A DNA stretch of 64,000 bases from Cyanobium sp. FGCU52 (GTDB lineage Bacteria; Cyanobacteriota; Cyanobacteriia; PCC-6307; Cyanobiaceae), in the NCBI GenBank assembly GCA_024958715.1, contig JANWUS010000041.1, positions 1 through 64,000 of the forward strand, given 5' to 3'. Under the pieces are notes generated by a model. It was given only the letters and a program-made list of their open reading frames with translations. It was not told the DNA's origin and made no database searches. Both the position numbers and the translations under genes were made by a program. Below, in pieces: positions 1 to 64,000 of the stretch (positions are counted from its first letter, which is position 1; every line of letters begins with the position of its first letter).

Positions 1-329
1 GGCGTGGCCGAGGCGGGGCGAGCCGGGGCGGGAGCCGGAGCCGCCGGGCGGGGCGGAGCGGCGGGGGCGCGGCCGCCGGAAGCGACCACCTCGGGCGCGG
101 CTTTCTTCACCGACAGGATCGCCTTGCCCGGTGCGGCGGCAGGGGCGGCCGGGCGGCCGTTGGCTCCCTGAATCAGCGAACGGATGCGGGTGGCCTCGTC
201 GTCGCTGATGGAGCTGCTGTGGCTCTTGGCGGCGATCGATAGCTTCTCGGCGGCGTCGAGCACGTCCTTGTTGTCCAGGCCCAGGTCCCGGGACAGCTCA
301 TAAATTCTGACTTTGCCGCTGCTGGTCAT
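1..329 (-). CDS. infB: Translation initiation factor IF-2, N-terminal part (runs off window)
   Basis: Only the first ~109 codons are inside the window; the gene continues past position 1. The translation starts [18 protein letters not shown], the IF-2 N-terminal pattern of cyanobacteria, followed by a helical IF2_N-like segment ([13 protein letters not shown]) and then an Ala/Pro/Gly-rich linker that is typical between this segment and the GTPase core. IF-2 is the GTPase that brings initiator tRNA to the 30S subunit in the cytoplasm. The GTPase motifs lie outside the window and cannot be checked. Its position after rimP-nusA-ylxR on the same strand is the classical nusA-infB operon order, which supports the call. 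The ATG at 327-329 is taken as start because the conserved [12 protein letters not shown] begins there. Confidence 0.9.
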
Positions 330-475
330 TCAGGTCTCCAATGGATCGGGGCCCGGAAGGGCCACCGGTCGGGGCCGGGAAGGGCCGCCGGGTGGTGCAC
401 CGCTCGGGGGGACGTTGGGGGAACGTCCGGTGAACGGCGGGTGTCACCAGGTCGCAGGCTCGCTGCGGCCATGGT

Positions 476-766
476 TCATCTTGCCTCAGCGGCCGCTGGG
501 GCGATGCCCTCGATCCGCTGCTCAAGGGTGCTGATGATGGAATCCGCAACCTGGCAGCGCAGGGCCCGTTGCAGGCGCTTGCGCCGCCGTGCCTCCTCCA
601 GGCAGGCCGGCTCCCGGCAGAGATAGGCCGAGCGTCCCATGCCCTCGTCGAGGGACAGGCCACTCCCGTCGGCCCGCCGGATCACCCGCCAGAACTCGCG
701 CCGATCGGCGAGCCTGCGGCAGGCGCAGCAGCGCCGCAGCACCGGCCGGCGGGGTTCGGCGTTCAC
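476..766 (-). CDS. ylxR: YlxR family RNA-binding protein (DUF448)
   Basis: The 96-residue protein has the YlxR pattern: an early RRCCACRR motif (family RxCxxCR, residues ~11-18), then REFWRVIRR and the conserved GRSAYLCREPACLEEA block around residues 44-60. YlxR proteins are small nucleic-acid-binding proteins encoded between nusA and infB in many bacteria; reported roles include RNA binding and transcription regulation, but the precise role in cyanobacteria is not settled. The ATG overlaps the nusA stop by 4 bases (ATGA), so translation is probably coupled. About 146 bases separate it from infB. Confidence 0.9.
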   Translation of the reverse strand: MNAEPRRPVLRRCCACRRLADRREFWRVIRRADGSGLSLDEGMGRSAYLCREPACLEEARRRKRLQRALRCQVADSIISTLEQRIEGIAPAAAEAR

Positions 767-2190
767 CGGGCCTCGTCCCCGTCGGTGTCCTCGGCCGCTT
801 CGATGACCTCAGCAGCTTCGGCGGCCTCCTCGGACTCCGCGGAGGCCACGGCCTCCTCCTCCCCTCCGGGCTCCGCCTCGCCATAGTCCTCCTCCTCGTC
901 CTCGGGCAGGGGATAGAGCTCCCGCAGGCGGGCATCCTCCTCGGCCCGGGCAGCCTGCTCGGCGGCCAGCCGGGCCTCCGCCTCGGCCTGGAGGGCTTCC
1001 TCCTCCTGGCGCTGGGCGATCAGGCCGGCCACCACCTCGTCTTCCGACACCTGGTCGTACTCGTTGGCGTTCTTGATGTCGATCTTCCAGCCGGTGAGGC
1101 GGGCCGCCAGGCGCACGTTCTGACCTTCCCGGCCGATCGCCAGGCTCAGCTGATCCGGGGGCACCAGCACGTGGGCGTGGTGGCCGTCGGGATCCACCAG
1201 GCGCACCATCTCCACCCGGGCGGGGCTGAGGGAGTTGGCGATGTACTGGCCGGGATCGGGCGACCAGCGGATCACGTCGATCTTCTCGCCGCGCAGCTCG
1301 TTCACCACCTGCTGAATGCGGGAGCCGCGCGCGCCGATGCAGGCGCCCACCGGATCCACCTCGCGCTCGACGCTGTCGACGGCCACCTTGGTGCGGGGGC
1401 CGACGGCGCGGGAGGGGGGATTGGCCTCGCGGGCCACCGCCACGATCCGCACCGAACCCTCCTGGATCTCCGGCACCTCGTTCTCGAACAGGTACACCAC
1501 CAGGCCGGCATTGGCGCGGCTGACGAACAGCTGGGGGCCGCGGCGGGGCACCTCGCTCACCTCCTTGAGGAACACCTTGAAGGTGGCGTTGGCGCGGTAG
1601 TTGTCGTTGGGCAGCTGATCGCGGCGGGGCAGCTCGGCCTCCACCTCGGGACGGCCCAGGCCGCTGCTCACGGCCATGATCACGCTCTGCCGCTCGAAGC
1701 GGATCACCCGGGCGGTGAGCACCGGATCCTCCAGATCGGCGAACTCCTCCTGGATCATGCGGCGCTGCTGATCGCGCAGCTTCTGGGCCAGCACCTGCTT
1801 GGTGGTGGCGGCGGCCATGCGGCCGAAGTCGTCCTTCTCGGGCGTCACGTCGAGCACGACGGTGTCGCCGATCTGGGCGTCCTCCGCCACCTGGCGCACG
1901 TCCTCGATCGCGATCTGGTGGTCGTCGCTCTCCACCTCTTCCACGATGATCTTCGAGGCCAGCACGCGGTAGCCCTCCTCGTCGAGGTCGAGCTGCACGT
2001 CGAAGTTGGAGAAGTAGTCCTCCTCGAAGGGATCTTCGGAGATGCCCAGGTAGAGGGTGCGGCGATAGCGCTCGTAGCCCTTCAGCAGGGCTTCGCGAAG
2101 GGCGGCCTCTACCACCTGGGGCGGCAGCTTCTTCTCATCGCTGATGTCCTCGATCAGGTTGTTCAGACCGGGCAGCAGGACCAGGGCCAT
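763..2190 (-). CDS. nusA: Transcription termination/antitermination factor NusA
   Basis: The 475-residue protein begins with the NusA N-terminal RNA-polymerase-binding domain (LLPGLNNLIEDISDEKKLP, with LREALLKGYERY), followed by the S1 domain and two KH domains. The KH part includes the family motif DPVGACIGARGSRIQ around residues 277-291 and a second KH with LAIGREGQNVRLA around 348-360. A glutamate-rich acidic tail (~420-475) replaces the C-terminal acidic repeats of enterobacterial NusA, as in other cyanobacteria. NusA binds RNA polymerase and modulates pausing, termination and antitermination. It lies between rimP and ylxR, overlapping ylxR by 4 bases. The length fits the family. Confidence 0.97.
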   Translation of the reverse strand: MALVLLPGLNNLIEDISDEKKLPPQVVEAALREALLKGYERYRRTLYLGISEDPFEEDYFSNFDVQLDLDEEGYRVLASKIIVEEVESDDHQIAIEDVRQVAEDAQIGDTVVLDVTPEKDDFGRMAAATTKQVLAQKLRDQQRRMIQEEFADLEDPVLTARVIRFERQSVIMAVSSGLGRPEVEAELPRRDQLPNDNYRANATFKVFLKEVSEVPRRGPQLFVSRANAGLVVYLFENEVPEIQEGSVRIVAVAREANPPSRAVGPRTKVAVDSVEREVDPVGACIGARGSRIQQVVNELRGEKIDVIRWSPDPGQYIANSLSPARVEMVRLVDPDGHHAHVLVPPDQLSLAIGREGQNVRLAARLTGWKIDIKNANEYDQVSEDEVVAGLIAQRQEEEALQAEAEARLAAEQAARAEEDARLRELYPLPEDEEEDYGEAEPGGEEEAVASAESEEAAEAAEVIEAAEDTDGDEAR

Positions 2191-2244
2191 GGGCGGAGAG
2201 AGGGGGAAGAACGGGGTCGGGAAGGAAGGTGGGAGCGGCGGGCC

Positions 2245-2718
2245 TCAGCCCTCCTCCCTGGGGCTGACGAGCCGCACCGCGAGCACCTCCTCGCGGGGGA
2301 GCTTCACGGTGCGTCCGCGCACGTTGAGCAGGACGGCCTGATCGTCGCGGCCGAGCAGCAGACCCTCGCGGGTCTCGTCGCCATCGGCGGAGGTGCGCCG
2401 GGTGACCGCCACCGGGAAGCCGCGGAAGCTGGTGAAGTCGCGGTCGGAGTGGAGATCGTCGCCGATCCCCGGGCTGCTCACCTCCAGCGTCCAGGCGCCG
2501 TCGAGCAGGCCTGCGGCCTCCACCGCCTCGCCGAGCGGACCGCTGAGGGCGGCGCATTCGTCGAGGGTGACGTCGCTGCCGTCAGCCTTCTGCACCAGCA
2601 CCTGCACGGTCATCGGGATCCGATGGGTGTGCACCTGCAGGCCCTTCAGCTCCAGCCCGGCAGGTTCGGCGACCGAGCGGGCCAGCGATTCGAGCGGGGA
2701 CTGGGCGGGATGGGGCAC
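2245..2718 (-). CDS. rimP: Ribosome maturation factor RimP
   Basis: The translation has the RimP signature: THRIPMTVQVLVQKADGSDVTLDECAALSGPLGEAVE, then the LEVSSPGIGDDL motif and the charged RDFTSFRGFPVAV region, ending with a C-terminal Sm-like barrel (GLLLGRDDQAVLL). RimP helps maturation of the 30S subunit. An open frame extends upstream to an ATG at 2796, but the extra 26 residues look like non-coding extension; the GTG at 2716-2718 (VPHPAQSPLE) matches the usual start of cyanobacterial RimP and is used here. No strong ribosome binding site is visible for either start. First gene of the rimP-nusA-ylxR-infB cluster, 54 bases before nusA. Confidence 0.93.
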   Translation of the reverse strand: MPHPAQSPLESLARSVAEPAGLELKGLQVHTHRIPMTVQVLVQKADGSDVTLDECAALSGPLGEAVEAAGLLDGAWTLEVSSPGIGDDLHSDRDFTSFRGFPVAVTRRTSADGDETREGLLLGRDDQAVLLNVRGRTVKLPREEVLAVRLVSPREEG

Positions 2719-2842
2719 GACGGCGAGAGGTCGGCGGGATATCCCGCCGGGCTCTGCAGTCGTGGAACTGCCCCCTGGCGGCAGGGTGACCCCCACAGGG
2801 GTGACGCAGGCCGATGAGGGTGCCGCCCGGCGGGCGTTCCCC

Positions 2843-3139
2843 TCACCCTACGGGATCGCCTCCCACCAGGCCGGAGAGATCCAACTGCGGCGCTTCGGCG
2901 TAGTAGTCCGAGCTCTGGACCTCCCCCCGCAGGGCCGGGTCCTGGTTGAGGCATTGGCCGGTCTGCTCGGGGCTGCGCAGGTACTGGCAGACCCGGGCCC
3001 AGAGCTTGGCGCGGGTACCCGGGGCCCCCTGGCTGAAGTGCACCAGATCGGCGCCGCCGGTCATGCCCTGGATCTCGACCTGGCAGAGGCTGCAGCGCTG
3101 GCGGCTGCCGGGAGGGATGGCGGCCATGGCCCGCTCCAT
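2843..3139 (-). CDS. Conserved hypothetical cysteine-containing protein
   Basis: I do not recognise a named family. The 98-residue product (MERAMAAIPPGSRQRCSLCQ...) has one CxxC pair near the N-terminus and two later cysteines (VCQYL, GQCLNQ), a metal- or redox-type arrangement, and no signal peptide or membrane segment. It looks like a genuine cyanobacterial hypothetical because its composition is protein-like and not low-complexity. The frame is open up to 3202, but the ATG at 3137-3139 gives the more natural start. It lies upstream of rimP on the same strand and is divergent from the phosphoesterase at 3214. Confidence 0.65.
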   Translation of the reverse strand: MERAMAAIPPGSRQRCSLCQVEIQGMTGGADLVHFSQGAPGTRAKLWARVCQYLRSPEQTGQCLNQDPALRGEVQSSDYYAEAPQLDLSGLVGGDPVG

Positions 3140-3213
3140 GCACTTGGCTGGAAACTTAATCGGCTGGGACCGTCGCCCCGCGTCCCTCCCGTAACCCGTC
3201 ACGCTCCTGTGCG

Positions 3214-5200
<1,987 letters not shown>

Positions 5201-5231
5201 TCTAAGGTCACGGCCCACGGAATCGGGTGCG

Positions 5232-5945
5232 ATGTCGGAGCTGCAGGACCGGATGAAGCAGGCGGTGGCTGCCGCCGCCGTGGAGCAGATCCGCGACGGC
5301 ATGGTGCTCGGCCTCGGCTCCGGTTCCACCGCCGCCCTGATGATCCAGGCCCTCGGGGCCAAGCTGCGCAGCGGTGAACTGCGCGACATCACCGGCGTCA
5401 CCACCTCCTTCCAGGGGGAGGTGCTGGCGGCCGAGCTGGGGATCCCCCTGAAGAGCCTCAACGCCATCGAGCTGATCGACCTGGCGATCGACGGCGCCGA
5501 TGAGGTGGATCCCTCGTTTCAGCTGATCAAGGGGGGCGGTGCCTGCCATGTGCAGGAGAAGCTGGTGGCGCGGCGGGCCGATCGCTTCGTGGTGGTGGTG
5601 GATGCCACCAAGCTGGTGGACACCCTCAACCTCGGCTTCCTGCTGCCGGTGGAGGTGCTGCCCGGCGCCTGGCGCCAGGTGCAGGGTCAGCTCGGCGAGA
5701 TGGGTGGCGATGCCCAGCTGCGGATGGCCGTGCGCAAGGCCGGCCCGGTGGTCACCGACCAGGGCAACCTGGTGCTGGATGTGAAGTTCGCCGGCGGCAT
5801 CACCGACCCCGTGGCTCTGGAGAAGGAGATCAACAACCTCCCCGGCGTGCTGGAGAACGGCCTGTTCGTGAACATCACCGACCAGGTGCTGGTGGGCGAG
5901 ATCGTGGACGGCGTGCCAGGCGTGCGCGATCTGAATCGACGCTGA
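5232..5945 (+). CDS. rpiA: Ribose-5-phosphate isomerase A
   Basis: The 237-residue protein has the RpiA motifs in order: the substrate loop [12 protein letters not shown] (~27-38), the [26 protein letters not shown] block (~81-106, with the catalytic-region DGADE and the GGGA loop) and the C-terminal GVLENGLFV. It interconverts ribose-5-phosphate and ribulose-5-phosphate in the Calvin and pentose phosphate pathways. The ATG is 31 bases after the protease stop, so the two could be co-transcribed. Confidence 0.97.
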
Positions 5946-5961
5946 GGATGAAGCAGATGTC

Positions 5962-7800
5962 ATGAGTGCCATCAGCTCGGATCTGCTGCACCTGATCGCT
6001 CAGACGACCAGGGATTTCATCGCGGAACCGAGCAGTGCTCTGGATGTCAACATTGACCGAACCTTGAGTGCCATTGGTGCTCTCTTTGATGCAGATCGCA
6101 CCTACCTTTTCCAGCTCTCTGAGGAGCATGGTCATATGTGCAACACGCACGAGTGGTGCTCTGCTGGCATAGAGCCGCAGATCCGCAACCTCCAGGATGT
6201 CCCCATTGACTTTTTCCCCTGGTGGATGGGTGAGTTGCGTGCGGATCGCATCATCAATCTTTCCAGCCTGAACGACTTGCCGCCGGAGGCGGAAAGTGAA
6301 CGTGAGCTTCTCAGGGATCAGGGAATCTCATCGTTGCTGGTGATCCCCATGGTGCGAAGTGGTCGCCTGGAGGGTTTCGCGGGCTTTGATCATGTGCGGG
6401 GTGTTCGCCGCTGGAGCCAGGAAGAAACGGCGGTCCTGAGGATTATCGTGAACTGTATCGCGCAGGGTTTTGAGCGCCGCCAGGTTGATCGTCGTCTTGA
6501 GCAGATGGCCTTTGAAGATTCGCTCACCGGCCTGCCGAACCGAGTCCTGCTTGGTCGACGTTTGCATCATGCGCTTGATCAGGCACGTGTCAGCGGCATG
6601 ATGTTGGCTGTCTGTTATCTTGATCTCGATTTCTTCAAGAGAGTGAATGACAACTATGGTCATGCGGCTGGAGATGAGCTGCTGGTGCTGATGGCAGATC
6701 GGCTGCGCGAGGCGCTGCGTCCTGTTGACACGCTGGCCCGATTGGGTGGCGATGAATTCGTGGTGGTGCTGCCGGAGCTTACCGGTCTCGATCAGGTGCT
6801 CCAGATTGGGCAGGATCTTCTCGATCTGATTGCCAGGCCGTGCATGATTGGTGCCGGTATCACGGTTGCTGTGAGCACCAGCCTTGGTGTCCGGATTGTT
6901 CCTCCTGATGATGCGGATCCAGATCTGTTGCTGCGCCAGGCGGATCAGGCCATGTACGGAGCCAAGCGAGCCGGTCGCAGCCGCATCCAGTTGTTCGATA
7001 CCAGGCTCGAGAAGTGGGAGAACAATCGTCGCGCTAAGATCCTTGCCATCAGTGAAGCGATCGCCGCGGGGCATCTGCGCCTGTTCGTTCAGCCGATCAT
7101 GGATCTCATCAGTGGTGAGGTGCGATGTGTGGAAGCGCTCGTGCGTTGGCAGCACCCTCAGCGTGGTCTGCTGGCGCCGGATCGCTGGCTTCCTCATATT
7201 ATCGACCAACCCGAAGTTTCCGCTCTTGGCACCTGGGTGCTGAATGCATCCCTCACAGTGGCTGGCCTCTGGCAGCGGGCGGGTATTAACCTTGCAATCA
7301 GCGTGAATGTATCGGCCAGGGAGCTTCAGGATCCGGGTTTCGTGGAGCAGCTTGCCGAGCTTCTCGGCCGCCATCAGGATGTGCCACCGTCAGCACTGAA
7401 GCTGGAGGTTCTCGAGACAGCGGCCTTCGAGAACCTGGAACGTGCTCGTGAGACGATGCATCGCTGCATCGCCCTGGGCGTTGGCTTTGCTCTTGATGAC
7501 TTCGGTACCGGCTATTCATCTCTCACGTATCTGCGGGAGCTTCCGATCAGCAGCATCAAGATCGATCGCTCCTTCGTCTCCCATATGCTCAATCGCCCTG
7601 AAGATCGTCAGATTGTTGGCAGCGTGATCGGGCTGGTGCATGGATTCGACCGTCTGTGCGTGGCTGAAGGCATCGAAACCCCTGCCCACATCGAGTTGCT
7701 GCGCAGCATGGGTTGCGACTGGGGGCAGGGCTATGGCCTGGCGAGGCCGATGCCCGCGGAGGCCTTCGAGCCCTGGCTGCGGGCTCGCGAGCCGATGTGA
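5962..7800 (+). CDS. GAF-GGDEF-EAL cyclic-di-GMP signalling protein
   Basis: The 612-residue soluble protein has a GAF sensor domain (~18-165), a GGDEF diguanylate cyclase domain (~180-345) with intact LARLGGDEFVVV, and an EAL phosphodiesterase domain (~355-605). EAL-domain hallmarks are present: CVEALVRW, LEVLETA, DDFGTGYSSL, SIKIDRSF and VAEGIET. Both active sites look intact, so it may make and degrade c-di-GMP, with the GAF domain sensing an unknown ligand. There is no membrane segment. The gene is visibly less GC-rich and uses more A/T-ending codons than its neighbours, which suggests acquisition or relaxed codon selection. It starts 17 bases after rpiA. Confidence 0.95.
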   Translation: MSAISSDLLHLIAQTTRDFIAEPSSALDVNIDRTLSAIGALFDADRTYLFQLSEEHGHMCNTHEWCSAGIEPQIRNLQDVPIDFFPWWMGELRADRIINLSSLNDLPPEAESERELLRDQGISSLLVIPMVRSGRLEGFAGFDHVRGVRRWSQEETAVLRIIVNCIAQGFERRQVDRRLEQMAFEDSLTGLPNRVLLGRRLHHALDQARVSGMMLAVCYLDLDFFKRVNDNYGHAAGDELLVLMADRLREALRPVDTLARLGGDEFVVVLPELTGLDQVLQIGQDLLDLIARPCMIGAGITVAVSTSLGVRIVPPDDADPDLLLRQADQAMYGAKRAGRSRIQLFDTRLEKWENNRRAKILAISEAIAAGHLRLFVQPIMDLISGEVRCVEALVRWQHPQRGLLAPDRWLPHIIDQPEVSALGTWVLNASLTVAGLWQRAGINLAISVNVSARELQDPGFVEQLAELLGRHQDVPPSALKLEVLETAAFENLERARETMHRCIALGVGFALDDFGTGYSSLTYLRELPISSIKIDRSFVSHMLNRPEDRQIVGSVIGLVHGFDRLCVAEGIETPAHIELLRSMGCDWGQGYGLARPMPAEAFEPWLRAREPM

Positions 7801-8087
7801 CCAGTCCCGCCAGCGTCAGCCTCACCCACTCGGAAGGTCCACGGTGACCGCACCTTGGAGGAAACCGCCCCGGCCCCATAGAGCGTGCGCACCACCACCC
7901 CCGGGATCACGTTGGCCCGTATCAGCCGCGGGATCTCGCTCTGCTGCGCCACCGCATCGCCCGGCAGTCGGGCCGGGGCGGGGGCCGCAGCGGCGGGCGG
8001 TGTGGCGGCTGCGGCAGCCAGGGGAGGGGCGGGCGCGAGCAGCAGGGCCGCCATCAGGGCCCCGAAGGTCGCTCGGGTGCGTGCCAT
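7731..8087 (-). CDS. Possible small exported protein, hypothetical
   Basis: A 118-codon frame starts with a good signal peptide (MARTRATFGALMAALLLAP, then Ala/Pro-rich), followed by a conserved-looking stretch (QQSEIPRLIRANVIPGVVV and RTLYGAGAVSSKV). It fills an otherwise empty interval and is divergent from the GNAT gene. Against it: the last ~70 bases lie antisense inside the 3' end of the GGDEF-EAL gene and the C-terminal residues look like random read-through. No family recognised. Confidence 0.42.
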   Translation of the reverse strand: MARTRATFGALMAALLLAPAPPLAAAAATPPAAAAPAPARLPGDAVAQQSEIPRLIRANVIPGVVVRTLYGAGAVSSKVRSPWTFRVGEADAGGTGHIGSRARSQGSKASAGIGLARP

Positions 8088-8197
8088 GCCCTCGCTCGCC
8101 GGTGGCCCGAACCCTAGGCAGGGTCTCCTGACGCGGCCGCCGGGTCTCGCCCCATGCGGGGTGGCGGGGCCCGATGCTGGCTTCAGGGCCCGTTGCC

Positions 8198-9085
8198 ATG
8201 ACTCCCCCCTTCACGATCCGCCCGCTCAGCGCGGCCGACATCCCCGTGGTCACGGCCTGGGCCCGTGCCGAGGGCTTCGTGCCCGGCAGCGGCGACCTGG
8301 CCATCTACCGCCACACCGATGCCCAGGGCCTGTGGGTGGGCTGTCTCGACGGCGAGCCGATCGGCTGCATCGCCGGCGTGCGCTACGACCCCAGCTACGG
8401 CTTCATCGGCCTGTTCCTGGTGCGGCCCGACCAGCGCGGCCGCGGCTACGGGCTGCAGCTCTGGCGCCAGGCCCTCGAGCACCTGCGCGACGTGCGCTGC
8501 ATCGGCATCGAGGCGGCTCCCGATCGGATCGAGGATTACGCCGGCTGGGGCTTCCGCCCAGCCGCGCCCACCCGCCGCTGGCGCCGGCGAGGCGACGGCC
8601 ACACCACGATCGCGCCACCCCCACCCCCATCGGCCATGCCCTGGCGGCTGGAGCCGCTGGAGGCGGTGCCCGAGGCGGTGGTGCAGGCCTACGACGCCCG
8701 CCACGAGGCCACGCCCCGGCCCCACTTCCTCGGCGACTGGCTGCACCATCCCGCCGGCACGGTGCGGCTGCTGCTGGATGGCGACGGCCGCTGCCGCGGC
8801 TTCGGCCGCATCCGCCCCTGCCTGCTGCCGGTGGGCCGGGGCTGGCGGGTGGGCCCGCTGATCGCCGACACGCCGCCCCTGGCCGATGCGCTGCTGGCGG
8901 CGCTGCTGGCGGCCCACCCCGGCGTGGTGCTGATCGATGCCCCTGCGGCCAATCCCCATGCGGCACCGCTGCTGGCGGAGCGGGGATTCACCGCGGTGGG
9001 GGAGACCCTGCGCATGTACCGCGGTCCGGCGCCCCGGCTGCCGCTGGACGAGATCTACGGCCTGGCCTGCCTCGAGCTGGGCTGA
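8198..9085 (+). CDS. GNAT family N-acetyltransferase with two GNAT-like halves
   Basis: The N-terminal half begins FTIRPLSAADIPVV and has the acetyl-CoA binding motif VRPDQRGRGYG, followed by EAAPDRIEDYAGWGF; this is a standard GNAT domain. The C-terminal half (~140-295) resembles the second, acetyl-CoA-less GNAT repeat of the YitH/HolE-like group (LAERGFTAVGETLRMYRG near the end). The acceptor substrate is unknown. The ATG at 8198 begins MTPPFTIRPL directly before the domain; an ATG at 8174 would add eight residues. Confidence 0.85.
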   Translation: MTPPFTIRPLSAADIPVVTAWARAEGFVPGSGDLAIYRHTDAQGLWVGCLDGEPIGCIAGVRYDPSYGFIGLFLVRPDQRGRGYGLQLWRQALEHLRDVRCIGIEAAPDRIEDYAGWGFRPAAPTRRWRRRGDGHTTIAPPPPPSAMPWRLEPLEAVPEAVVQAYDARHEATPRPHFLGDWLHHPAGTVRLLLDGDGRCRGFGRIRPCLLPVGRGWRVGPLIADTPPLADALLAALLAAHPGVVLIDAPAANPHAAPLLAERGFTAVGETLRMYRGPAPRLPLDEIYGLACLELG

Positions 9086-9126
9086 GACAGCGGCCCTACG
9101 ATCCGGCTGATGCCGTTGCCGCCGTG

Positions 9127-10632
9127 ATGGCCGCCGAGCCGCTGCTGATCGCCAGGCCCGATCCCGGCCGGGGCGGGTCGGATGGGCTGCTGCTGCCGGC
9201 GATGGCCAACCGCCACCTGCTGATCGCCGGCGCCACCGGCACCGGCAAGACGGTGAGCGTGCAGCGGATCGTGGAGCAGTTCAGCCGCATCGGCGTGCCC
9301 AGCCTGCTGGCCGATGTGAAGGGCGATCTCTCCGGCCTGGCCCGCCCCGGCGGCTCGAATGCGGCGATCGAGGAGCGACGCGCGCTCCTCGGGCTGCCGG
9401 CGGGCGAGGAGGCGGCCTGTCCCGTGGAGTTCTGGGACGTGTTCGGCGAGCAGGGTCTGCCGCTGCGGGCCACGGTCTCCGAGCTGGGGCCGCTGCTGCT
9501 GGCCCGCCTGCTCAACCTCAACGACACCCAGGCCGGCGTGCTCAGCCTCGCCTTCCGCGTCGCCGACGACCAGGGCCTGCTGGTGCTGGATCTCAAGGAT
9601 CTTCGGGAGCTGGTGCGCCACGTGGGCGAGAACGCCCGCACCTACCAGGCCAGCTATGGCAACGTCTCGGCGGCGAGTGTGGGGGCGATCCAGCGGGCCC
9701 TGCTGGCGCTGGAGGATCAGCACGCCGATCTGTTCTTCGGCGAGCCGGCCCTCAACCCCGCCGACCTGCTCCAGACCGACGGCGAGGGCCGGGGGGTGGT
9801 GAACCTGCTGGCGGCGGATCGGCTCCACCGCTCCCCGAAGCTCTACGCCACGGTGCTGCTCTGGCTGCTCTCCTCGCTGTACGAGCAGCTGCCCGAGATC
9901 GGCGATGGCGAGAAGCCCCGGCTGCTGCTGGTGTTCGACGAGGCCCATCTTCTGTTCGACGGCGCCCCTGCCGTGCTGGTCGACACGATCGAGCAGGTGG
10001 TGCGTCTGATCCGCTCCAAGGGGGTGGCGCTGTTGTTCAGCACCCAGAACCCGATGGATCTGCCCGATCGGGTGCTCGCCCAGCTGGGCAACCGGGTGCA
10101 GCACGCCCTGCGGGCCTTCACGCCGGCGGATCAGAAGCGGGTGAAAGCCGCCGCCACCACCTTCCGCGGCCAGCCGGGCCTCGATGTGGAGCAGGCGATC
10201 GGCGAACTCGCCGTGGGCGAGGCGCTGGTGTCGTTCCTCGACCGTCAGGGGGTGCCCTGCCCGGTGGAGCGGGCCTGGGTGGTGCCTCCAGGCAGTCAGG
10301 TGGGCCCGATCGAGGCGGCGGATCGCCAGGTACGGATCACGGCGTCGCCCCTGCACGCCCACTACCGCACGCCGGAGGACCGGGAATCGGCCTACGAGCT
10401 GCTGCGCCGCCGGGCCGAGGCCACCACGGCAAGGGTGGCCGCCTCCAAGGAGCAGGAGCGGCTGGAGCGCGCCGAGGAGCGGGAGCGGGCCCAGGCCCGC
10501 AGGCGCGCCGAGCGGGAGAAGGAGCGCCTGCTGCTGTCGCTGGCCGGCGAGGCGGGCCAGCGCCTGGGGGGACGCACCGGCCGCAGCATCGCCCGCGGCC
10601 TGATGGGCGGCATCCTCAGCCGTGTTCCCTGA
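9127..10632 (+). CDS. HerA/YjgR-type helicase-like ATPase (DUF853)
   Basis: The 501-residue protein matches the YjgR/DUF853 pattern: Walker A AGATGTGKTVS (~34-44), LADVKGDLSGLA (~65-76), a Walker B-type LLLVFDEAHLLFDG and the RSKGVALLFSTQNPMDLPD motif, followed by a charged coiled-coil (~430-480) rich in R/E/Q. HerA-like ATPases are hexameric DNA motors; the role of the YjgR branch is unknown. A longer open frame begins at 7885, but it crosses the GNAT gene in another frame and lacks family sequence; the ATG at 9127 matches the usual N-terminus and length. Confidence 0.92.
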   Translation: MAAEPLLIARPDPGRGGSDGLLLPAMANRHLLIAGATGTGKTVSVQRIVEQFSRIGVPSLLADVKGDLSGLARPGGSNAAIEERRALLGLPAGEEAACPVEFWDVFGEQGLPLRATVSELGPLLLARLLNLNDTQAGVLSLAFRVADDQGLLVLDLKDLRELVRHVGENARTYQASYGNVSAASVGAIQRALLALEDQHADLFFGEPALNPADLLQTDGEGRGVVNLLAADRLHRSPKLYATVLLWLLSSLYEQLPEIGDGEKPRLLLVFDEAHLLFDGAPAVLVDTIEQVVRLIRSKGVALLFSTQNPMDLPDRVLAQLGNRVQHALRAFTPADQKRVKAAATTFRGQPGLDVEQAIGELAVGEALVSFLDRQGVPCPVERAWVVPPGSQVGPIEAADRQVRITASPLHAHYRTPEDRESAYELLRRRAEATTARVAASKEQERLERAEERERAQARRRAEREKERLLLSLAGEAGQRLGGRTGRSIARGLMGGILSRVP

Positions 10633-10668
10633 GCCGTGGGCTCCAGACCCGGGCAGCAGGCCGGCCGT

Positions 10669-11316
10669 TCAGCCCCGCAGGGCTTCCAGGACGCCCTGGC
10701 CGTGCAGCTCCGCCAGCGTGTCGTAGCCGCCGATCCACTGCCCGTCGATGAACACCTGGGGCACGCCGCCGTGGCCGCTGAGCTGCTCCAGCTCCTGGCG
10801 TTCGGCCGCCCCATCCACCAGCCACACCTGATGGGCAATGCCGAGGGTGCGCAGCAGGCGCAGGGCCCGGGCCGACCAGGGGCAGCCGCTGGCCACGGCG
10901 ATCTCCACCCGCGGCTCCGCCGGCAGGGGGGTGGGGCGCTCGCGCGGCGCGGCCACCGCCGGGGCGGGATCGGCCGGGTCGGGGTCGGCCGAGGAGAGGA
11001 AGCCCACCAGCAGGTCGGCGCCCTTGAGCACCAGCGTGCCGGGCTCCAGGTGACCGCCCCACACCTGGCAGGCGCCGTCGGAGAGGCTCAGGTGCAGGTG
11101 CACCCCCTGGGGCGACAACGTGCCCTGCAGGGTGATGATCTCCAGATCCCCCTCCAGCACCGTGGGCCCGGCCTGTCCCGGGCACTGGAAGGCGGCACGG
11201 GAGAGGTTGCCCACCACGCCCAGCACGAAGCCCGAGGCGTTCCACTCGATCGCCAGCTGCTCGAGGCTGCGGCGCAGATCGCTGCCGGGGCCGAGCTTCA
11301 GCGCCTGGGATCGCAT
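10669..11316 (-). CDS. PPC (DUF296) domain - glutaredoxin fusion protein
   Basis: Two domains are visible in 215 residues. Residues ~1-115 (MRSQALKLGPGSDLRRSLE..., GVVGNLSRAAFQCPG, GDLEIITLQGTLSP, HLHLSLSDGACQVWGGHL) form a PPC/DUF296 domain, known from plant AT-hook proteins and stand-alone bacterial proteins. After an Ala/Pro-rich linker, residues ~140-215 form a glutaredoxin domain with ASGCPWSARALRLL (CPWS instead of CPYC, so a monothiol-type site) and GGVPQVFIDGQWIGGYD. Glutaredoxins reduce disulfides or glutathionylated proteins, or handle Fe-S clusters. The open frame continues upstream to 11487, but the conserved part starts at the ATG at 11314-11316. Confidence 0.88.
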   Translation of the reverse strand: MRSQALKLGPGSDLRRSLEQLAIEWNASGFVLGVVGNLSRAAFQCPGQAGPTVLEGDLEIITLQGTLSPQGVHLHLSLSDGACQVWGGHLEPGTLVLKGADLLVGFLSSADPDPADPAPAVAAPRERPTPLPAEPRVEIAVASGCPWSARALRLLRTLGIAHQVWLVDGAAERQELEQLSGHGGVPQVFIDGQWIGGYDTLAELHGQGVLEALRG

Positions 11317-11418
11317 GGCGGGACGGGGTGGAAGCAGGGGGCCAGCGTACGGGGGAGGGTTTCCCCGCCCTGGGCCGCCGGACGCCATCGATAGGGTGAA
11401 CCCCACCGCCGGAAGGTC

Positions 11419-11994
11419 ATGGCCGAAGCGTCGCCCACAGCCGTGCGCCAGACGCTGATCCGCTGCCTGCGGGAGGACCCGGCCCACCCGGACATCCCCG
11501 CATTGGTGGAGCAGCTGGAGCGGCAGCAGCCCGCCGATCTGGACGCCGACGGCTCCCTGCTGACGGGGGTGTGGGAGCTGCGCTGGAGCAGTGCGACCCA
11601 GCCCTGGCTGAAGCAGGCGCCCTGGCTGGAGAACCTGCAGGTGCTGGATCCCGGCCGCGGCCGCGGCATGAACCTGCTGCGCCTGAAGGGGCCTCTGGCC
11701 GCGGTGGCCGCGATCTCAGTGATCGCCGAGCTCGCGGTCACGGGTCGCCAGCGGGTGACGGTCACCTTCCGCCGGGGCGGCTGGATCGGCCCGCGCCTGG
11801 GGGGGCAGCGCCTGGAACTGCTGGCGACCGTGAAGCAGAGCTTCCCCGCCTGGCTCGACATCACGGTGCTCGACGCCGAGCTGCGCATCTGCCGTGGAAA
11901 TGCCGGAACCGTGTTCGCCCTGCTGCGGCGGCCTGATCTTGACCTTGAAGCCCTGCTGCCCGCCGAGGCCAGTTCCGGCTCCAGAAGCGAGTAA
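11419..11994 (+). CDS. PAP/fibrillin family (plastid-lipid-associated-like) protein
   Basis: The 191-residue product has the PAP/fibrillin pattern: LLTGVWELRWSS in the first half, a lipocalin-like middle (FRRGGWIGPRLGGQRLELLA) and a C-terminal LDITVLDAELRICRGNAGTVF motif. Members bind thylakoid or plastoglobule lipids in chloroplasts and are common in cyanobacteria; the exact role is unknown. It is divergent from the PPC-glutaredoxin gene and lies 87 bases upstream of ocp on the same strand. Confidence 0.88.
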   Translation: MAEASPTAVRQTLIRCLREDPAHPDIPALVEQLERQQPADLDADGSLLTGVWELRWSSATQPWLKQAPWLENLQVLDPGRGRGMNLLRLKGPLAAVAAISVIAELAVTGRQRVTVTFRRGGWIGPRLGGQRLELLATVKQSFPAWLDITVLDAELRICRGNAGTVFALLRRPDLDLEALLPAEASSGSRSE

Positions 11995-12018
11995 GGGCGC
12001 CCGATTAAATCAGTTCAT

Positions 12019-12031
12019 GCCCCTTTGGGGC
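12019..12031 (+). promoter_or_regulatory. Short hairpin in the leader before ocp
   Basis: GCCCC-TTT-GGGGC is a perfect 5-bp stem with a 3-base loop between the PAP/fibrillin stop and ocp. No T-run follows, so it is not a standard terminator; it may be a weak processing or regulatory structure. A GAGAGG ribosome binding site precedes the ocp ATG. Confidence 0.3.
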
Positions 12032-12081
12032 CCACGACCCCCTAGGATCAGTAAGAGTCCTTAACAAAACGAGAGGCGCCG

Positions 12082-13035
12082 ATGTTCACGCTCGAAAAAG
12101 CCACCCAGATCTTCCCGGAAACCCTTGCGGCCGATGCCGTTCCGGCGATCACCGCCCGCTTCCGTCTGCTCAGCGCCGAGGACCAGCTGGCCCTGATCTG
12201 GTACGCCTACCTCGAGATGGGCACCACGATCACCATCGCCGCCCCCGGCGCCGCCCGCATGCAGTTCGCCGAGCCGGTGCTGCAGCAGATCAAGGCGATG
12301 AGCTTCCCGGAGCAGAGCCAGGTGATGTGCGACCTGGCCAACAGCACCGACACCCCGATCGGCCGCACCTACGCCAGCTGGTCCGTCAACATCAAGCTCG
12401 GCTTCTGGTATCAACTCGGTCAGTGGATGGCCGCCGGCATCGTCGCCCCGATCCCCGAGGGCTACCAGCTCTCCGCCAACGCCGCCGCCGTGCTGGCTTC
12501 GGTGAAGGGTGTGGAGCAGGGCCAGCAGATCACCCTGCTGCGCAACTTCGTGGTCGACATGGGCTACGACCCCGCCAAGGGTGAAGGTCAGCGGGTGATG
12601 GAACCGGTGGTGGCTCCCACCCCGGAGGAGCAGCGCAAGAAGGTGTTCATCGAGGGCGTGATCAACCCCACGATCAACAGCTACATGGATCTGCTCAACG
12701 CCAACGACTTCGACAACCTGATCAAGCTGTTCCTTCCCGACGGCGCCCTGCAGCCCCCCTTCCAGAAGCCGATCGTCGGCACCGATGCGATCCTTCGCTT
12801 CTTCCGCGAGGACTGCCAGAACCTGCGCCTGCTGCCTGAGCGCGGCTATGCCGAGCCCTCCGAGGGCGGCTTCACCCAGATCAAGGTGACCGGCAAGGTG
12901 CAGACCCCCTGGTTCGGTGCCGGCATCGGCATGAATGTGGCCTGGCGCTTCCTGCTGAACCCGGAGGGCAAGATCTACTTCGTGGCCATCGATCTGCTGG
13001 CCTCGCCCGCCGAACTGCTCAAGTTCGCCCGTTGA
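12082..13035 (+). CDS. ocp: Orange carotenoid-binding protein OCP
   Basis: A full-length 317-residue OCP. The helical N-terminal domain (~10-160) has IWYAYLEMGTTITIAAPGAA, NIKLGFWYQL and LLRNFVVDMGY; the linker (~165-190) leads to an NTF2-like C-terminal domain (~191-317). The residues that hydrogen-bond the keto-carotenoid are present: Y201 (SYMDLLNAND) and W288 (MNVAWRFLLNP). R154, in the region that contacts the phycobilisome and the C-terminal domain, is also present. OCP binds a ketocarotenoid, is photoactivated by blue-green light and quenches phycobilisome energy. It is followed directly by crtW and frp, whose products supply the ketocarotenoid and reverse quenching. Confidence 0.98.
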   Translation: MFTLEKATQIFPETLAADAVPAITARFRLLSAEDQLALIWYAYLEMGTTITIAAPGAARMQFAEPVLQQIKAMSFPEQSQVMCDLANSTDTPIGRTYASWSVNIKLGFWYQLGQWMAAGIVAPIPEGYQLSANAAAVLASVKGVEQGQQITLLRNFVVDMGYDPAKGEGQRVMEPVVAPTPEEQRKKVFIEGVINPTINSYMDLLNANDFDNLIKLFLPDGALQPPFQKPIVGTDAILRFFREDCQNLRLLPERGYAEPSEGGFTQIKVTGKVQTPWFGAGIGMNVAWRFLLNPEGKIYFVAIDLLASPAELLKFAR

Positions 13036-13820
13036 GCCCCACCACCCGCAGGGGGCTGCTTCTGGCGGCCCTCATCCTGCTGGGTTGGCTGGCCACCCTG
13101 GTGGTGCTGCTGTCCCACCCCCCCGGGCAGCTGCCTCCCGCCCTGCTGGTCCTGGCCGTTCTGGCCAGGACCTTTCTGCAGACCGGCCTGTTCATCGTCG
13201 GCCACGACGCCATGCACCGGGTGCTGGTGCCGGGCTCCCGGCGCTGGAACGACGGCCTCGGCCGGCTCGTGCTGCTGCTCTATGCCGCTCTGCCCTACGG
13301 CCGCTGCCGAGAGAAGCACCACCAGCACCATCACCGTCCCGGCAGCGCCGAGGATCCGGATTTTCACGCCCCTGGCCGCAGCTCCGTGCTGGCCTGGTAC
13401 GGCCGCTTCATGGGCGGTTATCTGCGACCCCTGCCGCTGACCCTGCTGGTGTCGGCCTGGGGGGGGCTGGCTCTGGCCACCTCCGTGGTGGCGGTGGCCC
13501 TGATCTGCGTGCTGCCGCTGCTGCTGAGTTCGCTGCAGCTGTTCCTGGTGGGCACCTACCTGCCCCACCGGGGCCAGGGCGAGGGCAACGACGCGTGCCA
13601 GGTCAGGGGAGAGGCCCAGGCGGAGGATGGACTTCGCTCGATCAGCCTCGCCCTGCCGGAGGGCCTGTCGCTGCTGGCCTGCTATCACTTCGGCTATCAC
13701 CGGGAGCATCACCGGGCCCCCCAGCTCGCCTGGCACCAGTTGCCGCAGGAGTACCGGCGGGGCCTGCTCCCCGCGCCGCTCGCGCTGACCACCGCTCACG
13801 CGGTAGCGTCCGGAACATGA
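13032..13820 (+). CDS. crtW: Beta-carotene ketolase CrtW
   Basis: The 262-residue membrane protein has the fatty-acid-desaturase-type histidine clusters of CrtW: HDAMH (58-62), HHQHHH (96-101) and HREHH (223-227), plus TYLPHRG at ~175-181 and about four hydrophobic segments. These histidines hold a di-iron centre. CrtW adds a keto group to the beta-ionone ring, giving echinenone or canthaxanthin, the pigments bound by OCP. The start is a TTG at 13032 overlapping the ocp stop by 4 bases (TTGA); no better in-frame start fits before the first hydrophobic helix. Confidence 0.95.
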   Translation: MSPTTRRGLLLAALILLGWLATLVVLLSHPPGQLPPALLVLAVLARTFLQTGLFIVGHDAMHRVLVPGSRRWNDGLGRLVLLLYAALPYGRCREKHHQHHHRPGSAEDPDFHAPGRSSVLAWYGRFMGGYLRPLPLTLLVSAWGGLALATSVVAVALICVLPLLLSSLQLFLVGTYLPHRGQGEGNDACQVRGEAQAEDGLRSISLALPEGLSLLACYHFGYHREHHRAPQLAWHQLPQEYRRGLLPAPLALTTAHAVASGT

Positions 13821-14143
13821 ACAGCATGGTTTCGGTCTGGACCGATCACGAACTGGCGGTCGCCCGCGAGGTCTTCGAGCGTGCCCACGGGCGGGCAGTT
13901 CAGGCCCTGATCGTGTCCGTGCAGCGCCACGCCGAGCAGCTGGATTCCGTGGATGCCCTCTGGCAGCTGCATGATTTTCTCAGCATCCAGCGCCACCGGA
14001 TCGAGGGCAATTTCGACTTCCGTCTCGAAGGCATCCTGTTCCTGTTCGCCGGCCTGGTGAAGGAGGGGCTGCTCGAACCCTCTGAACTGCAGGACCTCGA
14101 CGAGGAGAAGCGGGGCAAGATCATGGCCATGGCCCGGTTCTGA
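13817..14143 (+). CDS. frp: Fluorescence recovery protein FRP
   Basis: The 108-residue protein has the FRP pattern WTDHELAVAREVFERAHGRAV near the N-terminus and the conserved core LWQLHDFLSIQRHRIEGNFDFR (~48-69), which carries the Trp, His-Asp and Arg residues known to contact OCP, then LFLFAGLVKEGLL. FRP binds the OCP C-terminal domain and accelerates return to the orange, non-quenching form. The ATG overlaps the crtW stop by 4 bases (ATGA), so translation is probably coupled. A second ATG lies three codons downstream. Confidence 0.96.
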   Translation: MNSMVSVWTDHELAVAREVFERAHGRAVQALIVSVQRHAEQLDSVDALWQLHDFLSIQRHRIEGNFDFRLEGILFLFAGLVKEGLLEPSELQDLDEEKRGKIMAMARF

Positions 14144-14309
14144 GCTTCTCTTCGAGGCCCGTCGCGCCTGCCATCAGCGTGGCTGATCCGAGAGACAAGC
14201 CATCCTGATCCGCCCGGCAGCCCCCTGCGCCTCCTCCTCGCTTAAGGTTTTCTTCCATTCGGTTCGGGCTCGCCCGGCCGTCTGCTTTCTCGACGTCAAC
14301 GTGGGTACC

Positions 14310-14342
14310 AAGCCCGGGTGGTGGTGACCATCCGGGCTTTTC
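14310..14342 (+). terminator. Rho-independent terminator of the ocp-crtW-frp operon
   Basis: A strong hairpin with arms AAGCCCGGGTGG and CCATCCGGGCTT (one G-T wobble) around a 6-base loop, followed by TTTT. It lies 166 bases after the frp stop. It is one of the few clear intrinsic terminators in this GC-rich window. Confidence 0.82.
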
Positions 14343-14370
14343 ACTGCCTTCGTGCCTCAGCCTGTGTGCC

Positions 14371-14640
14371 TCAGTAGTCGCGGTAGCGCTGCTCGATGGC
14401 GGCGGGCACCTGCTCCAGCAGCCGCTGTTCCAGCTCCCGCACCCGCTGCCGCAGCCCCGGATCTGGGGGAGAGGTGTCGCCCCCGTGCTCGCCCCCCTGC
14501 ACCAGCAGCACAACCGTGCCGGTGAGGCAGCCCAGGCTCAGCAGCGCCACGGCGGCGGCGTCGAACCAGCGGCGGCCGAAACCGTGAGATTGGGCGAGAG
14601 TAGGGCCCCCCGTTGCCTGAACGTCACCCACCGATCCCAT
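14371..14640 (-). CDS. Hypothetical membrane-anchored protein with C-terminal helix
   Basis: An 89-residue product with one transmembrane segment (RRWFDAAAVALLSLGCLTGTVVLLV, residues ~23-47, split here only for description) followed by a charged coiled-coil-like helix LRQRVRELEQRLLEQV and ending IEQRYRDY. No family recognised. Its ATG overlaps the end of the cyclic-nucleotide-binding gene by 17 bases on the same strand, which suggests coupled expression. Confidence 0.6.
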   Translation of the reverse strand: MGSVGDVQATGGPTLAQSHGFGRRWFDAAAVALLSLGCLTGTVVLLVQGGEHGGDTSPPDPGLRQRVRELEQRLLEQVPAAIEQRYRDY

Positions 14641-15040
14641 CCCTTGCCTCCGTGGATGTTCTGATCTTGAGATCTCTCAGGCGTCCGTCGAGGTCCTGCA
14701 GCATTTCCAGCGCGAACATCGGCAGCTCCTGGATGGCCAGCAGGAACTCCTCGCGATTCATGGCCAGCAGTTCGCCATCACTCAGGGCCGTGGCGGTGCC
14801 GAAACGCCGGTGCTGTGGATCCACCAACGCTCCCACGCCGAAGCTGCTGCCGGGCTCGATCGTCTCCGACAACCTTCCGTCAGCCCATTCGATGCCCACG
14901 CGTCCCTTCACAACGCAGTACAGACAATCGCCAGGATCGCCGGGTTGAAAGATCACCTCACCGGCCTGCACAGAGCGCAGAGGGCGGCCCTTGGCGAGGT
15001 TGCGAAAGGTCTGCATTTCGATTCTTGAAGGTGAGTCCAT
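14624..15040 (-). CDS. Cyclic nucleotide-binding domain protein (Crp-fold, no HTH)
   Basis: The 138-residue protein is a single cNMP-binding beta-roll: VQAGEVIFQPGDPGDCLYCVVKGRVGI at the start and a phosphate-binding-cassette-like region IEPGSSFGVGALVDPQHRRFGTATAL around residues 60-85, then a short C-terminal helix. There is no DNA-binding HTH, so it is a sensor or scaffold and not a Crp regulator. It is 23 bases downstream of glgP on the same strand, which may link it to glycogen use, although this is inference. The ATG at 15038-15040 gives the natural start; the longer open frame is antisense to glgP. Confidence 0.85.
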   Translation of the reverse strand: MDSPSRIEMQTFRNLAKGRPLRSVQAGEVIFQPGDPGDCLYCVVKGRVGIEWADGRLSETIEPGSSFGVGALVDPQHRRFGTATALSDGELLAMNREEFLLAIQELPMFALEMLQDLDGRLRDLKIRTSTEARDGIGG

Positions 15041-15063
15041 GGTGGAAAAGGGAGATGGAAGGA

Positions 15064-17580
15064 TCAATGGCCGGAGCCCATGGCCACCGGCAGGGGGCTG
15101 ACGCCCCAGATGGAGGAGGCGTAGGTGCGTATCGCGCGATCCGACGAGAAGAATCCGCTGCGGGCCATGTTCAGCAACGACATGCGCTGCCAGTGATGGC
15201 GGTCGGCCCAGGCGCGATCGACGTCGCCCTGGGCCCGTCCATAGTCCTCGATGTCCTCCAGCACAAAGAAAGGATCGTGCGTGCGCAACTGGTGCAGCAG
15301 CGGCCGGAACAACTCGCTGTCGCCTTCGCTGAAGAAGCCCGCTTCGATCAGTCTGAAGGCCTCCTGAAGCAGCGGCTGCTGCTCCAGGCGTTCCCATGGC
15401 CGGTAGGACACGCAGCGAAGATCGGCGATCTCCTGGGCCGTGCGGCCAAAGAGGAAAAAGTTATCGGCGCCTACCCGCTCCCGAATCTCGATATTGGCCC
15501 CATCCAGGGTGCCGATGGTGAGGGCTCCATTCATGGTGAGCTTCATGTTGCCCGTTCCCGACGCCTCGAGGCCTGCTGTGGAGATCTGCTCGGATAGATC
15601 GGCTGCCGGGTATACCTTCTCACCAAGCTTGATGTTGTAGTCCGCCAGAAAAACCACCTTCAACAGGTCTTTGCTGTCAGGGTCGTTGTTCACGACATCC
15701 GCCACGCCGTGAAGGAAGCGGATGATCAGCTTCGCCATCCAGTAGCCGGGAGCCGCCTTGCCACCGAAGATCACAGTGCGGGGATGTAGGCCATCCGTCT
15801 GACCGTGCTTGATGCGCAGGTAGCGGCTAACAACCTGCAGGCCATTGAGATGCTGCCTCTTGTATTCATGGATTCTTTTCACCTGCACATCAAACAATGA
15901 TGTGGGATCGACGTTCTCTCCCGTCCGCTCGGCAATGAGAGAAGTCAGCCGCTGCTTGCAGCTCTGCTTGCAAGCAGCCCAGCGATCCAGAAAGGCTGGG
16001 TCGTGCTGGTGGGCTTCCAGTTGGCCCCATTCGGCGGGGCGTGCGGCCCAATCATCGCCGAGCACCTCCGTCAGCAGCAGGTTCAGAGGTGGATTCGCCA
16101 CGGCCAGCCAACGCCGAGGCGTCACCCCGTTGGTGACATTCGTGAAGCGTTCAGGATGGAGCGCAGCGAATTCAGGCAGGAGGTCGTCGCGCACAAGCTC
16201 GCTGTGGAGTTCCGCCACGCCGTTGATATGACGGCAGGCAACGGCGGCCAGATTCGCCATGCGCACGGCCTTGCCATCGTGTTCGGCGATCAGGGACACC
16301 CGCTCGACCAGTTCTGAATCTCCTGGTCTGCTGAGCCGAACCCACTGAAGGAAGCGTCGGTTGATTTCGTAGATGATCTCAAGGTGGCGCGGAAGAACAG
16401 AGGCAAACAGCTGCAGCTTCCAGCATTCCAACGCTTCGGGAAGGAGGGTGTGGTTCGTGTAGGTGATCGATCGGTGCACCACATCCCAGGCTTTCTCCCA
16501 GCTGAGATGATGCTCGTCCACCAGCAGGCGCATCAGCTCGGCCACAGCGATGGCCGGATGGGTGTCATTGAGCTGAACCGCCCAGTGCCGGGCAAACTCC
16601 TCCACAGCGATACCGCGCTCTACCAGGTTGCGGATCATGTCCTGCAAGGAGCAGCTCACGAAGAAGAACTGCTGCTTGAGTCTCAGTCGACGGCCCGCAT
16701 CGGTGCCATCGTTGGGGTAGAGAATCTTGGAGAGGGTTTCGCTGCTCACCTTCGCCTCCACCGCGCCTCTGAAATTGCCACCGTTGAAGGCATGGAAATC
16801 AAAGGCTTCCGTTGCCTCCGCCCGCCATAGGCGCAGGCGGTTGCAGGTGTTGACGCGATAGCCGAGCACCGGCACATCGTGGGGGATGCCCAGGGCGTGT
16901 TCGGCTGGCAGCCATCGCACCCGCTGATGGCCGCCATCATCTTGAAAGATCTCAGTGCGGCCTGCGAATCCCACCAGGCAGCTCTTCTCGCTGTGCACCA
17001 CTTCCCAGGGCCAGCCACCCTTGAGCCAGGTGTCGGTGATCTCCACCTGCCAGCCCTTGTGCAGGCGCTGGTCGAAAATGCCGAATTCGTAGCGGATGCC
17101 ATAGCCGGTGGCGGGAATCTCCAGGGTCGCCATCGATTCGATGAAGCAGGCCGCCAGTCGGCCTAGGCCGCCATTGCCCAGACCCGGTTCCTCCTCCACA
17201 TCGAGAATCCGCTCGATGTCTTGCACGCCGAAGCCCTTCAGCGCTTCAGCGGCAGCATCGCGGATGCCAAGCATATAAAGATTGTTCGCCAGCTGAGGCC
17301 CGATCAGGAATTCCGCCGACAGGTAGGCCACCGCCTTCGGTCGTTGGCTCCTCAGCGCATCCTTGTAGGCGAGGTGCCTCGTCATCAGCCGATCACGCAC
17401 CGCATAGCTGAGAGCCATGTAGAGATCGTGATCACTGGCCCCGAGGGCAGACGATCCGAGCGTGTAGAACAGATGTTCCGTGATTCCGTCGAACAGATCA
17501 CTGGCCGTCAGCCCCGTGCGCTGCGGGTCGCCGTAGCGGGCTGGGGCAGGAATCCCGTGGACCGACAGACCATCCGCCAT
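15064..17580 (-). CDS. glgP: Glycogen/starch/alpha-glucan phosphorylase
   Basis: The 838-residue protein is a full-length GT35 phosphorylase. Recognisable blocks include SAEFLIGPQLANNL, EEEPGLGNGGLGRLAACFIES, the NDTHPAIAVAELMR motif, TNHTLLPEALE, DVQVKRIHEYKRQ and the PLP site EASGTGNMKLTMNGA with the cofactor lysine at residue 680. It releases glucose-1-phosphate from glycogen, important for night-time carbon use in cyanobacteria. It is divergent from the pyruvate-kinase-like gene at 17725, so the 144-base gap holds both promoters. The 3' end is 23 bases from the cyclic-nucleotide-binding protein gene. GC content is a little lower than the neighbours by eye. Confidence 0.98.
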   Translation of the reverse strand: MADGLSVHGIPAPARYGDPQRTGLTASDLFDGITEHLFYTLGSSALGASDHDLYMALSYAVRDRLMTRHLAYKDALRSQRPKAVAYLSAEFLIGPQLANNLYMLGIRDAAAEALKGFGVQDIERILDVEEEPGLGNGGLGRLAACFIESMATLEIPATGYGIRYEFGIFDQRLHKGWQVEITDTWLKGGWPWEVVHSEKSCLVGFAGRTEIFQDDGGHQRVRWLPAEHALGIPHDVPVLGYRVNTCNRLRLWRAEATEAFDFHAFNGGNFRGAVEAKVSSETLSKILYPNDGTDAGRRLRLKQQFFFVSCSLQDMIRNLVERGIAVEEFARHWAVQLNDTHPAIAVAELMRLLVDEHHLSWEKAWDVVHRSITYTNHTLLPEALECWKLQLFASVLPRHLEIIYEINRRFLQWVRLSRPGDSELVERVSLIAEHDGKAVRMANLAAVACRHINGVAELHSELVRDDLLPEFAALHPERFTNVTNGVTPRRWLAVANPPLNLLLTEVLGDDWAARPAEWGQLEAHQHDPAFLDRWAACKQSCKQRLTSLIAERTGENVDPTSLFDVQVKRIHEYKRQHLNGLQVVSRYLRIKHGQTDGLHPRTVIFGGKAAPGYWMAKLIIRFLHGVADVVNNDPDSKDLLKVVFLADYNIKLGEKVYPAADLSEQISTAGLEASGTGNMKLTMNGALTIGTLDGANIEIRERVGADNFFLFGRTAQEIADLRCVSYRPWERLEQQPLLQEAFRLIEAGFFSEGDSELFRPLLHQLRTHDPFFVLEDIEDYGRAQGDVDRAWADRHHWQRMSLLNMARSGFFSSDRAIRTYASSIWGVSPLPVAMGSGH

Positions 17581-17621
17581 GAGGCAGGGGGGATGCGTTC
17601 AAGCCGATGCTGATCACCCCG

Positions 17622-17704
17622 GGTTAAGAGAAGGGATCGGAACGGTTTGAGTGCCCCTGATGTCACAAACTGCAGCAAGGCCTGTTCTTAGCGATCCCTT
17701 AACC
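17622..17704. promoter_or_regulatory. Divergent glgP/pyk-like intergenic region with an imperfect inverted repeat
   Basis: GGTTAAGAGAAGGGATCG (17622-17639) faces CGATCCCTTAACC (17692-17704); the second arm's complement is GGTTAAGGGATCG, so the arms match fully except for 4 extra bases (AGAA) in the first. The two arms flank the centre of the divergent promoter region between glycogen phosphorylase and the pyruvate-kinase-like gene and may bind a common regulator. No known operator consensus was recognised. Confidence 0.4.
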
Positions 17705-17724
17705 GGATTGCGCCGCCTGGGGCA

Positions 17725-19605
17725 GTGGCTTGCGGTCCAGATTGGTTGATTGCAACGGAATCCTCTCTGGTGCCTGCCCGATCGATCGATACCGAGGCGG
17801 ACCTGCGGGACCAGCTCGAGCACATCCTGGCCGCGATGCTGCGCATCGAGCAGGAGGAGCAGGGCACCCTGGCCGCCGTCGACCCCCGTTACCGCGCCAG
17901 TGCCCGCAACCTGCTCCACTTCATCGCCTTTCATCGCCACCGGCATCCGGGGCTGGAGCTGGCCCTCCGCCAGCGGGGCCTCAGCACCCTGGCGGGATGT
18001 GATCCCCACCTCCTGCACACCCTCCATGCGGTCCTGAGCTGGCTGAGACCCGGCCTCTCCTGCCCCTCCTCCCCGTCCGGACCCGACCGGCAGCAGGGGG
18101 AGCGGCTGCTGCAGGTCCACTGCGACCTGCTCTTCGGACTCGGCGACGGCCAGGGAGGCAGCTCGATCATGGTCACGCTACCGGCAGCGGCGGCCCATCA
18201 GAGCGGGCTGATCCGCGACCTGGTGCAGGCAGGCATGGGCCTTGCCCGCATCAACTGCGCCCACGACGACCAAGGCACCTGGCGCGCCCTGGTGTCGGGG
18301 GTGCGGGAGGCATGTGCCGTAACCGGACGGCAGTGCCGCATCGCCATCGATCTGGCCGGACCCAAGCTCCGCACCTGCGGGCTGCCCGCCCTGGAGGGCG
18401 TGATCGACGGACGCCCCCAGCGGGATCGGCTGGGTCGCTTGATCCGCCCCTTCCGTCTGCTGGCCACGGGCGTTGCCGCCGCTCCAGACAATCTGCCGGC
18501 CGATGTCGTGGTGCTTCCCGTGCAGGGGGACGGGCTCGAGGGGCTGCAGCGGGGCGACCGACTGCGGGGCCGGGATGCCTCGGGACGCTGGCGGGAGCTG
18601 GTGGTGCTCGACGTGGCGGCCGAAGGGATCGGCATGAGCTGCAACCAGCGCTGCCGCTTCATCCGCGGTCTGCGCTTCCAGCAGGAGGGCGGCCGCGCCT
18701 GGCTGGAAGTCGCCGAACTGCCCGCGGCCCCCGGAGAACTGCTGCTGCGGCAGGGCGATGAGCTGCGGCTCACCGCCACCCCCACGGGGGAGCCCGACGC
18801 CGTGGCCTGCAGCCTGCCCGAGGTGTTCGCCTGCCTGAGCGCGGGGGAGCGTGTGCTCTTCGACGATGGCCGGATCGAGGCTGTGATCCACAGCGTTGCA
18901 CCCGCGGAACTGGGCCTCACGATCACCCATGCCCGCCCCCGCGGCAGCCGGCTGCGCAACGACAAGGGCATCAACTTCCCGGACAGCACGCTCACCGTGC
19001 CGGCGCTCACGGCGAAGGATCTGCACGATCTGGCCTTCGCCACCCAGCACGCCGACCTGCTGAGCTATTCCTTCGTCAACAGCCCCGCCGACATTGAGGC
19101 CCTGCAGCTGGCCCTGCAGCAGGCGGGCCGGGAGGATCTGCCGGTGGTGCTCAAGATCGAGACCCGGCGCGCCTTTCTGGATCTGCCGCGGCTGCTGCTG
19201 GCGGCGATGCGGCGACCGGCACCCGTGGGCGTGATGATCGCCCGGGGCGATCTGGCGATCGAATGCGGCTGGGAGAACCTGGCAGAGATCCAGGAGGAGA
19301 TCCTGCGCATCTGTGCCGCGGCCCATGTGCCCTGCATCTGGGCCACCCAGGTGCTGGAGGCGATGGCCCGCACCGGCATGCCCACCCGGGCCGAGATCAC
19401 CGATGCGGCGATGGGGGCCCGGGCCGAGGTGGTGATGCTCAACAAGGGGCCGAACATCACGGCAACCGTGCGCACCCTGCGGGAGATCGTGGGCCGGATG
19501 CGCAGCGGCCATCCCGGTGGCTTCCAGGCTCAGGATCCCCTGCTCTCCTGTCTGTCCTTCCGCAGCAACTGCGGGGCCGTGGAGGAAGCGTCCCTCGTTC
19601 CTTAA
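17725..19605 (+). CDS. Atypical pyruvate kinase-like protein
   Basis: The 626-codon frame contains pyruvate kinase barrel motifs: IMVTLPAAAAHQ and RINCAHDD (parallel to the usual T(I/L)GP and R(L/M)NFSH), AIDLAGPKLRT, DKGINFPDSTL, SFVNSPADIEAL, LKIETRRAF, MIARGDLAIECGW and IWATQVLEAMARTGMPTRAEITDAAM. The B-domain region is enlarged, about 145 residues of unknown sequence precede the barrel, and the C-terminal allosteric domain is missing. This matches the long pyruvate-kinase-like variants found in some bacteria; activity is not certain. Possible starts are GTG 17725, TTG 17746 and GTG 17770; none has a clear ribosome binding site. Confidence 0.85.
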   Translation: MACGPDWLIATESSLVPARSIDTEADLRDQLEHILAAMLRIEQEEQGTLAAVDPRYRASARNLLHFIAFHRHRHPGLELALRQRGLSTLAGCDPHLLHTLHAVLSWLRPGLSCPSSPSGPDRQQGERLLQVHCDLLFGLGDGQGGSSIMVTLPAAAAHQSGLIRDLVQAGMGLARINCAHDDQGTWRALVSGVREACAVTGRQCRIAIDLAGPKLRTCGLPALEGVIDGRPQRDRLGRLIRPFRLLATGVAAAPDNLPADVVVLPVQGDGLEGLQRGDRLRGRDASGRWRELVVLDVAAEGIGMSCNQRCRFIRGLRFQQEGGRAWLEVAELPAAPGELLLRQGDELRLTATPTGEPDAVACSLPEVFACLSAGERVLFDDGRIEAVIHSVAPAELGLTITHARPRGSRLRNDKGINFPDSTLTVPALTAKDLHDLAFATQHADLLSYSFVNSPADIEALQLALQQAGREDLPVVLKIETRRAFLDLPRLLLAAMRRPAPVGVMIARGDLAIECGWENLAEIQEEILRICAAAHVPCIWATQVLEAMARTGMPTRAEITDAAMGARAEVVMLNKGPNITATVRTLREIVGRMRSGHPGGFQAQDPLLSCLSFRSNCGAVEEASLVP

Positions 19606-19656
19606 CCCAACGATGGGGTGGGCTTGGAATCATGAGGGTCGGATTCTTCCTGCCCC

Positions 19657-20700
19657 ATGACCCTCCAGGCCCTGCTGGTTCGCTTCGCCGGTGCCAGCCT
19701 CCTGGCCTCGCAGGTGGCCATGCCCGCCCGCCCCTCCCTGGCCAGCGGCCCAGGCGAGCAGCAGGGGATCAGGGTGGGTGGCTCCAGCACCGTGTTCCCG
19801 ATCCTGCAGGAGTCAATCCGCCGTTACCGGAACGAGGGCCGACAGGGCAGCATCCGGCTCACGGAAAGCGGCACCACCGACGGCTTCCGTCAGTTCTGCC
19901 AGGGAAAACTCGCCATTGCCAATGCCTCGCGTCCGATCAGCAGCAGTGAGCTGAAGGCCTGCGCCCGCAACGGCGTCACCTTCATCGAACTGCCCATCGC
20001 CTTCGATGCCCTCACCGTGGTGGTGAACCGCAGCAACGACTGGGCGAAGCTGATCACCATCAAGGAGCTCGCCAGGCTGTGGGGCAAGGAGGCCCAGGGC
20101 CGCATCGACCGCTGGCAGCAGGTCAACATCGACTGGCCGAACCAGCCGATCAAGCTCTGCGGTCCGGGCGCTGACTCGGGCACCTTCGAGTATTTCAACA
20201 AGGCCATCAATGGCAGCCCTGCCAATGCGCGCAGGGATTTCACCGCCAGCGAAGATGACAACGTGATCGCGCGCTGCGTCATGGAGAACCCCCGCGCGCT
20301 CGGCTACTTCGGCTATGCGTACTACAGGGCCAATGCCAGCCGTCTGCGGCCCCTCACGATCGTGGGCCCGAAGGGGCCTGTGGCGCCCTCTGCGGAAGCT
20401 GTGCAGAGCGGGCGCTACGTGCCCCTCTCGCGGCTGCTGTTCCTCTACGTGAACGACCGGGATCTGCGCCAGAGGAGCGATGTGCGCAGCTTCATCACCC
20501 ATACCGTCAGGAATGGTCTGCAACTGGTGGCCAAGGCGGGCTACATCCCGCTGTCGGCGAGCACGTACCGCGTCGTGGAATCCAAGCTCTACCGGCACAT
20601 CCTGGGCACCTCCTTCGGCGGAGACCTGCCCGTGGGACTGCCGGTGGGTGAGGCTCTGCGCCGCAGCATCGACCAGACGCGCAAGCCTCAGTTCCGCTGA
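19657..20700 (+). CDS. PstS/SphX-type phosphate-binding protein
   Basis: The 347-residue protein has a signal peptide (LLVRFAGASLLASQVAMPARPSLA, described as residues ~6-29, no lipobox cysteine) followed by the phosphate-binding pattern: VGGSSTVFPILQESIRRY, RLTESGTTDGFRQFC, IANASRPI, FDALTVVVN and the CGPGADSGTFEYFN motif. It is a periplasmic solute-binding protein for phosphate. The sequence looks like the cyanobacterial SphX/PstS group, whose genes are usually induced by phosphate starvation; no pstCAB genes are next to it, and no clear Pho box was recognised in the 51 bases upstream. Confidence 0.92.
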   Translation: MTLQALLVRFAGASLLASQVAMPARPSLASGPGEQQGIRVGGSSTVFPILQESIRRYRNEGRQGSIRLTESGTTDGFRQFCQGKLAIANASRPISSSELKACARNGVTFIELPIAFDALTVVVNRSNDWAKLITIKELARLWGKEAQGRIDRWQQVNIDWPNQPIKLCGPGADSGTFEYFNKAINGSPANARRDFTASEDDNVIARCVMENPRALGYFGYAYYRANASRLRPLTIVGPKGPVAPSAEAVQSGRYVPLSRLLFLYVNDRDLRQRSDVRSFITHTVRNGLQLVAKAGYIPLSASTYRVVESKLYRHILGTSFGGDLPVGLPVGEALRRSIDQTRKPQFR

Positions 20701-20724
20701 GCCCTCGCCCCCGCGTCGCTCGGC

Positions 20725-21207
20725 TCAGCCCGGCAGCCAGGCGAAGCGGCTGCGCAGAATCCCCAGCAGCCCGCCGTGCCGGGCCAGCTCCTCCTCGCCC
20801 GCCCACTCCGCTTCCTCGATCTCGCTCTCGGGCAGGCCCACCGCATCCACCACGCGCCGGTAGGCCACCTTCTCGCGGGTGTTGATGCCCGACTCCTCGC
20901 CCAGGCGGCCGCCCACCCGGATCATCATGTAGGCGAGCTTCACCACCAGCTGCCGATCGTCCTGGCCGCTGAGCCGGGGCAGCAGCGTCTCAAGGGCCTC
21001 CAGCGGCTCGGGTGTGGCCGCCAGAACCTCCGCCGCCACCGCCAGCGAGCCGTCGCTCTCCCCCGCGCCGATCACGTAGCGCTCCACCAGGCGATCCAGC
21101 AGTGCCTTCTCCTCCGGCGAGAACTCCCCGTCGGCCCAGGCCACGCAGCACAGGATCCGCAGGAGATCAAGGTCGTCGGCCGCCGGGTGATCGCTGGGGG
21201 AGGCCAT
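20725..21207 (-). CDS. TerB family (DUF533-like) protein
   Basis: The 160-residue helical protein has the TerB pattern: LRILCCVAWADGEFSPEEKALLDRLVERY near the N-terminus, with the acidic DGEFSPEE metal-binding-type loop. TerB domains bind metal ions and occur in tellurite resistance and stress proteins; role here unknown. It is 13 bases upstream of the CHASE4-GGDEF-EAL gene end on the same strand, so it lies downstream in that transcript. Confidence 0.83.
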   Translation of the reverse strand: MASPSDHPAADDLDLLRILCCVAWADGEFSPEEKALLDRLVERYVIGAGESDGSLAVAAEVLAATPEPLEALETLLPRLSGQDDRQLVVKLAYMMIRVGGRLGEESGINTREKVAYRRVVDAVGLPESEIEEAEWAGEEELARHGGLLGILRSRFAWLPG

Positions 21208-21220
21208 GGGCGGGAACCGT

Positions 21221-23611
21221 TCAGGGAGGCGAGCCCATTGTGCTCGGCAGCAACGCCAGCTCCTCCAGCAGCGCCGCGGCGGTTTTCGGGCGGGAGAAGT
21301 AGAAGCCCTGGAACCGCCGGATCCCCAGGGCCTGCAGCAGCTCCACGCTGCGGAGGGTCTCCACGCCCTCGGCCACGATGTCGATGTTCATGCGGGGATT
21401 CAACCCGGCGATCAGGCTCACGATCTGATGGGCGTAGGGGTCGCACTCCATCGCCCGCACGAACGACTGGTCGATCTTCACCGTGTCGGGCTTGAGGCTG
21501 TTGAGCAGGTTCAGCGACGAATAGCCGGTGCCGAAATCGTCGAGGGCCAGTTTCATGCCCAGACTCCGGATCAGGGTCAGGTTGGTCCGCACGGTGGCGG
21601 TGGGTTCGAGCACGGACCGTTCCGTCAGCTCGATCGTGACCCGGTCCGCCGCGACGCCGGCCTCCGCCAGCCAGGGCTCCAGCCGCTCGCCAAGCGCCGG
21701 ATCGCTCAGGGTGGAAGGGGCCAGGTTCAGGGCCAGGCTGAGCTTCGGTGCGGACTGCATCAGCACCGCGAAGCTGGCCAGCGACCGGCGGATCAGGGCT
21801 TCCCCCACCGCCATCGCCTGCCGGTGTCGCTCCGCCAGAGCCAGGAACGTCTCCGGATCGATTGGTCCGCGCTCCGGATGGTGCCAGCGGGCCAGCGCCT
21901 CCACGCTGTGGATCACGCCCTCGCCATCCACCACCGGCTGGAACTGCACGGCCAGGGCGTCGCCGCGCACCGCCTGCATCAGTTCGCCGTAGAGGGCGTA
22001 GGTGTCGAGATCGGTCTCCCCTTCGCCGGTGTCGATGATCGCCACCCGGCCATGGCGGGCCTGCTTGGCGCGGTACATGGCCAGGTCCGAGCGGCGCATG
22101 GCGCTCTCCACGCTGGCGTCGTCGGGGTCGACCAGGGCGGCGCCGATGCTCAGGCCGATCTCCAGGCGGTGGCCCTCCACCTCCGCCGTCACCGCCGTGC
22201 CGAAGCCGTTGCTGATCCGCAGCGCCAGGCTCTCGCAGGCCCCCAGCAGGGCCTCACGGCTCTGGTCGGTACCCTCGGACAGATCCATCAGCACCGCGAA
22301 CTCATCGCCGCCGTAGCGGGCGAGGAAGTCGCAGGGGCGGATCAGCTGGGCGAGGCGCTGGGCCACCAGCACCAGGGCCCCATCCCCCACGCTGTGGCCA
22401 TAGGTGTCGTTGATGTCCTTGAACTTGTCGATGTCCACGAACAGGATCCCGAAGGGCTGACCCGATTGGCGGTGCCGCTCCGCCTCCAGTTCCAGCCGCT
22501 CCACGAAGAAGCGCCGGTTGGGCAGCTTGGTGAGGGTGTCGAGCAGGGCCAGGGAGCGGGCCCGCTCGAGGAAGTGCTGGAAGCGGTTCGCCAGCAGCTC
22601 CAGCTTGATCTCCATGTCGGCATCCGCCGGGGGTAGGGCGCCCGATTCCTCGGGGCGGATCAGGCGTGCCATCACCTCCTGGTCGTTGCCCGTTTCGCGG
22701 AAGCCCATCCCGAGCTGCGCCAGCAGCTGGTCGAGCTCGTGGCTGGCGCGGCGGATGCGTCGATTGCTGCGCCGCTCGAGCTGCCGCTGGCGGAGCAGCT
22801 GGCGGCGGCGTTCCAGCAGCAGCTGCATCCGCACGGCCCAGAGCAGCAGGGCGAAGCCGAGGATCCAGAGCAGGTCGTTGAGGACCATGGGAACCAGCTC
22901 AGGCAGCAGCGGCGGGCGCCGGAGGGCCAACGCCTGTCCCTGAGGGCCATGGATCGGCGGCTTGATCTGCAGGGGCTCGAGAGGCGCGGACCGGAGGTCC
23001 TCGGCAGGCAGCCAGACCAGCTGCCGTGACAGAAGCTGGAGCTGACGGTTGATCGCCGGACCGAAGGCCTCCTGCTGCAGCCGCTCGAAGTAGACCAGGC
23101 TGCCCCGTGGCTGGAGCCGCCGGGCAGCGTCGTGAATCCCGGTGAGCACTCCGAAGTACAGAGTCCCATCGCCGGTGCGGCAGGCAAGGCGAACGGTGCG
23201 CCGGCTGTTGATGAGGCGGTTGAGGTTGCTGCGGGCGCATTCGATCAGCGGCCGCGAGCGGGGATCGTCAAGACCCCGCAGTCCGTAGCTCAGCCGTGGT
23301 AAGCCACCGGGCTCCAGCAGGCCAAGCACCGCCACCCCCCTGAACAGTGCGGCCGTGTCGAGGTTCTCCGCCACGAAGTCCGGCCGGAGACCGCCCATGA
23401 AGTCGTAGATCTCATCCCAGTTCGCCCAGTCCAGGGCGATGCGCTCCATCGCGGACAGCTGGACTCCCACGATGGCCAGGGACTCCCGACGTTCGCCCTC
23501 GTGACGGGCGCGGATCGTTTCCAGCCGGCGTGCTGCGTCGAGTCCCACCAGGGCTGCCAGCGAGAGGACCAGCGCGATCGCCGTGGGGACCATCGCCCGC
23601 GCTGAAGGCAT
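21221..23611 (-). CDS. Membrane CHASE4-GGDEF-EAL c-di-GMP protein
   Basis: The 796-residue protein has a TM helix at ~9-26, a CHASE4-type extracytoplasmic sensor (~45-235, with LDWANWDEIYDFMGG), a second TM (~248-270), a coiled-coil, a GGDEF domain with RYGGDEFAVL and an EAL domain with VEALARWHHP, IELTERSV, DDFGTGYSSLN and VKIDQSFV. Both catalytic motifs look intact, so it may be bifunctional; the sensor ligand is unknown. The ATG at 23609-23611 is chosen because a strong AAGGAGGAGAGG ribosome binding site lies just upstream; an ATG at 23725 overlaps the hisD stop (ATGA) and would add 38 Arg/Gly-rich residues. Confidence 0.93.
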   Translation of the reverse strand: MPSARAMVPTAIALVLSLAALVGLDAARRLETIRARHEGERRESLAIVGVQLSAMERIALDWANWDEIYDFMGGLRPDFVAENLDTAALFRGVAVLGLLEPGGLPRLSYGLRGLDDPRSRPLIECARSNLNRLINSRRTVRLACRTGDGTLYFGVLTGIHDAARRLQPRGSLVYFERLQQEAFGPAINRQLQLLSRQLVWLPAEDLRSAPLEPLQIKPPIHGPQGQALALRRPPLLPELVPMVLNDLLWILGFALLLWAVRMQLLLERRRQLLRQRQLERRSNRRIRRASHELDQLLAQLGMGFRETGNDQEVMARLIRPEESGALPPADADMEIKLELLANRFQHFLERARSLALLDTLTKLPNRRFFVERLELEAERHRQSGQPFGILFVDIDKFKDINDTYGHSVGDGALVLVAQRLAQLIRPCDFLARYGGDEFAVLMDLSEGTDQSREALLGACESLALRISNGFGTAVTAEVEGHRLEIGLSIGAALVDPDDASVESAMRRSDLAMYRAKQARHGRVAIIDTGEGETDLDTYALYGELMQAVRGDALAVQFQPVVDGEGVIHSVEALARWHHPERGPIDPETFLALAERHRQAMAVGEALIRRSLASFAVLMQSAPKLSLALNLAPSTLSDPALGERLEPWLAEAGVAADRVTIELTERSVLEPTATVRTNLTLIRSLGMKLALDDFGTGYSSLNLLNSLKPDTVKIDQSFVRAMECDPYAHQIVSLIAGLNPRMNIDIVAEGVETLRSVELLQALGIRRFQGFYFSRPKTAAALLEELALLPSTMGSPP

Positions 23612-23721
23612 CGCCCGCCTCTCCTCCTTCCACCAGGAGCGCAACACCAGTCCCAGGCCGGGTGGGCGCCGGCCTCGCCCGCCGCACCCGCGCCTCTGGT
23701 CGTGGCCGGTGGGGGCCGGCG

Positions 23722-25050
23722 TCATCCCTGCGCCAGCCGCCGTCGCACCGATTCGGCGTGGCTGTGCAGCCCCTCGCTCTCGGCCAGTTCGATCACCGCC
23801 TCGCCGGTGGCGGCCAGGGCCTGCTGGTTGAACGCGATCAGGCTGGTGTGGCGCAGGAACGTCTCCACGCACAGGGCGCCGGCGAAGCGGGCGGTGCCGC
23901 CGGTGGGCAGGGTGTGGTTCGGGCCCGCCAGGTAGTCGCCCACCGCCTCGGGCGTCCAGGGCCCCAGGAAGATGGCGCCGGCCTGGCGGATCCGATCCGC
24001 CAGGGGGCCGGGGTTCTCCACCAGCAGCTCCAGATGCTCGGGAGCGAAGCGATCGCTCAGGGCCGCCGCCTGCTCCAGGTCGTCCGTCACCACGATCAGA
24101 CCCCAGTCGTTGAGGGCCTGGCGGGTGATCGCGGCCCGGGGATGGTTGGCGAGCTGGGCCTCGATGGCGGCGGGCACCGCCGCCGCCAGTTCGCGGCTGG
24201 TGGTGATCAGGATCGCTGCCGCCAGCGGATCGTGCTCGGCCTGGGCCATCAGGTCGGCCGCCACCTGATCCGCCCGGGCGGTGTGGTCGGCGATCACCAG
24301 CACCTCGCTGGGCCCCGCCAGCGAATCGATGCCCACCCGGCCGTACACCGCCTTCTTGGCCAGCGTCACCCACAGGTTGCCCGGGCCGCTGATCACGTCG
24401 ACCCGGGGGATCGTTTCGGTGCCGAAGGCCAGGGCCGCCACCGCCTGGGCTCCGCCCACCCGGTACACCTCCTCCACCCCGGCCAGGTGGGCCGCCGCCA
24501 GCACGGTTTCATTGGGCTCGCCGCCCGCGCCGGGCGGGGTCACCATCACCACCCGCTCCACACCGGCCACGATCGCCGGCACCGCGTTCATCAGCACCGT
24601 GCTCGGGTAGGCGGCCCGGCCCCCAGGCACGTACAGCCCCGCGCGCTCCACGGGGCGCCAGCGCCGTCCGAGCCGCTCGCCATGGGGGCCCTCCACGCTC
24701 AGATCCTGGGGCCGCTGACGGCGGTGGAAATCGAGGATGCGCCCATGGGCCAGCTCCAGGGCCGCGCGCAGGCTGGCCGGCGTGGCCTCCCAGGCCTGCC
24801 GCAGCCGCTCCGCCGGCAGCCGCAGCGGCTCGGGCCGCACCCCGTCGAAGCGCTCGCTCAGATCGAGCAGGGCCCGGTCGCCGCCGCTGCGCACCTGCTC
24901 CAGAATGGCGGCCACCTTCTCCTCCTCCTGCCGCAGCCGGCCGTCACCGGTGCGATCGGCGATCGCCTGCAGCCGGGCCGCCGCCTCGGCGGCCTCATCC
25001 AGGCAGGGGATCGACAGGACCGAAGGGGGGGCCGGGCGGGAGGCGACCAA
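23722..25050 (-). CDS. hisD: Histidinol dehydrogenase
   Basis: The 442-residue protein carries the HisD motifs: [89 protein letters not shown] and [14 protein letters not shown]. It catalyses the last two steps of histidine synthesis (histidinol to histidine, NAD- and Zn-dependent). It is divergent from rpsT. The other his genes are not nearby. Confidence 0.97.
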
Positions 25051-25073
25051 GGCGGAGAGGGGAACGGGCGTGA

Positions 25074-25460
<387 letters not shown>

Positions 25461-25509
25461 TCCCTCGGGCCACAATGGCGCCCACCCCCGGCCGGATCTC
25501 CGCCCCGTC

Positions 25510-26349
25510 ATGAGCGCTACCCTCTCCGCCGGTGAAACCGCCGTCCCCACCGGGCTGGCGGTTCCGCTGGTGGATTCCCATTGCCACATCGTCTTCCGCA
25601 ACTTCGACGACGATCTGGCCGAGGTGGCGCAGCGCTGGCGCGAAGCCGGTCTCGTCGCGCTGGTGCACGCCTGCGTCGAGCCCGCCGAGATCCCGGCGAT
25701 CCGGGCCCTGGCCGATCGCTTCCCCGAACTGCGCTATGCCGTGGGGGTGCATCCCCTCGACACGGGCCACTGGACAGGCGACACCGCGTCCGTGCTGCGG
25801 GAGGCAGCACGCGCCGACGAGCGGGTGGTGGCCATCGGCGAACTGGGCCTGGATCTGTTCCGGGTCAAGAACCTGGAGGAGCAGCTGGTCGTGCTGCGCC
25901 CCCAGCTCGACCTGGCGGTGGAGCTCGACCTGCCGGTGATCATCCACTGCCGCGATGCGGCCGAGCCGATGCTGGCCGAGCTGCGGGCGCGGCGCGAGCG
26001 CGGGGCCTGCCCCCGCGGGGTGATGCACTGCTGGGGCGGCACCCCCGAGGAGATGGAGGGTTTTCTCGATCTCGGCCTTTACATCAGCTTCAGCGGCACC
26101 GTCACCTTCCCCAAGGCCAGCGACACCCACGAATGCGCCCGCCGGGTTCCGGCGGATCGCTTCCTGGTGGAAACCGACTGCCCCTTCCTGGCCCCGGCGC
26201 CCCGCCGCGGCAAGCGCAACGAGCCGGCCTGGGTGGCGGCCGTGGCGGCCCGGGTGGCGGAACTGCGGGGCGAGAGCCTGGAGCAGGTGGCCCGTACCAG
26301 CACGGCGAACGCGGCGCGTCTGTTCGGGCTGACGCTTCACAATGTATGA
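25510..26349 (+). CDS. tatD: TatD family deoxyribonuclease
   Basis: The 279-residue protein has the TatD metal-site motifs in order: DSHCHI (~22-27), GVHPLDT, GELGLDLF (~112-119), IIHCRDA (~143-149), MHCWGG (~170-175) and ETDCPFLAP (~220-228). The fold is a TIM barrel with a divalent-metal nuclease site; members degrade DNA 3'-5' in repair or DNA turnover. It lies between rpsT and rpoB, a common cyanobacterial order. Confidence 0.95.
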   Translation: MSATLSAGETAVPTGLAVPLVDSHCHIVFRNFDDDLAEVAQRWREAGLVALVHACVEPAEIPAIRALADRFPELRYAVGVHPLDTGHWTGDTASVLREAARADERVVAIGELGLDLFRVKNLEEQLVVLRPQLDLAVELDLPVIIHCRDAAEPMLAELRARRERGACPRGVMHCWGGTPEEMEGFLDLGLYISFSGTVTFPKASDTHECARRVPADRFLVETDCPFLAPAPRRGKRNEPAWVAAVAARVAELRGESLEQVARTSTANAARLFGLTLHNV

Positions 26350-26417
26350 TGGTTCATTGGCCTGGAAGCGGAAGCGCTCCCCTTGTCCACCTCGGCACCG
26401 ACAGCACAGCTCGTCCC

Positions 26418-26451
26418 GCCGGCTCGTGAGCCGGCTGCCCGCCGGCGAGCC
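26418..26451 (+). promoter_or_regulatory. rpoB leader with perfect palindrome and alternative pairing
   Basis: GCCGGCTCGTGAGCCGGC (26418-26435) is an 18-base perfect palindrome with a minimal loop. GGCTCG inside it (26421-26426) can also pair with CGAGCC at 26446-26451, so two exclusive hairpins are possible in the 239-base leader between tatD and rpoB. It may act in rpoB autogenous control or as a processing site; no T-run follows. Function is inferred only from shape. Confidence 0.4.
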
Positions 26452-26588
26452 CGATAGGCGCGCGGCCGGATTCGCCTCCCTGCTCGCAGGGGGCGGCGTC
26501 CGGTCGCTGCGCCTCTTGGCGTGTGCCCACCCTCCCCCAGGCCCGGCTCCGGCCATTTCCGTTCCTTCCGTTCCTGCAGGTTCACCGC

Positions 26589-29500
26589 ATGAGCAGCGCG
26601 ATCCAGGTCGCCAAGACCGTCACGTACCTTCCCGACCTGGTGGAGGTGCAGCGGGCGAGCTTCAAATGGTTCCTGGAGAAGGGTCTGATCGAGGAGCTCG
26701 ACAGCTTCTCGCCGATCACCGACTACACCGGCAAGCTCGAGCTGCACTTCATCGGCAATGAGTATCGCCTGAAGCGCCCCCGTCACGACGTGGAAGAGGC
26801 GAAGCGGCGTGACGCCACCTTCGCGTCGCAGATGTATGTCACCTGCCGCCTGGTCAACAAGGAAACGGGAGAGATCAAGGAACAGGAAGTCTTCATCGGC
26901 GAACTGCCGCTGATGACTGAGCGCGGCACCTTCATCATCAATGGTGCCGAGCGCGTGATCGTAAACCAGATCGTGCGCTCCCCCGGCGTCTACTTCAAGG
27001 ATGAGCAGGACAAGAACGGCCGCAAGACCTTCAACGCCAGCCTGATCCCCAACCGGGGCGCCTGGCTGAAGTTCGAAACCGACAAGAACGATCTGCTGCA
27101 CGTCCGGGTCGACAAGACGCGCAAGATCAATGCGCACGTGCTGATGCGTGCCATCGGTCTCTCCGATAACGACGTGCTCGACAAGCTGCGTCACCCGGAG
27201 TACTACCAGAAGTCGATCGAGGCCGCCAACGACGAAGGCATCGCCTCCGAAGACCAGGCCCTGCTGGAGCTCTACAAGAAGCTGCGTCCCGGTGAGCCTC
27301 CTTCGGTGAGCGGCGGCCAGCAGCTGCTGCACAGCCGCTTCTTCGATCCCAAGCGCTACGACCTCGGTCGCGTGGGCCGCTACAAGATCAACAAGAAGCT
27401 GCGTCTCACGATCCCCGACGCCACCCGCACCCTCACCCCCGAAGACGTTCTCTCCACGATCGATTACCTGATCAATCTGGAGCTCGATGTCGGCGGTGCC
27501 ACCCTCGATGACATCGACCACCTCGGCAACCGCCGCGTGCGCTCGGTGGGCGAACTGCTGCAGAACCAGGTGCGCGTGGGCCTCAACCGGCTCGAGCGGA
27601 TCATCAAGGAACGGATGACCGTGGGCGAGACCGAATCGCTCACCCCGGCCCAGCTGGTGAACCCCAAGCCCCTGGTGGCGGCGATCAAGGAGTTCTTCGG
27701 CTCCAGCCAGCTGAGCCAGTTCATGGACCAGACGAACCCGCTGGCCGAGCTCACCCACAAGCGCCGCATCAGCGCCCTCGGCCCCGGCGGCCTCACCCGC
27801 GAGCGGGCAGGCTTCGCCGTGCGCGACATCCACCCCTCCCACTACGGCCGGATCTGCCCGATCGAAACGCCGGAGGGTCCGAACGCCGGTCTGATCGGCT
27901 CGCTGGCCACCCATGCCCGGGTGAACGAATACGGCTTCATCGAAACGCCGTTCTGGAAGGTGGAGAACGGGATCGTGCTCAAGCAGGGCGATCCGATCTA
28001 TCTCTCCGCCGACCTCGAGGACGAGTGCCGCGTCGCCCCCGGTGACGTGGCCACCGACAGCGAGGGCCGCATCACCGCCGACCTGGTGCCCGTCCGCTAC
28101 CGCCAGGACTTCGAAACCGTGCCGCCGGCCCAGGTGGACTACGTCCAGCTGTCACCGGTGCAGGTGATCTCGGTGGCCACCTCCCTGATCCCCTTCCTCG
28201 AGCACGACGATGCCAACCGCGCCCTGATGGGCTCGAACATGCAGCGTCAGGCCGTGCCCCTGCTGCGTCCGGAGCGGCCCCTGGTGGGCACCGGCCTGGA
28301 AACCCAGGTCGCCCGCGATTCGGGCATGGTGCCGATCACCCGCGTCAACGGCACCGTCACCTTCGTGGATGCCACCGCGATCGTGATCCGCGACGAGCAG
28401 GGCAACGACCACACCCACTTCCTGCAGAAGTATCAGCGCTCCAACCAGGACACCTGCCTCAACCAGCGGCCGATCGTCAAGCAGGGCGACCAGGTGATCG
28501 CCGGCCAGGTGCTGGCCAACGGCTCCGCCTGCGAGGGCGGCGAGATCGCCCTGGGCCAGAACGTGCTGATCGCCTACATGCCCTGGGAGGGCTACAACTA
28601 CGAGGACGCGATCCTGGTGTGCGAGCGCCTCGTTCAGGACGATCTCTACACCTCGGTGCACATCGAGAAGTACGAGATCGAAGCGCGCCAGACCAAGCTC
28701 GGACCCGAGGAGATCACCCGCGAGATCCCCAACGTCGCCGAGGAGAGCCTGGGCAACCTCGATGAGATGGGCATCATCCGCATCGGTGCCTATGTGGAAT
28801 CCGGCGACATCCTGGTCGGCAAGGTGACGCCCAAGGGCGAATCCGACCAGCCCCCGGAGGAGAAGCTGCTGCGCGCCATCTTCGGCGAGAAGGCCCGCGA
28901 CGTGCGCGACAACTCCCTGAGGGTGCCCAGCACCGAGCGTGGACGCGTGGTGGATGTGCGCATCTACACCCGTGAGCAGGGCGACGAACTGCCGCCCGGC
29001 GCCAACATGGTGGTGCGGGTGTACGTGGCCCAGCGCCGCAAGATCCAGGTGGGCGACAAGATGGCCGGCCGCCATGGCAACAAGGGCATCATCAGCCGCA
29101 TCCTTCCCCGGGAGGACATGCCCTACCTGCCCGATGGCACCCCGATCGACATCGTGCTCAATCCCCTCGGCGTGCCGAGCCGGATGAACGTGGGCCAGGT
29201 GTTCGAGTGCCTGATGGGCTGGGCCGCCTCCCACCTCAACGCCCGCGTGAAGGTGGTGCCGTTCGATGAGATGCACGGCGACGAAACCTCCAAGAACACC
29301 GTCACTGCCTATCTGGAGGAGGCCGCCAGGCAGCCCGGCAAGGACTGGGTCTACGACCCGGAGAACCCCGGCAAGATCCAGCTGATCGACGGCCGCAGCG
29401 GCGAACCCTTCGACCAGCCGGTCACCGTGGGCTACGCCCACATCCTCAAGCTGGTACACCTGGTCGACGACAAGATCCACGCCCGCTCCACCGGCCCCTA

Positions 29501-29879
29501 TTCCCTGGTCACCCAGCAGCCGCTGGGGGGCAAGGCCCAGCAGGGCGGCCAGCGTCTCGGGGAGATGGAGGTGTGGGCCCTCGAGGCCTACGGCGCCGCC
29601 TACACCCTGCAGGAACTGCTCACCGTCAAGTCCGACGACATGCAGGGCCGCAACGAGGCGCTCAACGCCATCGTCAAGGGCAAGCCGATCCCACGCCCGG
29701 GCACGCCGGAGTCGTTCAAGGTGCTGATGCGCGAGCTCCAGTCCCTCGGTCTCGACATCGCCGTCTACACCGACGCCGGCGAGGAAGTCGACCTGATGCA
29801 GGACGTCAACCCCCGCCGCAGCACCCCCAGCCGTCCCACCTACGAATCCCTCGGCGTCGCGGACTACGACGACGACTGA
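26589..29879 (+). CDS. rpoB: DNA-directed RNA polymerase subunit beta
   Basis: The 1096-residue protein begins [21 protein letters not shown]. Conserved blocks include [85 protein letters not shown] and [21 protein letters not shown]. It forms the catalytic core with rpoC1 and rpoC2 products. The length is typical of picocyanobacteria. The ATG at 26589 is the conserved start; the frame is open to 26523 without homology. Confidence 0.99.
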
Positions 29880-29921
29880 TCCCCTTCCGCTCTCCGATCA
29901 CCGCGCGCCCTGAACCCCTCC

Positions 29922-31826
<1,905 letters not shown>

Positions 31827-31840
31827 TGGCCGCCGACTGA

Positions 31841-37288
<5,448 letters not shown>

Positions 37289-37302
37289 GGCGGGGGATCC
37301 CG

Positions 37303-37998
37303 GTGGGCTTCGATCCACGGCGCTGGCAGGGCACCCGCACCGGTTCGGCCCGCATCACCGGCGATGCCGAGGCCTTCGCCGCCGCGTTTGAGGACGGGCT
37401 GCGCCAGAGCTGGGCGCGCGGGCAGCCCGGCCCGGCCCGGCCGCGGGTCGTGGTCACGGTCGGTGCCGCCCCCGGCATCACCCCGGAGCTGGTGGGCCGC
37501 TGGGCGGAGGCCATGGCCCGCCATCCCAGCTGGCCCGAGCTGGGCATGGAGGGGCTGCTCGCCCTGGGGGCCCACTGCCGCGCCCGCGGTCACGACCCCA
37601 GCCTGCCGCTGGAGCAGGCCCTGGAGCGTCGCTCGCCGGGTCTGGGCCAGGAGCTGGCCTGGGCGCTGAGGGGGGCCCGCAGCCGCGCCCGGCTGGCGGT
37701 GCGGGCGGTGTTCGCCCTCCACGGCCCGCGGGCGCCGGATCTGCTCGACCGCAATCCCCTGGGGCTGGTGGATGAGCTGCTGGCGGCCCTCGGCATCGGG
37801 CCTCGCCAGCGTTTCACCAGTCGGCCCCGGGACAGCCGCGAGGAGGCTCTGGCGGTGCTGGGGCTGGAGCGCGGCGCCAGCCGGGACGCGGTGAAGGCCG
37901 CCCATCGCCGCCTGGTGAAGCGCCACCACCCGGATATGGGCGGTGAGGTGGAGGCCTTCCAGCGGATCGACGCCGCCTACCGGCTGCTGATCGCCTGA
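37303..37998 (+). CDS. J-domain (DnaJ-like) protein with C-terminal J domain
   Basis: The 231-residue protein has a GTG start (GTGGGCTTC at 37303). Residues 1-150 are of unknown function; the C-terminal ~65 residues form a J domain (REEALAVLGLERGASRDAVKAAHRRLVKRHHPDMGGEVEAFQRIDAAYRLL) with the essential HPD tripeptide. J domains activate DnaK/Hsp70 ATPase. The C-terminal placement and long N-terminal part are typical of a cyanobacterial family of unclear client. It is 15 bases after rlmN. Confidence 0.87.
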   Translation: MGFDPRRWQGTRTGSARITGDAEAFAAAFEDGLRQSWARGQPGPARPRVVVTVGAAPGITPELVGRWAEAMARHPSWPELGMEGLLALGAHCRARGHDPSLPLEQALERRSPGLGQELAWALRGARSRARLAVRAVFALHGPRAPDLLDRNPLGLVDELLAALGIGPRQRFTSRPRDSREEALAVLGLERGASRDAVKAAHRRLVKRHHPDMGGEVEAFQRIDAAYRLLIA

Positions 37999-38017
37999 GC
38001 CGGCCCGCACGCCGGGC

Positions 38018-39313
38018 TCAGGTGGGATCGCGCTGCGGATCGAACGCCCCCTTCGCACCCCGGCCGTTCCAGGGGGTGAGGAACGCCATCAGCACGAAGG
38101 CCGGCAGGGCGGAGGCCACGGTGAGCAGGAAGAAGCTGCCCCAGCCCACCTGCTCGGCCACGAAGCCCGCCTGGGCCGAGAGCACCGAGCGGCTGAGGGC
38201 GTAGACCCCCGAGAGCAGGGCGTACTGGGTGGCGGAGAAGCGGGGGTTGCAGAGGCTCATCAGCAGCGCCACGAAGGCGGCGCCCACCATGCCGCCGCTG
38301 AGGTTCTCGAGGCCCACCGACGCCAGCAGCCCCACCATGCCGCCGCCGAAGGCCGCCAGGGCCCAGTAGGAGAGGTTGCCCAGAGCGCCCACCACGGCGA
38401 ACACCCAGAGGGAGCGGTTCATGCCCAGGCGGCTGAACAGCAGGCCGCCGAGCACGGTGCCGGCGATCGTGGCGGCGATGCCCCAGCCCGCCAGCACCGA
38501 GCCCACCACCGCCTCGGAGAAGCCCTGCTGCAGCAGGAACGGCACCGCCATCACGTTCAGCAGGCCATCGGGCCAGCGGTAGAGCAGCACCAGGGCCAGC
38601 AGCATCACGGCCCGCGGTCCGCCGGTGCGGCGCAGGAATTCCACCGCCGGGCCCACCACCGCCTGGCGCAGGCTGGTGACCTTGTGCTGCACCGGCGCCA
38701 CGGCGGGGGCGCTGAGCGTGAACGGCAGCACGGCGAGCATCAGAACGGCCGAAGCCAGGAAGGCCAGGGGCCAGCCGAAGCGGCCCGCCAGGATGAACCC
38801 CCCGGCTCCCACCGCGAGCATGGCGCCGCGGTAGCCGAGGTTGGCGGCGGCGGCACCGGCGCCGCGCTCGGTCTCCGGCAGCAGATCGGTGCGGTAGGCA
38901 TCCACCAGGATGTCCTGGCTGGCGCTCACCACCGCCAGGATGAGCGCCATTACGCCGATCGCCGTGAGCGAGGCCGTTTCCTTGCCGGGGTGCAGGAAGC
39001 TCAGGGCGGCGATCACGGCCACCAGCACCAGCTGGAGCACCAGCAGGCCGCCGCGGCGGCGGTCGGGCCAGCGGATCGGCCAGCGGTCCATCGCCGGCGC
39101 CCAGAACATCTTCAGGGTGTAGGGCAGCTCGGCGTAGGCCAGCAGGCCGATCAGCCCCAGGGGGACCCCGCTGGCGGTGAGCCAGCCCTGCAGCAGCTTG
39201 GTGCCCACCATGTAGGGCGTGCCGCTGGCCACCCCCTGGCTGGCCACCGCCATCAACCGCCGCCAGGCGGGCTCCTCGCCGGGGGCCGGTGCGGCGGTGC
39301 GGGAGGGGACCAT
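38018..39313 (-). CDS. MFS permease, AmpG-like
   Basis: The 431-residue protein has about 12 hydrophobic helices and the AmpG/MFS pattern: ELPYTLKMFWAPAMDRWPIRWPDRRR after the second helix, ASQDILVDAYRTDLLP in the fourth-fifth helix region, and LYRWPDGLLNVMAVPFLLQQGFSEAVVG. In Gram-negative bacteria AmpG imports anhydro-muropeptides for peptidoglycan recycling; a similar role is plausible here but not proven. The ATG at 39311-39313 is the first in a sensible context. It is convergent with the J-domain gene (19-base gap) and divergent from the small ORF at 39406. Confidence 0.88.
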   Translation of the reverse strand: MVPSRTAAPAPGEEPAWRRLMAVASQGVASGTPYMVGTKLLQGWLTASGVPLGLIGLLAYAELPYTLKMFWAPAMDRWPIRWPDRRRGGLLVLQLVLVAVIAALSFLHPGKETASLTAIGVMALILAVVSASQDILVDAYRTDLLPETERGAGAAAANLGYRGAMLAVGAGGFILAGRFGWPLAFLASAVLMLAVLPFTLSAPAVAPVQHKVTSLRQAVVGPAVEFLRRTGGPRAVMLLALVLLYRWPDGLLNVMAVPFLLQQGFSEAVVGSVLAGWGIAATIAGTVLGGLLFSRLGMNRSLWVFAVVGALGNLSYWALAAFGGGMVGLLASVGLENLSGGMVGAAFVALLMSLCNPRFSATQYALLSGVYALSRSVLSAQAGFVAEQVGWGSFFLLTVASALPAFVLMAFLTPWNGRGAKGAFDPQRDPT

Positions 39314-39405
39314 GGGCAGCAGGGCGCTGGTGGACCGGCGAACCCTAGGTGGGTCACCTCCGGCGCACCACGGCGCGAGAATGGTCCTCCGCCCGGGCTC
39401 CCCCC

Positions 39406-39531
39406 ATGTCGTTCTTCCGTTCCACCCTCCTGCCCGCGGCGATCGTGGTGCTGTTCGGCCTGGCGCTTTTCGCCGTGAGTGCCCGCATCTGGCTGCCCGG
39501 CGATATGGCGGCCCCCGCACCGCTCTCCTGA
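39406..39531 (+). CDS. Small single-helix membrane protein, hypothetical
   Basis: A 41-residue frame with one hydrophobic helix (SFFRSTLLPAAIVVLFGLAL, residues ~2-21) followed by a short LPGDM tail. It looks like a genuine small cyanobacterial membrane protein rather than chance, because composition is strongly helix-like and a start fits the gap between divergent genes. No family recognised. Confidence 0.55.
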   Translation: MSFFRSTLLPAAIVVLFGLALFAVSARIWLPGDMAAPAPLS

Positions 39532-39564
39532 GGGCTTGGCCACCGGCTTTTACGATCGGGCGAC

Positions 39565-40377
39565 GTGGATCGCCCCATGCCGGACGACGCCCTCCCCTTC
39601 CCCCTCGGTACCCATGAGCTGGCCCTCGACCCCGAGGTGCTGGCGCGGGAGCTGGCGGAGGAGCTCCTGGGTGATCCCCTCGACGAACTCGACACGGCCG
39701 AACCGACCGCCGTGGATGTGGCGGCCGAGTGCGACCACGGCCTGGAGCTGCTCGCCGGCGACGCCGAGGCGCGCATGCAGGGCCTGCGCATCTTCTGCGA
39801 ACACCGCGATCCCCGCGCCATCCCCCTGCTGCTGCCGCTGCTCCAGGCCAGCTGTCCGATCGTGCGGATGAGCGCGGTGTATGCCCTCGGCCGCAACCCC
39901 CATCCCCTGGCGGTGGAGCCCCTGCTGGGCCTGCTGGCCTCCGACGACAACGGCTACGTGCGCAAGGCGGTGGCCTGGAGCCTGGGCAACTACCCCGACG
40001 CCCCGGTGCTCAATCCCCTGATCCGCAGCCTGCAGATGGATGTGGCGGCGGTGCGCCTGTGGGCCGCCAGTTCCCTGGCCGATGCGGGCGGCACCGGGCC
40101 GGCGAAGGCCGATCCCGCCGCCGCCCAGCTGCTGCTGAGCCTGCGGATCGACAGCGAACCTGCGGTGCGCAGCAACAGCGCCTGGGGCCTGGGCCGCCTG
40201 TACCCGGATCTGGTGGAACCCCGCCAGCGGGAGCTGGTGGAGGTGCTGCTGCACACCATGCTCCACGACGCGGATTCCACGGTGCGGGATGAGGCCCGGC
40301 TCGCCCTGGAGCAGCTGGAGCAGCCGGATGTGCTCGAGCGCCTGCAGACGCTCGTAGACGAGGGGCTGATCGGTTAA
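39565..40377 (+). CDS. HEAT-repeat protein (IaiH-like)
   Basis: The 270-residue protein is made of HEAT repeats; repeated units such as RMSAVYALGRNPHPLAVEPLLGLLASDD, VRKAVAWSLGNYPDAPVLNPLIRSL and VRSNSAWGLGRLYPDL are clear from ~75 on. HEAT-repeat proteins of this kind in cyanobacteria include IaiH, reported to interact with the iron-sulfur protein IscA, and phycobilin lyases; this one looks closer to IaiH than to CpcE/F, but I am not certain. Start is a GTG at 39565 (an ATG four codons later is equally possible). Confidence 0.8.
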   Translation: MDRPMPDDALPFPLGTHELALDPEVLARELAEELLGDPLDELDTAEPTAVDVAAECDHGLELLAGDAEARMQGLRIFCEHRDPRAIPLLLPLLQASCPIVRMSAVYALGRNPHPLAVEPLLGLLASDDNGYVRKAVAWSLGNYPDAPVLNPLIRSLQMDVAAVRLWAASSLADAGGTGPAKADPAAAQLLLSLRIDSEPAVRSNSAWGLGRLYPDLVEPRQRELVEVLLHTMLHDADSTVRDEARLALEQLEQPDVLERLQTLVDEGLIG

Positions 40378-40449
40378 CGCCGGCGGCCGGTCGCGCGCCA
40401 TGGGCGGGAGAACGCGGCTAGCATCCGGCCACTTCTCTGTTCCGCCGGG

Positions 40450-40665
40450 ATGGCTCAGCGCACCATCCGATTCCTGATCCGCCCCGACGGCCGGGTCGAG
40501 GAACAGGTGGAAGGAGTGCAGGGTGCGGGATGCGAGCAGCTCACCGAGCGCATCGAATCCCGCCTCGGCAGCGTGCAGCAGCGGCGGGCGACCGCCGAGG
40601 CGTACCAGACCCAGCCGCAGCAGGCCGCCGAACGGCAGACCCTCGCCCAGCAGCACACCCTCTGA
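40450..40665 (+). CDS. DUF2997 family protein
   Basis: A 71-residue protein with the DUF2997 pattern QRTIRFLIRPDGRVEEQVEG at the N-terminus and a short conserved LTERIESRLGSV segment. Function unknown; the family is found next to Ycf35 and a ferredoxin in cyanobacteria, as here. It is the first gene of a four-gene run (DUF2997, ycf35, ferredoxin, aldo/keto reductase). Confidence 0.85.
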   Translation: MAQRTIRFLIRPDGRVEEQVEGVQGAGCEQLTERIESRLGSVQQRRATAEAYQTQPQQAAERQTLAQQHTL

Positions 40666-40681
40666 TCCGCTCACCGATCCG

Positions 40682-41074
40682 ATGTCGCACCTCAGCACCG
40701 TCAAGACCGAGCTCCGCGATCGGCAGGCCCTCGTCGATGCCCTCTCCGACCTGGGCCATCCCCCCGCTGAAGGGGCACGCGAGGTGCGGGGCTACCGCGG
40801 CCAGACGGTCCAGGCCGACCTGGCGGTGTCGCTGGCCGGCTCCACCGACATCGGCTTCCGCTGGAACCCCGCCAACGAGGCCTACGAGCTGGTGGCCGAC
40901 CTGGATCTCTGGAAACAGCCGGTGCCGGTGGAGCGCTTCCTGGCCCAGCTCACCCAGCGCTATGCCCTGCGCACCATCCTGGCCGCCTCGGCCGAGGAGG
41001 GCTTCCAGGTGAGCGCCCAGACCGAGAACCTCGACGGCACGATCGAACTGGTGGTCACCCGCTGGGACGGCTGA
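40682..41074 (+). CDS. ycf35: Ycf35/DUF1257 family protein
   Basis: The 130-residue protein begins MSHLSTVKTELRDRQALVDAL, the Ycf35/DUF1257 signature, followed by VRGYRGQTVQADLAVSL and DIGFRWNPANEAYELVADL. The family is conserved in cyanobacteria and plastids; function unknown. The ATG is 16 bases after DUF2997, and the ferredoxin gene starts 4 bases later, indicating an operon. Confidence 0.9.
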   Translation: MSHLSTVKTELRDRQALVDALSDLGHPPAEGAREVRGYRGQTVQADLAVSLAGSTDIGFRWNPANEAYELVADLDLWKQPVPVERFLAQLTQRYALRTILAASAEEGFQVSAQTENLDGTIELVVTRWDG

Positions 41075-41078
41075 GGCG

Positions 41079-41513
41079 GTGACGCCCGACCCCGCGGCCG
41101 GGATCGACCCGGGCCTTGCCCTGCAGTCCGTTGCCCGCACGGCGCCTGCGGCCAGCGGCCTGGAGCCCCTGCTGGGCGGCGCCCTGCGCCAGAAGGCCGT
41201 CTGGGTGGATGAGGCGGTGTGCATCGGCTGCCGCTACTGCGCCCACGTGGCCACCAACACCTTCGTGGTGGAACCCACCTGGGGCCGTTCGCGGGCGATC
41301 CGCCAGGACGGCGACAGCACCGAGAGGATCCAGGAGGCGATCGACACCTGCCCGGTGGACTGCATCCACTGGGTGGCCTACGAGGAGCTGCCGGCCCTGG
41401 AGGCCCGCCTGCAGCAGCAGGAGATCCACCCCCTGGGCCTGCCCTCGCCCGCCCGCCTCAAGCGCGCCCTTCCCCGCAGTGCCGGCGGCCATGCCGCCAC
41501 CCCTCCCGCGTGA
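41079..41513 (+). CDS. 4Fe-4S ferredoxin-type protein
   Basis: A 144-residue protein with GTG start. The cluster ligands are C48, C51, C54 in VCIGCRYCAHVATNTF and C91, C95 in DTCPVDCIHWV, the family arrangement of cyanobacterial single-cluster ferredoxins of this type (five cysteines, one possibly non-ligand). It carries electrons in the cytoplasm; partner unknown. Its place between ycf35 and the aldo/keto reductase, with a 4-base overlap to the latter, points to a shared pathway. The C-terminus (~120-144) is Ala/Pro-rich and probably disordered. Confidence 0.88.
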   Translation: MTPDPAAGIDPGLALQSVARTAPAASGLEPLLGGALRQKAVWVDEAVCIGCRYCAHVATNTFVVEPTWGRSRAIRQDGDSTERIQEAIDTCPVDCIHWVAYEELPALEARLQQQEIHPLGLPSPARLKRALPRSAGGHAATPPA

Positions 41514-42709
41514 GCCTTCCCACCCGGCGCTTCGGGCGCACCGAACTGGCGATGCCGGTGCTGTCGCTGGGCGGCATGCGCTTCCAGCAGAGCTGGAGCG
41601 ATCTGCCTGTGGATCAGATCGGTGAGGAGAGCCAGGCGAATCTGCGGGCGGTGCTGGAGCGGGCGGTGGCCGAAGGCTTCCACCACATCGAGACGGCCCG
41701 CCATTACGGCACCTCCGAGCGCCAGCTGGGCTGGCTGCTGGCCCAGGTGCCCGATCCCCGGCGGATCCTGCAGACGAAGGTGCCGCCCCAGAGCGACCCC
41801 GATGCGTTCGAGGCGGAGCTGGCCACCAGCTTCGAGCGCCTGGGCGTCGAGCGCATCGACCTGCTCGGCATCCATGGCGTGAACACCGCCGAGCTGCTGG
41901 AGCAGACCCTGCGGCCCGGCGGCTGCCTGGAGGCGGCCCGCCGCTGGCAGGCCGACGGGCGGGTGGGCCATATCGGCTTCTCCACCCACGCGCCGCTGCC
42001 GGTGATCGAGGAGGCGATCGCCAGCGACGGCTTCGATTACATCAACCTGCACTGGTACTACATCCGCCAGGACAACCGGCCGGCGATCGAGGCCGCCCTC
42101 GCCCATGACATGGGCGTGTTCGTGATCAGCCCCACCGACAAGGGCGGCCACCTGCACACCCCCTCGGCGCGGCTGCTGGGCCTGTGCGAGCCGCTGCATC
42201 CGATCGTCTTCAACGACCTGTTCTGCCTCTCGGCCCCGGGCATCCACACGATCAGCGTGGGGGCGGCCCGCCCGGGCGATCTGGATCTGCACCTGGAGGC
42301 GGTGGCGCTGCTGCCGCGGGCGGCCGAGCTGCTGCAGCCGGTGCTGGAGCGGCTGGAGGCCGCCCGGCGAGAGGCGCTGGGGGAGGAGTGGCTGGCCAGC
42401 TGGGACCGGGGCCTGCCGGCCTGGGAGGACACCCCGGGCGGCATCAACCTGCCGGTGCTGCTGTGGCTGCACAACCTGCTCGCGGCCTGGGATCTGGAGG
42501 GGTTCTGCCGCGCCCGCTACGGCCTGCTGGGCCAGGGCGATCACTGGTTCCCGGGGGCCAATGCCGATCCGCTCGACGCCGCGGTGAGCGAGGCCGAGCT
42601 GAAGCGTGTGCTGGCCGAAAGCCCCTGGGCCGAGCGCATCCCTTCGCTGCTGCGGGAGCTGCGCCAGCGACTGGGCGGCGACACGGTCCGGCGGCTGCAG
42701 ACCTCCTGA
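41510..42709 (+). CDS. Aldo/keto reductase
   Basis: The 399-residue protein has the AKR pattern: TELAMPVLSLGGMRFQ, HHIETARHYGTSERQLG (catalytic Asp/Tyr region, here E-T-A-R-H-Y), ILQTKVPPQ, RIDLLGIHGVN and GHIGFSTHA, with a C-terminal extension beyond the barrel (~290-399). In the COG1453-type AKRs this extension holds Fe-S-like cysteines, but only one cysteine (GFCRARY) is seen here. Substrate is unknown. GTG start overlaps the ferredoxin stop by 4 bases (GTGA). Confidence 0.87.
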   Translation: MSLPTRRFGRTELAMPVLSLGGMRFQQSWSDLPVDQIGEESQANLRAVLERAVAEGFHHIETARHYGTSERQLGWLLAQVPDPRRILQTKVPPQSDPDAFEAELATSFERLGVERIDLLGIHGVNTAELLEQTLRPGGCLEAARRWQADGRVGHIGFSTHAPLPVIEEAIASDGFDYINLHWYYIRQDNRPAIEAALAHDMGVFVISPTDKGGHLHTPSARLLGLCEPLHPIVFNDLFCLSAPGIHTISVGAARPGDLDLHLEAVALLPRAAELLQPVLERLEAARREALGEEWLASWDRGLPAWEDTPGGINLPVLLWLHNLLAAWDLEGFCRARYGLLGQGDHWFPGANADPLDAAVSEAELKRVLAESPWAERIPSLLRELRQRLGGDTVRRLQTS

Positions 42710-42728
42710 GGCGGCGGCGCGCTTCGGC

Positions 42729-43526
42729 TCAGCCCAGGGGGAGGCGAGAGGGCACACCCACCGCCCGGGGGTAGGTGCGGGGGCAGGGCGCCGTGGGGGC
42801 CAGCACCAGGGCATGGCGCACGCCGCGCCCGCCGGGCAGTTCGCAGCGCTCCAGCCGCTCCAGCCGGGCCCGCAGGGGCCCGAGCGCCCGCTCCAGGACG
42901 GCCGCATCGTCGTGGTTCCACTGGCCGCGGTAGAGCACGGCCTGTCCCTCCGGCGCCAGCAGCGGCACCAGGTATTCGGCCACCACCGGCGCGGCGGCCA
43001 CGGCGCGGGCCATCGCCAGCTGGAAGCGGCCGCGGCAGCTTCGGTCGTGGCCGGTGCGCTCGATCCGCTCGCAGCGCAGGCTCACCCGCTCCTGGAGCCC
43101 CAGGGACTGGGCCATCTGGCGCACCGCCTCGATCTTGCGGCCCACGGAATCCACCAGGGTGAGACGGGCGCTGGGCAGGGCGATCGCCAGCGCCAGGCCG
43201 GGGAAGCCGCCGCCGGTGCCCACGTCGATCAGCTCCAGCGGCGTTGTGCTGCCGGCAGCGTCACCGCCGCCACCCCCCAGAAGGGCGCGATGGGGCCAGA
43301 GGCTGTCGAACACCTGGGCGATCCAGTAGTCGTCGCCCTCCACAAGCCGGGTGAGGTTCACCCGGGCGTTCCAGCTGCGCAGCTCCTGCTGCAGGGCCAC
43401 CAGCTTGCCCAGCTGCTCCGGGTCGGGCCGCCAGCCCAGCTCGTCCCAGAACGCGTCCTCCGGCACGGTCCCGGCGGCAGTCCCGGCGGCGGGGTCGGCA
43501 GCCATGGGCGAGGGAGGGAGGTCCAT
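42729..43526 (-). CDS. rsmG: 16S rRNA (guanine527-N7)-methyltransferase RsmG
   Basis: The 265-residue protein has the RsmG motifs: [31 protein letters not shown], the SAM-binding [20 protein letters not shown] and [21 protein letters not shown], then [21 protein letters not shown]. It methylates G527 of 16S rRNA. It is convergent with the aldo/keto reductase (19 bases) and divergent from the J-domain gene at 43611. Confidence 0.95.
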
Positions 43527-43610
43527 CCGCTTGCACAGGAAGGATTCCTAGGATCCCGCACGACCTGCCCGGGCCCCGGCGGCCCTCCCCCCCCTGTCCG
43601 GCCCGCGGCC

Positions 43611-44174
43611 ATGAGCTCTCCTCCAGCGTCCGGCCCCGACGCCTTCGCCGAAGGACCGGGGTCCGACCCCTACCGGCTGCTGCAGCTGCCGGTCACCGCC
43701 AGCGCCGAGGATCTGCGCACGGCCTTCCGCCGGCTGAGCAAGGAGGTTCACCCGGACACCACCACCCTGCCGGCGGCGGAGGCCCAGGAGGCCTTCCGCC
43801 GGCTGCGTCAGGCCTACGCGCTGCTCAGCGATCCGGCCCGGCGCCGCGCCTATGACGCCCACCGGCAGGCCGGGGCGGCGGCGCCAGGCGCAGGGGTGGG
43901 CAGGCCCGCCCCGGGGCGGCCGGTGACGGTGACAGCCAGCAGGCCGGAGCCCGTTCGGCGCGCCCTCTCCGGCGGGGAGTGGTTCGCACTGGTGCTGCTG
44001 GCCGTGGCGCTGGTGCTGAGCCTGGTGCTGGGGCTGGGGGTGGCCTGGGCCCGGGGGGCCGAGCTGGTCCGCCAGCCGAGCTGGTGGGGGGAGCTTCGGC
44101 AAGAATCCCTAGCGCCTGAAGCTGAACCGGCAGAGCCCGCCAGCCCCGTTCCCTCCTCCCCTCCCCAGCCCTGA
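43611..44174 (+). CDS. J-domain protein with C-terminal membrane helix
   Basis: The 187-residue protein has an N-terminal J domain (DPYRLLQLPVTASAEDLRTAF, RRLSKEVHPDTTTL, LRQAYALLSDPARRRAYDAHR) with the HPD motif, then a Gly/Ala/Pro-rich linker and one transmembrane segment (EWFALVLLAVALVLSLVLGL region, ~127-150), ending in a Pro/Glu/Ser-rich tail. It is a likely membrane-anchored Hsp70 co-chaperone. The ATG at 43611 starts the J domain; upstream reading frame to 42606 is shadow of rsmG. The DUF3143 gene follows after 11 bases. Confidence 0.9.
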   Translation: MSSPPASGPDAFAEGPGSDPYRLLQLPVTASAEDLRTAFRRLSKEVHPDTTTLPAAEAQEAFRRLRQAYALLSDPARRRAYDAHRQAGAAAPGAGVGRPAPGRPVTVTASRPEPVRRALSGGEWFALVLLAVALVLSLVLGLGVAWARGAELVRQPSWWGELRQESLAPEAEPAEPASPVPSSPPQP

Positions 44175-44185
44175 ATCCCTTCCTG

Positions 44186-44452
44186 ATGGCGAGCCTGCCC
44201 GACGCCTCGACTCCGCTCTACAGCCATCCGCTTCCTGCCCTGGAGGCCTGGCTGCGCAGCCTCGGTGCCCGCCAGCAGGGCACCCACGGGGTGGTGTGGG
44301 ACCTGCACCATCCCCAGTGGAGTGCCCGGATCCAGCTGGAGGTTGAGGATCTGCAGGTGAGCTGGCACCGGGAGGGGCAGACGAGCGTGCGCCACTTCCC
44401 CTACGGCCTCTCCCGCGCCGACGTGGAGGCGGCGATCCTGGCCGGCCCCTAG
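44186..44452 (+). CDS. DUF3143 family protein
   Basis: An 88-residue protein with the DUF3143 pattern TPLYSHPLPALEAWLRSLGA, VWDLHHPQWSARIQLEVEDLQVSW and HFPYGLSRADVEAAI. Conserved in cyanobacteria next to J-domain genes; function unknown. Its TAG stop overlaps the bioA stop head-on (CTAG) on the opposite strand. Confidence 0.9.
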   Translation: MASLPDASTPLYSHPLPALEAWLRSLGARQQGTHGVVWDLHHPQWSARIQLEVEDLQVSWHREGQTSVRHFPYGLSRADVEAAILAGP

Positions 44453-45723
44453 AGCTCGGGCAGGGCCCGGCGGATGGCGTCGTAGCAGCGGGCCAGCTGG
44501 TCGTCGTCGATGCAGAAGGGTGGCAGCAGGTACACCACCTGGCCCAGGGGGCGCAGGAACACCCCCTGCTGCAGCGCCAGCCGCTGCAGGCGCCGGCCCA
44601 CGGGGTTGAGGTAGCCGGGGGGATCCTCCACCGCCAGATCGAAGGCGGCGATCGAGCCCAGAAGCCGCGGCTGTCGCACCCGGGGTTCGCGGGCGAGGGC
44701 CTCGAGATGGGGACGGTGGCGGGCCTCCAGCTCGCGGTAGCGCTCCGGGGCGGCCTCCAGCAGGTCGAGGCTGGCAAGGGCGGCGGCGCAGCCCAGGGGG
44801 TTGGCGGTGTAGCTGTGGCCGTGGAACAGGGTGAGGGCGGGGTCGCTGCCGATGAAGCCCGCGAAGATCGCCTCGCTGGCGAGGGTGGCGCCCATGGGCA
44901 GGAAGCCGCCGGTGAGGCCCTTGGAGAGGGCCATCAGATCGGGCTGGATGCCGGCCCGCCGGCAGGCGAACAGGCTGCCGGTGCGGCCGAAGCCGGTCAT
45001 CACCTCATCGGCGATCAGCAGCGCTCCGGCGGTCCGTACCCGCTGCTCCACGGCCTGAAGGAAGGCCGGCCGCACCATGGCCATGCCGCCGGCGCCCTGC
45101 ATCAGCGGCTCGAGGATCACCGCCGCGGTGGGCGTTTCGAGCAGGGCGTCGAGGGCCGCCAGCGCCGCCGCCTCCTTCGCCTCGATCGCGTCGTCGCCCC
45201 ACCAGGTGGCGGGCCAGGGGGCGCGGGCCACGGCGAACAGCAGCGGCTCGAAGGGGGCCGAGAACAGGGAGCGGGCCCCCACCGCCATCGCCCCGAAGGT
45301 GTCGCCGTGATAGGCGCCGTCGAAGGCGATCAGCTGGCGGTGCTCCTCGCCGCGGTTGCGCCACCACTGCCAGGCGATCTTGAGGGCCACCTCCACGGCG
45401 GTGGAGCCGTTGTCGGAGAAGAAGAGGCGATCGAGGCCGCTGGCGGCGCAGAGGCGTTCGGCCAGGGCCTCGGCGGGGGGATGGCGGAAATCGGAGAAGC
45501 CCACCTGCTCGAGGGTGGCGGCCTGGCGGGCCAGGGCCGCGGCGATCGCCGGCTCCCCGTGGCCGTGCAGGGTCACCCACCAGCTGCTGATGGCATCGAT
45601 CAGGCGCCGGCCGTCGTCGAGCTCCAGCTCCGCGCCGGCGCCGCGCACGGCCCGCAGGGGTGGATCGGCCACGGCCACCTGGGTGAAGGGATGCCAGAGG
45701 TGGGGATGCCAGGAGGGCCCCAT
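44449..45723 (-). CDS. bioA: Adenosylmethionine-8-amino-7-oxononanoate aminotransferase
   Basis: The 424-residue PLP enzyme has BioA features: HLWHPFTQVA near the N-terminus, ISSWWVTLHGHGEPAI, FSDNGSTAVEVALKIAWQWW, FDGAYHGDTFGAMAVG, ADEVMTGFGRTG and the PLP-lysine motif ALSKGLTGGFLPMGAT. It converts KAPA to DAPA in biotin synthesis. ATG at 45721-45723 matches the family N-terminus; a longer frame to 46035 is antisense to a plus-strand hypothetical gene. It lies downstream of bioF-K-C-D, separated by a plus-strand ORF. Confidence 0.96.
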   Translation of the reverse strand: MGPSWHPHLWHPFTQVAVADPPLRAVRGAGAELELDDGRRLIDAISSWWVTLHGHGEPAIAAALARQAATLEQVGFSDFRHPPAEALAERLCAASGLDRLFFSDNGSTAVEVALKIAWQWWRNRGEEHRQLIAFDGAYHGDTFGAMAVGARSLFSAPFEPLLFAVARAPWPATWWGDDAIEAKEAAALAALDALLETPTAAVILEPLMQGAGGMAMVRPAFLQAVEQRVRTAGALLIADEVMTGFGRTGSLFACRRAGIQPDLMALSKGLTGGFLPMGATLASEAIFAGFIGSDPALTLFHGHSYTANPLGCAAALASLDLLEAAPERYRELEARHRPHLEALAREPRVRQPRLLGSIAAFDLAVEDPPGYLNPVGRRLQRLALQQGVFLRPLGQVVYLLPPFCIDDDQLARCYDAIRRALPEL

Positions 45724-45786
45724 GAAAGTTGACCGACGTTGGGGATGCCTTGGCATGATGGGACTGATCCATCCCTGGCGAAGCCC

Positions 45787-46065
45787 ATGGATGATGGTGA
45801 TCACATCCGTTCCAACCGCTTCCTCAGTCCCCAGGAGTGCGACCGCACCCGAGGGCGAGTGGGCAGAACCATGGGGCAGCGCGACCTGTTCGCGGAGGGA
45901 CCCTGGCAGGCGATCCGGGCGGTGCTGGAGCGTCAGGGCTGGCATGGCCGCCAGATCGAGATGCTCTACGACCAGCTGAGGCAGGGCTGGCCGCTGGCCA
46001 CGGCCAAACGCAATGTGGCGTTGCTCACGGGCCATTGCCCGCTCGGCTCCCGCCGCGACGGCTGA
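45787..46065 (+). CDS. Hypothetical small protein
   Basis: A 92-residue frame (MDDGDHIRSNRFLSPQECDR...), predicted helical, with a conserved-looking core MGQRDLFAEGPWQAIRAVLE followed by RQIEMLYDQLRQGWPLATAKRN. No membrane segment, no family recognised. It sits between bioA and the bioD-linked small gene on the opposite strand and interrupts the bio gene row. An alternative start is the ATG at the MGQRDLF. Confidence 0.55.
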   Translation: MDDGDHIRSNRFLSPQECDRTRGRVGRTMGQRDLFAEGPWQAIRAVLERQGWHGRQIEMLYDQLRQGWPLATAKRNVALLTGHCPLGSRRDG

Positions 46066-46101
46066 ATTCTCAGCAAGCTGAAGATTCAGAAAGCTGAAGA
46101 C

Positions 46102-46257
46102 TCAGCGGCAGATGGTGGTGCTGCGCTCGCGGCCGGCGGCCAGCGGGCCGCAGTTCACCCAGCGCACCAGATCGTCCTCGATCTCGGTGAACAGCACCAG
46201 GATGCCCAGGCAGAGGAGGCCCACGGCACCGCTCACCAGCAGGTTGCGCGTTCTCAT
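46102..46257 (-). CDS. Small membrane protein coupled to bioD
   Basis: A 51-residue protein: RNLLVSGAVGLLCLGILVLF (residues ~4-23) is a membrane helix, followed by TEIEDDLVRWVNCGPLAAG and a basic tail ending TTICR, with two cysteines outside the helix. The ATG overlaps the bioD stop by 4 bases (ATGA), so it is likely translated as the last gene of the biotin operon. No family recognised; function unknown. Confidence 0.6.
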   Translation of the reverse strand: MRTRNLLVSGAVGLLCLGILVLFTEIEDDLVRWVNCGPLAAGRERSTTICR

Positions 46258-46877
46258 GGGCGCAGGCTACGGGCCAGCCGGCTGCCCTGCCAGCAGCCCG
46301 CCAGGGCCGCGGCATCGAGGGGATCGAGGGGCGGCAGCTCCAGCAGCACCGGCACTCCGCCCAACTCCTCGAGGGTGCGGGGGTTGTCGGCGTGGGGCGG
46401 GCCGTTGAGCACCAGCCCGAGCACGGCAAGACCGCGCCGCCGCAGCGCCTCCAGCGACAGCAGGGTGTGGTTGAGGGTGCCCAGGCCGCTGCGGGCCACC
46501 AGCAGCACCGGCAGCTGCCAGCGCTCCAGCTGCTGGATCTGCAGCCAGTCGCGCCGCAGGGGCACCAGCAGACCGCCGGCGGTCTCCACCACCAGGGGAT
46601 CGTCGCCGGGGGGCAGGGCGAGGCGCTCGGGATCGATCAGCACGCCGTCGCGCTCCGCCGACCAGTGGGGCGAGACGGGGGCGCTGAGCCGGTAGGCCTC
46701 GCTCAGCAGGCGTTCGGGGGGAAGATCGATCAGCCGCTGCACCCGGCCGCTGTCGCCGCCGTCGTCGGTGCCGCTCTGCACCGGCTTCCAGTAGCGGGCG
46801 CCGAGGCCCTGCACCACCAGGGCGCTGACCACCGTCTTGCCCACGTCGGTGTCGGTGCCGCAGATCACCAGCCTCAT
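46254..46877 (-). CDS. bioD: Dethiobiotin synthetase
   Basis: The 207-residue protein starts MRLVICGTDTDVGKTVVSALV, the P-loop (GTDTDVGKT) of BioD, and has YWKPVQSGTDDG, VVETAGGLLVPL and GLVLNGPP. It makes dethiobiotin from DAPA, CO2 and ATP. The ATG at 46877 overlaps the bioC stop by 4 bases (ATGA); a longer frame to 46913 is less likely. Confidence 0.95.
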   Translation of the reverse strand: MRLVICGTDTDVGKTVVSALVVQGLGARYWKPVQSGTDDGGDSGRVQRLIDLPPERLLSEAYRLSAPVSPHWSAERDGVLIDPERLALPPGDDPLVVETAGGLLVPLRRDWLQIQQLERWQLPVLLVARSGLGTLNHTLLSLEALRRRGLAVLGLVLNGPPHADNPRTLEELGGVPVLLELPPLDPLDAAALAGCWQGSRLARSLRP

Positions 46878-47647
46878 ACGATCCTCCGGCCCACCAGCAG
46901 CAACACGTCCCACGAGAGTGGCGCACCGGGCGGCCAGTGGTGCAGCAGGCGCCGCAGCTGGGAGGGGTTGAGCGGCGCGACGCGGCTGCTGCCGGCTCCC
47001 AGATCGCGCAGGCGACGCAGGGTGGTCAGGCCGCTGAGTGCCGGGCGGCTGAAGCGCAGGCGCTGCTGCAGGGCGGTGTGCAGACCGGCGCTGCTCAGGG
47101 CGTGGCTCAGCTCATCGGCGTCGGGCAGCTCCAGGGCAGTGCAGGGCACGCCGGCCGCGGCGGCGGCCTGGCGCCACTGGGGAAAGCTGCCACGCACGGG
47201 CACCGCCACAGCCAGCCAGCCGCCGGGGGCGAGGGCGCGGCCCCAGCACTCCAGCTCCCGGGCCGGGGCCTCCAGCCACTGCAGCGCAAAGCTCGACACC
47301 AGCAGCCCCGCCGGCTGCAGGGCGGCGGGCAGGCCGCCGTTGAGGTCCCACACCAGCGGCGCGGTGTGGTGGTTGGCGAGGGGATTGCGGGCGAGCAGCT
47401 CGGGGCAGAGATCGAGCTGCAGCAGGGGATGGCCGGCGAGGTGGGGGCAGTGGTGCAGCAGGGCGCGGCTGAGCAGGCCGCTGCCGGCGCCCAGGTCGGC
47501 CCGGGGGGCGGTGGGCGGCGGGGCCGGCAGGGTGTGGCAGAGGCGGGCGAGCCGCCAGGCGATCCCCCGCTGCAGGCCGGCCTGGCCCTCGTAGTCGGCG
47601 GCGTGGCGGGCGAAGGCCCCGCATACCTGCAGGGGGAAGGCGGTCAT
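46874..47647 (-). CDS. bioC: Malonyl-ACP O-methyltransferase BioC
   Basis: The 257-residue class I SAM methyltransferase has RADLGAGSGLLSRALL (SAM motif I), LLQLDLCPELLAR, VSSFALQWLEAP and LAPGGWLAVAVP, the BioC pattern. It methylates malonyl-ACP to start pimeloyl synthesis. It sits between the BioK esterase (which removes the methyl) and bioD, overlapping both by 4 bases. Confidence 0.93.
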   Translation of the reverse strand: MTAFPLQVCGAFARHAADYEGQAGLQRGIAWRLARLCHTLPAPPPTAPRADLGAGSGLLSRALLHHCPHLAGHPLLQLDLCPELLARNPLANHHTAPLVWDLNGGLPAALQPAGLLVSSFALQWLEAPARELECWGRALAPGGWLAVAVPVRGSFPQWRQAAAAAGVPCTALELPDADELSHALSSAGLHTALQQRLRFSRPALSGLTTLRRLRDLGAGSSRVAPLNPSQLRRLLHHWPPGAPLSWDVLLLVGRRIV

Positions 47648-48390
47648 GGCCCGAGGGTGCCGGTGATCCAGCGGCGCAGCTCCGTGGCCAGCGGCGCCTG
47701 CAGAAGACAGTGGCCGGCCTCGTGGAAGGTGAGCACCTGGGCGTGGGGCAGGCGATCGCGGAGGAGGGCGCGGGTCTCGGGCACCACGATCCGATCGGCG
47801 CCGGCCTCCACGATCAGCACGGGGACATCGGTGGGAAAACCGGGCGGCAGATCCTCGCTGGCGGCCAGCCGCTCCAGGTCGTGGCGCAGCAGCCGGCGGC
47901 CCTCTGGGCCCACCGGACGGCTGGCGGGGCCGTGGGGCAGCAGATCGGGTGGATCCGGCTCCGCCGCCTTCACCAGGAAGGCCTGCAGCAGCTGCTGGGC
48001 GCGAACGGCCGTGTCGGCTTCATCGGGTCCTTCGGCGAGCTGGGCGGCCATGCCGTCGAGGGCGGTCTGCAGCCGGCGGCCCTCGCGGCCCGGGGGCAGG
48101 AAGCGGGCGAAGCTGGCCAGCAGCACCACGGCTTCGGCCTGGGCCAGCAGCGACGGCGGCAGCAGGTGGGGCCCCATCGAGTGGCCGATCAAGACGCGCC
48201 GGCCGTTGGGCGCCCATTGGGGCAGTTCAGGCATGCGGCCGCCATAGCCCCGTTCGCCGCACTGCCAGTGCCAACCCGGTGCGGTGAGGTCCTGGCGCAG
48301 AAGATCCCAGCCCAGGCCGTCGCCGGCCCAGCCGTGCATGGCGATCACCTGCAGGGAAGGGGTGGGAGCGGCCTCAGGGGGCGAGGGCAT
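47644..48390 (-). CDS. bioK: Pimeloyl-ACP methyl ester esterase, BioK type
   Basis: An alpha/beta-hydrolase of 248 residues: IAMHGWAGDGLGWD near the N-terminus (oxyanion region), the nucleophile elbow LIGHSMGPHLLP (S in GHSMG), D in EAGADRIVVP and H in EAGHCLLQAP. In picocyanobacteria the BioH role (removing the methyl from pimeloyl-ACP) is played by BioK, and this position between bioF and bioC fits. The ATG at 48388-48390 overlaps the end of bioF by 17 bases. Could be a general hydrolase, but the context is strong. Confidence 0.85.
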   Translation of the reverse strand: MPSPPEAAPTPSLQVIAMHGWAGDGLGWDLLRQDLTAPGWHWQCGERGYGGRMPELPQWAPNGRRVLIGHSMGPHLLPPSLLAQAEAVVLLASFARFLPPGREGRRLQTALDGMAAQLAEGPDEADTAVRAQQLLQAFLVKAAEPDPPDLLPHGPASRPVGPEGRRLLRHDLERLAASEDLPPGFPTDVPVLIVEAGADRIVVPETRALLRDRLPHAQVLTFHEAGHCLLQAPLATELRRWITGTLGP

Positions 48391-49753
48391 GGCGGGGGGC
48401 GAGGGGACCGGGCCCGAGCGCGGCCAGCAGCCGCTCGAGGGAGCCGGTGGGGAGATCCTGGCGCAGCACCAGCCGCAGCCTGGCGGTGCCCTCCGGCACG
48501 GTGGGCGGCCGGATCGCCACCGTGAGCAGGCCGGCCGCCTCCAGCCGCTGCTGGGCCGCGAGGGCCTCGGCGTCGCTGCCGAGCAGCAGCGGCAGGATCG
48601 GCCCTTCGCCGGGGGGCCGGGGCCAGCCGGCGGCTTCGAGGCGATCGCGCCAGCGGGCGGCCCGCTCCACCAGCGCCTGGCCCGCGGACGGTGTGGCCTG
48701 CAGGTGAAGGAGGGCCGCCAGGGCACCGGCCGCCAGCGGCGGGGCGAGGGCGGTGGTGTAGCGGAAGGCGCCGCTGCTCTGCAGCAGCCAGTTGCCCACC
48801 AGGGCGTCGGTGGCGAGGAAAGCGCCGCCGCTGCCGAAGGCCTTGCCGAAGGTGCCGCTCACGAGTGCCACCGAGCCGATGCCATGGGCGAGGCCGCGAC
48901 CGCCGGCACCGAGCACCCCGAGGGCATGGGCCTCATCCACCAGCAGGGGCGCGTCGTACCGCTCGCAGAGGGCCGCCAGGGCGGCGACGGGCGCGCTGGT
49001 GCCCTCCATGCTGTAGAGGCTTTCGCAGAGCACCAGCAGCCGGCCATCGGGCCGTTCGCGCCGGGCCGCGAGCAGGCGCCGTTCCAGATCCGCCGGGTCG
49101 TTGTGGGCGAAGCGCCGCAGACGGGCGCCACTGGCGCGCACGCCCACCAGCAGGGAGTGGTGGATCAGCCGATCGGCCAGCACCAGGCTGTGACGATCGG
49201 CCAGGGCCGACACGGCGGCGAGGTTGGCCTGGAAGCCGCTGGGGAACAGCAGCACCCGCTCGCGGCCGAGCCAGGCGGCCAGGGCTTCCTCCAGCTGTTG
49301 GTGAACGGGCCGGGTGCCGGTGACGAGGCGGGAGGCGCCGGCACCGAGGCCGCTGGCGGCCAGTTCGGCCGCGGCGGCCGCCAGCAGGGCCGGGTGGCGG
49401 CTGAGGCCGAGGTAGTCGTTGCTGGCGAGGTCCAGCAGGGGTGTGTTGTTGCCGGGGGCTGGCTGGAGGGTTGCGGTGGTGGTGGGTTCGAGGGGGCGCA
49501 GTCCGCGGCGGCGGGCAGGGGGTAGGGCCGCGAGGGACTCGTGGAGGCGCTGGCGCCAGCGGGACTGCGTGGCGGCGGGGTCGCCGGATTCGTTGGGGAA
49601 GGGAGGGGAGTTCAGGGCGTCCCGACGCCGATGAGAGGGGCAGTCTGGGATGGGGGGAGTGGGGAGGCTGGGTTTGGCGGTCTCTGACCTCGGCTGGAGA
49701 ATGGCCGGCTGGGAGCTGCAGAAGGTCTGGAGTTCACCTCTTGGCTGTGCCAC
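48374..49753 (-). CDS. bioF: 8-amino-7-oxononanoate synthase (KAPA synthase)
   Basis: The PLP enzyme has BioF motifs: LDLASNDYLGLSRHPALL, ASRLVTGTRPVHQQLEEALA, FPSGFQANLAAVSALA, LYSMEGTSAPVAALA, LVDEAHALGVLGAGGRG and VSGTFGKAFGSGGAF (PLP lysine). It condenses pimeloyl-ACP with alanine. The start is uncertain: homology begins near SRWRQRLHESLAALP, but no ATG, GTG or TTG occurs in frame between 49753 (GTG) and there. A CTG at 49613-49615 would give a normal ~413-residue protein. The GTG is listed as an outer bound. Confidence 0.9.
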   Translation of the reverse strand: MAQPRGELQTFCSSQPAILQPRSETAKPSLPTPPIPDCPSHRRRDALNSPPFPNESGDPAATQSRWRQRLHESLAALPPARRRGLRPLEPTTTATLQPAPGNNTPLLDLASNDYLGLSRHPALLAAAAAELAASGLGAGASRLVTGTRPVHQQLEEALAAWLGRERVLLFPSGFQANLAAVSALADRHSLVLADRLIHHSLLVGVRASGARLRRFAHNDPADLERRLLAARRERPDGRLLVLCESLYSMEGTSAPVAALAALCERYDAPLLVDEAHALGVLGAGGRGLAHGIGSVALVSGTFGKAFGSGGAFLATDALVGNWLLQSSGAFRYTTALAPPLAAGALAALLHLQATPSAGQALVERAARWRDRLEAAGWPRPPGEGPILPLLLGSDAEALAAQQRLEAAGLLTVAIRPPTVPEGTARLRLVLRQDLPTGSLERLLAALGPGPLAPRHALAP

Positions 49754-49992
49754 TGCAGACGTGCAACCCACTGGTGTAGCCCTGGATAAAGGTGGTTCAT
49801 GGGACCGCGAACGACAGGCAAGCAATTCGTGAGTGGGATTGAATTCCTATTGCCTGACTGTGTTCTCGTCGTGCTGATGTTCGAGTTGCACCTGTTGTTC
49901 ACGGTAAGTGGTGCACGCTCGGCCGTGGTTTGCGGAAACCATCCCATAAGCGTTAGCCTGAAAGACAACCGCGCACTCCTGAGCACCACGCA
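49754..49992. other. Intergenic stretch between bioF and a membrane protein gene
   Basis: About 240 bases of lower GC with no recognisable gene, RNA or terminator. It should hold the promoter of the bio operon (minus strand) and that of the membrane protein gene at 49993. No recognised biotin operator was seen. Confidence 0.4.
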
Positions 49993-50514
49993 ATGCATAC
50001 CAATCGACTCGCTTTATTCGCCGCCGTCAGTCTTGCGGTGGGCGGCCTGCTGGGGCTCGTCGGTTCTTTCTCTCCGCCTGCCCTCCGTGGCATTGCATGG
50101 GGTCTTGACGGCACAGCGCTCGTCATGGGGACGCTACTCCTGGCGTTGCACCACATCAAGCAAGGCAACGATCAGCTGGCTTCTGGCTTCCTCACGTTTG
50201 TTGCCGGTCAAACCTTGGTGGTTTCCAGTTCTGCAATGGATCTCATGGCAAGTTCACCGTCCTTCGGTGCTGGTGTGGGACTTTGGGCTGCAGGCCTGGC
50301 TTTAGTCAGCGCCTCCTCGGAAATGCCCATCTTCGTTAGAGCCACGGGCTTCATCGCGTCGGTGCTGTTCGCAATCGTTGCAATACAGATCTTCTCCGGT
50401 ACGGCGCTCACGCCACTTTCAAGCCCATTGCCCTTCAATGCGTACCCCTTTCTCGTGCTCACGTTGTTTGGGTGGGCGTGGGACCACTATCGGCGAGCCC
50501 GCGTTTCGGCCTGA
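49993..50514 (+). CDS. Conserved hypothetical membrane protein
   Basis: A 173-residue protein with about five hydrophobic segments (LALFAAVSLAVGGLLGLVG, TALVMGTLLLALHHI, GFLTFVAGQTLVVSSSA, VGLWAAGLALVSASSE, FIASVLFAIVAIQIFSG and a final FLVLTLFGWAWDHY). No enzyme motif visible and no family named. GC content is lower than the neighbours by eye, marking the beginning of the accessory region that contains the hsd operon. Confidence 0.72.
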   Translation: MHTNRLALFAAVSLAVGGLLGLVGSFSPPALRGIAWGLDGTALVMGTLLLALHHIKQGNDQLASGFLTFVAGQTLVVSSSAMDLMASSPSFGAGVGLWAAGLALVSASSEMPIFVRATGFIASVLFAIVAIQIFSGTALTPLSSPLPFNAYPFLVLTLFGWAWDHYRRARVSA

Positions 50515-50655
50515 CGGCCATTCACCTGACGCGCAACCGCAGATACACTCCGCCCTCTAAGGATCTTCTTCTATGTATCCCAGGAACGCGATTTCTGCTC
50601 GATGAGAAACGATCATCCTTGAATCTGCCGGCATCCCCTCAAGCACTGTGAAACC

Positions 50656-51189
50656 TCACCGTTGCCCGCGGTGAAAACGGCACCTGCAGCACCGCAAAGC
50701 CTCGATCGAAGCCACCAGGATCGTGACCAGCAGGATGAACGGCCGCTCGGCAGCACTCAGGCTCTGCTGCTGATGCAGCAGCGGCTCCAGCGCGCTCCAG
50801 AGCGGATTCGCCTGGGCCTCGTCGTACACCCGCTGCAGCCGCTTCTGGTGGTGCGGTTCCTCCAGCGAGGGATCACCGGCACTGTGGGCGAAGTCGTTGC
50901 GCACCGAGCGGATGGTGTGCAGGGCCTTCTCGATGTTGGGCTCGATCAGGCCGAGGCGAGCCGTCAGGCTGATCTTGGCCCCGAAGCTGCCGAGGGAGCG
51001 ATCGGGGGTGAACAGTTTGTCGTCGGGATCGGAGCTGGGGGCCATCACGGCCAGGAGCAGGTGTTCCAGGGCCAGATCCAGGCGGGCGGCGCCCACGAGC
51101 ACCACGCCCCTGCCGCGTTCGGCCATCATCTGCAGCACCACGGTGCGGGCCTGCTCGGCGGCGGAGACGGTGGCCGGATCAGGCGGCAT
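50656..51189 (-). CDS. MtlR-like helical protein with HEPN-type RX4H motif, fifth gene of hsd operon
   Basis: A 177-residue, mostly helical protein. The core RGVVLVGAARLDLALEHLLLAV, LGSFGAKISLTARLGLI and IRSVRNDFAHS resembles the MtlR/YggD (mannitol repressor-like) family. R97-NDFA-H102 fits the RX4H motif of HEPN ribonuclease domains, so a toxin-like or RNA-related function is possible. There is no mannitol gene nearby; the start overlaps hsdR by 11 bases, so it belongs to the restriction-modification transcript. Identity as HEPN is inference. Confidence 0.72.
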   Translation of the reverse strand: MPPDPATVSAAEQARTVVLQMMAERGRGVVLVGAARLDLALEHLLLAVMAPSSDPDDKLFTPDRSLGSFGAKISLTARLGLIEPNIEKALHTIRSVRNDFAHSAGDPSLEEPHHQKRLQRVYDEAQANPLWSALEPLLHQQQSLSAAERPFILLVTILVASIEALRCCRCRFHRGQR

Positions 51190-54100
51190 CGCGCAGGTCT
51201 TCGTAGAGGCCGGTGTGGTTCAGCAGGATGTCCTTGATGCCATCGCGCACGTGGGGTGAGTTGAGCGCCTGGGTGCTCATGCTCTCGTGGGCATCGAGCG
51301 CGCCCATGATCGCGTCCGTCAGTTCCCTGTCGAAATCGGGGGAGTTGGCGAACTGCTCCTTGGTGTTGGCGGCTGCCTGCTTCTGCAGCACGGTGGATTC
51401 CTTCACCCGGTTGCGCAGCACGGTGCACACATAGGTGAGTGGTTCCTCCCGGGGCAGATCACCGCCGAACAGGTCATTCAGCTTGGCGATGATCTCCTCC
51501 AGCAGCGCCTTCTGCTTGTCCTGCACCTGGCCGCTGCCCACGCCGGTCATCGGCTTGAGCTGGATGGCGTCGCCCTCCGCCAACGGCAGGTTGCGCTGGC
51601 CCAGGTTCCTGAGGTTGTGGTGGGTGAGCACCACCTTTGAGAGATCCACGCTGTCGCGCTCGCGGCCGAACTCCAGAAGGGGCAGCAGACGCTTGTAGAA
51701 GATCCCGCGTTTCTCCACGGCCGTGCTGCCGTAGTCGAAGATCTGGGAGAGAAAGGTGTAGAGCCGTAGAAAGTTCCCTATGTCGGCGTTGAACATGGTG
51801 AGGGCGTTCAGCTCGTCTTCGGCGTCCTTGATGGCGGCGGCATCCTCCAGCTCCCTGCCCACGGAGAGGGCGTTCTGAGCGGCCTTGAACGTCCTGAGCA
51901 GCCGGTCGGCCACGGGTTCGAGCGCCTTGGCCAGATCGCTCTGCTTGCTGTTGGGATCCAGCTCCACCTTCACCACCCGATCCACCTCGAACTCGTCGTA
52001 ATGGCCGGCGGCATCGAGCTTGGCCTTCAGGTCGAACACCAGGTTGGGATCGGTGGTGCCGGCCAGCTCGGCGGTTTCGTAGAAGGTTTTGAAGGCTTCG
52101 AGGATCTCGCTGGGTTCGTTCACGAAATCCACCACGAAGGTGTCGCTCTTGCCGGGGTGGCAGCGGTTCAGGCGTGAGAGGGTCTGCACGGCCTGGATGC
52201 CGGCCAGGCGGCGGTCCACGTACATGCCGCAGAGCAGCGGCTGATCGAAGCCGGTCTGGAACTTGTTGGCCACCAGCAGGATCTGGTAGTCGCCGGTGTC
52301 GAAGGCTTCGCGGATGTCGCGGCTCTTGAGGCCGGGGTTCAGGGCGGTGCTGGTTTCGGTGAAGTCGTCGGGGCCGCTCTCCTTGTCGGTCACGGCGCCG
52401 GAGAAGGCCACCAGGGTGCCGATGGCGTAGCCCTTCTCCTTGATGTACTTCTCGATCGCCAGCTGCCAGCGCACCGCCTCCAGACGGCTGGCGACAACCA
52501 CCATCGCCTTGGCCTTGCCGTCGAGCAGTGGAGCGATGAATTCCAGGAAGTGCTCGACGACGATCTGCACCTTCTGGGCGATGTTGTAAGGGTGCAGCCG
52601 CACCCAGCCCATGATCTTCTTGAGGGCGGCGCTCTTCTCCACCTCGGCGTCGTCGTAGCTGGCGCCGTTGTGGGCGAGGCGGAAGGCCAGCTTGTAGCTG
52701 GTGTAGTTGCGCAGCACATCGAGGATGAAGCCCTCCTCGATCGCCTGCCGCATCGAATACACGTGAAAGGGCTCGGGCCGGTTGGTGTCGCCGGATGGCT
52801 CGTGGGGGTTGGGACGCCGGCCGAACAGCTCCAGGGTCTTGGCCTTGGGGGTGGCGGTGAAGGCCACGAAGGTGATGCCGCTGTCCCTGGCGCGGGCGGC
52901 CATCTGGGCGGCGAGCACGTCGTCCATGCTCACCTCGCCGCCGTCGTTCAGCTCGGCCAGTTCCTCGGCGCTGAGCACGGCCTTGAGCTTGGCGGCGGCC
53001 TCACCGCTCTGGGAGCTGTGGGCCTCGTCGGCGATCACGGCGAAGCGTTTGCCCTGGGTGGCCGACAGCTTGCGCACCTCCTCCAGCGCGAAGGGGAAGG
53101 TCTGGATGGTGCAGACCACGATCTTCTTGTCGCCGCCCAGGGCTTCGGCGAGCTTGCTGCTCTTGCTGCCGTCGGCGTTGGTGATGCTGGCCACCACGCC
53201 GGTGGTGCGCTCGAAGTCGAACAGGGTTTTCTGCAACTGGGTGTCGATCACGTTGCGGTCGGAGACCACCAGCACGGTGTCGAACAGCTTGCGGTGGTCG
53301 GCGGTGTGCAGCTCGGCGAGGAAGTGGGCGGTCCAGGCGATGGATTTGGTTTTGCCGGAGCCGGCGGAGTGCTGCACCAGGTATTTGCCGCCGGCCCCCT
53401 CGGCGAGCACGGCGGCCTGGAGCTTGCGGGTGACATCGAGCTGGTGGTAGCGGGGGAAGACCACCTCCTTGATCTGCTTCTTCTTGTCGCGGCTGCCGAC
53501 CAGGTAGCGGCCGAGGATCTCCAGCCAGGAGTGGCGCTCCCACACCTCCTCCCAGAGGTAGCCGGTGCGGTAGCCGCGCTCGGGGTCGAGGGGGTTGCCG
53601 GCGCCGCCGTCGTCGCCCCGGTTGAAGGGCAGGAAGGTGGTGGCGGGGCCGAGCAGCCTGGTGGTCATGCGCACCTCGCGGGTGCTCACGGCGAAATGCA
53701 CCAGGGCGCCGCTGGGGAAGGAGAGCAGCGGTTCGGGGAGCTGTCCCTTGGGCCTGGGGTTGCGATCGAAGCGGTACTGGTCGACTGCGTCGTCGATCGA
53801 CTGGGTGAAGTCGGTCTTGAGTTCGGCAGTGGCCACAGGGAGGCCGTTGAGGAACAGCACCAGGTCGATGCTGTTCTCGTTGCGGGTGGAGTAGCGCAGC
53901 TGGCGCACCACCCGCAGGCGGTTGGCGGCGTAGCGGCTGAGGATCTCGGGGTTGAGGGCCAGGGCCGGCCGGAATTGGGCCAGTTGCAGCGACTTCTTGA
54001 GGCCGAGCAGGTCGATGCCGTTGCGGAGCACGTCGAGGGTGCCGCGTTGATCAATCTGGGCCCGCAGGCGGTTCAGCAGGGTGTCGGTGGCGCCGCTGCC

Positions 54101-54286
54101 GTGGTTCTTCTGCAGAACTTTCCAGGCATCAGGCTGGCTCTCCTGAATCCAGGCCAGCAGGTCGGCGGGGAAGAGGGCGCGGGCACGGTCGTAGGCCTGG
54201 TGGTCGCCTTCGGCGTAGAGCCAGCCGTTGGCGGCCAGGTGCTGGGCGATCTCGGCTTCGAAGTTGATTTCGTTGTGGAGGGTCAT
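51179..54286 (-). CDS. hsdR: Type I restriction enzyme, R subunit
   Basis: The 1035-residue protein has an N-terminal PD-(D/E)xK nuclease region (SIDLVLFLNGLPVATAELKTD: D141, E155, K157), the helicase P-loop HSAGSGKTKS (~307-315), FAVIADEAHSSQSG (DEAH 420-423), later helicase motifs (VVASRLEAV, FQTGFDQPLLCGMYVDR, LSRLNR) and a C-terminal helical part. It cuts and translocates DNA when methylation is absent, together with HsdM and HsdS. It overlaps hsdS and the MtlR-like gene by 4 and 11 bases. All key motifs seem intact. Confidence 0.97.
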   Translation of the reverse strand: MTLHNEINFEAEIAQHLAANGWLYAEGDHQAYDRARALFPADLLAWIQESQPDAWKVLQKNHGSGATDTLLNRLRAQIDQRGTLDVLRNGIDLLGLKKSLQLAQFRPALALNPEILSRYAANRLRVVRQLRYSTRNENSIDLVLFLNGLPVATAELKTDFTQSIDDAVDQYRFDRNPRPKGQLPEPLLSFPSGALVHFAVSTREVRMTTRLLGPATTFLPFNRGDDGGAGNPLDPERGYRTGYLWEEVWERHSWLEILGRYLVGSRDKKKQIKEVVFPRYHQLDVTRKLQAAVLAEGAGGKYLVQHSAGSGKTKSIAWTAHFLAELHTADHRKLFDTVLVVSDRNVIDTQLQKTLFDFERTTGVVASITNADGSKSSKLAEALGGDKKIVVCTIQTFPFALEEVRKLSATQGKRFAVIADEAHSSQSGEAAAKLKAVLSAEELAELNDGGEVSMDDVLAAQMAARARDSGITFVAFTATPKAKTLELFGRRPNPHEPSGDTNRPEPFHVYSMRQAIEEGFILDVLRNYTSYKLAFRLAHNGASYDDAEVEKSAALKKIMGWVRLHPYNIAQKVQIVVEHFLEFIAPLLDGKAKAMVVVASRLEAVRWQLAIEKYIKEKGYAIGTLVAFSGAVTDKESGPDDFTETSTALNPGLKSRDIREAFDTGDYQILLVANKFQTGFDQPLLCGMYVDRRLAGIQAVQTLSRLNRCHPGKSDTFVVDFVNEPSEILEAFKTFYETAELAGTTDPNLVFDLKAKLDAAGHYDEFEVDRVVKVELDPNSKQSDLAKALEPVADRLLRTFKAAQNALSVGRELEDAAAIKDAEDELNALTMFNADIGNFLRLYTFLSQIFDYGSTAVEKRGIFYKRLLPLLEFGRERDSVDLSKVVLTHHNLRNLGQRNLPLAEGDAIQLKPMTGVGSGQVQDKQKALLEEIIAKLNDLFGGDLPREEPLTYVCTVLRNRVKESTVLQKQAAANTKEQFANSPDFDRELTDAIMGALDAHESMSTQALNSPHVRDGIKDILLNHTGLYEDLRDAA

Positions 54287-55635
54287 GGGGCTGCCTCTGC
54301 TGGCACCAGGCCACGTACGTCGATCTGACCGGTTACGGCAGCGGAGATTAGGGCGGAGCGGCGTTCTTGGAGTAAGTCAGTAGCAGATTTGGCTTCATCA
54401 ATTAAGGATTCATATTCCTGAAGAAGCTTGCCTAGGTGACATGCAATCTTCTCTTGCTCCTTGGTAGGAGGGCATGGGACCATCAGGGCCCGGATCTGCT
54501 CGACATTTATGCGTTTAAATGTTGAGCCAATCATAGCGCAATCAAGCTGCCTGGTAATGGCGAGGGAGCGAAGCAAGAACCAGGTAAATGTTGAGGAGAT
54601 GCTGCCTTTTCTCTTCATGATCACGACGTCTTGTCCCATGGCGAATTCTGGGAGGCTCTCTGCAACTTCTGCGACTTCGCCCACTGTCGCATTTCTTGAA
54701 AAGATTAGATCGCCGACTTCGGGCTTGCGTCCTCCCTCAATAAGTGCTGAATAAAACTCTTCGGTAGTTTGCTTGGCGGCTGAAAGGTTAACCCACCTGC
54801 CTTGAACCTCGCGAATGCTTGCGAGTGGAAATCCTTCGAGTACAAATTCCGCAGTAACGTGCTTGCAGTCAATAATGGACCAAGAGTGCTTAAGCGGGCC
54901 AACCTCCCAGTGCGCAGGCACCTCGCTGAACCACTCCACGCCTGAGTTCTTCATCGGTGCGTCCGGGTTCAGCCCCTTGGTGACGCCATGGGTGATTACC
55001 GTCTGGCGCTTCTCCTGAAGTAGTTTGATCAGCCGCTGCTGTTCGGCGATAAGGGCGTCGACCTTCCCAGTTTCGAGTTGAAGAAAACCGATAATCTCAG
55101 AGGTTTCAATATCGGAAGCGATGGGCACCGGGAGATCCATCAGATTTGTGGATGAGATGGATGCCAGATTGGTGCTTTGCTTTGATCGGCTGATGAAATA
55201 GGCGTTTGCCTGCATGGATGACGTATAGAGGTTGAGCCATGAAGGCCGAACCGAATGCGGGCGAACAGCAAAAACGTGATTCTGATGGATGCAAGGCTTA
55301 ATTGCGTCATCCCATATGCAGCCACGGCCAAGCTTGTCAAAGTCTCCGCCTTCATTCATGAGGACATCACCCGCGCGTAGCAGATACCTTGGTAGCGTCG
55401 ACTCCCGAACTTGAATCGTGTGAATGTTCTCTAGATTAAGAAAACCGTCTTGAACATTGGCGACTCTTAGGAAGGGGACCTCGATGCTGCCCTCTGGTTC
55501 CACATCCTTCCCCTTGGCAAGGCCTGTCTGAATCTCTGCAACTCGTTTGAGAGGCTTGACTTGCCAGTGCTCTGGTATTTCGCCTAGCCACTCCACTCCA
55601 CTGTATTTATAGGCCGGGTAGCGTGGAAAGCTCAC
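54283..55635 (-). CDS. hsdS: Type I restriction enzyme, S (specificity) subunit
   Basis: The 450-residue protein has two target-recognition domains: residues ~1-190 opened by YSGVEWLGEIPEHWQV (11-26), and ~229-400 opened by the repeated NSGVEWFSEVPAHWEV (230-245), each followed by a coiled-coil spacer (LETGKVDALIAEQQRLIKLL, and YESLIDEAKSATDLLQERR). It recognises the DNA sequence for the HsdM/HsdR complex. GC content is clearly lower than hsdM and hsdR by eye, as expected for a gene that is exchanged between strains. Overlaps rhuM and hsdR by 4 bases. Confidence 0.96.
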   Translation of the reverse strand: MSFPRYPAYKYSGVEWLGEIPEHWQVKPLKRVAEIQTGLAKGKDVEPEGSIEVPFLRVANVQDGFLNLENIHTIQVRESTLPRYLLRAGDVLMNEGGDFDKLGRGCIWDDAIKPCIHQNHVFAVRPHSVRPSWLNLYTSSMQANAYFISRSKQSTNLASISSTNLMDLPVPIASDIETSEIIGFLQLETGKVDALIAEQQRLIKLLQEKRQTVITHGVTKGLNPDAPMKNSGVEWFSEVPAHWEVGPLKHSWSIIDCKHVTAEFVLEGFPLASIREVQGRWVNLSAAKQTTEEFYSALIEGGRKPEVGDLIFSRNATVGEVAEVAESLPEFAMGQDVVIMKRKGSISSTFTWFLLRSLAITRQLDCAMIGSTFKRINVEQIRALMVPCPPTKEQEKIACHLGKLLQEYESLIDEAKSATDLLQERRSALISAAVTGQIDVRGLVPAEAAP

Positions 55636-56690
55636 GGTTGTTTCTCCTTGCCTGTGCTTCGCTTTTCAGCGATCCGTGCCACATCCTCCAGGGCTACCAT
55701 GGCGTCAACAGCGCCGAGCTCTTCTGCAGCGAGCCGGCGGCGCTCATTGAACTGCTCGTAGGCAGCGAACGCCCGCTGCTCGGCTGCATCGCGGGACACG
55801 CTGCCACGCCCCGGGAGGACATCGCGATCGTTGAAAGACAGGAACGCATCCAACCGCTCAGGCCAATCCTTCAGGAACACCTGCTTGCGGCGCTGTGCCT
55901 GATCCTCGGCATAATCGAGAAACATGCCAACAATGCGATTCAGCTCCTTGATCTCATCCTCCTTCAGGTAGTTCTTGGCCACCGTCACATCGTCCTTGCG
56001 CACCCGGGCACCCTTCCAGCTGGTGAGGCCCATGTTCGGCAGCGCGGGATTCGCGCGCTGGGCGATGATCTCGGGAGCCGTCAGTCCGGTGACAGCAAAG
56101 TGCAGCTTGTTCTGCACCGTCTTGAACATGTTCTGTGTTTCCGAATCCGAAGGCTGGTAATCGGCGGCCAGAGCCAGAATATCTTTCACGCGTAGATACA
56201 AGCGCTGTTCACTGGCTCGGATGTCACGAATCCGCTCCAGCAGTTCATCGAAGTAATCAGGCAGGACCGCTGTCACCGGTTGACGCAGTCGCTCGTCATC
56301 CATGGCGAAGCCCTTCACCAGGTACTCGCTCAGACGGTCATTAGCCCACTGGCGGAACTGGGTGCCTCGCTGGCTGCGCACACGGAAGCCCACCGCCAGA
56401 ACTGCCTGGAGGCTGTAGTGGCTGATCTCCCTGGCAACCTCCCGTTTCCCCTCGATTCGAACTATCCGGAATTTCCGGATAGTTGAACTTTCCTCAAGTT
56501 CTTTGTCTTCGTAGATGTTCAGAAGGTGCTCGTTGATCGTCTTAACGTCTTTCTGGTAAAGCTCTCCCATCTGGGCCTGGGTCAGCCAGAGGTTTTCTTC
56601 CTCGAAGCGACACTGGATGCGCGTTTTCCCATCTTCGGTCTGATAGAGAATCAGATCGGCAGGTGGAGTGGGTTCCATGGGCTCGCTCAC
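55632..56690 (-). CDS. RhuM family protein
   Basis: The 352-residue protein has the RhuM pattern: [95 protein letters not shown], then a C-terminal domain with [33 protein letters not shown]. RhuM proteins (name from Salmonella pathogenicity island 3) are often encoded with type I restriction genes; their biochemical role is unknown. It lies between hsdM and hsdS with 4-base overlaps on both sides, so it is a true operon member. A second, broken copy lies at 58878-59155. Confidence 0.93.
56345..56421. repeat. Direct repeat copy 1 (inside rhuM)
   Basis: A 77-base segment coding for the [15 protein letters not shown] region of RhuM that aligns without gaps to 58893-58969, about 65 of 77 bases identical by eye. 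It is the shared part between intact rhuM and the broken upstream rhuM copy. Confidence 0.75.
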
Positions 56691-58429
56691 CCTGTCAGCC
56701 CCCCGATCATCGCCAGAATTCGATCCGTCACCTCCTTCAGTTCGGCGTCGATCACCTCCAGTGGCCTGGGTGGTGTGAACACATAGAAGTGCCGGTTGAA
56801 CGGGATCTCGTACCCCACCTTGGTCTTGTCGTGGTCGATCCAGGCATCGGGCACATGGGGAAGCACCTCGCGCTCGAAGTAGGTCTGCACGTCTTCGCTC
56901 AGTGGCACGTTCTCGGTGTCGCGGAGGCTGGAGTCAGCCATCGGCTTACCTTTGGCCTTGCCCTTCTGGCCCACCACCACGTTGCCGGCTTCATCCCGCA
57001 GGGGCCGCTCCACCGTGATCGTGCGGTAGCCAAAAGCTTCGTTGGGGAAGATCTTGCTGATCGGCTTGCCGTCCTTCTCCGCTTCCTCGAAGCGCCCGAA
57101 CAGCTGGGTGATCTCCTCGATGTGCTCGGGGCTCAGTTCCTTGCGCTTGCTGCCCAGGCTCTTGCGCATCTTCTGCCAGAAGCTGCTGGCATCGATCAAT
57201 TGCACCTTGCCCTTGCGAGTCACCGGCTTGCGGTTGCTCAGGATCCAGATGTAGGTGCTGATCCCCGTGTTGTAGAACATGTCCGTGGGCAGGGCCACGA
57301 TCGCCTCCACCAGGTCGTTCTCCAGCACGTAGCGGCGGATCTCGCTTTCGCCGGATCCGGCTCCGCCGGTGAACAGGGGTGAGCCGTTCAGCACGATCCC
57401 GATGCGGCTGCCACCATCCACGGCGGGTCGCATCTTCGAGATCAGGTGCAGCAGAAACAGCAGTGAGCCGTCGCTCACCCGCGGCAGACCCGGCCCGAAG
57501 CGCCCGTCGTAGCCCATCAGAGCGGCTTCCTTGCGGATGTCCTTCTCGATCTTCTTCCAGTCCACCCCGAACGGTGGATTGGAGAGCATGTAGTCGAACT
57601 GCTGCTCCTGCAGGCCGTCGTCGTTGAGGGTGTTGCCGAAGATGATGTTGCGGATGTCCTGGCCCTTGATCAGCATGTCGGCCTTGCAGATCGCGTACGA
57701 CTCCGCATTCAGCTCCTGGCCATACATCACCAGCCGGGCCTCGGGGTTGTGCTCCGCCAGGTGCTCCTCGCTCACGCTCAGCATTCCGCCGGTGCCCACC
57801 GCCGGGTCGTAGAGGGTGCGCACCACGCCGGGCTTGCTGAGGGCGTCGTCGTCTTCGATGAACAGCAGGTTCACCATCAGCCGGATCACCTCTCTTGGCG
57901 TGAAGTGCTCCCCGGCGGTTTCATTCGATTCCTCGGCGAACTTGCGGATCAGTTCCTCGAACACCGTGCCCATCTGGGCGTTGCTCACCACCTCCGGGTG
58001 CAGGTCGATCCCCGCGAAGCGCTCCGTGACCAGGTACAGCAGGCCGGCCTTGGCCAGCTTGTCGATCTGGGTGTGGAACTCGAAGCTCTCGAAGATGTCG
58101 CGCACCGCCGGCGAAAACGCCTGCAGGTAGGCCCGCAGGTTCTCGCCGATGTGGTCCTGATCACCCATCAGCCGCTTCATGTCGAGCGGTGAGGTGTTGT
58201 AGAAGAGCAGCCCCGCCTTCTTGAGCAGGAACGGCTCGGGGTTCAGGCCGGCGGCCTCGCGCAGCTCCTTCTCCGCCAGTACCTCGGGCTTGGTGGCCTC
58301 CAGCACGCAGTCAAGCCGCCGCAGCACCGTGAACGGCAGGATCACCTTGCCGAAGTCGCTGCGCTTGTAGTCGCCCCGCAGCAGGTCGGCCACCGACCAC
58401 AGGAACGAGGAGAGGTTCTGATCGGCCAT
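56687..58429 (-). CDS. hsdM: Type I restriction enzyme, M (methyltransferase) subunit
   Basis: The 580-residue protein has the N-terminal HsdM helical domain ([20 protein letters not shown]), [17 protein letters not shown] (~173-189), SAM motif [11 protein letters not shown] (208-217), the catalytic NPPF (284-287, adenine N6-type), then [12 protein letters not shown]. It methylates the recognition site and forms the core of the complex. First gene of the operon, with ATG at 58429; 4-base overlap with rhuM. All motifs intact. Confidence 0.97.
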
Positions 58430-58618
58430 TCAGGGATCAGACCGGTGCCGCTGTTGGGGAGTATGGCAATCGCGGGGTGGAATGGGGGTTTTGGGGGGCT
58501 GGGGGTTGGGGGCACCGTGGGGTTCTGTGCGGCTGGTGCATTGCTTGGGCGCTTGGCGGGGTTTCCGGGGTGGTTTGTCGGGAGGTTGGCCAGAGGAGCT
58601 TGGTTGTTGGCACTTGGC
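58430..58618. promoter_or_regulatory. Strand-asymmetric upstream region of the hsd operon
   Basis: About 190 bases with strong purine/pyrimidine bias: G- and T-rich on the plus strand, C- and A-rich on the transcribed minus strand, with many runs of G. No frame looks coding. It should carry the hsdM promoter, but no clear -35/-10 pair was recognised. Confidence 0.35.
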
Positions 58619-58699
58619 CTAGGCCCCATGCAGCAGTGAACCTGGCCGCTGCTTGATCACGATGATTGAGAAGATGGTGTCGAGCAGGTAGCGGAGCAT
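58619..58699 (-). pseudogene. vapC toxin remnant (N-terminal fragment)
   Basis: A 26-residue frame reads MLRYLLDTIFSIIVIKQRPG..., which matches the start of VapC PIN-domain toxins (family: MLRYLLDTN-C-IYVIK-RP). The first catalytic aspartate (LDT) is present but the following Asn is Ile, and a stop at 58619-58621 ends the frame, so the rest of the PIN domain is missing. It directly follows the VapB-like tail, as in normal vapBC operons. Confidence 0.6.
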
Positions 58700-58707
58700 C
58701 ACCGGGC

Positions 58708-58877
58708 TCAGATTGCTGCCCGCTCGCCCTGGTGCTGGCTGGCTCGCTCAGTCATGAAATCGTCTGGAACGGTGGGGCCGCCCTTGAAGTAGCTGTCCCA
58801 GCCGGAGCCCAGCGGGGCGATGCTGTGCTCCAGCAGCTCATCAAAATCGTTGGTGCCCCCCAATGTCGCCGGCTCGT
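58708..58877 (-). pseudogene. vapB antitoxin C-terminal remnant
   Basis: The frame DFDELLEHSIAPLGSGWDSYF, then KGGPTVPDDFMTERASQHQGE looks like the C-terminal part of a VapB-type (AbrB/SpoVT fold) antitoxin, with the typical W-D-x-x-F...V-x-D-D-F-M-x-E-R tail. It is fused in frame to the broken rhuM fragment, so its DNA-binding N-terminus is lost. It ends at a TGA 8 bases before the vapC remnant start. Confidence 0.55.
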
Positions 58878-59155
58878 GAAGGCGCTCATTGGCCCATTGG
58901 CGGAACTGCGTGCCTCGCTGGCTGCGCACACGGAAGCCAACGGCCAGGATGATGAGCAGGCTGTAGTGGGGTATCTGGCGCTTGCGTGCTGCGCCCCCTC
59001 GGATTGAACTGGTAAGAAGTGCTTACAAGTTGAACCTTCGACGAGTTCGCCTTTCTCGTAAATTGCCTTGATGGTCTACGAGATTGTTTGCAGCCTGGAC
59101 TGGTAGAGCTCCCGTACTTGAGCCTGGATCAGCCAGAGGTTGTCGTTTTCAACGC
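58878..59155 (-). pseudogene. Broken second copy of rhuM
   Basis: Reading the minus strand from 59155 gives RVENDNLWLIQAQVRELYQ, then TIS-stop-TIKAIYEKGELVEGST, then after a frameshift RQIPHYSLLIILAVGFRV and [16 protein letters not shown]. These match intact RhuM residues ~29-125 ([19 protein letters not shown] ... [12 protein letters not shown] ... [21 protein letters not shown]). One in-frame stop and one frameshift are visible, and the sequence then switches to a VapB-like tail. It is a decayed relative of the rhuM at 55632, not an exact duplicate. Confidence 0.75.
58893..58969. repeat. Direct repeat copy 2 (inside broken rhuM)
   Basis: Partner of 56345-56421: 77 bases, ungapped, about 65 identical, same orientation, ~2.5 kb apart. 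Recombination between the two would delete hsdM and part of rhuM. Confidence 0.75.
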
Positions 59156-59408
59156 GGCATATCGCAGCCCTCGCTTTGTTACAGACGAAGAAAATGTCGA
59201 CAACGACGTCAGTTCATCGACACATCCCAGGGGTGTCGGTGCCAAGCCCGCCAAGGAGCTGCGGATCTGGCCGTCGTTGTGGCTGGCCCGCTCATCCAAT
59301 CAAGGGCACGTGCGCGACTGCAAAGGGGTCATAGATCGGTGAAGGCCAGCTCATCCTCCGGGGGATTCCCATTCCTGCAGCCCGGCTTCCACGCCCAGTT
59401 CCATCAGG
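59156..59408. other. Stretch without recognised gene in the decayed region
   Basis: No convincing coding frame on either strand; the short frames lack start, family pattern and codon bias. It lies between the broken rhuM and the zeta-partner gene and is probably residue of lost genes. Confidence 0.4.
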
Positions 59409-59606
59409 TCAGCCTTCATCGCTTGCCTCCGGGGTGCTGTCCAGCTCGGCACCTCGGAGAATGCGGAGCTCGCCATCGATCCGCACGGCGATGCCGGTGC
59501 CGGTCCGGCGGGCCAGTTCACGTGCCCGCTGGCCGGCTCGCACAAGAGCCGCCGAAACCCGATCGAGATCAGGATCCTCGAGATGGCTTGCAAAATCAAG
59601 GCTCAT
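59409..59606 (-). CDS. Small partner protein of a zeta-like toxin (putative antitoxin)
   Basis: A 65-residue, mainly helical protein: SLDFASHLEDPDLDRVSAAL, VRAGQRARELARRTGTGIAV, RIDGELRILRGAEL. Small proteins of this kind are encoded next to COG4185/zeta-like kinases in cyanobacteria and other bacteria. Its ATG overlaps the toxin-like stop by 4 bases (ATGA). Its role as an antitoxin is inferred from the pairing. The frame is intact although its partner is broken. Confidence 0.6.
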   Translation of the reverse strand: MSLDFASHLEDPDLDRVSAALVRAGQRARELARRTGTGIAVRIDGELRILRGAELDSTPEASDEG

Positions 59607-60019
59607 CGGTTGCGCCCCTCTGCCAGCAGCACCGGTTTTTCGCCACCATTATCGATCAACTGCCAGCTGTCTACCGCTGGCTGGTAGTGCTGATGGAAAT
59701 TCGTCAGCCCTGCGGCAAATCGCCTTTGGATCACCGGTATGGGGATGGCATGGCCCCCCTGGCTGATGCGGAGGCGAACTCGCTCAATCGCGTCGTCAAC
59801 GCTGCCCAGACTCAGAAAGATCAGTTTGCTGCGATAGCCATCTCTCCGCCAGCGTTCAATTTTTCGCAGATATCCCTTGTCCGCCAGGGTGGTCTCGAAA
59901 GCGAAATCAGTACATTCCATTGCGTAGCGATCAATCTCTTCCAGCATCAACCGTCCCGCCCGCCGGGCCGCAAGCTCCGGCGCAAACGGAGACAGGCCGG
60001 CGGCGATCAGATCCGCCGT
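59603..60019 (-). pseudogene. Truncated zeta-like toxin/ABC-type ATPase (COG4185)
   Basis: The open stretch reads DLIAAGLSPFAPELAARRAGR, then LMLEEIDRYAMECTDFAFETTLADKGYLRKI, ERWRRDGYRSKLIFLSL and RVRLRISQGGHAIP, the C-terminal two thirds of zeta-like kinases. The N-terminal GPNGAGKTT Walker A part is absent, a TGA stands at 60020-60022 in frame just upstream, and the family NAD motif is disturbed (AACGGCGGAT, consistent with a one-base insertion in AACGCGGAT). Without the P-loop it cannot phosphorylate; it is a remnant. Confidence 0.72.
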
Positions 60020-60257
60020 TCATCTCCAGGATCCGGTCGCTCATCTGCAGGTGCGGTTGCCTCATTGGGATTTGTGCCGGCGTTCAGCGGCTCCCTGCCG
60101 CCGGCTGCTCCAGGGCCTTGCGGAGAAGGCTTTCGGCGCCGTAGCCGACTCAGTCAGGCCTGGCACGCGCCATCATCGGGGATTGCCCCCAGTTGGGGAC
60201 GTCGGTGCTGGCCCTGCACGGCCCACACTGGTACACACCGAAGCCACCACGCCCGCC
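60020..60257. other. Intergenic stretch after the zeta remnant
   Basis: No gene recognised. It likely contains the decayed N-terminal part of the zeta-like gene and the promoter of the small gene at 60258. GC rises again towards its end, marking the return to core-like sequence. Confidence 0.35.
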
Positions 60258-60449
60258 ATGGCGGACCCCAACCTCACGATCCATTCCGGCAGCTGCCTGG
60301 GGCGCACCTGCCTGAAGTGGGGCGTGGATGGCGAACTCACCGCACTCGACCGCGAGTTGATCATGGAGCGCCTGGCCCAGGTGGATCATGATGTGGCCGC
60401 CCTGCGCCGGGGCACCCTGGATCGCCAACCATGTCCCTCGACCAGTTGA
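60258..60449 (+). CDS. Small hypothetical protein upstream of Nif11 gene
   Basis: A 63-residue protein: MADPNLTIHSGSCLGRTCLK, then WGVDGELTALDRELIMERLAQVDHDVAALRR, a CxxxxC pair near the N-terminus and a helical C-terminal half. No family recognised. It overlaps the Nif11-domain gene by 19 bases in a different frame, which suggests co-translation. Confidence 0.55.
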   Translation: MADPNLTIHSGSCLGRTCLKWGVDGELTALDRELIMERLAQVDHDVAALRRGTLDRQPCPSTS

Positions 60450-60646
60450 AAGCCTTTCTGGGCCTGATGTCCACAGACATGGCACTGCGCCAGACGGTCA
60501 TGGCGGCGGCCACGGCCGACGATGTTGCTCAGATCGCCGGCAAACTCGGCTATCAATTCTCCGGCGATGAGCTGCTGCGTCTGTCTGGGCAGAAGGTGGG
60601 CCGCGTCAAGGTGACCAAGCAGGATATTCCTGGCGAGTACAACTAG
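60431..60646 (+). CDS. Nif11-domain small protein
   Basis: A 71-residue protein with the Nif11/leader-peptide pattern: SLDQLKAFLGLMSTDMALRQ, TVMAAATADDVAQIAGKLGYQFSGDELL. In marine picocyanobacteria Nif11-type leaders precede prochlorosin lantipeptide cores; here there is no Gly-Gly cleavage site, no Cys/Ser/Thr-rich core (the tail is VKVTKQDIPGEYN) and no LanM-type gene nearby. It is probably a stand-alone Nif11 protein of unknown role. Confidence 0.85.
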   Translation: MSLDQLKAFLGLMSTDMALRQTVMAAATADDVAQIAGKLGYQFSGDELLRLSGQKVGRVKVTKQDIPGEYN

Positions 60647-60701
60647 CCAGATTGAGGCGATCTGCCGCTTGTTCCCATCTGGGGGCAGGCGGCATGAATG
60701 A

Positions 60702-61091
60702 TCAGGGCCAGGCGATGAAAGTGACCGGCTCATATTTCGCAATCGTGATCCGCCAGGCCCTCGTGGCCAGCTCCTCGAGGCTGCTGAGCAGCGTTGCCGT
60801 TTCACCGCCGGCCAGCCAGTTCGCCTTGAGCAGGGGAAGCTGCTCGCTCATCACCTCCAGCGGCAGTTCCACCAGCAGCAGGCTGCTTTCCCCGGCGGCC
60901 CGCTGCATCGGACCCTCATCGCTGCGCTGCCACAGTCGCAGCAGCAGTTCCAGCGCCAGGGCGCGGCCATCGTCGCCAGGATCGCTGGCATCGCCTGCGC
61001 CGGCTGCCTGGGATTTGCCGTTCAGCGGCAGCGCCCGTTGACCGCCGATCTCCACCAGGGCCAGCGCTAGGAGATAGGGAGCCTCTGCCAT
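60702..61091 (-). CDS. Hypothetical protein
   Basis: A 129-residue frame starting MAEAPYLLALALVEIGGQRA, helical, with LALELLLRLWQRSDEGPMQRAAGESSLLLVELPLEVMSEQLPLL and ending TIAKYEPVTFIAWP. No family recognised. The frame is open to 61232; the ATG at 61089-61091 is one choice, as the earlier stretch VLLLILPGGIVPGVLIRQ may also be coding. It is convergent with the Nif11 gene and divergent from cp12. Confidence 0.5.
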   Translation of the reverse strand: MAEAPYLLALALVEIGGQRALPLNGKSQAAGAGDASDPGDDGRALALELLLRLWQRSDEGPMQRAAGESSLLLVELPLEVMSEQLPLLKANWLAGGETATLLSSLEELATRAWRITIAKYEPVTFIAWP

Positions 61092-61286
61092 GAAAACGAT
61101 CCAGTTGGGTGCCGCACCACCCTGGCGGATCAACACTCCCGGCACGATCCCGCCCGGCAAGATGAGTAAAAGTACTTGAAAAACGGCGGAGATTCGCCAG
61201 CGTTCGCCCGGCCTGTTGCCCCGCCCAGGCATCCGGCAGGGCTACATTCTCCGGGCCAATTCGCACCCCTGCGGGGGCTGTGTGCC

Positions 61287-61505
61287 ATGGCCACCATCAC
61301 AGTCCAGCTCCAGGCCTATCGTTCCGCCCTTGCCGATGCCCAGACCAAAGGCGACCAGGCGATCGCTCGCAAGATCGAGCAGCAGATCAGAGAACTCGAG
61401 GAATTCCAGCAGCGCCACCCCGAGGAGGCCGAGGCGCCATCGCCTTTCGAAGTGTTCTGCGACCTCAACCCTTCCGACATCAACTGCCGCGTCTACGACG
61501 ACTGA
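61287..61505 (+). CDS. CP12-type Calvin-cycle regulatory protein
   Basis: The 72-residue protein ends with the CP12 C-terminal block FEVFCDLNPSDINCRVYDD, with the cysteine pair C58 and C67 that forms the disulfide binding GAPDH. The N-terminal part (helix IARKIEQQIRELEEFQQR) lacks the first cysteine pair that normally binds phosphoribulokinase. CP12 forms a redox-controlled complex with GAPDH and PRK that shuts the Calvin cycle in the dark. Variants missing the N-terminal pair are known in marine cyanobacteria and phages. Confidence 0.85.
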   Translation: MATITVQLQAYRSALADAQTKGDQAIARKIEQQIRELEEFQQRHPEEAEAPSPFEVFCDLNPSDINCRVYDD

Positions 61506-61592
61506 ACGGCGGCCGATTCGCTGTCGACTCTCCCCAGCCCTAGGGTTGTAGCCGGCTCTCTTCGCGACCCGACCACGGGCCATCGCCTGCGC

Positions 61593-62288
61593 ATGGACCT
61601 CACTCCCTTCCTGGCCACCGCCGACAAGGGGACCCATGAGGAAGGCCTGGAATCGATCGAGATTCCAGGCCGCGTCGCCATCGCGGCCAAGGGTCGTTTT
61701 CTGCTGCGCGCCTTGTGCCGCAGTTTCGGCGGCTACTCCCGGATCACCTGTGCCGTCACCGATCAGGAGGCCTGCCTCAACTATCTTGCGGAAGAAGCCG
61801 GTGATCCCTACGAGTTACTGGTCTGCACCGATTATCTCGAGAGCGGTAATGGTTTTGAGCTCGTGCGGGAGGCTCGCCAGCAGCATCCGAAGCTTCACGC
61901 TGTGATCCTGGCGCTCGGCGATGCCATCCCAGCCGAGTGTCTCGAGGCCCCATGGCTGGAGGCCGTTGTGGCCGAGGCTGACTTCGTCGATGATCAACAG
62001 CCCTTGCAGGCCGCCGTGATGGCGGTGTTGGGTGGCCACTCTTACCGCAGCCCATCTCTGCGCACGGGCATCCTGCCCTACCTGAGTTGCCCCAGGCTCA
62101 CCCCCCGCGAATACGAGGTTCTCGACCTGCTTGCCAGTGGTCTCAGCGACCGCGAAATCGCCAAGCGTCTTGTGGTGAGTGATGAAACGGCACACACCTA
62201 CACCAAGCGTTTGCTGCAGACCCTCAACGTCCATAACCGCCTGCAGGCCGTGCTGAAGGGAATGCGCTGCGGCATGATTCAGATCTGA
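61593..62288 (+). CDS. LuxR/NarL-type response regulator
   Basis: The 231-residue protein has a receiver-like N-terminal domain (~25-145; possible phosphoacceptor D80 in LLVCTDYLESGNGFEL, but the acidic pair and late lysine are weak) and a C-terminal LuxR HTH (~167-225: LTPREYEVLDLLASGLSDREIAKRLVVSDETAHTYTKRLLQ). It likely binds DNA; the degenerate receiver suggests atypical or no phosphorylation. No histidine kinase is next to it. Confidence 0.85.
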   Translation: MDLTPFLATADKGTHEEGLESIEIPGRVAIAAKGRFLLRALCRSFGGYSRITCAVTDQEACLNYLAEEAGDPYELLVCTDYLESGNGFELVREARQQHPKLHAVILALGDAIPAECLEAPWLEAVVAEADFVDDQQPLQAAVMAVLGGHSYRSPSLRTGILPYLSCPRLTPREYEVLDLLASGLSDREIAKRLVVSDETAHTYTKRLLQTLNVHNRLQAVLKGMRCGMIQI

Positions 62289-62359
62289 TTGCCCCCAACC
62301 GGGGACTTGGCCTGACGGAGCAGCTGACCGAACATTCGGCCGTCCAAGCCCTTGCTGCC

Positions 62360-62593
62360 ATGAGCCAGGCAACGTTCACCACCGCCCTCACCATCGGCGA
62401 ACTGGAAGCCAGTTATCCCCTCTACTGCAAGGCGCTGCGCATCCTGATCCGAGAAGAGAAAACCCTCCAGCAGATCCAGCGGAGTGTCTGCTGGTACCGC
62501 CTTGAGACGCTGCATCGCTGCCTGCCACGCCGTTATAAGGATCCAAACCACCTTTACTTCCATCTCAGGCGAGAGATCAGCGCTGAAGCGTGA
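62360..62593 (+). CDS. Small conserved hypothetical protein
   Basis: A 77-residue protein: TALTIGELEASYPLYCKALR, ILIREEKTLQQIQRSVCWYR and LHRCLPRRYKDPNHLYFHLRRE. Looks like a compact helical cyanobacterial hypothetical; aromatic and cysteine residues (3 Cys) are prominent. It follows the LuxR regulator by 71 bases on the same strand. No family recognised. Confidence 0.6.
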   Translation: MSQATFTTALTIGELEASYPLYCKALRILIREEKTLQQIQRSVCWYRLETLHRCLPRRYKDPNHLYFHLRREISAEA

Positions 62594-62886
62594 TCTTGGC
62601 CCTATCTTGAATGGCAGCCGGTGATGCTCCCCCTCCGCCGGCTCCTGGAGTCTCTGCTCGGCGAACTGACCTCTGATGTCACATAAGTTCCGCGCAAGGG
62701 TGAGCCAAACGTAGCTTTCTGATTGGGCGATAGGACAATCTCCGAGGCTTGGTTCTGTTTCATGCCGCTGAAATCTCATGTAAATCTAAGCTTCCTTCTT
62801 GGCGCCAGCCTGGTTATCCTTCATCCAGCCCGTTATGTCCAGGCGTCGGGCCGCCCTGCCATGCGACACCCGATCGCTCTGACGTC
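62594..62886. other. Intergenic stretch before the MBL-fold gene
   Basis: About 290 bases with lower GC, no gene, no terminator with a T-run and no recognised operator. It should carry the promoter of the MBL-fold/methyltransferase pair. Confidence 0.35.
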
Positions 62887-63624
62887 ATGACCACCATCAC
62901 CGAAATCGCTCCCGATCTGTTCCGGCTCTCGATCCACGTGCCGGAACTGGACATGCAGTTCAACCACTTTCTGGTGCGGGATCAGCAGCCCCTGCTGTTT
63001 CACGCCGGCCTGAAGGGCATGTTCCCCCAGCTCCGCGATGCCGTGGCCACGCTCATTGATCCGGCCGCGCTGCGCTACGTGGCCTGGAGCCACTTCGAGG
63101 CGGATGAGATCGGCGGTCTCAACCAGTGGCTCGAACTCGCCCCGGAGGCCGAACCCGTGTGCACCTTTGTGGGCAAGGTTGTCAGCGTCGACGACGTGGC
63201 CCTCCGGCCCGCCCGCGGCATGACGCCCGCCGATGTGCTCGCCACCGGCACCTATCGCTTCCGTTTCCTTTCCACGCCCCACCTGCCCCACGGCTGGGAT
63301 TCCGGCCTGCTGTTCGAGGAAACGCGCCGCACCCTGTTCTGCTCCGATCTCTTCCACCACTTCGGCGATCCACCGCCGCTCGTGTCCCACGACCTGATCG
63401 GTCCCTCCCTGGCGGCGATGGAACAGATGCAGCAGGGCCCGCTGGCCGGGTATATGCCCTACACCCCGCAAACCGATGGCCTGCTGGCAGCCCTCGCCTC
63501 TCTCCAGCCGGAAACCCTGGCGCTGATGCACGGCTCCTCCTATTCCGGCGCCAGCGCTCCGATGCTCAACGAGCTGGCCGCTGCCATGCAGCAGGTGTTC
63601 GGCGGCGCCTCCTTTTCGCCATGA
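62887..63624 (+). CDS. MBL-fold/ODP-like (flavodiiron-type) oxygen-binding domain protein
   Basis: The 245-residue protein is a metallo-beta-lactamase-fold domain of the flavodiiron ODP type: NHFLVRDQQPLLFHAG, then WSHFEADEIGGLN (metal ligands H-x-E-x-D), FLSTPHLPHGWDSGLLFE, LFCSDLFHHFG and ALMHGSSYSG. There is no flavodoxin domain, so it is a stand-alone ODP-like protein that may bind iron/oxygen or hydrolyse an unknown substrate. The ATG is at 62887; it overlaps the next gene by 4 bases. Confidence 0.83.
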   Translation: MTTITEIAPDLFRLSIHVPELDMQFNHFLVRDQQPLLFHAGLKGMFPQLRDAVATLIDPAALRYVAWSHFEADEIGGLNQWLELAPEAEPVCTFVGKVVSVDDVALRPARGMTPADVLATGTYRFRFLSTPHLPHGWDSGLLFEETRRTLFCSDLFHHFGDPPPLVSHDLIGPSLAAMEQMQQGPLAGYMPYTPQTDGLLAALASLQPETLALMHGSSYSGASAPMLNELAAAMQQVFGGASFSP

Positions 63625-64000
63625 GCGCCACCGACTATTTCGCGGCCCATGCGTCGTCCGAGCAAGAGCAGCTCCGGCTCCAGGGCCTGGAGCTCACCTG
63701 GGATCCCATCACCCACCGCCGCCTGCTCGCGGCCGGCGTCGGCGAAGGCCAGCGCGCTCTGGTGGTGGGTGCCGGACGCGGCAGCATCACCCGCCTGCTG
63801 GCCGAGCTCACGGGCACGCGCGTGGTCGCCGCCGACGTGGATCCCCGCTTTCTCGATCCCGCCGATCCCCGCTACGAGATCCGCCGGCTCGACATCACCG
63901 ATCCAACGGTGCTCCCAGGCGAGCGGTTCGATGTGATCCACTGCCGCTTCCTGTTGATGCACCTGGGCGATCCCCTCGCCGTGCTGCGCACCCTCGCTCG
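63621..64000 (+). CDS. SAM-dependent methyltransferase, N-terminal part (runs off window)
   Basis: The 126 visible codons start MSATDYFAAHASSEQEQLRL and include the SAM motif I ALVVGAGRGSITRLLAELTG, then VVAADVDPRFLDP and FDVIHCRFLLMHLGDPL, a class I methyltransferase of the type acting on small molecules. The C-terminal end is outside the window. The ATG overlaps the MBL-fold gene stop (ATGA), so the pair is probably one operon. Confidence 0.85.
   Translation, partial: MSATDYFAAHASSEQEQLRLQGLELTWDPITHRRLLAAGVGEGQRALVVGAGRGSITRLLAELTGTRVVAADVDPRFLDPADPRYEIRRLDITDPTVLPGERFDVIHCRFLLMHLGDPLAVLRTLA

Follow-up and report, generated by a model that had tools for sequence, protein, structure and literature searches.

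The window analysed here, a stretch of 64,000 nucleotides from Cyanobium sp. FGCU52, encodes a PPC (DUF296) domain and a glutaredoxin domain in one chain, and the PPC domain of this fusion is of a remodelled type: the histidine triad and Glu59 are kept, Cys45 and Cys83 are nearly always present, and the TTxE motif is mostly replaced. We describe it as remodelled because the two fusion-typical cysteines, together with Lys/Arg98 and Asp101, stand against the invariant TTxE of stand-alone PPC domains. The architecture itself is already known and has been in print since 2009, when DUF296-GRX was placed among the bacteria-specific glutaredoxin architectures (Alves et al. 2009, PMC2679010). The proteins described there share with the fusion a glutaredoxin of the CPYC class. 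In its passages on this architecture, that paper does not analyse the PPC half residue by residue; the lineage limit, the fusion-typical cysteines and the remodelled PPC site are added here. Neither the pattern of cysteines nor the remodelling of the PPC half was found in print in searches of the open-access literature.

The fusion frame begins with an ATG at 11316 and ends with a stop at 10669-10671, with no break between them in the window sequence, see Table 1. A 272-residue mechanical ORF covers the gene; its GTG start lies further upstream. Both halves are matched by Pfam, one by PCC (PF03479; E 9e-18, 65.1 bits, cut-off 25) and the other by Glutaredoxin (PF00462; E 1.4e-12, 48.1 bits, cut-off 22.9). 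The earlier note, made from the letters alone, had proposed a PPC domain joined to a glutaredoxin with a CPWS site in one frame, and the two Pfam matches in an uninterrupted frame of 215 residues bear this out. It had also named a frameshift, or two separate starts, as the observation that would speak against a fusion. Neither is seen: both domains lie in a single frame in the window and in the 124 distinct relatives examined, and this rules out the two-gene reading. That two genes were merged through a sequencing error or read-through therefore has a negligible probability; no support for it was found, although one relative has a frame that stops after the PPC half. This relative (L086, Synechococcus sp. 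AG-673-F03, 117 residues) is either truncated or wrongly assembled. Besides the fusion, the same genome contains two stand-alone PPC paralogues, giving three PPC matches, and there are eight glutaredoxin-domain matches, with the fusion counted among them.

Table 1. Position of the fusion gene, its parts and the adjacent gene in the window.
Feature	Coordinates	Strand	Remarks
PPC-glutaredoxin fusion gene	10669..11316	minus	215 residues and stop
PPC/PCC (DUF296) domain	11014..11307	minus	residues 4-101; Pfam, conservation, fold
End of last PPC strand, then tether	10909..11013	minus	residues 102-136; strand to 106 in the model
Glutaredoxin domain	10732..10908	minus	residues 137-195 of the Pfam match; CPWS 145-148, Pro186, GGYD 196-199
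PAP/fibrillin gene	11419..11994	plus	neighbour outside the system, divergent from the fusion gene

The structure model of the fusion protein has a mean pLDDT of 91.2 and a pTM of 0.57, and its last helix ends at residue 213. The pLDDT is under 50 at residues 112-114 and 122-130, both in the tether, and these low-confidence stretches together with the pTM mean that the model leaves the mutual placement of the two halves unfixed. Individually, the halves match known folds in the pdb (Foldseek) and pdb_via libraries. The PPC half aligns with 2p6y from Vibrio (Z 20.4, 1.3 A over 109 residues) and with 2nmu (Z 18.3) and 2hx0 (Z 18.2) from Salmonella, and the C-terminal half with Synechocystis glutaredoxin A (Z 14.6-14.7) and E. 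coli Grx3 (Z 14.2). The latter shows 46% identity to the glutaredoxin half in its Foldseek row and is the best sequence match too.

The residue comparisons are based on two sets of sequences. The 124 fusions are best matches plus picks across genera, i.e., a sample of known fusions, from which duplicates, partial or truncated sequences (L079, L083, L086), short ones (L102, L130, L179) and one without a glutaredoxin (L103) were left out; L132, which has a glutaredoxin with the site CTWS, is counted with the fusions. The 34 distinct stand-alone PPCs were picked from the best matches in the same family and in other members of the phylum, leaving out L122, L281 (partial) and L282, a broken fusion remnant which has Cys83.

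In the glutaredoxin half the first active-site cysteine, Cys145, is present in 124/124 fusions, as are Pro186 and Gly196. The second cysteine occurs in only 26 of the 124 and is absent in the window protein. The site is CPWS in 60 sequences, CPFS in 26, CPWC in 24 and CPYS in 10, with CPYC, CPFC, CTWS and CAWS once each. As the second cysteine is dispensable, the chemistry common to all fusions would be the monothiol one. Glutaredoxins with the first cysteine alone carry out a glutathione-dependent monothiol reaction, and the conservation pattern points to the same reaction here. The domain is nearest to glutaredoxin 3 in NCBIfam, at scores below the equivalog cut-offs (NF007923, 54.3 versus 129 bits; TIGR02181, 49.4 versus 90 bits). 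The Grx4-type monothiol glutaredoxins have a CGFS site, which the fusion lacks, and the score for their class, TIGR00365, is 31.1 versus a cut-off of 117.1 bits. E. coli glutaredoxin 3 and Synechocystis glutaredoxin A share the fold, 33-46% identity over the C-terminal domain and a CPxx site with the fusion; however, the fusion is mostly monothiol (98/124 relatives) and is joined by a tether to a PPC domain. Measured between residues 108 and 135, this linker varies from 7 to 65 residues among the 124 fusions, with a median of 18, and is rich in Ala and Pro. A glutaredoxin is likewise fused to a thiol partner domain in the hybrid Prx5-glutaredoxin of Haemophilus (1nm3), but there the partner is a peroxiredoxin and not a PPC domain.

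Structurally, the PPC half is that of the stand-alone bacterial PPCs. The Salmonella and Vibrio proteins and the two paralogues in the same genome have the same fold (Z 18.2-20.4) and the HxH and GGH histidines, while they lack the glutaredoxin. His73, His75 and His89, as well as Glu59, are found in 124/124 fusions and in 34/34 stand-alone PPCs. The cysteines behave differently. Cys83 is present in 122/124 fusions and in 0/34 stand-alone PPCs, all of which, cyanobacterial like the fusions, have a glycine at this position. Cys45 is found in 124/124 fusions by alignment, at most 123 when it is considered that the cysteine of L101 sits in an insertion and is placed by a gap, and in one stand-alone PPC (L275). 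Of the alignment columns that contain a residue of the window protein, just four (45, 83, 145 and 148) have a cysteine in more than one tenth of the fusions, the share at column 148 being 21%. The TTxE motif shows the opposite pattern. T98, T99 and E101 are kept in 34/34 stand-alone PPCs, while the window protein has K-G-A-D at 98-101 and the fusions have Lys or Arg at 98 in 120/124 and Asp at 101 in 112/124, with Glu in 8. Cys83 stands six residues from His89. By strand order, the loops of the model that contain Cys45 and Cys83 could lie together at one end of the beta-meander.

Two fusions deviate from the cysteine pattern. L129 has Cys45 but Gly at position 83, and L101 (from genome G054) lacks Cys83 and a true Cys45 and keeps T98 and E101, while still having a glutaredoxin. 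These exceptions show that the Cys45/Cys83 pair is not strictly required. In a tree of the PPC part, one branch (95/78) separates 82 fusions from 17 stand-alone PPCs, with long-branch warnings, and L101 adjoins the stand-alones. It is possible but unproven that L101 represents an early state without the cysteines; it could also be a secondary loss.

The histidines suggest a metal site. The zinc of acetolactate decarboxylase is bound by an HxH motif together with one more histidine; by analogy, His73, His75 and His89 of the fusion probably bind a metal. Foldseek places PPC proteins of bacteria and archaea closest to the PPC half, including AF0104, which is titled metal-containing; acetolactate decarboxylase (6j92) appears further down as a weak match (E 1.3e-4, TM 0.32).

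A redox role is the most probable interpretation of the fusion protein. We suggest that it is a two-domain thiol protein in which the N-terminal PPC domain would hold the three-histidine site, probably for a metal, and the two cysteines, while the C-terminal glutaredoxin, on its flexible linker, would use Cys145 and glutathione to reduce the PPC cysteines in cis, by deglutathionylation or by resolving a disulfide. This would tie the PPC domain, in its state or its activity, to the glutathione pool of the cell. The domain could then act enzymatically, bind a ligand as an oligomer, or serve in regulation. This suggestion comes from the combination of a tethered monothiol glutaredoxin and two fusion-typical PPC cysteines, one of them close in sequence to His89. 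That the glutaredoxin acts on the PPC thiols in cis, keeping or switching the PPC site, has in our judgement about an even chance of being correct. The two domains in one chain, the residue conservation, the replaced TTxE and the variable-length linker are observed directly; metal binding, redox cycling of Cys45 and Cys83, the cis reaction and a trimer are inferred. Several observations point against the mechanism: L129 and L101 lack the full pair, the stand-alone L275 has Cys45, eight fusions have Glu101, the surrounding genes point to no substrate, and some genomes of the family do without the gene. The conserved cysteines could also serve structure or metal binding only. More tentatively, and we consider this rather doubtful, the stand-alone metal-site domain could have been rebuilt after the fusion event in picocyanobacteria into a thiol-metal active or sensing site, made of Cys45, Cys83 and His73/75/89, that works only with the tethered monothiol glutaredoxin.

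To our knowledge there is no agreed function for bacterial PPC/DUF296 domains. If the reading as a rebuilt thiol-metal site is true, the fusion would be a PPC protein driven by glutathione and retained even in streamlined genomes of Prochlorococcus size, and would give a biochemical role to a bacterial PPC domain. The joining of a PPC domain to a reductant, with fusion-typical cysteines, provides a direct handle on which thiol is reduced and what changes as a result.

Other readings assign the cysteines and histidines differently. The PPC domain could be a metalloenzyme resembling acetolactate decarboxylase, whose turnover oxidises its own cysteines, with the fused glutaredoxin as the reductant, as in the known peroxiredoxin-glutaredoxin pattern, which is seen in 1nm3 and also described in PMC2679010. 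This is unlikely, though it should be taken seriously: the invariance of the histidine triad and Glu59 with or without the fusion, and the Foldseek matches to AF0104 and 6j92, are what such an enzyme would lead one to expect. However, no substrate and no operon partner is seen, the decarboxylase match is the weak one given above, and TTxE is mostly lost in the fusion, so that chemistry inferred from the relatives may not hold. The same cysteines and histidines, conserved together in the fusions, could instead be ligands for a soft metal (copper, zinc, mercury or arsenic); the glutaredoxin would then load or unload metal bound to glutathione. We regard this as improbable; ten scanned neighbour proteins include no known metal-resistance family.

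A redox-controlled DNA-binding regulator has a similarly low probability. Depositors label PPC structures as putative DNA-binding, and the earlier note had loosely made the connection by way of the plant proteins. Plant AHL proteins have the PPC domain in common with the fusion but carry AT-hooks instead of a glutaredoxin. The core of these AT-hooks is RGRP, which is absent from the 215-residue sequence of the fusion protein, and no separate DNA-binding domain is found in it by Pfam at E 0.1 or better. The three histidines are better read as the probable metal site of the fold than as a zinc finger. With the closest folds being bacterial and archaeal, the plant-type link is not supported, and DNA binding by the fusion protein, as suggested in the part of PMC2679010 concerned with this architecture, is without direct support in this analysis.

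The earlier note had called the fusion unusual. This is partly correct: the full-length matches seen fall in one family only, but within it the fusion is widespread, and the architecture has long been published. Named carriers are Cyanobium, Synechococcus, Prochlorococcus and Aphanothece saxicola. A scan of genome contigs, which reaches close relatives only, finds at least 47 loci, of which 46 are picocyanobacterial (some partial, and one ending after the PPC half); the remaining locus of those listed is a glutaredoxin-only match in Sphingomonas. One carrier record (L051) is titled as a Bifidobacterium breve MAG and is probably a mislabelled bin. In a draw at the order level, 265/299 genomes give a match of E 1e-18 or better, which in a few cases (e.g. 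G023) may come from a PPC-only paralogue.

The lineage limit rests on a sample within the phylum. In a draw of 386 genomes searched with a profile of 80 fusions, 58 genomes have one full-length match each at E 1e-69 or better, all from the family of the window. Below these, the first match listed belongs to a broken second copy in G056 (1.6e-32), which has an internal stop, and every other row listed is confined to one of the two halves, PPC or glutaredoxin. A single-sequence search of a draw of the same size lists four out-of-family matches, all to the PPC half by their range. Thus no fusion outside the family is among the matches listed in the 386-genome draws. The broken copy (L282, G056:C1:211400-212400) has an intact counterpart in the same genome. 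Viral contigs contain 205 stretches that encode a relative; the best 80 all match from query residue 101 on, and none of these is a fusion. Within the family, a Pfam search of 101 genomes finds a PPC match of any kind in 56 of the 64 near-complete ones; the other eight show that the fusion gene is dispensable. It is nevertheless kept in genomes of 1.6-1.7 Mb.

The genomic context differs between lineages, and it therefore names no partner; an operon or guilt-by-association argument was rejected for this reason, with no substrate named either. We compared 46 named loci, with flanks of up to 6 kb and many shorter. The PAP/fibrillin gene also adjoins the fusion in the nearest named relative (L042). 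In WH7803 the neighbours are a DUF6737 protein, an RHH_5 protein and a ligand-gated-channel-like protein, many marine loci differ from the window, and freshwater loci have other neighbours again. A conserved protein (L059:5315-5974 and relatives), with no Pfam match in the one member scanned, adjoins the fusion or lies close to it, upstream or downstream, in 21 of the 46 loci.

In the window, a HerA-like frame (7885-10632, plus strand, HerA_C at residues 436-910) is convergent with the fusion gene. Its front overlaps a long frame at 8174-9085, and its true start is likely further downstream. Beside the fusion, 12082-14143 on the plus strand encodes in a row an orange carotenoid protein, in which Carot_N and NTF2 are matched, a CrtW-like ketolase, whose 203 bits fall short of the equivalog cut-off, and the domain of a fluorescence recovery protein. 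This carotenoid cluster was dropped as a context clue, as the first two genes are matched in L042 only among the 46 named loci. The fluorescence recovery protein domain occupies residues 252-350 of the frame 13085-14143.
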